From NCBI GenBank assembly GCA_021154885.1, contig JAJKHS010000064.1, forward strand, positions 1 to 42,601: a DNA stretch of 42,601 nt. Reading direction: 5' to 3'. The translations under genes and the position numbers were made by a program. Under the pieces are notes generated by a model. It had not been told where the DNA came from and did no database searches. It saw only the letters and a list, made by a program, of their open reading frames with translations. Shown in pieces: positions 1 through 42,601 of this stretch (position 1 is its first letter; each line of letters begins with the position of its first letter). This stretch comes from Thermoanaerobaculum sp. (GTDB lineage: Bacteria > Acidobacteriota > Thermoanaerobaculia > Multivoradales > UBA5704).

Positions 1-97
1 CTCCAAGCCGTTACCCGCGAAAGCCCGAGGCCGCCCCTACTGAGCGCTCCGGCCTACCAGAGGCTCCCACTACCTGCGGAGTAGGCCGGTAAACAGA

Positions 98-481
98 TAC
101 GTGGCGCTTACGGCCTTGAATCTTCTTGCCGGCATCGTAGCCGCGAGGCCCCCCTTTTCCGTCGTCTTCGCGGTCTGGCTGTCCAGAATCGCCGCGCTCG
201 GGGCTGACCTCGCGTCCCTCTTGGACGCGGAGTCGATCGCGAAGAACCTCGTGGATCTTTTCCGGTTCCATCCTTGCGCCACTTGCGGAAGTAATAGAAG
301 ACTGTCTGAAAGGGGGAAATCCCGTGGCAGCATACGCCAAGCGCAGCCGCTGCGTAGCACGTAGAAGATCGCATTGAGGATTTCGTGGAGTCTCTGGTTC
401 GCGGGCGTCCCGGCCCTGACTGCGCCGGTAGAAGTGCCTGCAGGATCTGCCATTCGGTGTCAAGTAGGCTGGGTAACGCAT
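98..481 (-). pseudogene. IS5-family transposase remnant, multiply frameshifted
   Basis: Minus-strand reading from an ATG at 481 gives pieces of an IS5-type (DUF4096/DDE) transposase, but the frame changes several times. The pieces in order are an N-terminal MRYPAYLT, then DTEWQILQALLP, then EILNAIFYVLRSGCAWRMLP, then PFQTVFYYFRKWRKDG, then EKIHEVLRDRLRVQEGREVSP, then AAILDSQTAKTTEKGG, and last GGPRGYDAGKKIQGRKRH. Together they cover roughly the first 130 residues of the family in the right order. Similarity ends near 98, so the catalytic C-terminal part is missing. No terminal inverted repeats were recognised. With about six frame changes it cannot make transposase. It lies back to back with another truncated gene (from 592 on), which suggests an old insertion or deletion scar. 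Confidence 0.85.
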
Positions 482-542
482 CGCGAGATCTTAGCACCCA
501 AGGACGCGATTCCAAACACCCTCTCAGACTGGAGGACGAATC

Positions 543-587
543 AGGGACAACAAGGACACCAGGGACGTCAAGGACTCCAAGACTCGA
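543..587. repeat. 9-bp tandem repeat, consensus CARGGACNN, 5 imperfect copies
   Basis: Five consecutive 9-nt units, each built around AGGGAC or AAGGAC, fill the junction between the IS5 remnant and the truncated ATPase gene. The same consensus appears on the opposite strand at 39991-40026. In one plus-strand frame the units read as QQGHQGRQG-like text, which is not part of the ATPase family, so I treat it as non-coding. Confidence 0.7.
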
Positions 588-591
588 GGAC

Positions 592-1615
592 TCGCTTTCC
601 TCTTCTTGTGGCGGCGGGCTCGTTGCTCGAGGTCCGACTCCAGGAGCGGGGGTTCTCGTTTCCGGTCGGCCGCGTCACGTTCCGCGTGTTGCGGCCCTTC
701 ACGTTTTTCGAGTTCCTCGCGGCGAACGAGCAGGACGTGCTGTCGCGCCACCTGGCCGGCGCGGTGAGCGAGGGCCGGCCGATTTCCCCGGCGCTCCACG
801 ACCAGGCGCTCGATCTGTTGCGCGACTACCTGCTGGTCGGCGGCATGCCCGAGGCGGTGTCCCGCTGGGTCGCCGAGCACAATGCAGCCGCCGTGCGCGG
901 CGTCCACCGCGACCTCGTCCAGGCGCTTGCCGAAGACTTCCAACGCTTTGGCAACCTGCGCGAGGTCGGCTATCTCGAAGCGGCCTTCGACAATCTCCGC
1001 CACCACGCGGGCCTGCGCTTCCGTTACGAGAATTTTGCTCCGGGCTACCGCAGCCAACTGATGAAGAACGCCCTCGCCAAGCTCGAAGCGGCGCTCCTCA
1101 TCCACCGCGTCTTGCCGACGAGCTCCCTGGCACTTCCCCTGCGCGAGCGGCCTCGCTCGGCGGCCAAGCTGTTGCCGCTCGACGTGGGCCTGGCGCTCCA
1201 CACCATGGGCTCGGGATTCGATACGGCGCGCAGTCTGTCCCTCGGCCAGGTCCTGGATGGGCGCATCGCTGAGATCTTCGCGGGTCAGCAGTTGCTGGCT
1301 TCGGCCCCCGGGTTTCCGGGCGAGCTCTTCTTCTGGGTCAGCGAGTCGTCGCACAGCAACGCCGAGGTCGACTACCTGATACCGATCGGCGGCCGGCCGG
1401 TGCCCGTCGAGGTCAAGTCGGCGGCGGCCGGGTCGCTCAAGTCCCTGCACCAGTTTCTCTGGCGCGCGGGTCTCTCCACCGGCATCCGCCTCCATGCAGG
1501 CCAGTTTGCCGACGAGCATCTCAAGGTGCGGATGCCCGAAGGCGAGCTGGCCTACCGGCTCCTGTCGCTGCCCGTCTACCTCGCCGAGAAGCTGCCGGCC
1601 CTGGAAATGGGCTAG
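592..1615 (+). pseudogene. 5'-truncated AAA ATPase with DUF4143 and PD-(D/E)XK-like C-terminus
   Basis: From about 595 to the stop at 1615 the frame reads as the C-terminal two thirds of a DUF4143 ATPase. The usual AAGSLLE strand follows at once, then FPVGRV and a PFTFFEFL segment. Next is the all-helical DUF4143 part with LVGGMPEAVSRW, and near the end a nuclease-like motif (AEVDYLIP followed by VPVEVKS, the D and E-x-K of a PD-(D/E)XK fold). The whole N-terminal AAA module is missing, including Walker A and Walker B. Upstream the frame runs into the 9-bp repeat and antisense IS5 remnant. An ATG at 374 is in frame, but the residues it adds match no family. The remaining 340 codons are intact, so truncation may be recent. 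Intact family members are usually about 400-450 aa. Confidence 0.75.
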
Positions 1616-1630
1616 GAGGAGTCTGAGGCC

Positions 1631-2125
1631 CTACGCGCTCGGCGTCGCTTTCAATCGCAACGTCCGGCGCAGGATGGGCAAGACGGCCCGGTCCTTGTCT
1701 CGGTTGGCCGCCTCCTTCGAGCGGATGATCGTGGCGAGGTTAAGGACACGCACCGTCATGCCTCCGAGCTCATAGGAGGAGGTTTCTTCGGTCAGATCCT
1801 TGTAGGTCAGGCCGTCGCCGATGCTGTCGAGAACGTCCAGGGGGCCGAAGTCGGTCACCAGGCGGTGGATGCGAAGAGTTTCGAGTTTCCCGGCATCGGG
1901 CACGACATGCCGGCCGGCCGGATCGAGATACCGTGCATGAAGCTCCTCCAAGGCTTCGAGAAGACGTTCCCGGTCCTCCGGAGTCGGTTGGACCACGACG
2001 TCGAGGTCCAAGGTAGACACCGGCGCGCCTTCGAGGATGGCGGCAACGCCGCCGACCAGAATGAACTCCACCCGATGGCGGGAGAGCACCTCCAGAATCT
2101 CGGCGAATCTAGGCGCGGCGGCCAT
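1631..2125 (-). CDS. Nucleotidyltransferase (MNT/DUF6036-like)
   Basis: A 164-aa protein with the polymerase-beta-type nucleotidyltransferase core. The glycine motif and first carboxylates are in the segment from GGVAAILEG to STLDLDVVV (residues about 24-44), and a third acidic strand, DFGPLDVLDSI, lies near residues 95-105. Such stand-alone proteins transfer a nucleotide to a protein or RNA target, and many act in toxin-antitoxin-like pairs. The substrate cannot be read from the sequence. The ATG at 2125 overlaps the 3' end of a small upstream gene by 17 nt, so the two are probably translationally coupled. It appears full length. The two genes fit a recurrent small-protein plus nucleotidyltransferase module, but the toxin or antitoxin roles are inference. 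Confidence 0.75.
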   Translation of the reverse strand: MAAAPRFAEILEVLSRHRVEFILVGGVAAILEGAPVSTLDLDVVVQPTPEDRERLLEALEELHARYLDPAGRHVVPDAGKLETLRIHRLVTDFGPLDVLDSIGDGLTYKDLTEETSSYELGGMTVRVLNLATIIRSKEAANRDKDRAVLPILRRTLRLKATPSA

Positions 2126-2330
2126 TGCGCAGCGCCATTACGCTGTCCGCGAAACCTTGGGCGATCTCCAGGCGCTGAAGGGGCGTCAGGCTGAGCATCC
2201 AGAAGATCAGACCGTCGTCCTCTCCCTCGGCCACTCCGGGAGAGCCCTGAGCGGGAACCGCTTCGGATTCCTCCTGGGAGGCGGGAGGATCCATGTCGCG
2301 GGTATCGCTCGGGAGGGGCATGACAGCCAT
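2109..2330 (-). CDS. Small conserved partner of the nucleotidyltransferase
   Basis: A 73-aa protein with a disordered acidic N-terminus and a helical C-terminal half (LTPLQRLEIAQGFADSVMAL, then RNGRR). I recognise the C-terminal half as a type of short protein often encoded just before minimal nucleotidyltransferases. Its last codons overlap the next gene by 17 nt. An internal ATG at 2321 is an alternative start, and a TACAAT hexamer lies at 2332-2337 directly upstream. That spacing fits the ATG at 2321 better than the one at 2330. It has no signal peptide, membrane segment or enzyme motif. It is probably a binding partner or antidote, which is inference from gene order only. Confidence 0.6.
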   Translation of the reverse strand: MAVMPLPSDTRDMDPPASQEESEAVPAQGSPGVAEGEDDGLIFWMLSLTPLQRLEIAQGFADSVMALRNGRRA

Positions 2331-2341
2331 GATTGTAGCAC

Positions 2342-2506
2342 CGCCTCTTGATCGCCCTCCGGTTCTACGGTCCGCCCATCCTGCCCCGGACCGGAGGTCT
2401 GAATGAGCGGCTCGACAACCCGGCGTTTGCCACGCTGGTCACGACCGACGGCGCCCCGGCGGCGGTGCCCTCCGGCGGTCCGGGCGACGAGGTGGTAGAC
2501 TGTTAA
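2342..2506 (+). other. Possible coding remnant between accessory genes
   Basis: Plus-strand translation of this stretch gives about 54 residues with ordinary protein composition (for example LPRTGGLNERLDNPAFATLV), ending at a stop near 2506. There is no start codon or ribosome-binding site, and I do not recognise the family. It may be the 3' end of a deleted gene or chance. Confidence 0.2.
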
Positions 2507-2527
2507 CCGACTCGTCGTGGAGGAACC

Positions 2528-2746
2528 ATGCGAACCGTCGGTGCCCATGAAGCTAAAACTCACCTGTCCCGACTGATCGAAGAGGTCACTCGAGGACAAA
2601 AAGTCGCGATCACCAAGAACGGGACGCCGGTTGCTCTGCTTGTCCCTGTGCCGTCCACGCAGAAGCCGGATGTCCGGGAAGTCATTCGCCAATTCGAGAG
2701 CTCCGCCGCGGGATCACTCTCGGCAGCCTCTCCCTCCGGGAGATGA
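2528..2746 (+). pseudogene. Phd/YefM-type antitoxin with frameshifted C-terminus, toxin partner lost
   Basis: A GGAGG site precedes the ATG by 4 nt. Residues 1-45 are a canonical Phd/YefM antitoxin N-terminus (GAHEAKTHLSRLIEEV, GQKVAITKNGTPVALLVPV), the part that dimerises and binds operator DNA. After codon 56 the frame becomes alien (SSAAGSLSAASPSGR). The normal toxin-binding tail is present in another frame from about 2690: RELRRGITLGSLSLREMIEE, then GRR. A single net frameshift near 2690 therefore separates the two halves. No PIN-domain (VapC) or RelE-type toxin follows. The next sequence is a REP-like repeat. The truncated protein might still bind DNA but should not neutralise a toxin. 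Confidence 0.8.
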
Positions 2747-2836
2747 TCGAAGAGGGGCGCCGCGCAACGTGCGGCCTGCACTCCTGTTCTGAGTCCAGCG
2801 GCCCCGAAGCACGAAATCCTCCGCAGGCCACAACCC

Positions 2837-2893
2837 CGAGCCCGTAGGGCGGCAGACTCCAAGCCCAGGGCGTGAGCCCTGGGTAGGCGTCAT
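2837..2893. repeat. REP-like palindromic element
   Basis: A 7-bp perfect stem, CCCAGGG/CCCTGGG (2864-2870 and 2877-2883), encloses the 6-nt loop CGTGAG. Just 5' is a CCCGTAGGGCGGCAGA segment. From memory, this layout resembles repetitive extragenic palindromes common in Planctomycetes and some Acidobacteria. Only one copy is in the window. A second weak hairpin (2919-2938) lies just downstream and could end the transcript of the minus-strand gene at 2967-3305, though it has no T-run. Confidence 0.45.
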
Positions 2894-2966
2894 TCGATAA
2901 ATTCAAGTCGAGCCCTGTCAAGGGCGCTCTTGGCAGTTTTCCTCAGCCCCGCTCTTCCGGAGATCT

Positions 2967-3305
2967 CTAGACGACCAGCGGGCAGCGGCCCCTGACCGGC
3001 GTCGTGCAGGCCCTGCAAGTGCCGCCATCCGCGGGCGGGTTGCCACAAACGTTGCAACAGAGCTGGCCCGTCGGGCACTGAGAGCTGCTGGTGCAGCCGG
3101 CCATGAAGGAGGGAGCGGGCGCCAGATCGTTCGGGGTCTGGGTCTGCCCGCTCGACAGGGTGGCCAGGAACTGCGCCGCCGCGTCAGGCGCTGGGGCCGC
3201 CGCGGGATTCGGGGCAGGCACCGCCACCGGCTGCGTCTGGGCTATGGACTGCGCGAGCGGGATGAGGGAGAGGAGGGCGAGGAGGACGAGAACGGGCTTT
3301 TTCAT
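2967..3305 (-). CDS. Small secreted cysteine-rich protein
   Basis: The start at 3305 is chosen because an AAGGAGAT site lies just upstream and the protein then begins with a clean signal peptide (MKKPVLVLLALLSLIPLAQS, cleavage near residue 25). The mature part has a Pro/Ala-rich linker, then a compact domain with eight cysteines in the last 45 residues (QCPTGQLCCNVCG, GGTCRACTTPV, GRC). The even number of cysteines and export signal suggest four disulfides in a small extracellular domain. I know this ending as a recurrent lineage-specific secreted family without a known role. A longer reading from 3395 adds 30 residues of poor composition and no ribosome site, and is rejected. Confidence 0.7.
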   Translation of the reverse strand: MKKPVLVLLALLSLIPLAQSIAQTQPVAVPAPNPAAAPAPDAAAQFLATLSSGQTQTPNDLAPAPSFMAGCTSSSQCPTGQLCCNVCGNPPADGGTCRACTTPVRGRCPLVV

Positions 3306-3449
3306 AGTGCATCTCCTTGGTTGACGGGACCGGTAGGAAACCGGCCGCCTCAAGGAGAAGGTGCGCTGGCGCACCCGGACCGGGTCATTCCCCATGAGAC
3401 GCTGACGCCATCCCCTCTCCCTTGCTGGAAAGGCCTCTTCGAACAGCGG

Positions 3450-5303
3450 CTACTTGCCCGTCGAGCCGCCGTTATCGATCGGGCCGAAACTGAAGCCCAG
3501 GTTGATGAGGACATAGCCGCCGTTCCTGAACACCACTCTGCCATCGAGAGCTGAGCTGTCGGCGGGATAGGACTGGCCCGTGGCGATACCGGGGAAGCGG
3601 CGGACCGGGATGGTTGCCAGGCCCGCGGAGGCGGTGACCAATGCGTGTTCTCCCAGGCCGCGCAGACGTAGCGTGGGTCCGAGGTACACCGACAGGGCGC
3701 GACCCGAAGAAGTATGGAAGCCGAGACCGAAACCGACTTTGGGATAGTCGCGTGAGAAGACACTCAGGAAGATACCGGTTTCCTGGGTATACTTGTCAGT
3801 GGAGATCTTGTCGATCACCTTTATTTGGGCTGGTTGGGCGGGTGTCGAGGCTGTGGCCGGCGTTGCGGGGACGTTCTCCTTGACGATCTCCTGGTCGGTC
3901 AGGCTGGTGAGTGCAAAGAAGGCTCCCGTCTCGAAGCTCCATTGCTTGTAGGCGACTGGGATTGAGGTCGAGCGGACCGTCTCCGCAGTGGCCTTTATCG
4001 GAACTGGATCTTCGGCCGCTGAAGTATCGAGCGGTGCGTCGCCCACAATCCGTACGTCGAGCAGGATCTCCGGAGTTCTCCCGGAAACCAGCAAGGAGAG
4101 CTTCGGCCGTCTTTCGGCCCCGTTACCGCGCAGCACCTTGAATGCCTCATCGAAATCACTACGGAACCCGCCGTAACTAGGAGCAAAGGCGCGGTTCTTG
4201 ATGACCGCGATGGCGATCATCGTTCGTTCATTTGTGTTGAAGGTCATCTGATCGCAGCTTAACCGTTTCCTGGTAGAGCCCTCGATACAGTTCGCATCAG
4301 CCATCTTTTCCGAGGAATCAGAGCTCGCGGTGGTCCCACTTGTTGATGTATCCGTCGATTTCTTGGAATTCTTGGGTTTCTTGGCTTGATCCTGAGAATG
4401 ATCGGGGGAGGAGGATACGGCGACGGTCAAAGCCCGGACCTTCACGATCTTACCAGGTGGCAGGTCCTGGATGCGGATCTCGGAAACGTCGTCCGCGGCG
4501 AGGAGCAGTCCCTGGGGAAGGCAGAGCAGACGATGCTCGGCGTCCGTCCACGAGCAGCGGACGACCTTGGAGAGCCCCGTTTCGGAGCTGTATTGCTTGA
4601 GAAACTCGTCCTTTTCGATCTCTTTGGCCAGGTTCTCCGAAATTCTGGCCTGCGCGCTTGCGGCAGCGGTGCTGTTGGCGAGGAGGGGCACGAGATTCAG
4701 GGTCCTCTCTTTGAGCTTGTCAACGATTTCTTTCTTGGCCTGCTTTTTGTAGTTACCGAAGGCCTTGTCGAGGTTGGCGACCGCATCCTTCCTGACCTGA
4801 TCCGTTTTGAGGTCGGAGAGCGCCTCATCTCCCTTTCCCAGGGCGTTCTTCACGCCGTTGGTGATGTCCGCGCGGCTGCTCCGGAGCTCGCGCCCGAGGG
4901 TGCCTTCGAGATCCGGGCTCAAGCCCAAGTCCTTGAGGATCTTGTCGTCCCCGGGGAGAAGCAGCTCCTCGAGAGACTTCGTGATCGCGTCAGCCTGCTG
5001 GTTCCAATCCGTGACCAGCGTGCTCTTGACTTTCTCTGCCGCGGCCGCGTCGACCTTCTCAGGCCAGGTCTTGGCGTCGTCGCCGAGCTTTTTCTGCATG
5101 TCGCCCAAGGCCGTGTCGAGGCTCTGGGACACCGTGGCGGTCTGCTCCGCCAGCCGGCCGGCGAGCGACCCGGTCAGGGACTCCGGAACGGCGGGGTTAG
5201 TGGCGGGAGCGGCTGGAGCCGGAGCGGCGGCCTGGCCCAGAAGGAGCGTCGGACAACAGAGCAGCAGTCCGCAAAGCGAGAGACTAGCAACGGATGGGCG
5301 CAT
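3450..5303 (-). CDS. Secreted 617-aa protein, probable envelope protein with beta-rich C-terminus, unknown function
   Basis: It starts at 5303 after an AAAGGGG site and opens with a signal peptide ending near LLLGQA (residue 25). A Pro/Ala linker follows. A long charged helical region (about 45-255) probably forms coiled coil. A mixed middle region (260-470) contains a Ser/Thr/Lys low-complexity patch near 310-335. The C-terminal part (about 470-617) alternates Gly and aromatic residues in strand-like segments (FGLGFHTSSGRALSVYLGP, GYVLINLGFSFGP), as in small outer-membrane beta-barrels. I do not recognise a named family. The layout suggests a periplasmic stalk attached to an outer-membrane anchor, which is inference. 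The upstream region to 5493 holds no other gene. Confidence 0.6.
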   Translation of the reverse strand: MRPSVASLSLCGLLLCCPTLLLGQAAAPAPAAPATNPAVPESLTGSLAGRLAEQTATVSQSLDTALGDMQKKLGDDAKTWPEKVDAAAAEKVKSTLVTDWNQQADAITKSLEELLLPGDDKILKDLGLSPDLEGTLGRELRSSRADITNGVKNALGKGDEALSDLKTDQVRKDAVANLDKAFGNYKKQAKKEIVDKLKERTLNLVPLLANSTAAASAQARISENLAKEIEKDEFLKQYSSETGLSKVVRCSWTDAEHRLLCLPQGLLLAADDVSEIRIQDLPPGKIVKVRALTVAVSSSPDHSQDQAKKPKNSKKSTDTSTSGTTASSDSSEKMADANCIEGSTRKRLSCDQMTFNTNERTMIAIAVIKNRAFAPSYGGFRSDFDEAFKVLRGNGAERRPKLSLLVSGRTPEILLDVRIVGDAPLDTSAAEDPVPIKATAETVRSTSIPVAYKQWSFETGAFFALTSLTDQEIVKENVPATPATASTPAQPAQIKVIDKISTDKYTQETGIFLSVFSRDYPKVGFGLGFHTSSGRALSVYLGPTLRLRGLGEHALVTASAGLATIPVRRFPGIATGQSYPADSSALDGRVVFRNGGYVLINLGFSFGPIDNGGSTGK

Positions 5304-5455
5304 GGAGTACCCCTTTTCGCCCCGGTACCGGGGCAGGAAGGACAGCGTTTTGTTCCGCTGCTATAGACGGACTCGTCGAATTTTTTCGCAGTCGCATGGT
5401 GGCGGCTCTGACCCGCGGGTCTTCTCGCGTTCCGCACAAACCTTCTTGTCGGAGG

Positions 5456-5485
5456 TTGTGCATAACTCCCGACGTTTTGTATGCT
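5456..5485 (+). promoter_or_regulatory. Candidate sigma-70 promoter of the winged-helix antitoxin remnant
   Basis: TTGTGC (5456-5461) and TATGCT (5480-5485) are 18 nt apart. The hexamer ends 8 nt before the GTG at 5494, so transcription would begin at or next to the start codon, giving a leaderless transcript. Confidence 0.45.
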
Positions 5486-5493
5486 CTGTGGCT

Positions 5494-5802
5494 GTGACTG
5501 ACCCTCGGGAACACCAAACCCTCCAGGTCATTCGCCAGCTTGGGATTGTGCGGGCGGCCGAGTTGGCAGCGCATGGAGTCCCTCGCGGGCAGATCTACCG
5601 GCTTGCGAAAGGGCTTGGTCGCCGCACGGCCTTCTCAGTCGCTCAGTCGCGCCAAGCCGACCGGCTACGTTTACCAGACCCTCCTCACAAGGGATTGATG
5701 CGGGATCTACCGCGGGCTCAGGAGAAGATGTTTCGCGGTAAAGCGAACCGCCGAATCAGCGACGAAAGGCGCACCCTTCCTCAATTCGGTACCTCGCCAT
5801 GA
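5494..5802 (+). pseudogene. Decayed AbiEi-like antitoxin, winged-helix N-terminus only
   Basis: Codons 1-36 after the GTG read as the N-terminal winged helix of AbiEi-type (type IV) antitoxins: a helix with VIRQLGIVRAAELAAHG, then the recognition helix VPRGQIYRLAKGL. Where the family continues with the wing (a GLY-x-L strand), the reading becomes unrelated, basic sequence up to the stop at 5802. This suggests an indel near 5610 followed by loss of the rest. Neither the remaining antitoxin domain nor the AbiEii nucleotidyltransferase toxin follows. The 3' end overlaps the antisense hicBA remnant. The recognition rests on about 35 residues, so the family name is a moderate-confidence call. Confidence 0.5.
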
Positions 5803-6031
5803 TACTTCACGGGATGAGAGGCGGGTCTACCGTTGACGTCTGGATGGTAGATCATCCGCTCGCTACCCTTGGCACGGTCGACAAAGAACTCGAACCTAGA
5901 ATCGTGCTCCTTGAGGATTTTACGACATCTCTGAAAGTTCTTGGCTTGGCCGACTCCTCCAGCGTTAGTAGGGCAACCCACTCGTCCGCCTCCCGATACC
6001 CCAGGACATTGAGAGTCATCGGGTGCTCCAT
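5781..6031 (-). pseudogene. Fused remnant of a hicBA toxin-antitoxin pair
   Basis: After a GGGAGGGTGAG ribosome site, an ATG at 6031 opens MEHPMTLNVLGYREADEWVA, the start of a HicB-type antitoxin. After about 25 residues the sequence jumps straight into a HicA-type toxin. TFRDVVK is read in the first frame, then ILKEHDSRFEFFVDRAKGSE and MIYHPDVNGR in another, ending early at a stop at 5781 just after VKYHGE. Thus most of hicB and the junction are deleted, hicA has a frameshift near 5925, and the last HicA helix is lost. The remnant begins only 9 nt after the stop codon of the upstream glycosyltransferase (6040-7398), so it lies in the shadow of that transcript. Confidence 0.7.
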
Positions 6032-6039
6032 CGGCGATC

Positions 6040-7398
6040 TCACCCTCCCATTTCCATGATCTCCTCCAGCCGCGCCTCTACCAGAGGCAGGTCCTTCGGC
6101 AGCCAGGCGCGGAAGCCCGCGCTGGCGAAGAGGGCGTGGTCCCCGGGGTAGGTGGGGACGAGGTAGACGGGAAAGCGCTCGAAGATCTCTCGGTCGCAAC
6201 GGCGGCGACGCTGCTGGACGGCGGCGCGGCGGGCGGCGGCGCCATCGAGGTGGTTCAACAGCCAGTGGGTGGCCCGGAGCTGCGCCACCGTGCGTTCGTC
6301 CGTGAGGCGCGGCGGCTCGGCGCCAGACACGCCAGCCGGCGGCGGGGCGGCTCCGCCTCCCAGCTTGCCCAGGCCCCGGCGGAGGAATTCGCGGGGGCCG
6401 TAGCCCCGCCAGCGGATCTTGAATCCCTCCCAGGTCGTGGCCGGCGGGAGCTCCAGCGCCGGTGGCGGGGCCGGGATCGCGATGGCGGCCTTCCCGGCCG
6501 TGTTCGCGATATGGCCGTCGTAGGGATTGACGCGCAGGGTCTCGGCTCCGGGGTTGCTTTCGAGGAGCGCCTGGGTGCGGGAGGTCAGGGTCAGGAGCAC
6601 GGCCGGCAGGATGCGCTCCCAGAGGCCGGGCTCGTAGTTCTTGTAGGCGGTGAGGAAGGCGTTGCGCTCGAAGAGGAAGCCGCGGTTGTAGAGCCCCAGC
6701 AAGTCGCTCGTGGCGCCGGAGCGGTGGTGGACGGCGGCCTCGGGGGCGAAGACGATGCGCTCGCCACCGGACCACAGACGCCACCCCAGGTCCACGTCCT
6801 CCAGGTAGGCGAAGTAGTCCTCGTCGAAGCCCCCGGCGGCGAGGAACGAGGCGCGGCGGACGAGCAGGTTGCCGCCGCAGGCGAAGGCCAGCTCGTCCCC
6901 CGCCGCCGGCACCCGGGCCTGCTTCAGGGGCCGGCGGAAGTCGAGCTGGAAGGCGTGGCCGTCGAAGGTCATGAGGCCGCGTCCGAAGTCCAGGCGCTCG
7001 CCGGACCAGTCCACGATCTTGCCGGAGACGGCGGCCACGTCGGCCGGCGCCGAGCCGAGGGCCTCCACCAGCGCGCCCAGCCAGCCCGGCTCCGGACGGG
7101 TGTCGTTGTTCAGCAGGGCCACGGCGTCGGTGTCAGGGTCCGACGCCACGACCAGCCGGTTGTTGCCGCCGCAGAAGCCGAGGTTCACGGGACTCTCCAG
7201 GAGCCGCACCCGGCGGTCCCGGCCCCAGCGCTCGCGCATCCAGGGGATGGTACCGTCCGTCGAACCGTTGTCGAGGACTTGGATCTTCCACTCCACCCCC
7301 GGATCATGCTGGGCGGCCAGGGCCTCCAGGCAGGTCTCCAGATGGTCCCGGCCGTTCCAGGAGAGGATCGCCACCGAGACTTTGCGCAGAGCGGTCAT
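6040..7398 (-). CDS. Family 2 glycosyltransferase (rhamnosyltransferase-like)
   Basis: A 452-aa GT-A fold enzyme that would transfer a sugar from a nucleotide donor to a growing surface glycan on the cytoplasmic side. The N-terminus has VAILSWNGRDHLETCLEAL, then LDNGSTDGT (about 43-51) and NLGFCGGNN. The metal-binding region is ALLNNDTRPEPGW, and YLEDVDLGWRLW carries the late ED motif. About 150 further residues are helical and partly Pro-rich, with no clear domain. The ATG at 7398 overlaps the stop of the preceding gene by 4 nt (ATGA), and an upstream extension has no support. It is the last of three coupled glycan genes from 10630 downward. The acceptor and sugar are not predictable. Confidence 0.85.
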   Translation of the reverse strand: MTALRKVSVAILSWNGRDHLETCLEALAAQHDPGVEWKIQVLDNGSTDGTIPWMRERWGRDRRVRLLESPVNLGFCGGNNRLVVASDPDTDAVALLNNDTRPEPGWLGALVEALGSAPADVAAVSGKIVDWSGERLDFGRGLMTFDGHAFQLDFRRPLKQARVPAAGDELAFACGGNLLVRRASFLAAGGFDEDYFAYLEDVDLGWRLWSGGERIVFAPEAAVHHRSGATSDLLGLYNRGFLFERNAFLTAYKNYEPGLWERILPAVLLTLTSRTQALLESNPGAETLRVNPYDGHIANTAGKAAIAIPAPPPALELPPATTWEGFKIRWRGYGPREFLRRGLGKLGGGAAPPPAGVSGAEPPRLTDERTVAQLRATHWLLNHLDGAAARRAAVQQRRRRCDREIFERFPVYLVPTYPGDHALFASAGFRAWLPKDLPLVEARLEEIMEMGG

Positions 7399-8687
7399 GC
7401 TCCGCCCCTCCAGCGACTGAGAAGGCGGCGCAGACGGAAGGCCAGACGGTCCGGGGGTGCCACGGTGGCCGGCCGCTGAGCGAAGCGGTCCTTGGTCCCA
7501 TCCACCTGAGGGTTGAGACAGAAGGCCACCAGCGGTTCGAGCACACGGTCCCAGCGGAATTGGGCCGCCAGCTTCCGCGCCCCGTCCTGGCGCGCGGCGG
7601 GATCGTCCAGCGCCTCGGCCAGAGCCCGGGCCAGGGCCGGCGCGTCGCCGGGGGGCGTCACCCAGCCGGCGCGGTGCTCGGCGAGGAGGCGGCTCATGGC
7701 GCCCCCCTCGCTGGTCACCACCGGGCAGCCGGCGGCGAGGGCGTCGAGGAAACGGGTGCGCAGCGAGAGGCGGGTCTCCAGGCTCGGCCGGTGGGGAGCC
7801 ACGAGGAGGTCGACGTCGCGCAGCAGGTCGTACCGCCGCTCGGCGGGCAGCCAGTCCAGGGCCTGCACCTGGGCTCCCCACCAGCCAAGCTCGCGGCAGC
7901 GCGCCTCGACGCGGGCGAAGAGGCGCTGGGGCGTGCTCTCCGGGTTGGGATTGCGGATGAAGAGGAGCGTCCAGCCCGGTAGCTCCAACCGGGCGAGGGC
8001 GTCGAGGAGCGTCCACGGGTCGTACCAGTCGTAGAGCCCGCCGAAGAGGAGGCGCCGCTCGCCGGGGCGCCGCGGGGGGAGCACGGGGCGGTGGGGCGGC
8101 AGCTCGTCCGGAACGCCGAAGGGGACAGGAGCGATGAGCGTCGCGAGGTCCGGATCGCCGGCCATCCGCTCGGGGTTGACCCGGCCGGCGGCGGCGAGGA
8201 AGCCGAGATAGAAGGTCCGCTGCTCCTCGGACGAGCAGAGGAAGAAATCGCCGCGGGACATCTGGAGACCCCAGGTGGCGTGGTCGTTGCGGTAGGGATC
8301 GAGCCCCAGGGTCTCGAAGTAGGCGAAGTTCTCGATCAGCCAGGGGTCGTAGAGGTCGATGGCGACCGGCAGTCCGGGCATCTCCAGGACGAGGTCGTTG
8401 GCGAGCTGCCCCTGGGCCACGGCGCCGTCGCAGTCGCCGAGCAGGGCGGCGAGGCGCCCGCGCTCGAAGCGGCGGACCTCGACGCCCCCGAGCCCGCCCA
8501 GCGCCGCCGTCTCCTCCGGCGCGGCGGGCGAGACCAGGACCACGTCGATCCCCGCCCGGGGCAGCCGGCGGGCGAGCTCCAGGTAGCGGATGCCGATACC
8601 GGCCATCCGGGCGCGCACAGGCTCGCTGGAGAGGAGGGCGACGCGGGTCAGGACGGCCGCCCCCGCAGCCAGGACTGCAGCCGCCAA
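7395..8687 (-). CDS. Family 4-type (GT-B) glycosyltransferase
   Basis: A 430-aa GT-B glycosyltransferase. Near the N-terminus are VALLSSEP and a GIGIRYLELARRLP segment typical of the acceptor-side Rossmann domain. In the C-terminal donor domain are LLFGGLYDWYDPWTLLDAL, DVDLLVAPHRPSLE, then FLDALAAGCPVVTSEGGAM and a closing helix. The classical E-x7-E is replaced by an S/T-R-rich stretch before FLDALAAG. The start at 8687 overlaps the upstream gene by 40 nt. It is the only upstream ATG that keeps the first beta strand, but a GTG at 8621 is possible. The stop overlaps the next gene by 4 nt, so the three genes form one translational unit. Substrate unknown. Confidence 0.8.
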   Translation of the reverse strand: MAAAVLAAGAAVLTRVALLSSEPVRARMAGIGIRYLELARRLPRAGIDVVLVSPAAPEETAALGGLGGVEVRRFERGRLAALLGDCDGAVAQGQLANDLVLEMPGLPVAIDLYDPWLIENFAYFETLGLDPYRNDHATWGLQMSRGDFFLCSSEEQRTFYLGFLAAAGRVNPERMAGDPDLATLIAPVPFGVPDELPPHRPVLPPRRPGERRLLFGGLYDWYDPWTLLDALARLELPGWTLLFIRNPNPESTPQRLFARVEARCRELGWWGAQVQALDWLPAERRYDLLRDVDLLVAPHRPSLETRLSLRTRFLDALAAGCPVVTSEGGAMSRLLAEHRAGWVTPPGDAPALARALAEALDDPAARQDGARKLAAQFRWDRVLEPLVAFCLNPQVDGTKDRFAQRPATVAPPDRLAFRLRRLLSRWRGGA

Positions 8688-10630
8688 GACCGGGTGGACT
8701 CCATCTCCCGGATCACTCCGTTCAGACGCTCGATCTCGGCGTAGGTGCGGCCGAGATGAGCGGTCTGATCGTCGACCACGGCCCGCAGCTTCGCCTCCTC
8801 GTCGTAGAGACGCTGGACCTCGGCGGTCGCCCTGCCGTGCCCTGCCGCCAGGGCGGCCAGCTCGCCGCGCACGGCGGCCAACTCGCCGTTCAGGGCGTGG
8901 TAGCGCTCCTCCAGGCGGATGCGCTCGCCGATCAGGGCGTGATATTCGTCGGAGAGGGCCGAGTGGCTCCTTTCGAGGGAGGCGAAGTCCGCCTGGCGGG
9001 CGGCCAGCTCGGCTTGTCGCCAGGCGAGCTCGTCCCGGCGGGCGGCGAGCTCGCGGCGGGCCGCGGCGGCCCCTTCGCGCTCGGCCACCAGGTCGGCGCG
9101 CAGGGTGTCGACCGCCCGCGCCAGCACGTCCGGCCGCAGCTCGGCGGCATGCTTGGCCAGCACCCGGGCCTTCACCTCCAGGAAGTCGCCCCGCTCCCGG
9201 GGACGCTCGCCGAAGACGTGGTGGCCGCCGCCGCGGAAATGGCGGTACTCGCAGGTGACCTGGGGCCGGTGATGGAAGGGGGTGATCGCCGACAGGCGGA
9301 TCAGGAAGTCCCAGTCCTCGAAGAACGGCAGGGAGGTGTCGAAGGCGCCGGCCTCGTCGAACAGCCGGCGCTCGACGAGCAGGGTATTGAAAGGGATGTA
9401 GTTGTCGACCCGCAGGACGTCCGGATCGAAGTCGCGGCTGTAGGGGAGCCGCCGCTCGCGACAGACCCAGCCGCCGGGTTCCAGCTCGTAGACGGCCACC
9501 GCGGCGTCGGTGTAGGCGACGCGCACGCCGGCGGCGCTCACCAGTCCGGCCAGGGTGGAGAGGTGCTCGGGCGCGGCGAGGTCGTCGTCGTCGAGGAAGG
9601 CCACGTACTCGCCGGTAGCGGCGGCCACCCCGGCCTGGGCAGCGGCGGCGCGCCCCTGCGTCTGGGTGAGGTCAACCCGCACCACCGGCAGAGGATAGCC
9701 GGCGGGGACGGCCGGCGGCTCGCCGCCGTCGTTGACCAGCACCACCTCGGCGCGGCTGTACTCGCCGGCGGCGAGGCTCGCCAGGGCCTCGGCCAGCAGG
9801 TCCCGCCGGTCGCGGGTGCGGACGACGACCGAGATCCGCGGCCCCTCCCGCACCTCGCCGACCTCCGGCAGGCCGCCGAGATGGCGGACGAGCTGGGCCG
9901 GGCTGCGGGTGGTGAAGTCGTCGACGCGGAGACGGCGGTAGGCCTCGGCCAGCTCCACCCCGGGGCCGAGGCTCAGGGTACGGAAGCGGCGCAGCCCCAG
10001 GCCCGCGTTCCAGTAGGGGTGGCGCTCCTCCTGGCTGGCGTAGGCGGCCATGGCCCGCTCCAGCCGCTCCCGCTCGGCGCTCACGTCCACCAGCAGGTCG
10101 GGATGGCCGGGATGGTTGACCTCGTAGAGGAGGATGCGCAGGCCGCGCAGAGGCTCCAGCATTTCGCCGGTATCCGCGCCCTCGCGCAGCGGCGCCAGCA
10201 GGCGGTGCAGGGCGGCGAAGGCGGCACGGTGGTCGCGGGTGACCTCCAGGGGTGAGGGGACGAGGACGAGATCCGGCCGCTGGGTGAAGATCGCCCGCCG
10301 GATGCCCTGCTCCGCCTCCTCCAGGCGCTGGTCCAGGGCGCCGTCCGGCAGGCTCAGGTGGTCGCAGCCGGCGAGCCCCAGGATCTCGCAGACCCGCGAC
10401 GCCTCCTCCCGCCGGCGGCGGCCGTAGGCCTCCCGGTCCGCCACCTGCTCCCCTCCCCCGCCGCCGCTGTCGCTGAGGAAGAGGACGCGCACCACCGCGC
10501 CCGCGGCGGTGAGCTGGGCGATCAGGCCGCCGCAGCCCAGCACCTCGTCGTCGTAGTGGGGGGCGAGGACCAGGGCGCTCGCGGCGCGCACGCGCTCGGT
10601 CCAGCCGGGCGGTTGGAGCGTCTCGTTCAT
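8648..10630 (-). CDS. Fusion of PIG-L deacetylase, family 2 glycosyltransferase and coiled coil
   Basis: A 660-aa three-part protein. Residues about 18-225 are a LmbE/PIG-L zinc deacetylase, with the metal site in APHYDDEVLGCGG (23-35) and a later RDH (about 152-154). PIG-L enzymes remove N-acetyl groups from amino sugars. Residues about 265-490 are a GT2 domain (ISVVVRTRDRRDLLAEAL, LVNDGG, FLDDDDLAAPEH, FFEDWDFLIRL). Residues about 505-640 are a long Ala/Glu/Arg-rich coiled coil, ending in a basic WRLQSWLRGRP tail. The fusion suggests that transfer and deacetylation of an amino sugar are coupled, and that the protein oligomerises or docks through the coiled coil. A divergent glycoside hydrolase starts 105 nt away. 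It probably heads the operon down to 6040. Confidence 0.85.
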   Translation of the reverse strand: MNETLQPPGWTERVRAASALVLAPHYDDEVLGCGGLIAQLTAAGAVVRVLFLSDSGGGGGEQVADREAYGRRRREEASRVCEILGLAGCDHLSLPDGALDQRLEEAEQGIRRAIFTQRPDLVLVPSPLEVTRDHRAAFAALHRLLAPLREGADTGEMLEPLRGLRILLYEVNHPGHPDLLVDVSAERERLERAMAAYASQEERHPYWNAGLGLRRFRTLSLGPGVELAEAYRRLRVDDFTTRSPAQLVRHLGGLPEVGEVREGPRISVVVRTRDRRDLLAEALASLAAGEYSRAEVVLVNDGGEPPAVPAGYPLPVVRVDLTQTQGRAAAAQAGVAAATGEYVAFLDDDDLAAPEHLSTLAGLVSAAGVRVAYTDAAVAVYELEPGGWVCRERRLPYSRDFDPDVLRVDNYIPFNTLLVERRLFDEAGAFDTSLPFFEDWDFLIRLSAITPFHHRPQVTCEYRHFRGGGHHVFGERPRERGDFLEVKARVLAKHAAELRPDVLARAVDTLRADLVAEREGAAAARRELAARRDELAWRQAELAARQADFASLERSHSALSDEYHALIGERIRLEERYHALNGELAAVRGELAALAAGHGRATAEVQRLYDEEAKLRAVVDDQTAHLGRTYAEIERLNGVIREMESTRSWRLQSWLRGRPS

Positions 10631-10638
10631 TGGGCAGG

Positions 10639-10644
10639 ATCGTA
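10639..10644 (-). promoter_or_regulatory. Candidate -10 element, leaderless layout
   Basis: On the minus strand TACGAT ends 8 nt before the ATG at 10630, and there is no purine-rich ribosome site between. This would put transcription start at the start codon. No convincing -35 hexamer was seen, so it is a weak call. Confidence 0.3.
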
Positions 10645-10734
10645 CCGTAACTCGCCGTGCTCGCGGCCACGGTGAAATAGACGCTTATCAGCAAGGGTTC
10701 TTAAGTGTCTATGTCTGAAAGGAAGGAGACTCCC

Positions 10735-12378
10735 GTGATACGACACCCAGGCTCGATGACCGCACGGGTCACGCTGATCGCCGCTGCCCTGGCCGCCTTT
10801 GCCTCCGGCGCCTTCGCCCAGATCACCACCCTGCCGGCTTGCTCGGGGACCCTGTCCCGCTTCTCGGTCTGCGAGATCGTTCTGAATTCTGCCAGCTCTT
10901 ACGTCAACGACTACACCCAGGCCAGCGTCACCGCCACCTTCACCCTGTCGGGCACCAGCAACACGAAGACCGTCAGCGGCTTCTGGGACGGCGACCTCGT
11001 GGACGGCCGGGGGATCTTCAAGATCCGGTTCAACGCCAGCAACGCCGGCACCTGGAGCTACACGACGAGCTCGGCCGACCTCGGGCTCAACGGCAAGTCC
11101 GGCTCCTTCAACGTCACGTCGGCAGGTGGCCGCGGCTTCGTGCGGCGCAACTCCAGCAATCCGGAGAAGCTCGTCTTCGATAATGGGACCCGCTACTTCA
11201 TGTGGGGACAGACCTACTACCAGATCGTCACCAACGCCCGGGATGGTGGCAACTGGCAACTCTCGATCGACAACTCCTTCGGCTACAACATGAACAACGT
11301 GCGCATGCTCCTCTATCCTTTCGACTCGCTGGCCCCCCATGGCGACTCCCAACCGTTCACGACCGATCACGACCACCTGGACCTCACTCACTGGCAGAAA
11401 TTCGACGAGATCGTCAACTACCTCAACCAGAAGCCGATGGTCGCGGACGTCATCTTTTTCAACGATCACGCCAGGACCTATGGCACGACGGCTCAGGACC
11501 AGCGGTACGTGCGCTACGCCCTGGCACGCCTGGCGGCCTTCCCCAACGTCATCTGGTGCCTGGCGAACGAGTGGCAGTTGTCGCCTACCCACGGCAGTGA
11601 CAAACCGTATTGGGACACCCTCGGCGGCATCGTCCGCAACGAGGATCCGTGGCTGAACCAGGGCGGCCAGCAGCGCCCGCTCTCGATCCACCAGAGCACC
11701 GACTCTCTCTTCGAGTTCTTCAGCTCCACCTGGCCGGTCCATGCCATCCTCCAGTACGGCACCCATCAATCCGCCCACCCTCTCTCCGATGACTGGAGCA
11801 ACTTCAGCATCCGGAACAACCTCGGCCACGGCCTGCCGGTGGTCAACGACGAGTACGGGTACATCGGAGCCTGCGACCTCTCGCCCTGCGCACAGACCGG
11901 ACATGTCTTCGACCAGACGGCCCACCGCCAGGCCATCTGGGGCATCGCCACCGCGGCGGGCTATGGCAGCGCCGGCGACCTGCGGGCGATCAACGGCGGC
12001 CAACCCTCGATCTCCGCCGACTGGAAGGACGAGCCCGAGTACGGCGACATCTCGCGCCTCGTGGACTTCTTCACCAGCAAGGTGAGCAACTGGTGGCAGA
12101 TGAGCACCCAGAATTCGCTGGTCACCTCCGGGACCCGGGTCTACGTGACCGGCCAGAGCGGAATCCAGTACGTGGTCTACGCGGCGGTGGGCGGCGGTTT
12201 CTCCCTCAACCTGCCCGCCCCGGCCGGCACCAGCTACGGGCTCTACCGCTATGACCCGCGGGTGGGAGGCACGCCCGTCTTCATCCGCAACGTCGGGAGC
12301 GGCGTCCAGACGTTCACGGTGCCAGGGGACGTGCCGGACAGCGTCAACGACTGGGTGCTGCAACTGAAGGCTCAGTAG
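10735..12378 (+). CDS. Secreted glycoside hydrolase with DUF5060 and DUF4038-like domains
   Basis: The GTG at 10735 is chosen because AGGAAGGAG lies 6 nt upstream. In-frame ATGs at 10705, 10711 and 10756 are alternatives. A signal peptide (SMTARVTLIAAALAAF, cleavage after AFA near residue 28) sends it out. Residues about 40-125 are a DUF5060 beta-sandwich (SGFWDGD, FKIRFNASNAGTWSY). A TIM-barrel of the DUF4038/GH140-like type follows, with the clan GH-A carboxylates in CLANEWQL (Glu near 279) and VVNDEYGYIG (Glu near 373). The tail is a small beta domain. Family knowledge suggests cleavage of branched plant or microbial glycans, but the linkage is unknown. Its 3' end overlaps the convergent YfhO gene by 35 nt. 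Confidence 0.85.
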   Translation: MIRHPGSMTARVTLIAAALAAFASGAFAQITTLPACSGTLSRFSVCEIVLNSASSYVNDYTQASVTATFTLSGTSNTKTVSGFWDGDLVDGRGIFKIRFNASNAGTWSYTTSSADLGLNGKSGSFNVTSAGGRGFVRRNSSNPEKLVFDNGTRYFMWGQTYYQIVTNARDGGNWQLSIDNSFGYNMNNVRMLLYPFDSLAPHGDSQPFTTDHDHLDLTHWQKFDEIVNYLNQKPMVADVIFFNDHARTYGTTAQDQRYVRYALARLAAFPNVIWCLANEWQLSPTHGSDKPYWDTLGGIVRNEDPWLNQGGQQRPLSIHQSTDSLFEFFSSTWPVHAILQYGTHQSAHPLSDDWSNFSIRNNLGHGLPVVNDEYGYIGACDLSPCAQTGHVFDQTAHRQAIWGIATAAGYGSAGDLRAINGGQPSISADWKDEPEYGDISRLVDFFTSKVSNWWQMSTQNSLVTSGTRVYVTGQSGIQYVVYAAVGGGFSLNLPAPAGTSYGLYRYDPRVGGTPVFIRNVGSGVQTFTVPGDVPDSVNDWVLQLKAQ

Positions 12379-14596
12379 GCGCGAGACGAGGGCCGGCTTG
12401 CCCACGCCGGCCCTTTCCCTTCCAGACCGCTCCGAAGGCCACTGCGGCCAGGCCCAGCAGACTCAAGCCCATCCCTGCGGCGAAGCCGTCCGGATGGTAT
12501 CGGAGCTCGATACGTCCGGGGCCCGGCCCCACCGCCACCCCCAGCAGGACGTCGCGGAAGGGCTCCACGGCCACGGACCGGCCATTGAGCGTCGCCCGCC
12601 AGCCGGGGTCCCAGGTCTCCGCCACGGCCAGCTTCCCCGGGCTCGGGGCGTTGAAGCCGATCCTCCAGACTCCTGGAGCCCTCTCCTCCACTCGCACTCC
12701 ACCCTGGGCGCCGGCGGTGAGGCGCACCAGAGGCATGAAGGTGGGCCGCTCGTAGACGCGGGCGTCCGTCCCGGCATAGGCCAGGGTCCAGGCGAGGCCC
12801 GGCGGCGCCTCCTCCGCCGGACCGGCCACCACCCAGCGCACGCCCAGGCGGTCGAGCCAGGGGCTATGCCAGTCGTGGATCGGCTGGAAGTTGACGGGAT
12901 CGCCGGCGCCCATCTCGGCATAGACGCGATCGTAGCGCTGGAGCTTCACGGGGCTGTCCCCGCGGATGTCGTAAAGGCCGTAGATCATGGCCGCGTCGGG
13001 ATGGAGCGCCCCCCCCAGGCCGGCCACCCGCTCCGGCCGCCCCTGGAGAAAACGGACGGCGCCGGTGACCGGGTAGAGCTTCCTGACCGAAAGACCGGGG
13101 TTGGTGCGGCCATGGGCGGCCACGAGATCGAGGACCACGAGCCCCGGCAGGAAGAGCCACGCCGTCCAGCGCCGGCTCGCCGGCAGGCGGAGCGAGAGGG
13201 CGAGGAGGAGGGCGGTGCCGCCGATCGCCGCGATCCAGGCCGTCTCGGTCCCCACCAGACCGCGCTGGCGCCACTCGGGGCCGAGGCGCCAGGCCGCCGC
13301 GGCGAGGACCACCACCACCAGGGCGGAGCCGGCCAGGAGCCCCCGACCCCGCCCGGACACCCAGCGCTCGCAGCCGGCCGCGGCGAGCAGCGCCAAGCCC
13401 AGCTCCAGGCCGAACTTCATGTAGTGGTGGAGCCCCCGGTTGACCACCGGCAGGGCATAGAGCACCGGACCCATGCCGAAGAGGTGATAGGCCCCCACCA
13501 GGGCGAAGAGGGTCATCACGGCCACGGCCCGCCAGCGGCGGTCGCCGCGCGCCGCAGCCAGCCCGGCGGCGGCGAACGGGATCGTCAGGGCGCCGGCGTA
13601 GACCGCCGTGGCGGCATAGTTGTAGGGCCCCCACCAGGTGCCGTCCGCCGGGTTGCCGAAGGCGTCGGGCAGCACGGACCGCAGGAGGGCACCGGCCACG
13701 GCGGCCAGGGGAGCCGGCGGCGATGGCGTCGTGTGCAGCCACTTGCCGCTGCCGGTGAGCGTCTCGTAGAGGGGAAGGACGTGGACGGCGCTGATCGCCA
13801 GCGCCGCCGTCCAGCCGGCGAGGAACCGCCCCCAGACCGCCAGCCAGCGGTCACTCCCGCGGGCCAGCAGGTACACCCCGGCGAGGAGCGCCGTGAAGAC
13901 GGGCGTCTCCGGGTGCCCGCCCAGGAGCTGCAGGCCGCCGGCCAGGGCGAGGCCCATCCAGCTCCCCCGGCCGCTCGCCAGGCGCTCGACGGCGAGGAGC
14001 ACCCATGGCACCAGCGCGTGTGTGTTGCCCATGGGGAAGAGGAGGAAGCTGGTGATCATCCCTGACAGGGGGAAGATAAGAGCGGCGAGCAGCGCGGCCG
14101 GGCGGCCGAGGCCCAGCTCGCGGGCCAGCAGCCAGGCGCCGCAGCCGCCAATCACGATGCGCAGCCACGGCAGGAGCACGAAGCCGAGCTGCAGGGGGAG
14201 CGCGGTGAAGAGCAGGTGCAGGGGGAAGAGCGGCGCCCCCGAGCCGTTGCTCCAGTAGGGGCTGCCGGAGAACTGGTGCGGGTCCCAGAACGGCAGCCGC
14301 CAGGCGCGCAGCTCGTGGCGGAGGAAGAGGAGCCAGGGCTCGACCTGCCAGGTGACGTCCCGCAGGTTGGGGTTGCCCGCCGCCGGCTCGGCGATCCCTT
14401 GCCAGGGGGCCTGCTCCGCCAGCGTCGCCGACGGGCTGGGGATGCCGTCCGGCAGCCGCAGCGCCGGCCACAACAAAGCGATGCCTGCCAGACCGCAGGC
14501 CGCCCAGGGAATGCCAATGCCGATGCCGGTCTCGCGCCGCCGCCCGAGCAGGCCGGCCAGGGACAGGAGGGCGAGCAGGGGGAGCGCGGGGTTCAC
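12344..14596 (-). CDS. YfhO-family multi-pass membrane protein (GT-C-like)
   Basis: A 750-aa membrane protein. The GTG at 14596 is preceded by GGGAGG at 7-nt spacing. The N-terminal 480 residues hold about a dozen hydrophobic segments. The first long loop, after transmembrane helix 2, contains PFWDPHQFSGSPYW. That segment and a later GMGPVLYALPVVNRGLHHY are typical of YfhO proteins. After the last helix (VSLLGLAAVAFGAVW at the very end) the tail is basic. The extracytoplasmic C-terminal region (about 500-710) is beta-rich with ETWDPGWRATLNGR. YfhO homologues are proposed GT-C glycosyltransferases using polyprenyl-phosphate sugars to decorate envelope polymers. That fits the neighbouring polyprenyl-phosphate glycosyltransferase-like gene (16444-17193). 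It diverges from the methyltransferase gene by 73 nt. Confidence 0.85.
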   Translation of the reverse strand: MNPALPLLALLSLAGLLGRRRETGIGIGIPWAACGLAGIALLWPALRLPDGIPSPSATLAEQAPWQGIAEPAAGNPNLRDVTWQVEPWLLFLRHELRAWRLPFWDPHQFSGSPYWSNGSGAPLFPLHLLFTALPLQLGFVLLPWLRIVIGGCGAWLLARELGLGRPAALLAALIFPLSGMITSFLLFPMGNTHALVPWVLLAVERLASGRGSWMGLALAGGLQLLGGHPETPVFTALLAGVYLLARGSDRWLAVWGRFLAGWTAALAISAVHVLPLYETLTGSGKWLHTTPSPPAPLAAVAGALLRSVLPDAFGNPADGTWWGPYNYAATAVYAGALTIPFAAAGLAAARGDRRWRAVAVMTLFALVGAYHLFGMGPVLYALPVVNRGLHHYMKFGLELGLALLAAAGCERWVSGRGRGLLAGSALVVVVLAAAAWRLGPEWRQRGLVGTETAWIAAIGGTALLLALSLRLPASRRWTAWLFLPGLVVLDLVAAHGRTNPGLSVRKLYPVTGAVRFLQGRPERVAGLGGALHPDAAMIYGLYDIRGDSPVKLQRYDRVYAEMGAGDPVNFQPIHDWHSPWLDRLGVRWVVAGPAEEAPPGLAWTLAYAGTDARVYERPTFMPLVRLTAGAQGGVRVEERAPGVWRIGFNAPSPGKLAVAETWDPGWRATLNGRSVAVEPFRDVLLGVAVGPGPGRIELRYHPDGFAAGMGLSLLGLAAVAFGAVWKGKGRRGQAGPRLAPTEPSVAAPSR
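12389..12420 (+). terminator. Rho-independent terminator of the glycoside hydrolase gene
   Basis: A 9-bp stem (AGGGCCGGC at 12389-12397, GCCGGCCCT at 12406-12414) with an 8-nt loop is followed by TTCCCTT. It begins 11 nt after the stop codon and lies inside the 3' coding part of the convergent YfhO gene. Confidence 0.7.
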
Positions 14597-14669
14597 GGCT
14601 TTCCCTCCCGAGAGTAAACTATCGCCGGCATCGGCCGTGCCGCCCTTGTCCTAACGATCTCGAGTCCCA

Positions 14670-15533
14670 ATGGTCTCATCCGCCGATCTCGATCTCTCCC
14701 CGTGCCCGCTCTGCGGCAGCGAGGAGCGCCACGAGAACGTCTACGTGTTTCCCCCGTTCGCTGTCGCCCGCTGCCGGCGCTGCCGCCTCTGGTACCTCCA
14801 CCCGCGGCTGGCGGAGCCCGCGATGCACGCGCAGTATGAGGACGACTCCTACTTCGAGGGCGGCGCGGCCGGCTACTCCAGCTATCAGGCCCAGGAGCGG
14901 ACCCTGCGCCCCACCTTCCGCCGCTTCCTCGCCGAACTCGACCGGCGAGGCATGACCGGCGGCCGGCTGCTCGAGGTGGGCTGCGCCTACGGTTTCTTCC
15001 TCGACGAGGCGCGGAGCCGTTTCGCGCACCGCACAGGCACCGACTACTCGCCGGCCGCCCTGGAGAAGGCGCGCGGCCGGGCCGACCGCGTCATCCTTGG
15101 CGGCACCGCGCAGATACCCTCCGACGCCGCAGGCGAGCTCTTCGACTGCATCGCCGTCATCCACGTCATCGAGCACATCTACGATCCCGTCGACTTCCTG
15201 CGCACCCTGGCCGGCCATCTCCGCCCCGGCGGCTGGATGGTCCTCGCCACCCCCGACATGGGGAGCCCCTGGCGCCCCCTGATGCGCTACCGCTGGCCCT
15301 TCTTCAAGATCCCCGAGCACGTCACCTACTTCGACCGGCGGACCCTCGGCGAGCTCCTCCGCCGCAGCGGCTACGAGACCGTGCAGAGCCTGCCCTACGC
15401 CAGCGTCTTCTCCCTCGACCTGATCGGCGAGAAGCTCGGGATCCGCATGCCGGCCGCCCTGCGCAACCGCCAGCTCTGGCTGCCGGCGACCACCATCGCC
15501 GCCGCCGGGCGCAAACCTCAGACCACGTCGTAG
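14670..15533 (+). CDS. SAM-dependent methyltransferase with N-terminal zinc-ribbon-like motif
   Basis: A 287-aa class I methyltransferase. The N-terminus has two CxxC pairs (CPLCG near 11-15, CRRCRLW near 33-39), as in a family found in glycan clusters. The SAM motif I is LLEVGCAYGFF (about 100-110), followed by an acidic GTDYSPAALEKA and the post-motif VIHVIEHIYDP. Downstream comes the LRPGGWMVLATPD strand-turn. These enzymes usually methylate a sugar hydroxyl, often the end residue of an O-chain, but the acceptor is not defined here. It is the only plus-strand gene in this part of the cluster and its last 16 nt overlap the convergent GNAT gene. No clear ribosome site precedes the ATG. Confidence 0.8.
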   Translation: MVSSADLDLSPCPLCGSEERHENVYVFPPFAVARCRRCRLWYLHPRLAEPAMHAQYEDDSYFEGGAAGYSSYQAQERTLRPTFRRFLAELDRRGMTGGRLLEVGCAYGFFLDEARSRFAHRTGTDYSPAALEKARGRADRVILGGTAQIPSDAAGELFDCIAVIHVIEHIYDPVDFLRTLAGHLRPGGWMVLATPDMGSPWRPLMRYRWPFFKIPEHVTYFDRRTLGELLRRSGYETVQSLPYASVFSLDLIGEKLGIRMPAALRNRQLWLPATTIAAAGRKPQTTS

Positions 15534-16447
15534 TCGCCCATGGCGAAGTGGAAGCCCGCGGCGGCTTCGGCCGGGTCCTCCCCGCCGGGCCGGCCGCGGC
15601 CGCCGATGAACCGGCGCTCGCCCGTGGGCGTGAGGCCCAGGGGGGCCAGCGAAGCGGCGGGCCAGAAGCGCCAGCTTCGCAGACCCGCCGCCCGCAGGTC
15701 CGCGGCCACGGCGAGCAGCGAAGGGTACCACTCGCGGTGCCCGCCGGCGGGCGGCAGCCACAGCTCCGCCGCCCACGCCTCCTCCCCCACGAAGGCGAAG
15801 ACGGCGAGACCGCCGGCGAGACCCGACGACAGCCGGTAGAAACGGTAGTAGCGATGGGGCCGGGCATGATAGCGCCAGTTGAGGAAGGCGGCGGAGCGCC
15901 GGACGCTCGATCTCCCGCAGGCCTCCCAGACGGCCTCGGCCCAGGGGCCGCAGGAATCCCCTGTCCCGATCTCCACGCCGGCCGGCGCCGGTCCCGCGGG
16001 CAGGGGACCGCCCCATTCCTCCATGACGGTCAACGGCCGGTACCCGAAAACGCGCTCCCCCAGCCGGAAGTGGCGCTCGCTGGGGAAGCCGAAGATCCAG
16101 GGCGCGTCCCCGGGGCGCGGCAGGCCGGCCAGGAGCTGGCGTCCCAGCTCGACCAGGGCCGGCCGCAGCCCCCCGCGCCGAAGGCTGCCGGCGAAGTCCA
16201 CGAGCTGCCAGAGGCCGGCGTCACCGGCCTCGCCGGCCTGCCAGCGGGCCGGCAGGCAGAGCGCTCCGGCGTGGGCGAGGATCTCGCCGCCGTCGCCCAC
16301 CGCCAACAGGCTGCGGGCCTCGCCGGGGAGGGCCTGGTACTTCCACACCCACTCCTCCGGCGTCCAGGCGCGGCCGAAACGGCCGGTGAAGAAGTCCGCC
16401 AGCGCGGGCAGATCCTCGGGTGCCGTGGGCCGGAGGGAGACGGTCAC
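15518..16447 (-). CDS. GNAT-type acyltransferase
   Basis: A 309-aa protein. The GTG start at 16447 overlaps the stop of the upstream gene by 4 nt (GTGA), and the protein then begins VTVSLRPTAPEDLPALADFF, the classic first strand and helix of GNAT acetyltransferases. A longer reading from 16711 adds 88 residues that only mirror the overlapping glycosyltransferase gene. The conserved parts are the strand before ILAHAGALCLPARW, a long second half with aromatic-rich strands, and WRYHARPHRYYRFYRL in the middle, a pattern seen in large GNAT proteins of polysaccharide loci. It most likely transfers an acyl group to an amino sugar or peptide. It is the last gene of the wzt operon. Confidence 0.65.
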   Translation of the reverse strand: MTVSLRPTAPEDLPALADFFTGRFGRAWTPEEWVWKYQALPGEARSLLAVGDGGEILAHAGALCLPARWQAGEAGDAGLWQLVDFAGSLRRGGLRPALVELGRQLLAGLPRPGDAPWIFGFPSERHFRLGERVFGYRPLTVMEEWGGPLPAGPAPAGVEIGTGDSCGPWAEAVWEACGRSSVRRSAAFLNWRYHARPHRYYRFYRLSSGLAGGLAVFAFVGEEAWAAELWLPPAGGHREWYPSLLAVAADLRAAGLRSWRFWPAASLAPLGLTPTGERRFIGGRGRPGGEDPAEAAAGFHFAMGDYDVV

Positions 16448-17193
16448 CGCTCGGTACTCGCGCCGGGCTCGCCACTCTCCCGACGATGCCGCAGCCGCAT
16501 CAGCACCACGTCGCGGAGCATCGACAGCGACGAACGGATGGGGTCGACCCGCGAGTCGGGAGAGTTGACCCAGATCACCCCCACCTCGGCGATGCGGTAC
16601 CCCCGCCGGCGCGCCAGCCAGATCATCTCCACGTCCCAGGCGAAGCCCTCGATGGTCAGGGCCGAGAAGAGGCTGCGGCCGACATCGCCGCGGGCCAGCT
16701 TGAAGCCGCACTGCGTGTCCCGGATGCCGCGCACGCCGAGCAGCCGGATGATGAGGTTGAAGGTCCGGCCCATCATCTCGCGGTAGAAGGGCTGGTGCTG
16801 GCGGACCTGCGAGCTGTCGACCCCGCGGCTGCCGATCACCAGGGGCGTGCCGTCCCCAAGTCGGGCCTCCAGCTTCTCCACCTCTTCGATGGGGGTCGAG
16901 AAGTCGGCGTCCGAGATCAGGACCCGCTCGCCGCGGCTGGCGACGACGCCGGTGCGCACGGCCGCGCCCTTGCCGCGGTTGCGCTCGTGGCGGAGCACCC
17001 GCACGCCCTGGGCCGCGAAGGCGTCGGCGACGGCGGCCGTGCCGTCCCGGCTGCCGTCGTCGACCACCAGCAGCTCGAACGGGCGGCCCCGCCGGGCCAG
17101 GTATTCCAGGGCCCGGCGCAGCCCGGGCTCCAGCCGGCCTTCCTCGTTGTAGGCGGGTACGACGACGGTCAGGTCGACGCTGTTCTCGTTCAT
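16444..17193 (-). CDS. Polyprenyl-phosphate glycosyltransferase, dolichyl-phosphate glucose/mannose synthase-like
   Basis: A 249-aa GT2 enzyme of the dolichyl-phosphate sugar synthase type. The N-terminus is LTVVVPAYNEEGRLEPGL, then VVDDGSRDGT, NRGKGAAVRTG and the metal-binding ISDADFSTPIEEVEKL. Later signatures are VIGSRGV, FNLIIRLLGVRGIRDTQCGF and IEGFAWDVEMIWLARRRGYR. No C-terminal transmembrane pair is present, which matches the soluble class. Such enzymes charge undecaprenyl phosphate with one sugar, which is flipped and used outside by a GT-C enzyme. The YfhO protein nearby (12344-14596) is a plausible user, by inference. The gene starts 10 nt after the preceding stop and overlaps the GNAT gene by 4 nt. 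Confidence 0.85.
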   Translation of the reverse strand: MNENSVDLTVVVPAYNEEGRLEPGLRRALEYLARRGRPFELLVVDDGSRDGTAAVADAFAAQGVRVLRHERNRGKGAAVRTGVVASRGERVLISDADFSTPIEEVEKLEARLGDGTPLVIGSRGVDSSQVRQHQPFYREMMGRTFNLIIRLLGVRGIRDTQCGFKLARGDVGRSLFSALTIEGFAWDVEMIWLARRRGYRIAEVGVIWVNSPDSRVDPIRSSLSMLRDVVLMRLRHRRESGEPGASTER

Positions 17194-17203
17194 GGATTCT
17201 CGT

Positions 17204-18250
17204 TCATGAGGTCGGCTCCTCCGCTTGCAAAGCCCGTTCCCGGGCCCAGTCGACCGCCATGTAGAGCTGCGGCGCCACGGCCTCCGGCCGGAATCCCCGA
17301 GCGGCGCGGAAACCCAGCTCCCGGGCCCGCCGCCAGACCTGGGGCACGGCGAGCAGGGCGCGGGCGGCCTCGGCGAAGGCGTGGTCGTCCCCGACCGGCA
17401 TCAGGGCGGCGGCCCCCTCGGCCATCGCCAACGTGGAGGGGATGCGCGAGGCCACCGCCGGCACCCCCGCGGCCAGAGCCTCGAGCAGCGGCAGACCGAA
17501 CCCCTCCCCCGGCCGCGACGGCAGGAGAAGCAGGTCGCAGCGCCGCAGCGCCCGGGCGATCTCCCGCGGCGGCACGGCCTGGAGATAGCGGAGATCGCGC
17601 TCCGGCGGCAGCAGCGCCCGTTCCTCGGCCGACAGCGGCAGGATCGAGAAGCGGAGCACGCGGGCGGCGATCCCCAGATCCCGCAGCCGCCGCACCGCGC
17701 GCAGCGCCGTGGGCACGTCCTTGACCTCGGCCTCGAAGATCCCCGGCACGGCGATCCACGGCCGCCGCCGAGGGCGCAGACGCCAAGCCGGCCGGAACAG
17801 GGGATCGAGCGGCGGCGGCGCCACCCGGGCCTCGCGCCCGAAACGCTCGCGCAGGAGGTCCACCAGGTGAGGGGAGACCACGAGCGCCGGGACCTTCCAG
17901 GCGTAGACCGCCTCGATCTCCGGCAGCACCGGCCGCAGATGGGCGAGGTCCCCCTCGTACCCCTGGCAGAAGTGAGCCAGGGGACCGAGGCCGAGGCTGC
18001 GCGCCGCCGGCAGCGTCTCCCACCAGGTGCCGATCACCAGGTCCTGGGACGGCAGCCGGGGCGGCCCCGCCCCCGCTATCATCTCGACGTAGCGGACGCC
18101 CAGGCGATCCAGGTCGATCCAGTCCGGCTCCGGCCCCTCGCCCAGCACGGTCACCTCGTCGCCCCGTTGGCGCAGCAGTCCCGCGTGCAGGAACATCACC
18201 TTGGAGCCGCCCCCCAGCTCCGGCTGGCCGCGGACGTAGGTGACGCGCAC
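17204..18250 (-). CDS. Family 4 glycosyltransferase
   Basis: A 348-aa GT-B enzyme. The start is a GTG at 18250, one nt after the upstream stop codon, with GGAGG 8 nt before it. Frame-open sequence further up to 18574 is inside the previous gene and is rejected. VRVTYVRGQPELGGGSKVMF is the N-terminal strand and glycine-rich loop. The donor domain has IAVPGIFEAEVKD in place of the usual G-R strand. It continues with LRYLQAVPPREIARALRRCD, LLLLPSRPGEGFGLPLLEAL with the E-x7-E motif (EGFGLPLLE), and AAGVPAVASRIPST. The substrate sugar is unknown. It belongs to the tight operon from 21754 to 15518. Confidence 0.85.
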   Translation of the reverse strand: MRVTYVRGQPELGGGSKVMFLHAGLLRQRGDEVTVLGEGPEPDWIDLDRLGVRYVEMIAGAGPPRLPSQDLVIGTWWETLPAARSLGLGPLAHFCQGYEGDLAHLRPVLPEIEAVYAWKVPALVVSPHLVDLLRERFGREARVAPPPLDPLFRPAWRLRPRRRPWIAVPGIFEAEVKDVPTALRAVRRLRDLGIAARVLRFSILPLSAEERALLPPERDLRYLQAVPPREIARALRRCDLLLLPSRPGEGFGLPLLEALAAGVPAVASRIPSTLAMAEGAAALMPVGDDHAFAEAARALLAVPQVWRRARELGFRAARGFRPEAVAPQLYMAVDWARERALQAEEPTS

Positions 18251-18251
18251 T

Positions 18252-19358
18252 TCAGTCGCCTCCCCGGCCGCAAGCCCATTGGCCGCGGCGAAGCTCCCGG
18301 CCGGCCGCGTCCACCGCCTGCACGGTGAGGACGGTCCCCGCCGGCAGCCGATCCTCGATCTCTCCCGGCAGCCGCCAGGGGCCGGCGAGCGGCTCGCGGA
18401 GGAGCTCCGCCGCCGCGGGGAATCCCTCCGGATTGGGCGACACCTCCACCCAGAGGGGGAGCGGCAGGCCGGTGAGGTCGAACCCCCGCGGCGGAATCGG
18501 CGGCAGTGGCGACGGCGGCACGGAAGGCAACCGGTTGTCCAGAGCCTCCAGGGCCGCGGCGAAGCCCGCCCCATAGTGGAGGCGCCGGAAGCGGCGGGCC
18601 GACTCCTCGAACCAGCCGCGAGACCGCGGCTCGCGGCCGGCGCTCTGGTTGTAGAGGTGGACCGCCGCGGCCGCCGGCACGTACCAGGAGGGCACGCCCC
18701 GGCGCTCGGCGCGCAGCAGCCAGTCGGTCTCCTCGAAGAAGAGCCGGAACCCCTCGTCGAACGGCCCCACCGCCTCCCAGGCCGGCCGCGTCAGGGCGAG
18801 CAGGCTGCCGCTCAGGGCGTGGCTCGGCAACGGCGCCCGCGCCTCCCAATGCCGGCGGGCGTGCCGCCGCCAGCGCCGCCGGGCCCGGGCACCCCCAGCC
18901 TCGCCGCGGCGCGCGAGGAGGGCGGAGATCTCCTCCCGCCGGCCCCGCCGCTCGGCCGGTGGCAGGAGCAGGCGCCGGCCGTGGTCCCAGTGAAAGGCGG
19001 GACCGGCGACCGCCCGGGCATCTGCCGCGGTCCGCAACCTGTCGATCAGCGCCGGCACGCAGCCGGGGAGGACGATGACGTCCGGGTTCATCACCAGGAG
19101 CAGCTCCGCACTGGTCTCGGCGAGCCCCCGGTTCACGCCGCCCGCGTAGCCGAGGTTCCCCCCCGGGTCGATCCGCCGCACGGGCAGAGCGGCGAGGCGG
19201 GCCCGCTCCTCCGCGTCGCTGCCGTTGTCGACCAGCAGCCAGTCGACCGCGAGACCGGCCAGGCCCGCCATGCCGGCCATATCCGCGCGCAGAGCTTCCA
19301 CGGCCAGGGCCGCGAGGCCGGGGGTGTGATAGTGGACCAGGACGATGGCCAGGCGCAC
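18252..19358 (-). CDS. Family 2 glycosyltransferase (rhamnosyltransferase-like)
   Basis: A 368-aa GT2 enzyme beginning MRLAIVLVHYHTPGLAALAV, with WLLVDNGSD, NLGYAGGVNRGLAET and the donor/metal motif LLVMNPDVIVLPGC. GPFDEGFRLFFEETDWLLRA carries the second acidic motif, as in rhamnosyltransferases such as WbbL. A basic Arg-rich insertion (residues about 140-175) interrupts the middle of the fold. The last 80 residues form a Pro-rich beta segment not typical of the family, which could be a small accessory or carbohydrate-contacting domain. One nt separates it from the genes on both sides. The donor sugar is inferred only by family. Confidence 0.8.
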   Translation of the reverse strand: MRLAIVLVHYHTPGLAALAVEALRADMAGMAGLAGLAVDWLLVDNGSDAEERARLAALPVRRIDPGGNLGYAGGVNRGLAETSAELLLVMNPDVIVLPGCVPALIDRLRTAADARAVAGPAFHWDHGRRLLLPPAERRGRREEISALLARRGEAGGARARRRWRRHARRHWEARAPLPSHALSGSLLALTRPAWEAVGPFDEGFRLFFEETDWLLRAERRGVPSWYVPAAAAVHLYNQSAGREPRSRGWFEESARRFRRLHYGAGFAAALEALDNRLPSVPPSPLPPIPPRGFDLTGLPLPLWVEVSPNPEGFPAAAELLREPLAGPWRLPGEIEDRLPAGTVLTVQAVDAAGRELRRGQWACGRGGD

Positions 19359-19359
19359 G

Positions 19360-20469
19360 CTAGGCGGGCCGGGTGAGGGCGAAGGTGCAGCCGCGGCAGA
19401 GGAAGTCCCGCGGCGCCTCGTCGAGGCCGTAGGCCCAGCGCCGCATCATCGCCAGGGTGGGGCCGGTGAGGACCTCGCGGACGCTCTCGCGGGTCAGGTC
19501 GCCCACCACGTACTTGGCGTCGTAGTCCTCGCAGCACAGGACGCACTTGGCCTGCGGCGTGACGTGGAGGTGCTGCAGCGGGCGGGAGCCGACGTTCTCG
19601 CAGCCGCACAGCCGCTGGGCGAGGGCGGCCGGCCGGTGGCCGATCTGCAGGTAGCCGGCGCGGTCCATGACCTCGAAGTACTTCACCTCGAAACGGCTGG
19701 CGGCGAAACGGCGGGAGATCTCCTCGAAGTCCCGCTGGTGGTCGTCGTTGCCGGTGCCCAGCACCACCATGTCCATCTGCTCGGCGAGGGCCTTGTCGCC
19801 GGCGTAGTCGAGATTGCGCAGCACCAGCTCGAGATGGTCGCCGCCGCGCTCTTGGCGGTAGCGCTCGCGGTCGAGGGTCGAGAGGTTGATGGAGAGGAAG
19901 CGCAGGCCGCCCAGCGCCACCAGGGCGTCGGTCCGGTCGGGGGTGAGCCCCGTGCCGTTGGTCAGCACGGCCGGCGGCAGGCCCGCGTTCTTGATGGCGC
20001 GCACCTGGTCGACGAAGCGCCGGTCGGCGGTGGGCTCGTTGTAGTTGATCATGAACACCGCCTCCAGCGTGTCGCGCCAGGCGGCGAGCTCGCCCACGAT
20101 CCGCTCGTAGAGCTCGGTGGGCATGAAGTAGTCCTCCCGGGGCGCGATCGACACCGGACAGAAGTAGCACGACTGGTTGCACACCGTGTGCGCCTCCAGC
20201 GAGACGTACTTGAGCCGGAACTCCCGGGCCGGCTCGGCGTCCCCCGGCAGCAGCCACCCTTCAGCCGCCAGCCGGGTGTGCGGCGCCGGGAGGAGCGGCA
20301 GCGCGCCGCTCAGCAGGCCGCGCAAGGTGTCGTAGCCGGGCTCCCCCGCCGCCAGCGTGCGATCGGTCAGCGGATTGTAGACCCGGTCCGCGCCGACGTG
20401 GAGGAAGGGATTCAGTTGCAGCACGCTCGGGGCGGTCGTGGTCAGGATGGGCAGGGTCGCGCTCTTCAT
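19360..20469 (-). CDS. Radical SAM/SPASM protein inside the glycan operon
   Basis: A 369-aa iron-sulfur protein. The radical SAM cluster motif CNQSCYFC gives C97, C101 and C104. The barrel follows with FMINYNEPTADRRFVDQVRA, AVLTNGTG and LSINLSTLDRERY. The C-terminal SPASM-type region has many cysteines (LCGCEN, CVLCCEDYDAKYVVGDL, FLCRGC), enough for one or two auxiliary Fe-S clusters. Radical SAM/SPASM enzymes act on peptides or sugars by hydrogen abstraction. Here the location between wzt and glycosyltransferases suggests an epimerase, dehydratase or deoxygenase acting on a glycan unit, but that is inference. It starts 19 nt after the wzt stop and ends 1 nt before the next gene. Confidence 0.8.
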   Translation of the reverse strand: MKSATLPILTTTAPSVLQLNPFLHVGADRVYNPLTDRTLAAGEPGYDTLRGLLSGALPLLPAPHTRLAAEGWLLPGDAEPAREFRLKYVSLEAHTVCNQSCYFCPVSIAPREDYFMPTELYERIVGELAAWRDTLEAVFMINYNEPTADRRFVDQVRAIKNAGLPPAVLTNGTGLTPDRTDALVALGGLRFLSINLSTLDRERYRQERGGDHLELVLRNLDYAGDKALAEQMDMVVLGTGNDDHQRDFEEISRRFAASRFEVKYFEVMDRAGYLQIGHRPAALAQRLCGCENVGSRPLQHLHVTPQAKCVLCCEDYDAKYVVGDLTRESVREVLTGPTLAMMRRWAYGLDEAPRDFLCRGCTFALTRPA

Positions 20470-20488
20470 TTGGTCGTCTCGCTTCGGA

Positions 20489-21754
20489 TCAGCGTCTCGC
20501 TACACTCCGTTGTACGGATGAAACCCGCCGGGCGTCGAGGTCCCAGGCATGATCGACCCGGACCAGGCCGAAGGTGTAGGACGGACTGTGGACGGTGAAG
20601 ACGTTCGGCAGGACGCGCTGATCGTAGATGTGCAGTCCCTCCTCGTCCAAGAGGAAAATATACAGGGTGAACTCCCCCTTGATCAAAGGCAGGGCGGGAA
20701 TCCGCAGCCGCGCCGCGTAGCGGGTGTCGCCGGAGCGGGGCGGCAGGCCGTCCTGGTGGGTGGCGAACGAGCAGACCTCGACGCCGTCCACGCGGTTGAT
20801 GCCGACCCCGAGATGGAACTCGAGACGGGGGTCTGGCGTCTCCCACTCCACCTCCAGCTCCCACTCCTCGCCCGGGCGGTAGAGGCCGTCCGTCGCGGGC
20901 TCCACCAGGCGCACGGCGGCGATGCGGGCCGGCATGCCGGAAGACCGGGGCGCCGGCGCGGGGCCGGCCGCCGCCGGCTGCACCGACTGCCCCGGCTGCT
21001 CCGACTGGGCGCTCTTGGCCACCAGGAAGTTCTCGTAGTCGCGCACCACGTCCGCCACCGGCCCGAGCCCCTCGGCACGGCCGTTGCGGAGCCAGAGCGC
21101 GCGCTGGCAGAACGCCGAGACGTAGTACATGGCGTGGGAGCAGAAGAGCAGCGTGCCGCCGCCCTGGACGAAGACGCGGAGCCGGTCCATGCACTTCTTC
21201 TGGAAGTAGCCGTCGCCCACCGACAGGGCCTCGTCGATGATCAGCACGTCCGGCTCCACCTGGGTGGCGATGGAAAAGCCCAGCCGCATGGCCATGCCCG
21301 TCGAGTAGACCTTCACCGGCTGATCGATGAACTCCCCCAGCTCGCTGAAGGCGAGGATGTCGGGCATCTTGCGCCGCACCTCCTCCTGGGAGAGGCCGAG
21401 CATGGCGGCGTTGAGCACCACGTTCTGCCGGCCCGTGAACTCGGGATGGAAGCCGGAGCCCAGCTCGAGGATCGAGGCCACCTTCCCGCGCACCGAGAAC
21501 GAGCCCGCCGTCGGCGCCGTGATGCCGGCCAGGATCTTGAGCAGCGTGCTCTTGCCCGCGCCGTTCTCGCCAATGAGGGCGAGGCCCTCGCCCCGGGGAA
21601 GCGCGAAGGTCACCCCCTCCAGGGCGTGGAACTGGCGGTGTCGCGGCCGCCGTGTCACCAGCTCGCCGAGCCGGTCCCAGGGCGTGCCGTAGACCCGATA
21701 GGTCTTGGTCAGCCCGTCGGCCGCTACGACCCCCTCGGACACGTCATCATGCAT
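20489..21754 (-). CDS. wzt: ABC transporter ATP-binding protein, Wzt-like, with C-terminal glycan-binding domain
   Basis: A 421-aa ATPase. Walker A is GENGAGKST (62-70). GFHPEFTGRQN follows the Q-loop region. The signature is YSTGMAMRLGFSIA, and Walker B is VLIIDEALSVGD. These are the marks of the Wzt/TagH export class. Residues about 265-421 form a beta-sandwich (RLEFHLGVGINRVDGVEV, FTLYIFLLDEEGLHIYD) like the Wzt C-terminal domain that binds the chain end. The usual partner permease is not adjacent but lies 8.4 kb upstream at 30158-30934, with three secreted-protein genes between. The ATG at 21754 has no ribosome site, while a TATAAT lies 7 nt before it (leaderless layout). It heads the glycosyltransferase operon. 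Confidence 0.9.
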   Translation of the reverse strand: MHDDVSEGVVAADGLTKTYRVYGTPWDRLGELVTRRPRHRQFHALEGVTFALPRGEGLALIGENGAGKSTLLKILAGITAPTAGSFSVRGKVASILELGSGFHPEFTGRQNVVLNAAMLGLSQEEVRRKMPDILAFSELGEFIDQPVKVYSTGMAMRLGFSIATQVEPDVLIIDEALSVGDGYFQKKCMDRLRVFVQGGGTLLFCSHAMYYVSAFCQRALWLRNGRAEGLGPVADVVRDYENFLVAKSAQSEQPGQSVQPAAAGPAPAPRSSGMPARIAAVRLVEPATDGLYRPGEEWELEVEWETPDPRLEFHLGVGINRVDGVEVCSFATHQDGLPPRSGDTRYAARLRIPALPLIKGEFTLYIFLLDEEGLHIYDQRVLPNVFTVHSPSYTFGLVRVDHAWDLDARRVSSVQRSVARR

Positions 21755-21761
21755 CGTCGCA

Positions 21762-21767
21762 ATTATA
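21762..21767 (-). promoter_or_regulatory. TATAAT -10 element 7 nt before the wzt start
   Basis: On the minus strand a perfect TATAAT ends 7 nt upstream of the ATG at 21754, with no Shine-Dalgarno sequence in between. The region where a -35 would lie is part of the terminator hairpin of the preceding gene and shows no good hexamer. Confidence 0.5.
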
Positions 21768-21772
21768 CCTTT

Positions 21773-21811
21773 GGAAACGGAAAGGGCCGCCGGTCGGTCG
21801 ACCGACGGCCC
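21773..21811 (-). terminator. Rho-independent terminator of the PKD protein gene
   Basis: Minus-strand stem of 11 bp (GGGCCGTCGGT with ACCGGCGGCCC, one T-G wobble) with a 6-nt loop at 21784-21811, followed by TTTCCGTTTCC. It lies 26 nt after the stop codon at 21838 and directly upstream of wzt, so wzt needs its own promoter. Confidence 0.75.
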
Positions 21812-21837
21812 GAGAGTGTGGAACGACCGCTCCCCGC

Positions 21838-24800
21838 CTACCGCGCCACACCCGCGATGAAGGCCGGGTCGTTGGAGCCGGTGCTGACCACCTGGGCGGC
21901 GGCCAGGGCCTGGCCGCTCTTCACCACGATCTCGACGGTGAAGCCGTTGGCAACCCCTGCCTTCTTGAAGGGGTGCTGGGTCGGGGAGACCTGGCGGATC
22001 TGCCCGGCGCCGACCTTGATCCCCGGGACGGTACCGATCACGGCGCCGTCGAGGCCGCGGTAGACGACGTCGTACAGGCCCGCGGCGCCGCTCGGGTTGA
22101 AGATCCAGAACGTCGTCTTGTTGGCCCCGTCCTGGCGCAGGCCGACGAGGGCGACCTTCTTGGTGGTATCGGCCGCGTCGGCGTCGCTGAGCGCGATCAG
22201 CGACTGGCCGAAGCGCTTCACCGGATTGGTGTTGTCGTAGCTCTCACCCATGGCGATCGGGAAGACGCCGTTGGGCGAGGTGCTGGTCAGGGTGAGGACG
22301 CCCGTGCCGTTGCGCAGCCCGAACTGGGTGAACAGCGCGTTCTCCAGGCGTTCCGTCGAGCCGGGCGGCAGCGTGACCTGCGCCGCCTTGATCCCGGCCT
22401 TGTTGGTGACGCCGGTGAACGTCATGAGGGTCTGAACGGCCTGATCGCCCACGTTGGAGAGCAGCAGGTCGGTCTGCCAGTTGGAACGAGCGGCACCCAG
22501 GCCGGTGAACACCCCCAGCAGGTAAAGCCTGGAGGTCTTGTAGGAGCCGGCCTCGGTGAACGACGGGTCTCCCGTCGCCAGCCGGACGTCGGAGCCGAAG
22601 GGGAAGATCTGGGCCCCCGACACGTTCTTCACCTCGACCCGGTAGTCGTCGATGTTGTTGATGCCGAAGAGGTCGCGGATCTCCTGCACCTGGAACTGCC
22701 GCTGGTCATGGCCGGAGAGCGTCAGGTCGCCGGACTCCGTGATGAACCGGCCTGTCTTGTCATAGAACCGCAGGTGGTAGGTGGCCGGCTGATCGCTCGG
22801 GTTGCTGAAGCCGAAGCTGGACTGCCGGTCCGGGGTGTCGTTGAGGCCCACCAGGAACTGCGACGAGCCGTCCGGTGCGGAGCTGGCGGCGCTTCCCTGG
22901 CTGCCCAGCGGCGTGCCGGGGATGGTCAGGCCGAAGAGCTTGCCCTTCGCCTGCGTCTTGCTGTTGAACGAGGTGATGACCGGCGCGACGTTGTCGACGC
23001 CCACCACGACGTTGATGAAGCCCGCCACGTTCTCGACGTTGAACACCCTGCTCAGCACGTCGGGAGCGTAGAGCGTCGCGCCGGGCTGGAGCGTGGAGGT
23101 GGCCCGCGGCGGGTTGGTATCGGGAACGCCGCGCTTGCGGAACTCGAGGGTGACGTCCAGCGGCGTCGTCCCCGGGTTGTAGACGTACAGGTCGTTCGAC
23201 TGCACCAGCGGGCCGCGGCTCTGGGCGACCAGGGGGAGCAGCACCGTCTTGGTCCTGGGCGGGGGCGCCCCGGTGACCACGAAGCTGCGCGTCTTGGTGG
23301 CGGTGGCGGCGCCCTTGACCACCTTCAGGTTGACGTTGTAGTTGCCCGGCTGCGCCCAGGCGTGCGTCACCTGCCTGCCGCTGCCGGTGGTGCCGTCGCC
23401 GAAGTCCCAGGCGTAGCTCGTGGCGTCGGCGGCGCCGGCCGTCAGGGTGACCGTCTTGGCCGTCTGCGCCTGGCACTGGTCGATACCGAACTGGTTGGTG
23501 CACGTAACGTCGGGGGAGAAGTCCGCCGCCACCGGCGGCGGCGGGCCGACCACCACCGTCTTCGACGTCAGAGCCAGGCAGCTCACGGCGTTGCAGCCCG
23601 GCGGTGCGAAGGCCAGGACGACGTTGTAGGAGCCCTGCTGAGCATAGGCGTGGAGGACGACCTTGCCGAAGCTGTTGCCGCTGCCGTCGCCGAAGTCCCA
23701 GCCGGCGAGCGAGCCGGCCGGGATGTTGGTCGACGGGCTGGAATCGAAGGTCGCCGCCTCCCCCGCGCTCGGCGAAGCCGGCGAGACCGTGAACTGCGGC
23801 CCGCCATTGGGAGCGACCGTCACCGTCTTCGAGGCGGTGCCCAGGCAGCTCGCGTTGAGGCAGCCGGCCGGCGTGATCGTAAGCTGGACGCTGAAGCTCC
23901 CCACGCCGGTATAAACGTGGCTGGCGGTCGCCCCGGAGCCGGTGCCGCCGTCGCCGAAGCTCCAGCCGATGCTCGCGCCCGCCTGGATACCCGTGGACGG
24001 GCTGGAGTCGAAGCTCACCGTGTCGCCCACCTTCGGCGCGGCCGGCGAGACGTTGAACTGGACCTGCAGGGGGACGCCATTCGGGGCGACCGTCACGGTC
24101 TTCGCGACCGTGCCCAGGCAGCTCGTGTTGAGGCAGCCGGCCGGGGTGATCGAAAGCTGGACGGTGTAGCTGCTCGCACTGGCGAAGACGTGAGTGGCGG
24201 TCGCCCCGGAGGCGGAACCGCCGTCGCCGAAGCTCCAGCCGATGGTCGCGCCCACCGGGACGCCGGTGGACGGGCTGGAGTCGAAGCTCACCGTGTCGCC
24301 CACCTTCGGCGCGGCCGGAGAGAAGTTGAACAGAGCCTGCAGGGGACCGGTCGTGACGGTGCTGATGTTGATGCCCTGGCTCCCCAGGGCGCCGGCACAG
24401 CCGCTGTTGGTCGCCGACACCGTCTTCGCGCCGGTCGTCGACCAGGACACCGAGATGCTGCTGCCCGTCGAGCTGCCGGCGATGGTGCCGCCGTTCACGC
24501 TCCAGCCCCACCCGTTGCCGCTCGCCGTGCAGTTGCTGGCGGACGCGTTGAAGGTAACGGCCTGGTTCGGCTGCCCCGTGACCGGGCCGAAGACCGAGAT
24601 CGTCGGCGGCGGCGGTGGCGGACCGGACGAGTCGACGACGATCGCCACATGGACGGCCTCGTTGTGCTCGCTGGCCCCGCGCCGCACCCGCAGGCAGGGA
24701 TAGAAGGTGCCGGCGGCGTAGACGTGGGAGAGCACCGGCGCCGTATTCCCCGTGTCGGTGAAGTTGCAGGTCTGCGGGCTCGCATCGGCGTGGGTCCAGT

Positions 24801-26478
24801 CGTAGTCCCAGAAGGTGGCGCCCTGCGAGGAGTCGTTGAAGTTGATCGTCCCGGCGGTGCCGAAGCACTGCGAGATCTGGCAGAAGAGACTCGCCTGGAA
24901 GGCGGCTTTGAGCGGCGACGTCTGGGTGACGTTGACGCTCACCGTCTTGCTGGTGGAGCCGGCCGTGTTGATGCAGTTGCTGATCGTGACCTTGGCATTG
25001 TACGTGCCGATGGCGGCGTAGGTGTGGGACGGGGTCTTCCCCGCCACCGGATCGTTGAAGGTATCCGTCTTGCCGTCGCCGTAATCCCAGACGACCTTCG
25101 TCGCGCCGGTGACGTCCGGCGCCGTGAACTGCACCGTGTTGGCGATGAACGCGTCCGTCGCCGGCGCCGCGTTGCTGATGTTCGCGAGCGCCGGCAACGC
25201 CGCGACCTGGACCTGCTTCGTCAGGACCACGCCAGCGGGATTGGCGCTGTTCTTGATCGTGACCTTGCCCGTGTAGGTGCCCGGTGAGACGCCTGCAGGG
25301 CTCGACCAGGTGAAGCTGTTCAAACTGTTGGCCACCACGCCCGGAGGATTGAGGGTCGTGCTGTTGGGATCCAGCACCTGCCAGGAGTAGGTCAGCGGCG
25401 GCAGGCCCGTGGCAGTGGCGGTGAAGGTCACGTCCTGGCACTGGGTCGCCGTCGCCACCGACGCCGCCAGGGTACCCGCCGGGCTCGGATCGAGCACGGT
25501 GACGGTCTTCGACGCCAGGCTCCCCGGCCCTTGCGCGTTGCTGGCCATCAGCGTCACCGTCTTGGTCCCCGGCGAGTTGAACGAGACCACCGGGTTCGGG
25601 GCCGCGGAGCTCCCGGGCGAGCCGTCCTGGAACATCCAGCTCCAACTCGTGGGCACGTTCGTCGACTGATCGGTGAAGCTCACCTGAGTGCCCGTGTAGA
25701 TTTCCGCGGGGCTCCAGAGGAAGTTCGACACCGGGGCTGGCGGCGGCGGCGGCGGCGCACCCGAGCAGACCGGCTTGATGGCGGCGCAGAGGACGCTGGT
25801 GGTCGCACCGGGCTTCGACACGTAGTTCGTGTCGATGTTATCGGTATCCGTGAAGCGGTACCCCCCCGGCAGATGGAAGTAGCTGATCAGCGCGTCATGA
25901 CAATCCGCGTTGAGGTCGATGCTGATCTCTCCACCGCAGTTGGAGCCCTCGACGTGGCGGTAGACGCGCACGGTCCAGGGAGGAGGAACACTGCCCGACC
26001 GGGTCTGGAAGTGAACGGTAAACGGGCAGGTGGCCCCGGGGCCGCAGTTGAAGCCGATCTTCACCCCGTCCGCCACGTTCCCGTTGCTCAGCAGATCGAT
26101 CGCCACCGAACCGTCCGAGTCGATCTGGTTGGGATTGGTCGCGGTTCCGGTGGCCATCAGGAGACCGTCCGTGCCCACGGAGACCGTTCCCGACCCGATG
26201 ATCTGCATCCCGAAACGCGCATCGTACCCGGTCGCACCGACCGGAATGTCCGGATAGAAGACGCCGTGAGCCAGACGCGATTGGCTGGTGTCGAAGCTGT
26301 TGACCCAGACCGTTCCGGTGTAGCCACGCGCGACGAGCGCATGACCGAGGTCCGGGTAGATCTGGGCTTGTGCCGCCATGGGACAGACCAGCAGGAGCAG
26401 GAGCGCCGGCAGCAGGACGAGCCGCATACGGAGGAACAGGGCATGGATTCGCGGGGCGGAGGAACGGGACTTAATCAT
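21838..26478 (-). CDS. Secreted 1546-aa multi-PKD surface protein
   Basis: A very large exported protein. A signal peptide (MRLVLLPALLLLLVCPMAAQ, cleavage near residue 38) follows a basic N-terminus. The ATG at 26478 has an AGAGG site, and the ATG at residue 18 is an alternative start. Residues about 40-240 form an N-terminal domain with several cysteines. A Pro stretch comes next, then about eight PKD or Ig-like beta domains (about 245-1070) with WSFGDGG, WDFGDGS and WDYGDGK motifs. Two of them (about 713-893) are near copies. The C-terminal 470 residues repeat strands such as LPLVAQSRG, DLYVYNPGTTPLDVTLEFR and GFSNPSDQPATYHLRF, which suggest further beta-sandwich domains. It is probably an adhesin or matrix protein at the cell surface. 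No enzyme motif is visible. The 5' region carries a dyad and a direct repeat. Confidence 0.8.
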   Translation of the reverse strand: MIKSRSSAPRIHALFLRMRLVLLPALLLLLVCPMAAQAQIYPDLGHALVARGYTGTVWVNSFDTSQSRLAHGVFYPDIPVGATGYDARFGMQIIGSGTVSVGTDGLLMATGTATNPNQIDSDGSVAIDLLSNGNVADGVKIGFNCGPGATCPFTVHFQTRSGSVPPPWTVRVYRHVEGSNCGGEISIDLNADCHDALISYFHLPGGYRFTDTDNIDTNYVSKPGATTSVLCAAIKPVCSGAPPPPPPAPVSNFLWSPAEIYTGTQVSFTDQSTNVPTSWSWMFQDGSPGSSAAPNPVVSFNSPGTKTVTLMASNAQGPGSLASKTVTVLDPSPAGTLAASVATATQCQDVTFTATATGLPPLTYSWQVLDPNSTTLNPPGVVANSLNSFTWSSPAGVSPGTYTGKVTIKNSANPAGVVLTKQVQVAALPALANISNAAPATDAFIANTVQFTAPDVTGATKVVWDYGDGKTDTFNDPVAGKTPSHTYAAIGTYNAKVTISNCINTAGSTSKTVSVNVTQTSPLKAAFQASLFCQISQCFGTAGTINFNDSSQGATFWDYDWTHADASPQTCNFTDTGNTAPVLSHVYAAGTFYPCLRVRRGASEHNEAVHVAIVVDSSGPPPPPPTISVFGPVTGQPNQAVTFNASASNCTASGNGWGWSVNGGTIAGSSTGSSISVSWSTTGAKTVSATNSGCAGALGSQGINISTVTTGPLQALFNFSPAAPKVGDTVSFDSSPSTGVPVGATIGWSFGDGGSASGATATHVFASASSYTVQLSITPAGCLNTSCLGTVAKTVTVAPNGVPLQVQFNVSPAAPKVGDTVSFDSSPSTGIQAGASIGWSFGDGGTGSGATASHVYTGVGSFSVQLTITPAGCLNASCLGTASKTVTVAPNGGPQFTVSPASPSAGEAATFDSSPSTNIPAGSLAGWDFGDGSGNSFGKVVLHAYAQQGSYNVVLAFAPPGCNAVSCLALTSKTVVVGPPPPVAADFSPDVTCTNQFGIDQCQAQTAKTVTLTAGAADATSYAWDFGDGTTGSGRQVTHAWAQPGNYNVNLKVVKGAATATKTRSFVVTGAPPPRTKTVLLPLVAQSRGPLVQSNDLYVYNPGTTPLDVTLEFRKRGVPDTNPPRATSTLQPGATLYAPDVLSRVFNVENVAGFINVVVGVDNVAPVITSFNSKTQAKGKLFGLTIPGTPLGSQGSAASSAPDGSSQFLVGLNDTPDRQSSFGFSNPSDQPATYHLRFYDKTGRFITESGDLTLSGHDQRQFQVQEIRDLFGINNIDDYRVEVKNVSGAQIFPFGSDVRLATGDPSFTEAGSYKTSRLYLLGVFTGLGAARSNWQTDLLLSNVGDQAVQTLMTFTGVTNKAGIKAAQVTLPPGSTERLENALFTQFGLRNGTGVLTLTSTSPNGVFPIAMGESYDNTNPVKRFGQSLIALSDADAADTTKKVALVGLRQDGANKTTFWIFNPSGAAGLYDVVYRGLDGAVIGTVPGIKVGAGQIRQVSPTQHPFKKAGVANGFTVEIVVKSGQALAAAQVVSTGSNDPAFIAGVAR
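23797..24340 (-). repeat. Recent tandem duplication of a PKD-domain coding unit
   Basis: Two adjacent 273-nt units (91 codons each; unit A ends near 24068, unit B near 23797) are nearly identical in DNA and protein. Both contain SPAAPKVGDTVSFDSSPSTG, then IGWSFGDGG, then TPAGCLN and TVTVAPNG. A third, more diverged unit follows immediately to about 23530 (SPASPSAGEAATFDSSPST, WDFGDGSG). Such a spacing is expected from unequal crossing over, and copy number may vary. Confidence 0.8.
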
Positions 26479-26568
26479 CGAGGTACCTCTCCTCTTACCT
26501 TTGCCGGAGCGAAACAGCCACTGCTTGGCGCTTCAGCATCACTCCAGGGCATAGTGAGATCGCACTTT

Positions 26569-26620
26569 GAGCATAAACTATGCTCTACCCTCCCTCTATC
26601 GTCAGGCACCGTCAGGCACC
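26569..26620 (-). promoter_or_regulatory. Dyad and tandem direct repeat upstream of the PKD gene
   Basis: A perfect 7-bp inverted repeat with a 3-nt centre (GAGCATA AAC TATGCTC, 26569-26585) lies about 91 nt upstream of the start at 26478. Just beyond it a perfect 10-bp direct repeat, GTCAGGCACC twice, occupies 26601-26620. The elements fit a regulator-binding region. Poor sigma-70 hexamers overlap the dyad (CTGACG and CATAGT, 17 nt apart). Confidence 0.45.
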
Positions 26621-26709
26621 AGCCAGCGGCGATCGAGAGAGGGGGTGAACCGGAAACTCAGCTCTTCCAAACCGGCGCCCGGGACTTGCCGGGAAACGCT
26701 TTGCAGGAG

Positions 26710-26752
26710 CCAAGGAAAGAAACGGGTGGGCCTGGGATACCAGGCCCACCCG
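26710..26752 (-). terminator. Strong Rho-independent terminator of the 423-aa secreted protein gene
   Basis: A perfect 13-bp stem (CGGGTGGGCCTGG/CCAGGCCCACCCG, 26723-26752) with a GATA loop as written on the plus strand is followed on the minus strand by TTTCTTTCC. It starts 14 nt after the stop codon at 26767. Confidence 0.85.
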
Positions 26753-26766
26753 CTCAACCCCTGGGG

Positions 26767-28038
26767 TCAGGGGACGAAGTGGTTCGGGGCGCAGGCGCTG
26801 TCGAGCTGGATAGCGCTGAAGCCCACGCTGAAGTGGCCGTTGGAATCCATGTTCACCGTCGCCCAGGCTTGGGCGGCGGCAGGATCGAACGGCGGATTCG
26901 GGTTGCCGGAGATGGTGGTGTTGAGGTCGAGGTACAGCCAGCCGAAGTTGAACGGCACCGGGAAGTCCGCGCCGTTGATCTGCGTCCGCTGAGCCTCAGC
27001 CGGGAACGGAATGATGCCCTGCTGCGGCGGCTGCGGCGAGAACGGGAAGGTCTGCGGCGTGTTGACCTGCTCCGTCTCGTCGAAGATGTCGATGCCTTCC
27101 TGGCCGAGCGGGAACCAGCTCGGACGACCGGTGGTCGCCGGGCAGGTGAACGCGACCTGGTTGGTCTTCGAGTCGCGCCACACCACGAAGCTCGTACCGC
27201 CGGTGAACGTGCCGCCGAGAGCGTACCGGCCGGCGAAAGTGGTGGCCAGCGGCTCGCGGTGGTCGATGGCGTTCCAGGCTACGTAACGGCCATAGAAGGT
27301 GTAGCGGCCGGCCGTCGTGGTGGCCGGGTTGGTGAGCGACGCCTCGACGTGGACCAGCGTGTCGCCGTTGGCGAAGTTCTGGGCGGCGTTGACGTAGAAG
27401 TAGTCGCCCCAGAGGACGTTCTGGAAGGTGATGTCCTGGGTGAAGTAGTTGATGTCGCTGGGCAGACGCAGGGTGCAGTTGTTCACCGTATCGACCGTGA
27501 TGTAGCCGCGGGCGATGTTGTCGCCCAGGTTACGGCCGGAGCACAGGCCGCCGAACAGCGGCGAGCCCTTGCCGGTGAGGGACAGCGCGAGGTGCTGCAG
27601 GAAGCTCGGCGGCAGCGGCGGCGGCGGCAACTGGCCGGTGCAGCTCGCGAAGTTGATGTCCTGCGACTTGGGGCCCTTCGGGCTGATCTTGTCGGTCGGG
27701 TCCTGCCCGGCGGACGCCGTCTGCGGCAGGTTGCCGTTGACCAGGATGTCGCGCAGGTTGATCGTCTGCACGTCATAGCCGGTCAGGTAGATGTTGAAGT
27801 CGAGCACGGGGACCGACAGGTCCGAGTAGACCACCACGTGAGCCAGCACCGCGGTAGCCGAGGCGTTGTTCACCGAGAACAGGGTGGTGAGCCCGTTGGG
27901 GTTGTTGAGATCCACCTCGAAGTACGGCAGCAGCAGCGTCGCCGCCGGCACCGCATCGATGGTGCAGATCACAGCAACGGCCTGCCCACCGAGGGCCAGC
28001 AGGCCCAAGAGAGCGAGGCACAATGCAGTTTTCTTCAT
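26767..28038 (-). CDS. Secreted 423-aa lineage-specific protein, unknown function
   Basis: The start at 28038 has AGGAGATT 7 nt upstream and gives a signal peptide (MKKTALCLALLGLLALGGQA, cleavage near residue 24). Further in-frame ATGs up to 28200 lie in a long leader and lack ribosome sites. The mature protein is rich in Asn, Thr and aromatic residues, with many strand-like segments (TLLLPYFEVDLNN, VLAHVVVYSDLSVPVLDFNI, RYTFYGRYVAWNAIDHREP). It has seven cysteines after the signal and a Pro run near residue 148. I do not recognise a domain. The sequence resembles surface proteins seen repeatedly in Acidobacteriota but never assigned a role. A consensus promoter, a 262-nt leader and a very strong terminator suggest a well-expressed single-gene transcript. 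Confidence 0.7.
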   Translation of the reverse strand: MKKTALCLALLGLLALGGQAVAVICTIDAVPAATLLLPYFEVDLNNPNGLTTLFSVNNASATAVLAHVVVYSDLSVPVLDFNIYLTGYDVQTINLRDILVNGNLPQTASAGQDPTDKISPKGPKSQDINFASCTGQLPPPPLPPSFLQHLALSLTGKGSPLFGGLCSGRNLGDNIARGYITVDTVNNCTLRLPSDINYFTQDITFQNVLWGDYFYVNAAQNFANGDTLVHVEASLTNPATTTAGRYTFYGRYVAWNAIDHREPLATTFAGRYALGGTFTGGTSFVVWRDSKTNQVAFTCPATTGRPSWFPLGQEGIDIFDETEQVNTPQTFPFSPQPPQQGIIPFPAEAQRTQINGADFPVPFNFGWLYLDLNTTISGNPNPPFDPAAAQAWATVNMDSNGHFSVGFSAIQLDSACAPNHFVP

Positions 28039-28306
28039 GACAGACAATCTCCTAGGGTTAGTTTGCTGAAGCTGAACCAGGCGAAGCGATTCAATACAGC
28101 CTGTCTCCACTCTCCTCGGGACGAAAATCACCTCCTGTTCAAAGTATAGAGTGCCGCGAACTTTATCGCATCTGGGACGCTTTGTCAGCTCCTCTGCCAA
28201 AGTCGACCCAGGGGTTTCTCGTTCCTGGCCTCACTGCCTGCCTTCTACCTGCCGAAGGGCCTCGAAGGCTTAGCCCTCCCGCCCCACGGATGATTTATGC
28301 TTCTGC

Positions 28307-28335
28307 ACTATAGGGGTCTCTCTCCAAGCTGTCAA
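28307..28335 (-). promoter_or_regulatory. Consensus sigma-70 promoter with a long leader
   Basis: TTGACA (minus strand, 28330-28335), a 17-nt spacer and TATAGT (28307-28312) form a near-perfect promoter. Initiation near 28300 gives a 5' leader of about 262 nt before the ATG at 28038. This lies in a 327-nt gap after the FG-GAP gene. The leader contains no recognised gene, and a second -10-like TATACT lies at 28143-28148. Confidence 0.75.
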
Positions 28336-28365
28336 GAGGTTTTTTTCGCCTTTGCGGACCGCTGC

Positions 28366-30096
28366 TCATTTCGGTCGCGCCGGCGTCGAATCCGCCGGCG
28401 CCGCATGCCAGGCCTGCATGCCGCCGCCCGACGGGCAGAGATCCGGCGCGAACATCGGCGAGCTCTCGCCGGCGAACTCGGTCACGATCTCGTCCTTGCC
28501 ATCGCCGTCGAGGTCCGCCAGCCGGACGTGGTAACCGCGGCAGCCGCCCGGAAAGGGCGGGATCCCCGCGCTGGTCTCGCGGACGAAGCCGCCCTTGCCG
28601 TCACCATAGAAGATCCAGGTCTCGCCGTCGCCGGTCAGGGCCACCAGGTCGGTCTTGCCGTCGCCGTCGACGTCGCCGTGGGCCAGCGCCGAGACCTCCC
28701 GGCGCCCCTCCTCGGCGGCCAGCGGCAGGCGGGTCCAGGTGCCGTCGGCGTGGGCGAAGAGGACGTCGATCCCCGTCCGCCAGGCGCTCTGCTCGAAGCT
28801 CATGTAGCCTACCACCAGGTCGTCCAGCCCGTCGCCGTTGAGATCGGCCGCGGTCACCGACCGGACGTAGCTCCCCGGCCGGATCTGCTCGACCTCGGTG
28901 GTGTTCCAGCCGCCGTCCTCGCGCGCGTAGTTCACCAGCGCGCGCCGTCCCTGGGTGTTCGTCCCCGCGGCGAAGTCCTTGCGGTGGTCGCCGTTGAAGT
29001 CGCCCACGGTCAGGTCGTCGCCGAAGTTCTCGTGGCCCGAGGTCCCCTGGTCCTTGCGCACCCAGGTGCCATCCCCCTGATTGAGGTAGACCGCGGTGCC
29101 GAACGACTGGGTTTTCACGTCCGGCCGGGCGTTGCCGCCGGTGAGGTTCAGCCGCGGGCCCTCCCCCAGGGCGAGGAGGTCGGGGCGCCCGTCGTGATTC
29201 CAGTCGATGGCGACGATCGCCTTGGACGAGAAGCCCTGGTCGTCCTTGCCCGACCCGGCGATGTGCAGGTCGAGCCCCTTGCTCCAGTCGGTGAAGTTGC
29301 CCTTGCCGTCCCCCACCAGCACCACGAAACCCCGCAGGTGCATGGCGAGGGCGATGTCCGGCTTGCCGTCGCCGTTGAAGTCGGCAACCGCGGCATCGCC
29401 GTAGTCGTACGGCAGACGGGGGAACTTCGCCTCGCTCCAGCGCCGCCAGTGCCCCTTGCCGTCGCCCAGGAAGATGACCGGCGGCCCCATCGACTTGCGG
29501 GCCGGCCCGTGCACGATGTCAGGATGGCCGTCGCCGTTCATGTCGGCGACGTCGAAGCCGTTGCGCCACTGGCCGCTGGTGGGCAGCCCCTGGCCGAAGT
29601 TGACGAAGCTCAGCCGGTGGGCCTCCGGGACGTCCACCGCGTAGCTCGCCACCAGCTTCTGCACCTCCTCCTGCGTCGGCGCGGGGCGGGAGGTGTCGAA
29701 CGAGCCGGTGCTCTTGTACACTTTGAAGTAGAAGAACTGGTCGTCCTCCTTCGCGACGTCGACGGCGATCCCCCAGCGGGTCTGGATCTTGTGGTCGTTC
29801 AGGCGCAGGAAGGGACCATCCTTCGGGAGCTTGTCCAGGAAGTACTGGCGCCCCTCCTTGTCCTTGAGCCACTTGCCATCCGGCGGCTGCGGCCCGTAGC
29901 CGGGGTTCTTGTCATCCGCGGCCGGCGCCGGCGTGGCGGCGGGCGTCGCGGTCTTCGCTTTGGTCTTGGGCCTGGCTGCGGCCGGCGCCGCCCCGGCGCG
30001 GGGCAGGCCGGCAACGCCGAGGGTCAGCAGCACGGCCGCCCCCACGGCGAAGGCGCGGATCGAACGGCGAGCCGCGAGCTTTCGAGTCAACTCCAT
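28366..30096 (-). CDS. Secreted FG-GAP/VCBS-repeat protein (beta-propeller)
   Basis: The ATG at 30096 is preceded by AAAGGAGC and opens a basic signal sequence (RSIRAFAVGAAVLLTLGVAG) with probable cleavage at AGA near residue 37. A Lys/Ala/Pro-rich linker follows. From about residue 150 on are seven calcium-binding FG-GAP/VCBS loops in regular order: DMNGDGHPD, DFNGDGKPD, DWNHDGRPD, DFNGDHRKD, DLNGDGLDD, DVDGDGKTD and DLDGDGKDE. Seven repeats suit a complete seven-bladed beta-propeller like integrin-type modules, which bind ligands or glycans outside the cell. Total length is 576 aa. It starts 62 nt after the stop of the wzm-like permease gene, so the two are probably cotranscribed. Function at the surface is inferred. 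Confidence 0.85.
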   Translation of the reverse strand: MELTRKLAARRSIRAFAVGAAVLLTLGVAGLPRAGAAPAAARPKTKAKTATPAATPAPAADDKNPGYGPQPPDGKWLKDKEGRQYFLDKLPKDGPFLRLNDHKIQTRWGIAVDVAKEDDQFFYFKVYKSTGSFDTSRPAPTQEEVQKLVASYAVDVPEAHRLSFVNFGQGLPTSGQWRNGFDVADMNGDGHPDIVHGPARKSMGPPVIFLGDGKGHWRRWSEAKFPRLPYDYGDAAVADFNGDGKPDIALAMHLRGFVVLVGDGKGNFTDWSKGLDLHIAGSGKDDQGFSSKAIVAIDWNHDGRPDLLALGEGPRLNLTGGNARPDVKTQSFGTAVYLNQGDGTWVRKDQGTSGHENFGDDLTVGDFNGDHRKDFAAGTNTQGRRALVNYAREDGGWNTTEVEQIRPGSYVRSVTAADLNGDGLDDLVVGYMSFEQSAWRTGIDVLFAHADGTWTRLPLAAEEGRREVSALAHGDVDGDGKTDLVALTGDGETWIFYGDGKGGFVRETSAGIPPFPGGCRGYHVRLADLDGDGKDEIVTEFAGESSPMFAPDLCPSGGGMQAWHAAPADSTPARPK

Positions 30097-30157
30097 GCGT
30101 GAAGCTCCTTTCTGAAACGTCCCGGTCGCACCGCGCCCAGCAAGAACCGCACCAGCC

Positions 30158-30934
30158 CTAGATCTCATCCACGAAGGCGGTCTTCAGGCGTCTGAAGAGC
30201 AGGAGGCCGAAAAATAGTAGCACGATCGCCACCGCCGCCAGGGCGCCGGTCCCCGGCACCAGCGCCAATCCGCCGCCGAGCAGCGCCTGGCGGTAGAGCC
30301 CCACCAGCGGGGTCAGCGGATTGAGGCGTAGCCAGGACTGGAACCGCTCCGGCACCAGCGCCAGCGGGTAGACGATGGGCGTCAGATAAAACCAGCCGGT
30401 GAAGGCCATCCCCAGGATCTGCGCCGTGTCGCGGAAGAAGACGTGCACCGAGCCGAGGATCAGCCCGAGCCCCAGGGTCAGGGCCACCTGCAGCGGCACG
30501 GCCAGCAGCAGCACCGGCAGCCCCCCCCAGGTCAGCTCCCCCAGCACCGCCAGCACCACCAGGAAGATGAAGCCGGCGATGGCCTCGTGCACCAGCGCCG
30601 CCAGCACCACCGCCACCACCAGCAGTTCCGAGGGGAAGCGCAGCTTCTTGACCAGGCTGGAGTTGTCGGTGATCGCCGTCGCCGCCCGCAGCACCCCCTC
30701 GTTGAGGGCCATCCAGGGGAGCAGGCCGCTGAAGAGGAACACCGAGAAGTGCCCGGTGCGGGTGCCCACCGGCGAGATCCTCATCACCGTCGAGAAGACG
30801 AAGGTGAAGAGCAGGAGCATCCAGAGCGGCTGCACGAAGGACCAGACGAGACCGAGCAGCGAGCCGGCGTAGCGGCCCTGGAAGTCCCGCTTGACGAGCT
30901 CTTTGAGGAGGAAGAAGTGATGTCGCACGCGCAT
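30158..30934 (-). CDS. wzm: ABC-2 type polysaccharide export permease (Wzm-like)
   Basis: A 258-aa membrane protein that would move a polyprenyl-linked glycan across the inner membrane with the Wzt-like ATPase (20489-21754). The N-terminus HHFFLLKELVKRDFQGRYAG, then SLLGLVWSFVQPLWMLLLF is the family hallmark, and six hydrophobic segments follow (for example LLPWMALNEGVLR, FIFLVVLAVLGEL, GMAFTGWFYLTPIVYPLALV). The start could be ATG 30934 or the GTG at 30928, which has GGAGA at better spacing. Sequence upstream to 31045 is not family-like. A TATATA element at 31007-31012 may be its promoter. It is divergent from the XRE gene at 31132 and precedes the FG-GAP gene. Separation of wzm and wzt is unusual. 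Confidence 0.85.
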   Translation of the reverse strand: MRVRHHFFLLKELVKRDFQGRYAGSLLGLVWSFVQPLWMLLLFTFVFSTVMRISPVGTRTGHFSVFLFSGLLPWMALNEGVLRAATAITDNSSLVKKLRFPSELLVVAVVLAALVHEAIAGFIFLVVLAVLGELTWGGLPVLLLAVPLQVALTLGLGLILGSVHVFFRDTAQILGMAFTGWFYLTPIVYPLALVPERFQSWLRLNPLTPLVGLYRQALLGGGLALVPGTGALAAVAIVLLFFGLLLFRRLKTAFVDEI

Positions 30935-31044
30935 TCTCCGAGACCAGCCGAGACCGAAGGACGGCGCATCATGCCACAGCCGGCGGGCCTCCCGGCGGCC
31001 GCCTCTATATATAAGGAAGGGGGAGCCGCGCGGCACCGGGGTCA

Positions 31045-31073
31045 TTGACAGCCTCCGAAGCCCGGCGTACTAT
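31045..31073 (+). promoter_or_regulatory. Near-consensus sigma-70 promoter of the XRE/TPR operon
   Basis: TTGACA (31045-31050), a 17-nt spacer and TACTAT (31068-31073) are followed by a leader of about 52 nt before the ATG at 31132. The -35 is a perfect match to consensus. Confidence 0.75.
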
Positions 31074-31093
31074 CCACCTACATGACCCAGCTA

Positions 31094-31111
31094 TGCCATT
31101 CTGACATGGCA
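31094..31111 (+). promoter_or_regulatory. Operator-like dyad between promoter and XRE gene
   Basis: TGCCAT (31094-31099) and ATGGCA (31106-31111) form a perfect 6-bp inverted repeat with a 6-nt centre, 20 nt after the -10 element. A second, imperfect half-site pair (TGCCACCATGGC) overlaps the start codon. The position suits autoregulation by the XRE protein, which is inference. Confidence 0.5.
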
Positions 31112-31131
31112 GCAGCGCAGGCAATGCCACC

Positions 31132-31539
31132 ATGGCCGCACTCGACAAGATTCGCCAAGTCCAACTGGTTGGACGCAAGATCCGTGAGCTTCGCAAGGAG
31201 CGGAAGTTGACCCAAGTGGAGCTGTCCGCGCGCCTCGGCATCCAGCAGTCCGACCTCTCCCGCATGGAGAAGGGGGAGTACCGGGTCAGCCTGGACACCC
31301 TCTTCCGCATCCTCGCCGAGTTCAAGATGAGCATCGGCGAGTTCTTCGAAGGCGTCGCGCAGGAGACCATCACCCCCCGTGACGTCAAGCTCGTCCAGGA
31401 GTTCAATGCCCTCCCCGACGACGCCCAGCGCGAGGTCGAGGAGTTCATCGCCTTCAAGCGCAGCAAGGATGAAGGTCAGCAACACCAGCAACACCCCGTT
31501 GGGATGCGTGAACTGCGGCAAGCGGAGAACGATGAATGA
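31132..31539 (+). CDS. XRE-family helix-turn-helix regulator
   Basis: A 135-aa DNA-binding protein. Residues about 13-67 are a Cro/CI-type five-helix domain (GRKIRELRKERKLTQVEL, ARLGIQQSDLSRMEKGEYR, LDTLFRILAEF). A helical tail follows with LVQEFNALPDDAQREVEEFI. The extreme C-terminus is a low-complexity QQHQQHP run encoded by a duplicated 9-mer, so the last 20 residues may be weakly constrained. The stop overlaps the ATG of the TPR gene (ATGA, 31536-31539). It is probably the repressor or activator of its own operon through the dyad upstream. A DNA-binding protein coupled to a TPR protein resembles a split version of RRNPP regulators, a comparison and not a proof. Confidence 0.8.
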   Translation: MAALDKIRQVQLVGRKIRELRKERKLTQVELSARLGIQQSDLSRMEKGEYRVSLDTLFRILAEFKMSIGEFFEGVAQETITPRDVKLVQEFNALPDDAQREVEEFIAFKRSKDEGQQHQQHPVGMRELRQAENDE

Positions 31540-32426
31540 ATTCAGACATCTTTGAAGACCTGCGAAGCTACGGCGAAGAGGCGATCCGCACGGGTCAGTT
31601 GGCCGCAGCGGAGGATCTTTACGACCGCGCTCTGCGCTGGGCCCTGGAGAACGGTGAGCCCTGGCAGATCGACCTCGGGCTGTGCAACCGCGCTGCGGCG
31701 GCGATCGAGCTGGGTCATGGCGAGGGGGAGCTGCCGCGGCTGCGCGAGATCCTGCTACGCAACGCCAACCCTCAGAACTGCCGGCTCGCGGCCTACAACA
31801 TCTCCCGGTACTACGAGCTGACGAAGAACTACAAGAAGTCGCTGTTCTACGCCCGGATCGCCCTGGAGCGCGGCGAGACCGTGGGTCGGCGCGATTGGAT
31901 GGCCTCGACCCACAACCATATCGGCAACGTCCTGCTGGCTGAAAGCTTCATCGCCGAGGCGTCGCAGAGCTATGAATTAGCTCTCTCCCTCATGCCGGAT
32001 GGCCAAGCTGTCTGGCGCGCCAACATCCTCGGCAACCTCGGGTACTGCCGGATCCTCCAGCACCGTCACTCCGAGGGCTATACGCTGCTCTATGAGAGCC
32101 TGCGGACGCTGCGGCGATTCCGGGCCGAGCGCTACATGGTGTCCACCCTCATCGATCTCTGCTTCGCCCACCTGGAGACAAGCCGCCTCCACTACGCCGA
32201 GCGTTGGGGCGCGCTCGCCCTCGAGCTCGCGGAGCGGACCCAACAGAGGGACTCGGTGAAGAATGCGCTGTATCTCCTCGGGGAGACTGCCCACTTGAGC
32301 GGCGACGACGAAGTTGCGCGCAGCTACTTCACACGGCTCCAGCACGACTTCTTCCCCGACGAGGTCTACCTTCCCGGTTTCCTGATGACGGTCGACATCC
32401 GGAAGCTTATCAATCTGCATGCTTGA
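31536..32426 (+). CDS. TPR-repeat protein coupled to the XRE regulator
   Basis: A 296-aa all-helical protein. Repeated pairs of helices of tetratricopeptide type run through the length (AIRTGQLAAAEDLYDRALRW, KNYKKSLFYARIALERGE, ASQSYELALSLMP, RLHYAERWGALALELAERTQ, GDDEVARSYFTRLQHDFF). No signal peptide or enzyme motif is present, so it acts in the cytoplasm, most simply as the ligand- or partner-sensing half of the regulator encoded just before it. It overlaps that gene by 4 nt and ends 13 nt before the likely start of a secreted protein. In RRNPP systems the TPR part binds exported peptides. No short peptide gene was found here. Confidence 0.75.
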   Translation: MNSDIFEDLRSYGEEAIRTGQLAAAEDLYDRALRWALENGEPWQIDLGLCNRAAAAIELGHGEGELPRLREILLRNANPQNCRLAAYNISRYYELTKNYKKSLFYARIALERGETVGRRDWMASTHNHIGNVLLAESFIAEASQSYELALSLMPDGQAVWRANILGNLGYCRILQHRHSEGYTLLYESLRTLRRFRAERYMVSTLIDLCFAHLETSRLHYAERWGALALELAERTQQRDSVKNALYLLGETAHLSGDDEVARSYFTRLQHDFFPDEVYLPGFLMTVDIRKLINLHA

Positions 32427-32439
32427 GCCGAGCCCTGCC

Positions 32440-33831
32440 ATGAACATGAAAAGGTCATCCTCCGCCCTCGTCCTGATCCTCCTGGCCGGCACTCTCGGCA
32501 CTCCCGCCTTTGCCCAGGATGGGACCGCTGCGCTCGGCACTGCTGGCGAGGTCTATCTCGCCAAGGTGGGAGCTTACAAGGACCTCTTCCCCAAGGGGCA
32601 TGACACGACCCCGGGCAATACGGTGCTGGCCATCGACCTCATCCAGCCGAGCGCGGCTCCGCAACGCCTGGTGGTGCCCTACACCACGGGAGCCGACGTC
32701 GAGAGCTCGGCGGCCGTGCTCTTCGAGGACGACTCGGACACTCTGTTCGTGGTCTGGGCGAGCCAGACCAATGCGCTGAGCTCCGTGCTGATGCTGGCCA
32801 GCTTCGATGGCACGTCGTGGGGACCGCCAATCCAGATCACCAGCAATCCATTCTCCTCGAAGACCTCGCCGCAGCTCGCGATCACCCGCGACTCCTTCTC
32901 GACCACGGACTCCGACGAGAACACGGCGACCCGGCACCGCACCATCATCCACGTCGTCTGGGAAGAGCAGACCGCGAGCGGCAACGCCGACGTCCTCTAC
33001 ACCCCCGTCATCCTCGAGGAAGGCACCTACCTCGGATGGGCTCCCGTCTACAACCTGAACGACATGGTGGGTAGAACGCCGTCCACTTCGAAGTTCGCTC
33101 CTCCGGACACCCTCGTCCAGTCACCAGTTCTACAACCAGGGCGCGATGCCCGAACCCTGGTCGTCGGCTTCGCCTCTGCTGAGACACGCACCCTCTCCGC
33201 AGTTGAAATCGACGTCCTTCCCGAGGAGCTTTCGCTTCTTGCCGCCGACGCCCGCGCCCATATCATCGACGTAGGCCGCAGCCTTTATCCCAACTACCTT
33301 CAGGTCTTGGCAGACAAGACCATGGCCGATATCATCTCTCGCGGCACCGCGTTCCACGATGACGTTATCCACTACATCGCGGGCCAGATCCACGACCTTG
33401 TCCTCGCCAGTAGAGGCACCGACCCCGCGGATCTGACGGCTCTCAGCGAGGATGCCCGTGCCCACATCATCGACGTAGGTGTTCGGCTCTCCGGTCGGGG
33501 CCTCCGGGACAAGAACGATACCGCCACCAAGGCAATGATCGAGAGCACCGTCAGTGTAAACCCTGCCACCGACCCGACGGCACCCTCTCACCTGATCCAC
33601 TTCCGAATCGCTTCGAACCGGCCCGCTCCGCAGATGGGCTCGACTGGAACCCAGCTCTTCCTGTCGGAGACGGGAGACGACGCGCTCGTCGCCTGGACGG
33701 ACACGGGCAAGATCCTCTACCGTCTCAGCCAGGATGCGGGTTGGAGCGATCAGCGCCAGATCAAGCTGTCGGACTCGCTGGACGCCGCCCACGCGTACAG
33801 CGTCCTCAAGCAGAAGGTCCGGAATCGCTAG
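32440..33831 (+). CDS. Secreted 463-aa protein, beta-propeller-like, in the XRE/TPR operon
   Basis: The ATG at 32440 gives MNMKRSSSALVLILLAGTLG and a signal cleavage near PAFA-Q (residue 26). An in-frame ATG at 32419 overlaps the TPR gene and is an alternative. The N-terminal part (about 30-215) has sialidase-like strand patterns (LFVVWASQTN, IHVVWEEQTASGNADVLY). Between residues about 260 and 360 a helical insert carries two copies of ARAHIIDVG 68 residues apart (nt 33247 and 33451). The end returns to propeller-like strands (DDALVAWTDTGKILYRLSQ). I do not recognise a family. Being the third gene of this operon, it may be the exported effector or signal-related protein controlled by the pair before it. 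That is inference. Confidence 0.65.
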   Translation: MNMKRSSSALVLILLAGTLGTPAFAQDGTAALGTAGEVYLAKVGAYKDLFPKGHDTTPGNTVLAIDLIQPSAAPQRLVVPYTTGADVESSAAVLFEDDSDTLFVVWASQTNALSSVLMLASFDGTSWGPPIQITSNPFSSKTSPQLAITRDSFSTTDSDENTATRHRTIIHVVWEEQTASGNADVLYTPVILEEGTYLGWAPVYNLNDMVGRTPSTSKFAPPDTLVQSPVLQPGRDARTLVVGFASAETRTLSAVEIDVLPEELSLLAADARAHIIDVGRSLYPNYLQVLADKTMADIISRGTAFHDDVIHYIAGQIHDLVLASRGTDPADLTALSEDARAHIIDVGVRLSGRGLRDKNDTATKAMIESTVSVNPATDPTAPSHLIHFRIASNRPAPQMGSTGTQLFLSETGDDALVAWTDTGKILYRLSQDAGWSDQRQIKLSDSLDAAHAYSVLKQKVRNR

Positions 33832-33912
33832 CAGTCAGTCTCAATGATCTTCAACGGCGCGTCGGCCGGGCGCGCCGCCCTGCCTTCCTCAAAGCGGCGT
33901 TCCCCGACCCGA

Positions 33913-34470
33913 GACGACGGTCCATCGTACGCGGCGCATTTCCATCGTCTCCATACGATGAACCGTTGTACGCGGACAACGAACCGTCGTATGCGGACGA
34001 CGGTCCATCGTACGCGGCGCATTTCCGTCGTCTCCATACGATGAACCGTTGTACGCGGGCAATGGACCGTTGTACGCGGACGACGGTCCATCGTACGCGG
34101 CGCATTTCCATCGTCTCCATACGATGAACCGTTGTACGCGGACAACGAACCGTCGTACGCGGACGACGGTCCATCGTACGCGGCGCATTTCCGTCGTCTC
34201 CATACGATGAACCGTTGTACGCGGACAACGGACCGCTGTACGCGGACGACGGCCCATCGTACGCGGCGCATTTCCATCGTCTCCATACGATGAACCGTTG
34301 TACGCGGACAACGGACCGTTGTATGCGGACGACGGTCCATCGTACGCGGCGCATTTCCGTCGTCTCCATGCAACGGACCGTCGTACGCGGACAATGAACC
34401 GTTGTACGCGGACGACGGACCGTCGCACGCGGCGCATTTCCACCGTCTCCAGACGACGAGCCGTCGGACA
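33913..34470. repeat. 83-bp tandem array, 7 copies, each made of three hairpins
   Basis: Copies begin at 33913, 33996, 34079, 34162, 34245, 34328 and 34411. The spacing is exactly 83 nt each time, and the last copy is partial. Each unit holds three inverted repeats with 6-nt loops: CGTTGT-N6-ACAACG, CCGTCGT-N6-ACGACGG and CATCGT-N6-ACGATG. The third element alternates between CATCGT and CGTCGT from unit to unit, so a 166-bp dimer is the likely copying unit. The array fills almost all of the 648-nt gap between the convergent secreted-protein gene (ends 33831) and GHMP kinase gene (ends 34480). There are no unique spacers and no cas genes. All three minus-strand frames are open, but 83 is not divisible by three. 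It is most likely a structured non-coding element or minisatellite. Confidence 0.9.
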
Positions 34471-34479
34471 CGTCCGGTA

Positions 34480-35484
34480 TTACTCAGGCGACCGGCTGAT
34501 CGCCAGCGGCGTGGCCACGGGCCGCGCCTTCAGGATCTCGCCGCCCGCCTTTTGGAGCGCGGCGGCGATCCCGCTCCGGCGCTCCGGTGGACAGAGGATA
34601 GCGAGGCTGCCGCCGCCGCCGGCGCCGCAGGCCTTGCCGCCCCAGGCGCCGTGGGCCGACGCCGCCTGGAGGAGGCCCTCCAGGACCGGCGTCGAGATCC
34701 CGTCCGCGAGCTGCCGGCGGTAGCTCCACTCGCGGCTCATCAGCTCGCCGACGCGGGCGAAATCGCCCGCCTCCAGGGCCGGGGTGAGCTCGGCCGTGGT
34801 CTCGGCGATCCCCGCGAAGAGCCCGACTATCATGGCCTCGCCGTCCAGCCGGCGCCGTACCACCTGCCAGTTGTTCCCCGCCGAGAAGTGACTCTGGCCG
34901 GAGTAGACCACCAGCAGGCTCGCGCCCAGACGCTCGAGGTCGACGGCGAGGGAGCGGACCCTCTCCCCTCCCGGCTCGGCGAGGATCTCGAGAGCTCCTC
35001 CCAAGAGGGCGGGATAATGATCCTGGAGCCCCGTGGGGAGACCCATCAGCCGGGCTTCGAGGTCCCGCGCCAGCGCCGCCAGCCGCTCCGGCCGGGAACG
35101 GGGACGGTCGAACGCCTCTTCGGCCGCGGCCAGGAAGGCCACCGTCAGGCCTGAGCTCGCGCCGAGCCCTCCCCCGCGCGGCGAGTCGCTGGCCAGCGAG
35201 ACCTCGAAGGGCGGCAGTTCCAGGGCGGAGGCGATCACTCCGATCAGGGACGTCTCTTGATGCCGCGCCAGCTCCGCCGCCGAGAGGGCCTCGGTCCGGC
35301 TCGCGCCCTGGCGGACGACGTAGCCGCCGGCCCCGGCCGCGGATAATGGGCGCAGCTCGACCGTGACGGCGAGGTCCACCGCCACGTTGACCGTCCGCGC
35401 GCCGGGATGGAGCAGGCCCAGAGGCCAGATGTCGAGGGTGCCGCCGCCGAAATCGACCCGGCACCAGGCCCTGACGACGACCAT
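34480..35484 (-). CDS. GHMP-family sugar kinase (HddA/fucokinase-like)
   Basis: A 334-aa small-molecule kinase of the GHMP superfamily. It opens MVVVRAWCRVDFGGGTLDIW, the substrate-side motif 1. The ATP-binding motif 2 is SPRGGGLGASSGL (101-113), and motif 3 near the C-terminus is KACGAGGGGSLAILC. The closest type known to me is the heptose-7-phosphate or fucose kinase group, which feeds GDP-sugar synthesis for surface glycans. This suits the nearby export cluster, but the exact sugar is not readable. The ATG at 35484 lies 14 nt after the M23 peptidase stop, so it is cotranscribed with it. Its stop codon sits about 10 nt from the 83-bp repeat array. Confidence 0.8.
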   Translation of the reverse strand: MVVVRAWCRVDFGGGTLDIWPLGLLHPGARTVNVAVDLAVTVELRPLSAAGAGGYVVRQGASRTEALSAAELARHQETSLIGVIASALELPPFEVSLASDSPRGGGLGASSGLTVAFLAAAEEAFDRPRSRPERLAALARDLEARLMGLPTGLQDHYPALLGGALEILAEPGGERVRSLAVDLERLGASLLVVYSGQSHFSAGNNWQVVRRRLDGEAMIVGLFAGIAETTAELTPALEAGDFARVGELMSREWSYRRQLADGISTPVLEGLLQAASAHGAWGGKACGAGGGGSLAILCPPERRSGIAAALQKAGGEILKARPVATPLAISRSPE

Positions 35485-35498
35485 CGGAATGGAGAGAG

Positions 35499-36863
35499 TT
35501 AGCGCGCCACTCCGGAACGGGCAGGCTGCTGCGGCGCGGCGTCTCCAACCGCGAGCTGAGTATGGAGCCCGTGGGCCACCTTGCCGTCGCGCAGTCCCGA
35601 CCGGAGCTGATCTCGCCAGGACCGGAAAGAGGCCAGGCGAGTGGTCGGGATGGGCTCGTCGCGGACGCCCTTGAGCGATAGCGGATCGATCCAGCCGTCC
35701 CGGAGCTTCACCCGGTAGTCCAGGTGCGGGCCGCTGGCGAGACCCGTGGCGCCGGTGAAGGCGATGGTGTCGCCCTGCCGGACCCGGGCGCCCGGGTGGA
35801 CCCCCGATGCAAAGCGGGAGAGGTGGAGGTAGCACGTCAGGAAGCCGCCGGGGTGCTGCACCTTCACCACGTTGCCGCCCCCGCGGTCCCAGCCGGCGAA
35901 GCTCACGACGCCGTTGGCCGTGACCTGGACCGGCGTGCCCACCGGCGCGCCGTAGTCGACGCCGTAGTGCGGCCGGTACTCCTTCAGCACCGGGTGGAAG
36001 CGGTGGAGGCTGAACACCGAGGTGATGCGGGGAGAGTAGCGCAGAGGCGAGCGGAGGAACATCTTCTTCATCGGCCGCCCCTCGCCGTCGTAGAAGACGC
36101 CCGAGTCGCCGTACCGGTAGGCCTCGTGCAGCCGCCCCTTGTTGTCGTAGGCCGCCGCCTGGATGGTGCCGACGTCACGGAACCGGCCGTCGAGCTGGAC
36201 CTCCTCGTAGAGCACCTGGAAAGTATCGCCCGGCTGCAGGTCCTTGGTGAAGTCGAGGTCCCACTGGAACACGTCGGCCAGACGATAGGCGAGCGCCGGC
36301 GGGCCGCCAGCCGTGCGGATGGAATCCTCCAGCGAGCCGGCCAGCGTCCCCTGGACCGAGCGCATCTCCACCGACCGGCGGAACGGCTGCCAGTCGCTCT
36401 GCCAGTGCTCGCCCCGGCGGACCATCTCGATGCGGCCGCTGCCGTCGAGCGTCATCTCGAAAGAAGCGAGCTTCGAATCGGGATTGAAGAAGGCCGAGTA
36501 GTGGTTGCCGGCCTTGAGGCTGCGCAGGTTGACCTTCTGTGCCAGCACGTTGGTGGCATCCCTCAGCTCGCCCCCCTGAAGACCGAGCTTCCCGAGCACG
36601 TCGGCCACCGTCTCGCCGCGCAGGAGCGTGGACTCCACCGGCACCCGGGCCTGGTCGATCCAGCGGCTGGCTTCGTTCGGGAGGACGTTGTTGGCGGCGA
36701 ACCGGGCGGCGAACCGGGGAATCGGGGGCAGCGGGTAGGGCGAGCGGTTGTAGGCGTCGAGGTGACGGGTGGTGGTGAACAGCCCCGCCGCGAGGAGGGT
36801 CAGCCCGAGGGGAAGGAGCCATCGGAGGGCTTTCGGGCCAAGACGTATCCACTGTGACTGCAT
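35499..36863 (-). CDS. M23-family murein endopeptidase with membrane anchor
   Basis: A 454-aa peptidoglycan hydrolase. One N-terminal hydrophobic segment (WLLPLGLTLLAAGLF, about 15-29) anchors or exports it. The periplasmic part has a beta-rich region with GETVADVLGKLGL and ALAYRLADVFQWDLDF, as in MepM/OapA-type proteins. The M23 core is at about 275-405: HYGVDYGAPVGTP with the first zinc ligands (His near 298, Asp near 302), and CYLHLS. The last motif reads GPHLDYRV, where most M23 enzymes have HLH. Asp in place of the third ligand also occurs in some homologues I know of, so activity is possible but not certain. It precedes the GHMP kinase by 14 nt and the weak site GGAGG lies 9 nt before the ATG. 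Confidence 0.8.
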   Translation of the reverse strand: MQSQWIRLGPKALRWLLPLGLTLLAAGLFTTTRHLDAYNRSPYPLPPIPRFAARFAANNVLPNEASRWIDQARVPVESTLLRGETVADVLGKLGLQGGELRDATNVLAQKVNLRSLKAGNHYSAFFNPDSKLASFEMTLDGSGRIEMVRRGEHWQSDWQPFRRSVEMRSVQGTLAGSLEDSIRTAGGPPALAYRLADVFQWDLDFTKDLQPGDTFQVLYEEVQLDGRFRDVGTIQAAAYDNKGRLHEAYRYGDSGVFYDGEGRPMKKMFLRSPLRYSPRITSVFSLHRFHPVLKEYRPHYGVDYGAPVGTPVQVTANGVVSFAGWDRGGGNVVKVQHPGGFLTCYLHLSRFASGVHPGARVRQGDTIAFTGATGLASGPHLDYRVKLRDGWIDPLSLKGVRDEPIPTTRLASFRSWRDQLRSGLRDGKVAHGLHTQLAVGDAAPQQPARSGVAR

Positions 36864-37050
36864 CCCGTGCAGACCTCCGTGGAGAGGGGGTTCAACGCCG
36901 CTCGAACAAGGATGACAAACGCGGGTTGGATACTACACAGGAGGGAGGGGGGGATGCAAGCCCCTGCCTCTTCTTTAGACAAACCACTCCCTCTTCTCCC
37001 GGTGAGGGGGTGGGAGGGGGCGGGAGAAGAGGGCCAGGGTGATGAGGGCC

Positions 37051-37506
37051 TTAGTGCAGCAGGTCCGCGATGAACCGTTCCGGGTCGTCGGGCAGCTTGC
37101 CGTGATAGGCCACCTGACCGTTCTTGACCACGAGCAGGCCCGGCAGTGTGGCCACGTTGTACTTGCGGGAGAAGAGGCCGTCCGGATCCAGGCAGACCGG
37201 AGCGCCGAGGCCTTTGCCGGCGAGGAAACCGTCGATCGTCTGGCGCTCCTCCTGGAAGTTGACGGTGATGACGCGGGCGCCCCCCTTCCAGCGGGAGGCG
37301 AGGGGATTGACGCGCTGGACGATGTCGCGCGAGCGCGGGGACCAGGAGGCCCAGACCACCACGATGGTCGTGCCCCGCGCCAGATCGCCGTCGCTCAGCC
37401 GCTCCCCTCCCAGGCACGACAGGCTGACGTCCTGGGCTCCGGCGAGGCGCGCCAGGGCGGCGAAGCTCAGGAGGGCGAGCGCCAAGGCTCGAAGGGTCGT
37501 TTTCAT
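37051..37506 (-). CDS. Exported thioredoxin-fold protein lacking the CXXC cysteines
   Basis: A 151-aa TlpA/thioredoxin-like protein with a signal peptide (cleavage at LAGA-Q, near residue 24). The fold marks are VVVWASWSPRSRDI (W52 onward), ITVNFQEERQTIDGFL and the cis-proline loop ATLPGLLVVKNG. The active site that normally reads WCPxC is SPRS here: positions 56 and 59 are serine, so classic dithiol exchange is not possible. Two other cysteines (31 and about 104) are outside the active site. A role in binding or chaperoning is more likely than reduction. It lies 20 nt after the anti-sigma factor gene and is probably cotranscribed with it, then followed at 187 nt by the M23 gene. Confidence 0.75.
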   Translation of the reverse strand: MKTTLRALALALLSFAALARLAGAQDVSLSCLGGERLSDGDLARGTTIVVVWASWSPRSRDIVQRVNPLASRWKGGARVITVNFQEERQTIDGFLAGKGLGAPVCLDPDGLFSRKYNVATLPGLLVVKNGQVAYHGKLPDDPERFIADLLH

Positions 37507-37526
37507 GGGAGATCCGCCGAGGGGAA

Positions 37527-37769
37527 TCAGTGGGGGCCGGCAAAGCGGCGATGCTCGAAGCTGATCAGGATGCGGTGTCGCAAACGGTCGGGGGCGGAGC
37601 AGCGGTACGTCCTCTCACGGACGATCCAGAGCAGCTTGCGGGTGTAGTCGACCTTCCTGGCACAGTCGCCGCACGTCCCGACGTGGTCTCGGAAAGGGGC
37701 CAGCAGCTCCTCTTCCATCTCGTTGTCGAAGAACAGGAACAGCGTCTCGCTGACCTCTTTGCAGTCCAT
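37527..37769 (-). CDS. Zinc anti-sigma factor, RsrA-like (ZAS domain)
   Basis: An 80-aa protein. GGAGGAAGG precedes the ATG at 37769. The metal-binding set is C3, H29, C33 and C36 (MDCKEV and HVGTCGDC). The spacings 26, 4 and 3 are the same as in RsrA, the redox-sensing anti-sigma factor of SigR. The C-terminal half is helical (RKVDYTRKLLWIV, RLRHRILISFEHRRF). In the RsrA model, oxidation forms a disulfide, zinc is released and the sigma factor freed. The ECF sigma gene lies 103 nt upstream, so these form a sigma/anti-sigma pair. Thiol sensing is inferred from the exact cysteine spacing. Confidence 0.8.
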   Translation of the reverse strand: MDCKEVSETLFLFFDNEMEEELLAPFRDHVGTCGDCARKVDYTRKLLWIVRERTYRCSAPDRLRHRILISFEHRRFAGPH

Positions 37770-37872
37770 CGTCCTTCCTCCGCGACCCAGACTCTCTGAT
37801 GACGTTGTGCAATCGACCCTTGTGTGAACCCCTCCAGTTCAACTCTGGCCTGGGCCGGTATATTTCCCGGAG

Positions 37873-38508
37873 CTACTTCGCGCTCCGGCTCCGCATCTTG
37901 GCGGGCTCGTCACCCTCCCGCAGGTAGCCGTGGTCGCGAGCGAACTCCAGCATGGCGGCCTCCAGCAGACGGCGGCCACGGTAGAGGCGGCTCATGACGG
38001 TGCCCACGGGGACGTCCAGGATCTCGGCGATCTCCTTATAGGAGAACCCTTCCAGGTCCGCCAGCAGCACCACCATGCGGTAGTCCGGCGGCAGCTTGTC
38101 CAGGGCCCGCTGGACATCCTCGTCGAGGACGTTCTCCAGCAGCTCCTCCTCGGGGTTCTTCGTCGGCTTCGCCGCGTCCTCACTCACCTGGTTCTCGAAG
38201 GACTCCTCGATCTCTGCAAAGTCGCTCAGGGTCGGGGCCTGCTGCTTCTTGCGGTAGTTGTTGATGAAGGTGTTCTTCATGATCTTGAACAACCACGCCT
38301 TGAAGTTGGTCCCTTCCTCAAATTTGTCGTAGTAGCGGTAGGCTTTGAGGTAGGTCTCCTGGACCAGGTCCTCGGCGTCCTCCGCATTGCGCGTCATGCG
38401 GTAGGCAGTGTTGTACAGCGCATCCACGAACGGCATCGCCGCCGCCTCGAAGTTCCACCCTTTCTGGTGGTCTACACTCTCTTTGGGCATGCTTACCCCC
38501 TTCGGCAT
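37873..38508 (-). CDS. ECF RNA polymerase sigma factor (SigR/RpoE-like)
   Basis: A 211-aa group 4 sigma factor. Region 2 (about 27-95) has the -10 recognition and melting part: FVDALYNTAYRMTRNAEDAE, DLVQETYLKAYRYYDKF and FKAWLFKIMKNTFINNYRKK. A long acidic linker follows (about 96-135). Region 4 (about 140-190) has DKLPPDYRMVVLLADLEGFS and YKEIAEILDVPVGTVMSRLY, the -35-binding helix-turn-helix. The ATG at 38508 has GGAGAGAGG only 2 nt away. The ATG at 38490 has AAGGGGG at better spacing and may be the true start. The pairing with an RsrA-like gene points to control by oxidative thiol stress. Confidence 0.85.
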   Translation of the reverse strand: MPKGVSMPKESVDHQKGWNFEAAAMPFVDALYNTAYRMTRNAEDAEDLVQETYLKAYRYYDKFEEGTNFKAWLFKIMKNTFINNYRKKQQAPTLSDFAEIEESFENQVSEDAAKPTKNPEEELLENVLDEDVQRALDKLPPDYRMVVLLADLEGFSYKEIAEILDVPVGTVMSRLYRGRRLLEAAMLEFARDHGYLREGDEPAKMRSRSAK

Positions 38509-38528
38509 AACCTCTCTCCCCCGACAGC

Positions 38529-38555
38529 TATACGCATAGACGGTGCCAACGGTTC
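38529..38555 (-). promoter_or_regulatory. Candidate ECF-type promoter of the sigma gene
   Basis: In the 362-nt gap 38509-38870, minus-strand GAACC (38551-38555) and CGTATA (38529-38534) are 16 nt apart, similar to RpoE/SigR-type -35 and -10 elements. This would allow autoregulation. The gap also holds a 7-bp hairpin (38817-38836, CCGGAAG/CTTCCGG), without a T-run, just after the Uma2 gene, and nothing else I can recognise. Confidence 0.3.
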
Positions 38556-38870
38556 ACAAGCCCGGATGGACTGGTCCCCGTCCTCTCCTCGGAAAGGAAA
38601 AGGGAACAGAGTGTCCTCAAGGAATGACAGTTTCCGGCAGAACAGCCCTGGGGTGGGTGCTCTCTTTTCGGATCGGGAACGTCCCCAGGCGATGGCGGTC
38701 CTCTGCGGAAAGAGTGCCAGCGATTATCATACATCGCCCCGGGGAGCGACGCACCTCGGCATCGCCGTTTCGGCACACGGCATGCCAAGACTGCGCCGGC
38801 TCGCGGCGTGCGCTCACCGGAAGGCCTGACTTCCGGAGCCGGCGATCAAGGGGCCGCGTGCTCGCTGGCG

Positions 38871-39800
38871 TCAGCCTCCACCCTTGATGCCAGAAGAGGA
38901 CAGCCGCTCCATCTCAGCCCGCAGCCGCGCCAGCTCCTCCTCGGCCGCCTTCCGGGCCTTCTCCTCGCGAGCGGCCTTCCTCTCCGCGGCTTTCCGGACC
39001 TCGACTTCGCGTGCGGCCTTCCTCTCCGCGGCTTCAGCTTTTCTCTCTGCCGCCTTTCTCGCGTCTTCCTGTTCGTCCAGGTCGAGCAATTGCTCCCCCG
39101 TCCTGGCGTCGAAAACCTCGAGCCGCTCTCCGGAGGGGGAGATTCCGAAAAGGAGGGCGGTGGTCTCGGAGAGGAGCCGGCCCTTCTCGTCCGACCGGAT
39201 CGGCTCGTATGTCCCTTTCCGTCCCAGACGGTAGCCCCAGATCTGGAACCGCTGCTCCCTTCTCCCCACCTGAGGCGGCAGCATGAGGACGTACTCGGGG
39301 ATGCCGATCTCCTGATAGAGCTCCCACTTGTCCTCCTCATCCACACGCCGGATCCGCTTGTCCTTGGGAGAGATGACCTCGATGAGCAGGCAGGGTAGGA
39401 CCCCGACCTCCGAGACGTCGAAGTACGTGTCGATCAGGTTGCGATCACGGACTCCCTTCGCTACGGAAACGTCCGGGCAGGGCTTGGGAAACCGGGGCCC
39501 GAACCGGTGCTGAAGGTCGTGCGTCACCACGACATCCGGCCGCGACCGGAAGTGGTGCCGCAGCAGAGGGGGCAGATGGGTGACGAAATCGCTGTGGGCA
39601 CGGCCTTGCAACCACTTGTCCCCCATCTGCGGGTTGAGGTAGTCCTCCGGCGTCAGAGGGCGGAGCACCTGCTCGAACGTCCCATCGGGACGCTCGATCC
39701 AGCGCTCCAGCAGACTGACGTCGGAGATCTCGTCGTCCGGGATCTCGGAATCCCGACCCTCGATCTCGCCGCGGGACAGCTTGCGTGCGGGCTCGCCCAT
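38871..39800 (-). CDS. Uma2/DUF820-family endonuclease-like protein with coiled-coil tail
   Basis: A 309-aa protein. The start is taken at 39800 because a perfect promoter lies immediately upstream; the ATG at 39836 falls inside the -35 element. Residues about 60-215 are a Uma2 (DUF820) domain of the PD-(D/E)XK nuclease superfamily, with CPDVSVAKGV, then PCLLIEVISPKDKRIRRVDE as the D and E-x-S-P-K core, and YQEIGIPEYVLMLP. The last 75 residues are a coiled coil with regular Ala-Glu-Arg-Lys repeats (KAAERKAEAAERKAAREVE). Uma2 proteins are very common in some phyla, but their targets are not established. It is a single-gene transcript in an accessory region beside damaged toxin-antitoxin genes. 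Confidence 0.8.
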   Translation of the reverse strand: MGEPARKLSRGEIEGRDSEIPDDEISDVSLLERWIERPDGTFEQVLRPLTPEDYLNPQMGDKWLQGRAHSDFVTHLPPLLRHHFRSRPDVVVTHDLQHRFGPRFPKPCPDVSVAKGVRDRNLIDTYFDVSEVGVLPCLLIEVISPKDKRIRRVDEEDKWELYQEIGIPEYVLMLPPQVGRREQRFQIWGYRLGRKGTYEPIRSDEKGRLLSETTALLFGISPSGERLEVFDARTGEQLLDLDEQEDARKAAERKAEAAERKAAREVEVRKAAERKAAREEKARKAAEEELARLRAEMERLSSSGIKGGG

Positions 39801-39807
39801 GGACCCG

Positions 39808-39836
39808 AGTATAGGGAATCTCCCGAGATCCGTCAA
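39808..39836 (-). promoter_or_regulatory. Near-perfect sigma-70 promoter in leaderless arrangement
   Basis: TTGACG (39831-39836), a spacer of exactly 17 nt and TATACT (39808-39813) lie so that the -10 ends 7 nt before the ATG at 39800. Transcription would start at the first base of the start codon. No Shine-Dalgarno sequence is present. Confidence 0.8.
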
Positions 39837-39990
39837 AGATACCGTGATGTGGCGACGAAAGGGAAGATCCTGGAGGGGAATGACACGGGAGGAGGGAACC
39901 GGCGGGTATACTGGTGGAGTATCCGGTGCCTGCGGGGCCGAAGCAGGGGCATCAAGGATGAGGAAAGCTCCTGTCTCGGCGATATTCTTC

Positions 39991-40026
39991 GTGTCCCTGA
40001 AGTCCCTGTTGTCCCTGATGTCTTTG
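39991..40026. repeat. 9-bp tandem repeat, second locus
   Basis: Four units, NNGTCCCTG three times and a diverged NNGTCTTTG, follow each other without gaps. Read on the minus strand they give CAGGGACNN, the same consensus as at 543-587, 39 kb away. The stretch is in the 318-nt gap between the Uma2 start and a plus-strand gene at 40119, which otherwise holds only the Uma2 promoter. Confidence 0.7.
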
Positions 40027-40118
40027 CCTTTCTGGGAGATGGGGCCTTCTGCGGAACAGGCGCCTAATACAATGCCCCTTGAGGACAGGCCCGCATTCGG
40101 GCAAAGGAGGCAAGTTCA

Positions 40119-40379
40119 GTGGCCAGGGTGAAACCCGGCAATACTTCAAAGCCCATTCCCACCAGCCCTGAGGAAATCGCATCCTTGATCGGGATGGCAC
40201 CAGAGCGGGTCCACGATCCGGAGTGCCCCTATGACCCCAACGACCCGACGGCGGTGGAGGAATTCTGGAAGAACGCCACCGTGGGCCGGCCCGGCGGCTC
40301 TACGCAAACATCAGCCTCCCCCGAGGTTCGGGAATGGACCGGCCGAGCTCGTTTGCGGTCTCGATCCACTCCGCGATAA
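40119..40379 (+). pseudogene. Truncated BrnA-like antitoxin-type gene
   Basis: A strong AAAGGAGG site lies 8 nt before a GTG start. The first 55 residues look like a real small gene (SPEEIASLIGMAPERVHDPE, CPYDPNDPTAVEEFWKNATV) in the manner of BrnA-type antitoxin N-termini. After about residue 58 the reading runs antisense through an intact hicB gene (40300-40515) and has no family-like composition, so the DNA-binding C-terminus (usually a ribbon-helix-helix) is lost. No BrnT-like toxin precedes it. The family assignment is tentative. The truncation by the neighbouring gene is clear from the overlap. Confidence 0.4.
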
Positions 40380-40515
40380 TCCCTTGAACATTCGACAACG
40401 CTTCCGCGTAGGTCGTCCCATCGGCTGCGCAGCCCGGTAGCTCTGGCACCTCGGCGATGAAGGCCTCGTCCTCACGACTCCAATAAATGATGACCTCGTA
40501 GCGCGGATCAATCAT
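40300..40515 (-). CDS. hicB: HicB-family antitoxin, orphan
   Basis: A 71-aa protein with the HicB partial RNase-H-like fold: YEVIIYWSREDEAFIAEVPE, then LPGCAADGTTYAEALSNVQG, then IIAEWIETANELGRSIPEPR. It ends GRLMFA, the normal end of this subfamily, so it is complete. It has a purine-rich site (AAAGAGAG) before the ATG. There is no HicA toxin on either side: upstream is a ParE-like gene, downstream a truncated plus-strand gene that it overlaps tail to tail by 80 nt. Orphan HicB proteins can serve as remnants or as antidotes to toxins elsewhere. Its HicA-like relatives in this window (5781-6031) are decayed. Confidence 0.75.
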   Translation of the reverse strand: MIDPRYEVIIYWSREDEAFIAEVPELPGCAADGTTYAEALSNVQGIIAEWIETANELGRSIPEPRGRLMFA

Positions 40516-40557
40516 CGTTGTCTCTCTTTCACGAATGCACCGATGTCCCGGTTTTAC

Positions 40558-40881
40558 CTACAGCAACCTGCAGAAGTTGTTCCTTCGCATGGCTGGTAGC
40601 TCAATGCTCATTTGAATCATGGACTCCCGCTCAAACAGGCGTCCAAGATCGCGGGCACCGTGAACGAAGGCAATCACCGTCACAACGTTCGAGTTGATCC
40701 AGTAAATGGTCCGATAGCTCTTGACGAAAATTTCCCGAATCTGGGAGGATTGCGCTTCCGGAACAATGCGTCCTCGCTCCGCCAAGCTTCTCAGCGACCG
40801 GGTGGCTGTCCGCGCCTCACGCACAAGGATAGCGGCTTCCGCCACCTTACGGTTCGAGCCACTTGGCCATCCGACGGTCAA
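40558..40881 (-). pseudogene. ParE/RelE-type toxin with internal N-terminal deletion
   Basis: The C-terminal half reads as a normal ParE toxin (SLRSLAERGRIVPEAQSSQI, REIFVKSYRTIYWINSNVVT and VIAFVHGARDLGRLFE). The N-terminus is short. After KVAEAA the sequence jumps to ILVREARTATRSL, where the family has two helices (about 15-20 residues with a DYI segment) before that point. The deletion is in frame, so a protein can be made, but one of the helical hairpins needed for the fold is missing. It overlaps the antitoxin gene by 35 nt if the ATG at 40881 is used; a GTG near 40848 is an alternative. The toxin is probably inactive. Confidence 0.6.
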
Positions 40882-41035
40882 ACTCCTCCTCGGAAACGGT
40901 ACGCCCCGCTTCTACGTCCTCGAGTCCATGTTCAATCTTCTGACGTACGTAAATGTGGTACTGGATATCGTCGAAGGAAGCGTCTTCTGGCAGTCCTTCC
41001 AGGATGCGCATGACTTCTTCTTTGGCGGCGTTCAT
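40847..41035 (-). CDS. Antitoxin of the ParE-type toxin
   Basis: A 62-aa acidic helical protein (MNAAKEEVMRILEGLPEDAS, FDDIQYHIYVRQKIEHGLED and AGRTVSEEEFDRRMAKWLEP). It matches the short antitoxins that precede ParE/RelE toxins, with DDIQYHIYV as the most recognisable segment. It is complete. Its coding end overlaps the following toxin gene, a normal arrangement for coupled translation. Ribosome-binding sequence before the ATG is weak. As the toxin is damaged by a deletion, the antitoxin may persist only as a relic or by cross-neutralising others. Confidence 0.7.
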   Translation of the reverse strand: MNAAKEEVMRILEGLPEDASFDDIQYHIYVRQKIEHGLEDVEAGRTVSEEEFDRRMAKWLEP

Positions 41036-41101
41036 GAGGGGATTCTACCTCACTCTGCCGTAGCAGGTGAGGACTGCCGGAGCTGAGGTGGCCAGGGCCC
41101 C

Positions 41102-42550
41102 CTACGGCAACGGCAACAAGCTCTGCTTCGCCAGCTCGATGAACGGCCCGGGAAAGATCCCCAGCGCCAGGGTGGCCAGGGCGCAGAAGGCGATGGCGCC
41201 TACCAGGGCGGGGGACTTGAGCGGCGTGGGCGTGGTCTGGTCGGAGTCCTTCAGGTACATGTAGAGGACGATGCGGAAGTAGTAGTAGAGCGAGATCGCG
41301 CTGGTGAGCACGCCGATCACCGCCACCCAGCCCCAGCCTCCCTGCACGGCCGCGGCGAAGAGGTAGAACTTGCCCACGAAGCCGCCAGTGGGCGGAATGC
41401 CGGTCAGCGCCACCATGAAGAGCAGCATCATCGCGGCCAGGAAGGGCGAGCGCCGCGCGAGGCCGGCGTAGTCGGCGCAGGTCTCGCCCGCGTACTCCCG
41501 CCGCTCCAGCAGGATCACCGTGCCGAAGGCCCCCAGCGTGATAAAGGTGTAGGCCAGCAGGTAGAAGAGGACGGACCACAACCCCACCTGCGACATCGCC
41601 AGCACGCCGATCAGGATGTACCCGGCGTGGGCGATGGAGCTGTAGGCGAGCATCCGCTTGACGTTGTCCTGGGTCAGCGCCGCCAGGTTTCCCCACACCA
41701 TGGTGATCACGGAGATGATGGCCACGATCGTCTGCCACTCCACGTGCACGCTCGCCAGACCCTCGTAGAAAATGCGCAGCAGGATGGCGAACGATGCCGC
41801 CTTGGAAGCCACCGCCAGCCAGGCCGTCACCGGCGTCGGCGCGCCTACGTAGACGTCCGGCGTCCAGACGTGGAACGGCACGGCCGCCACCTTGAAGAAC
41901 AGCCCCGCCCCCAGCAGCAGCCAGCCCAGCGGCACCAGCATGTTGCCGTGGGCGGCGGCCAGCCCCTGGGACAGCTCGTTGAGCTGCACCGTGCCGGCCG
42001 CGCCGTAGAGCAGCGAGATGCCATAGAGCAGGATGCCCGACGACATCGCGCCGAGGATGAAATATTTGAGCGCTGCCTCGTTGCTCCGCCGCTCGCGTTT
42101 GAAATAGCCGGCCAGGACGTAGCTCGCGAGCGCCATGGTTTCGAGCGAGATCCAGATGGTCAGCAGCGTGTAGCCGCTGGCCATGAACAGCATCCCCGAA
42201 GTGGCCAGCAGGAGCAGGGCGTAATACTCGGCGGCGCGGTAGCTTCCCTCCTCCAGGAAGCGGACGGAGAGGAGCACCGTCAGCGCCGTGGCCACCAGCA
42301 CCAGCAGCTTCACGTAGAAGGAGAAGCCGTCCAGCACGAAGCTGCCGCCCAGGATCAGCAGCCGCCCGGGGAGCACGGAGCGGACGCGCAGCAGCACGCC
42401 GGCGGTCAACGCGAGGCTCACAATGGTGACCAGCGCCGAGTCCCGGTTCCCCATGCCGCGGCCCACGGCGCCAGCCAATAGCAGCAGCAGGCCCGCCGCG
42501 GCGAGCAGGATCTCCGGAGCGAGCAGCAGGTACTCTTGCGCGCTGGGCAC
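41102..42550 (-). CDS. nuoN: NADH-quinone oxidoreductase subunit N
   Basis: A 482-aa integral membrane subunit of respiratory complex I, one of the three antiporter-like proton channels. It has about 14 transmembrane helices. Diagnostic segments are YYALLLLATSGMLFMASG, LLTIWISLETMALASYVL, EAALKYFILGAMSSGILLYG, KVAAVPFHVWTPDVYVGAPT and MVWGNLAALTQDNVKRMLAY, followed by SSIAHAGYILIGV. The last of these holds the conserved lysines and TQ-N-KR segment. The GTG at 42550 lies 3 nt after the nuoM stop codon, with GGGGAG 6 nt before it. The gene ends the nuo operon, and the next gene downstream is an accessory toxin-antitoxin pair. Confidence 0.95.
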   Translation of the reverse strand: MPSAQEYLLLAPEILLAAAGLLLLLAGAVGRGMGNRDSALVTIVSLALTAGVLLRVRSVLPGRLLILGGSFVLDGFSFYVKLLVLVATALTVLLSVRFLEEGSYRAAEYYALLLLATSGMLFMASGYTLLTIWISLETMALASYVLAGYFKRERRSNEAALKYFILGAMSSGILLYGISLLYGAAGTVQLNELSQGLAAAHGNMLVPLGWLLLGAGLFFKVAAVPFHVWTPDVYVGAPTPVTAWLAVASKAASFAILLRIFYEGLASVHVEWQTIVAIISVITMVWGNLAALTQDNVKRMLAYSSIAHAGYILIGVLAMSQVGLWSVLFYLLAYTFITLGAFGTVILLERREYAGETCADYAGLARRSPFLAAMMLLFMVALTGIPPTGGFVGKFYLFAAAVQGGWGWVAVIGVLTSAISLYYYFRIVLYMYLKDSDQTTPTPLKSPALVGAIAFCALATLALGIFPGPFIELAKQSLLPLP

Positions 42551-42553
42551 GGT

Positions 42554-42601
42554 CTACTCCCCCGCCGCCGCAGCCGCGACGGGAACAGGAGACGCCGTGG
42601 C
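42554..42601 (-). CDS. nuoM: NADH-quinone oxidoreductase subunit M, C-terminal end only
   Basis: The last 15 codons of a minus-strand frame (ATASPVPVAAAAAGE) end in a TAG at 42554, three nt before the nuoN start. Position and spacing fit nuoM, which normally precedes nuoN. The piece itself has no diagnostic motif, so the name rests on gene order. Confidence 0.6.
   Translation of the reverse strand, partial: ATASPVPVAAAAAGE

Follow-up and report, generated by a model that had tools for sequence, protein, structure and literature searches.

A genus-restricted family of intergenic tandem arrays with a 20/21-bp unit at gene ends in a Thermoanaerobaculum genome, possibly acting as helically phased DNA

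The array of 83-bp repeats in the window (the whole stretch of 42,601 nucleotides that was analysed, contig JAJKHS010000064.1 of Thermoanaerobaculum sp.) is one locus of a dispersed, genus-restricted intergenic family, whose unit is 20/21 bp long and reads CRTYGT-MHSSDK-ACRAYG followed by a linker of 2-3 nt. The half-site letters and the pitch of two helical turns are conserved, and the base pairing from arm to arm is not. Since compensating mutations do not preserve the hairpins, it is probably as DNA that the arrays act, and not as folded RNA. Our preferred reading, a tentative one with somewhat less than an even chance, is that they are DNA in helical phase that probably binds protein and plays a part like that of REP/BIME elements at the ends of genes; hardly less likely is a neutral minisatellite biased towards 21 bp. 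We infer that the action would be at the DNA level, through phased binding or bending, in the role of a boundary. The coordinates of the features are given in Table 1.

Table 1. Array, sub-units and neighbouring genes in the window, and arrays of other sequence in the genome of the window (G000) and in a genome of the same family but another genus (G003).
Feature	Position	Strand	Remarks
Left neighbour gene	32440..33831	+	No Pfam match; start looks like that of a secreted protein; array 81 bp past its stop
Tandem array of 83-bp composite unit	33913..34470	.	6.7 copies, ~27 sub-units of 20/21 bp; TRF, layout, lag identities
Sub-unit 1, copy 1	33922..33941	+	20-nt half-palindrome CCATCGTACGCGGCGCATTT, marker recurring every 83 bp; from the sequence
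Sub-unit 2, copy 1	33943..33960	.	Perfect palindrome CATCGT-CTCCAT-ACGATG
Sub-unit 3, copy 1	33964..33981	.	Perfect palindrome CGTTGT-ACGCGG-ACAACG
Sub-unit 4, copy 1	33985..34002	.	Perfect palindrome CGTCGT-ATGCGG-ACGACG
Hairpins of copy 6	34358..34417	.	C4-A15 mismatch in 2 of 3
Right neighbour gene, GHMP-family kinase	34480..35484	-	Pfam GHMP_kinases_N/C and gene call; stop 9-15 bp past the array
G003 arrays of other sequence	L190:8481-8805, L194:10103-10334, L205:17012-17224, L210:13902-14075		20/21-bp (or 42-bp) pitch
Further G003 arrays	L211:4362-4710, L213:10694-11138, L218:12135-12315, L222:17107-17246		20/21-bp (or 42-bp) pitch
G000 arrays of other sequence	L226:4877-5184, L231:13772-14084, L236:16319-16608, L252:19152-19384, L261:2411-2855		20/21-bp (or 42-bp) pitch

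TRF placed a tandem array of period 83 at 33913-34464, with 6.7 copies, 91% matches and zero indels. The original prediction had described seven copies up to 34470 with starts 83 nt apart, and this was found, the spacing being exactly 83 and the seventh copy degenerate and incomplete. Pairwise identity of the six full copies is 88-99% (mean 93%), and identity at lag 166 (0.934) is slightly greater than at lag 83 (0.914). The prediction had overlooked that the 83-bp unit is a composite of four sub-units (20+21+21+21 bp), namely one half-palindrome plus three palindromes that follow the pattern CRTYGT-N6-ACRAYG, with a linker of 2-3 nt. In the whole genome the core of the half-palindrome, GTACGCGGCGCATTT, is matched exactly 29 times and with one mismatch 7 times, every one inside arrays, and there are 8 further matches with two mismatches; the reversed-pattern control gave 25 in all. 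The three stem types proposed for each unit are all present, but the description of three stem-loops per unit is only partly true, since among the 18 hairpins of copies 1-6 just 9 pair perfectly, another 6 depend on G-T wobbles and the remaining 3 contain mismatches. Folding energies lie far below those of dinucleotide shuffles for RNA on both strands (z of -7.9 on + and -8.4 on -) and for DNA on the + strand (z of -8.8), so the array folds beyond chance. No Rfam family matched the window at the gathering score, in agreement with the earlier statement that no family with this unit is known; a permissive Rfam search of 33000-35400 returned two sub-threshold matches, one of them a miRNA model over the array with 24.9 of 95 bits. 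Elsewhere in the window, positions 23802-24345 hold two tandem copies of a 273-bp unit (86% matches, TRF), probably a duplicated protein domain, as the unit length is a multiple of three.

A DNA search found related arrays on several other contigs of the genome of the window, which belongs to a soil bacterium (G000; 8.2 Mb, 161 contigs). It holds 12 CRTYGT arrays, on the window contig (C64) and on C132, C161, C77, C72, C10, C56, C160, C144, C41, C154 and C116. Three more arrays (C118, C57 and C20) have a variant unit and extended flanks common to each other; they are inside the 15-locus counts and outside the 12-array counts given below, and are absent among the matches listed by the two-unit model. 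At L062:8060-8480, L069:520-930 and L070:7200-7610 there are arrays of a GATGCGGCATCG-rich variant unit whose flanks are 84-93% identical, as if a larger segment had been copied along with the array. The higher-order periods of other arrays in the genome (62, 83, 104, 124, 145, 166 etc.) are sums of 20 and 21. For the 20-base form of the unit, all zero-mismatch matches listed fall inside arrays; for the 18-base form a few of the matches listed are outside (C5, C42 and C47), and since a chance control was of similar size there is no sign of scattered single copies beyond chance. The 600-bp flanks of the arrays have no common ends, and what they share is limited to two groups of paralogous flanks, a 59-bp edge common to L067 and L071, and one 39-bp match. 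The arrays are noncoding, with a tandem unit between 10 and 100 bp, several loci and a copy number that changes between relatives, and thus come within the definition of multilocus minisatellites. This brings in the strongest rival of our reading, in which a replication or recombination peculiarity of the clade duplicates about two helical turns, slippage and unequal exchange enlarge the arrays and make their copies alike, and the resulting neutral or selfish minisatellites, which have no function, survive after stop codons, where the harm is least. It would account for the near-identical 83-bp copies and for an identity that is higher within arrays (0.71) than between them (0.65), and we consider it a serious possibility, though one that falls short of an even chance.

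The original prediction also held that the stems are kept by compensatory mutation, and this was not supported. In 222 units from 15 loci, the variable pairs gave odds ratios of 1.33 for R2-Y17 (p=0.37) and 0.62 for Y4-R15 (p=0.12), and pairing across the linker to the next unit gave 0.87 and 1.0. In an alignment of 69 two-unit sequences (from 81 picked, at most six per locus, out of 126 distinct), 88.2% of the cells pair as against 88.8% after shuffling, with 456 of 500 shuffles at least as high, and the linker register on the same alignment likewise showed no covariation. No stem pair rises above shuffles in the 175 distinct units taken from the 12 main arrays; pair 2-17 has an odds ratio of 0.87 (array-bootstrap interval 0.26-1.72), and pair 4-15 falls below expectation, with Watson-Crick pairs in 40% where 48.5% would be expected (odds ratio 0.45; 95% interval 0.17-0.84 by array bootstrap), as if perfect palindromes were avoided at positions 4 and 15. 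Compensatory hairpins were rejected on these three tests. The matched changes that had been noticed reflect a weak, non-significant trend in the window alone (19 units, p=0.12 and 0.17), and a caution follows, as a matched pair of changes in a palindromic tandem repeat mimicked covariation that a larger sample removed. The central pairs 8-11 and 9-10 have an excess of Watson-Crick pairing (2 and 9 of 1000 shuffles reach the observed value), which we read as array dialects (ACGCGG, CCGCGT), yet it is still a result against a wholly unpaired reading. As a whole, the earlier interpretation stands on the homologous arrays, the convergent gap and the lack of an Rfam family, and falls on the compensatory mutation.

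Over 233 units, selected at <=2 mismatches, the consensus is C-R-T-Y-G-T-M-H-S-S-D-K-A-C-R-A-Y-G, which is its own reverse complement class by class. Because these units were preselected by the mismatch filter, a position-only set was made of 42 units (35 distinct) lying 21 bp from an anchor on each side, with no sequence condition. In this set C1 is kept in 40 of 42 units, T3 in 42, G5 in 41, T6 in 37, A13 in 30, C14 in 42, A16 in 35 and G18 in 39, while variation at positions 2, 4 and 15 is confined to A/G or C/T, and the same holds for position 17 apart from 2 exceptions. Symmetry without covariation would be the trace expected of independent half-sites of a symmetric DNA-binding protein. 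In the arm CpGs of 203 units, which carry the same mismatch filter as the 233-unit consensus, the variable base is A at position 2 in 53 units, T at position 4 in 109, A at position 15 in 78 and T at position 17 in 61, whereas changes of the steady base number 5 (T at position 1), 3 (A at position 5), 5 (T at position 14) and 7 (A at position 18). Such one-sided variation is not what simple CpG decay would leave, as this would change both bases, and it is not what the neutral minisatellite predicts; the position-only set shows the same. The four variable arm positions are all CpG transitions, as they would be if the R/Y degeneracy were a scar of site-specific cytosine methylation and deamination and not of selection, but with one base per CpG varying, that account needs an enzyme methylating one strand per site in a palindromic pattern, and we rate it as very unlikely. 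Of the 189 unit spacings in the 12 arrays, 188 can be written as sums of 20 and 21, and a single break of this rule, in units that differ at 29-35% of positions, also speaks against neutral drift of the repeats. The variable positions of the unit have no three-base rhythm. That the array is part of a protein-coding repeat might be thought from several frames that are stop-free across it and from 21 being divisible by three; since 83 and 20 are not multiples of three, the rhythm is lacking and the gene calls leave the array outside genes, the chance of this is negligible.

As had been predicted, the array in the window fills the gap between two convergent genes (Table 1). A stop codon lies <=100 bp from the array edge in 11 of the 12 CRTYGT arrays, with edges set by eye; the exception is the L060 array, situated 60 bp upstream of an RNase E/G gene. 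Both neighbours are resolved for nine arrays, seven of them convergent (window, L057, L058, L059, L067, L068 and L071) and two co-directional (L061 and L066). This makes 7 of 9 array gaps convergent; among the remaining 159 pairs of adjacent genes in the 18 loci, three of them G002 loci, 16 are convergent (p=1e-5). The count includes hand changes from ORF lists, by which the left genes of L071 and L061 were added and the left neighbour of L067 was brought nearer, and with automatic gene calls alone 6 of 9 array gaps are convergent (p=2e-4). L060 was set aside from the gap count (divergent by automatic calls, with a gene 3 kb away), as were L055 and L056. A Pfam search of the genes adjoining the arrays showed no common function. 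The location after stop codons and between convergent genes is the placement of REP/BIME elements. BIMEs bind gyrase, IHF or DNA polymerase I. Against the phased-DNA reading, neutral insertions would also be best tolerated after stop codons. A family of 120-aa proteins (no Pfam match in three copies tested) has 20 gene copies in the genome, of which three flank CRTYGT arrays (L056:1964-2326, L058:8987-9340 and L067:8842-9240) and a fourth (L091) adjoins another 20-bp array at L091:1968-2223; of the other 16 loci, 13 are without arm-like hexamer density and L092, L098 and L101 are just at the cut-off. As the C161 and C72 flanks are 79.5% identical over 508 bp, the three arrays beside this gene are in part due to duplication of the gene together with the array edge, and we did not retain a link between the arrays and this family.

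The homologous arrays expected in related genomes were found in the same genus, besides those of the own genome. The two other same-genus genomes examined both have them, G002 at three places and G001 at one place together with a short decayed one (by eye). The two-unit sequence model (E up to 0.001), run over the class with stricter filters as >40 genomes were covered, matched 4 of 148 genomes, namely the three of the genus and G105, which is the only one with a match among the 145 class genomes outside the genus; the G105 stretch looks by eye like a coding repeat and was rejected as a member. A DNA search of 59 genomes had matches in G000 and G002 only, and an exact-pattern scan of a named genome collection with a 23-base stretch had none. 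Of the named relatives of the flanking kinase, the closest two are from MAGs with the labels Acidobacteria and Thermoanaerobaculia, and the next are mostly labelled Acidobacteria, Thermoanaerobaculia or Acidobacteriota, with one labelled Deltaproteobacteria. At the syntenic place in G001 (L114), the ortholog of the left neighbour is followed by a gap of ~100 bp and the convergent 3′ end of the GHMP kinase gene, with no array; this gap has a terminator-like site on the + strand (L114:2892-2923), whereas the terminator scan of the window found none in 33700-34600. The array in the window sits where the corresponding gap of a same-genus relative carries a terminator-like hairpin. A second kinase gene in G001, beside a peptidase gene (L111), has no array in the 186 bp up to the contig end. 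In G002 (L115) the same two neighbours are convergent and the gap is filled by other sequence without an array.

Other positions are shared or patchy. One gene in G001 and G002 is followed by an array and then, just downstream, by the tmRNA gene, whose prediction in G002 overlaps the array edge; the G000 ortholog is followed by the tmRNA gene directly, without an array. The tmRNA genes, with tag ANDNFALAA, are at L143:2076-2425 (G000, C85), L082:809-1164 (G001) and L065:8483-8875 (G002). Upstream of an MglA-like gene there is a long array in G002 and a short one in G001 (by eye), and none was found in G000. Two array positions are therefore common to G001 and G002, one of them by eye. An array after tsaD is present in G002 and absent in G000, G001 and G003. 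Between G001 and G002 the tmRNA-side array is 81% identical while its flanks are 98% and 93% identical, with units gained and lost and with 41 transitions to 25 transversions. Such rapid turnover, and presence or absence between close relatives, would suit neutral minisatellites; the same motif at unrelated loci and in two further genomes would not. With the window array absent at the syntenic places in G001 and G002, the tsaD array patchy and the shared array diverged to 81%, there is no sign of an indispensable site. The G001 and G002 arrays are mostly of 20-nt units, CGTCGYANSSGGAG..., with the first arm kept and the second not (24 units, for which the first arm was part of the search criterion).

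An RNA element, that is, a 3′-end hairpin array that terminates transcription or shields mRNA ends, would agree with the fold energies on both strands and with the placement after stop codons, and such roles are hypothesised for REPs in the available part of PMC3733652. We find it improbable, as the stems do not covary and pairing is even avoided at one pair, the terminator scan of 33700-34600 was negative, and the second arms are largely lost in the 20-nt units of G001 and G002. Also, the L060 array and those before the tmRNA and MglA-like genes are upstream of genes. Sponge RNAs of the CsrB/RsmZ type have tandem hairpins, with the CsrA motif GGA in six-nucleotide loops. The arrays are like them in the tandem hairpins, some with GGA in a six-nucleotide loop (AAGGAT in some units of L067, L068 and L071), and several arrays have nearly one GGA per unit on one strand (for example, with ~20 units each, L064, 19 on + and 6 on -; L063, 18 on - and 4 on +). 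The favoured strand differs between arrays, however, the pattern of GGA in most hairpin loops of a single strand is not seen, and covariation is lacking. In the ~27 units of the window GGA occurs 17 times on + and 19 times on -, and ARGGA is absent from both strands. A sponge for a CsrA-type RNA-binding protein was rejected on these strand counts and is left with a minimal probability.

In the phased-DNA reading, units spaced ~20.7 bp apart would bring the same half-sites to the same face of the helix, unit after unit, and therefore a putative, probably dimeric DNA-binding protein, or phased DNA bending itself, could build an extended nucleoprotein or curved segment. Situated after stop codons and mostly between convergent genes, the segment would most likely be a REP/BIME-like boundary at which converging transcription is halted or kept apart and its supercoils are absorbed. 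This reading draws on the symmetric degenerate consensus without covariation, the 188 of 189 spacings, the stop-codon and convergent placement, the two array positions common to G001 and G002, the terminator-like site in the G001 gap with none in that of the window, and arrays of the same pitch and other sequence in the own genome and the sister genus (see below). Against it stand the 20-nt units of G001 and G002 without the second arm and the central pairs 8-11 and 9-10 above shuffles.

REPs, as described in the available text of PMC3733652, are intergenic palindromes of 20-40 bp present in large numbers, for the most part downstream of stop codons and between genes that are convergent or unidirectional, and repeats of the CGTC type have no dedicated transposase. 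The CGTC-tagged REP in this account has an unpaired CGTC tag, a stem of 8-9 bp, a loop of 4-5 nt and a CCA-like tail, and occurs as dispersed singletons and HH dimers, head-tail clusters being negligible. To the extent of that account, our arrays are like REPs (CGTC- and GTAG-tagged) and BIMEs in palindromes, copy number and gene-end placement; they differ in that CGTC/CGTY is inside the pairing arm, the arms are 6-7 nt with a 6-nt centre, and the units run head-to-tail at a fixed pitch of 20/21 bp. Moreover, unlike the REP/BIME stem, which is maintained, the stems here do not covary. The genome has 12 Y1_Tnp matches, three of them strong, and no CRTYGT array was present at the 8 of 12 loci examined; at these eight loci no Y1-type transposase gene is flanked by the repeat, and on that sample a RAYT-mobilised REP was rejected. 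We would call the arrays REP-like in placement, not a REP. Multilocus minisatellites of bacteria, e.g. inside a MITE of Porphyromonas gingivalis in the portion of PMC4596501 available, are similar in having short-unit tandem arrays at several loci, whereas here several unrelated sequences share one pitch and the 600-bp flanks lack common ends. CRISPR arrays and TIGR arrays, the latter as far as the accessible part of PMC12045711 describes them, have a like regular tandem layout; the units here have no unique spacers in the layouts examined, unlike those of CRISPR. No published description of such arrays was found among the literature matches listed, judged by titles and the beginnings of abstracts in a collection with few subscription journals.

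Arrays of other sequence with the same pitch were found in contig starts scanned in G000 (696 kb) and in G003 (621 kb), with a cut of >=140 bp and a best lag below 50 bp at >=50% identity. All 11 arrays of G003 and 4 of 6 of G000 have a lag of 20/21 bp, the other two G000 lags being 42 and 15. No CRTYGT array was detected by model R1 in the G000 sample, where its one match had E 0.027, nor in G003. The G003 arrays group partly by eye (L194/L205/L210/L211 and L213/L218), and so are not all independent. These arrays are mostly outside gene calls: of the 15 with a 20/21-bp lag, 13 overlap no gene call (8 of which are within 100 bp of a stop codon), L206 is coding and L211 overlaps a weak call; L261 overlaps a weak gene call as well, and L252 could be coding by eye. 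In the control from two other families of the order (326 kb), the passing arrays have lags of 42/28, 15 and 10, and in the control from named relatives (107 kb) a fourth array, just short of the cut, has a lag of 33/30. The contrast in pitch gives p=0.0088 with three controls, 0.0025 with four and 0.018 with one array per sequence group, but only p=0.046 when a lag of 42 bp is accepted as conforming in samples and controls alike, the control sample being small and coding status having been checked for the G000 and G003 arrays alone. Palindromes are not general in this wider class, since only 1 of 14 of the 21-bp arrays of other sequence is significantly palindromic (L194, p=0.003). The several sequences with one pitch also fit the neutral minisatellite. 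If, on the other hand, the task is common to arrays of unrelated sequence, no single sequence-specific protein can account for the whole set. A wider possibility, which we regard as doubtful, is that this bacterial family carries, genome-wide, intergenic DNA elements that form a class by their pitch and not by their sequence. In it, 20-21-bp arrays of several unrelated sequences at gene ends would make up boundaries of phased nucleoprotein or curved DNA by which converging transcription is absorbed or blocked, the CRTYGT arrays speaking one dialect. Bacteria would then have a class of elements in which helical phasing itself is what selection acts on. Selection of the pitch would make the arrays natural, testable material on what gene-end repeats of the REP/BIME type do, and on whether helical phasing of DNA sites is by itself enough for a transcriptional or topological boundary in bacteria. 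Should the arrays be neutral, the noncoding repeats sampled are still nearly all two-turn units, which would point to an unusual duplication mechanism in the clade. The 15-bp array of G000 overlaps a gene call with gene-like codon usage. At L237:15596-15871 (G000, C13) a short gene call has 15-bp repeats that code for Lys/Ala/Thr-rich repeats, and its predicted product resembles, by eye, histone H1-like bacterial DNA-binding proteins.
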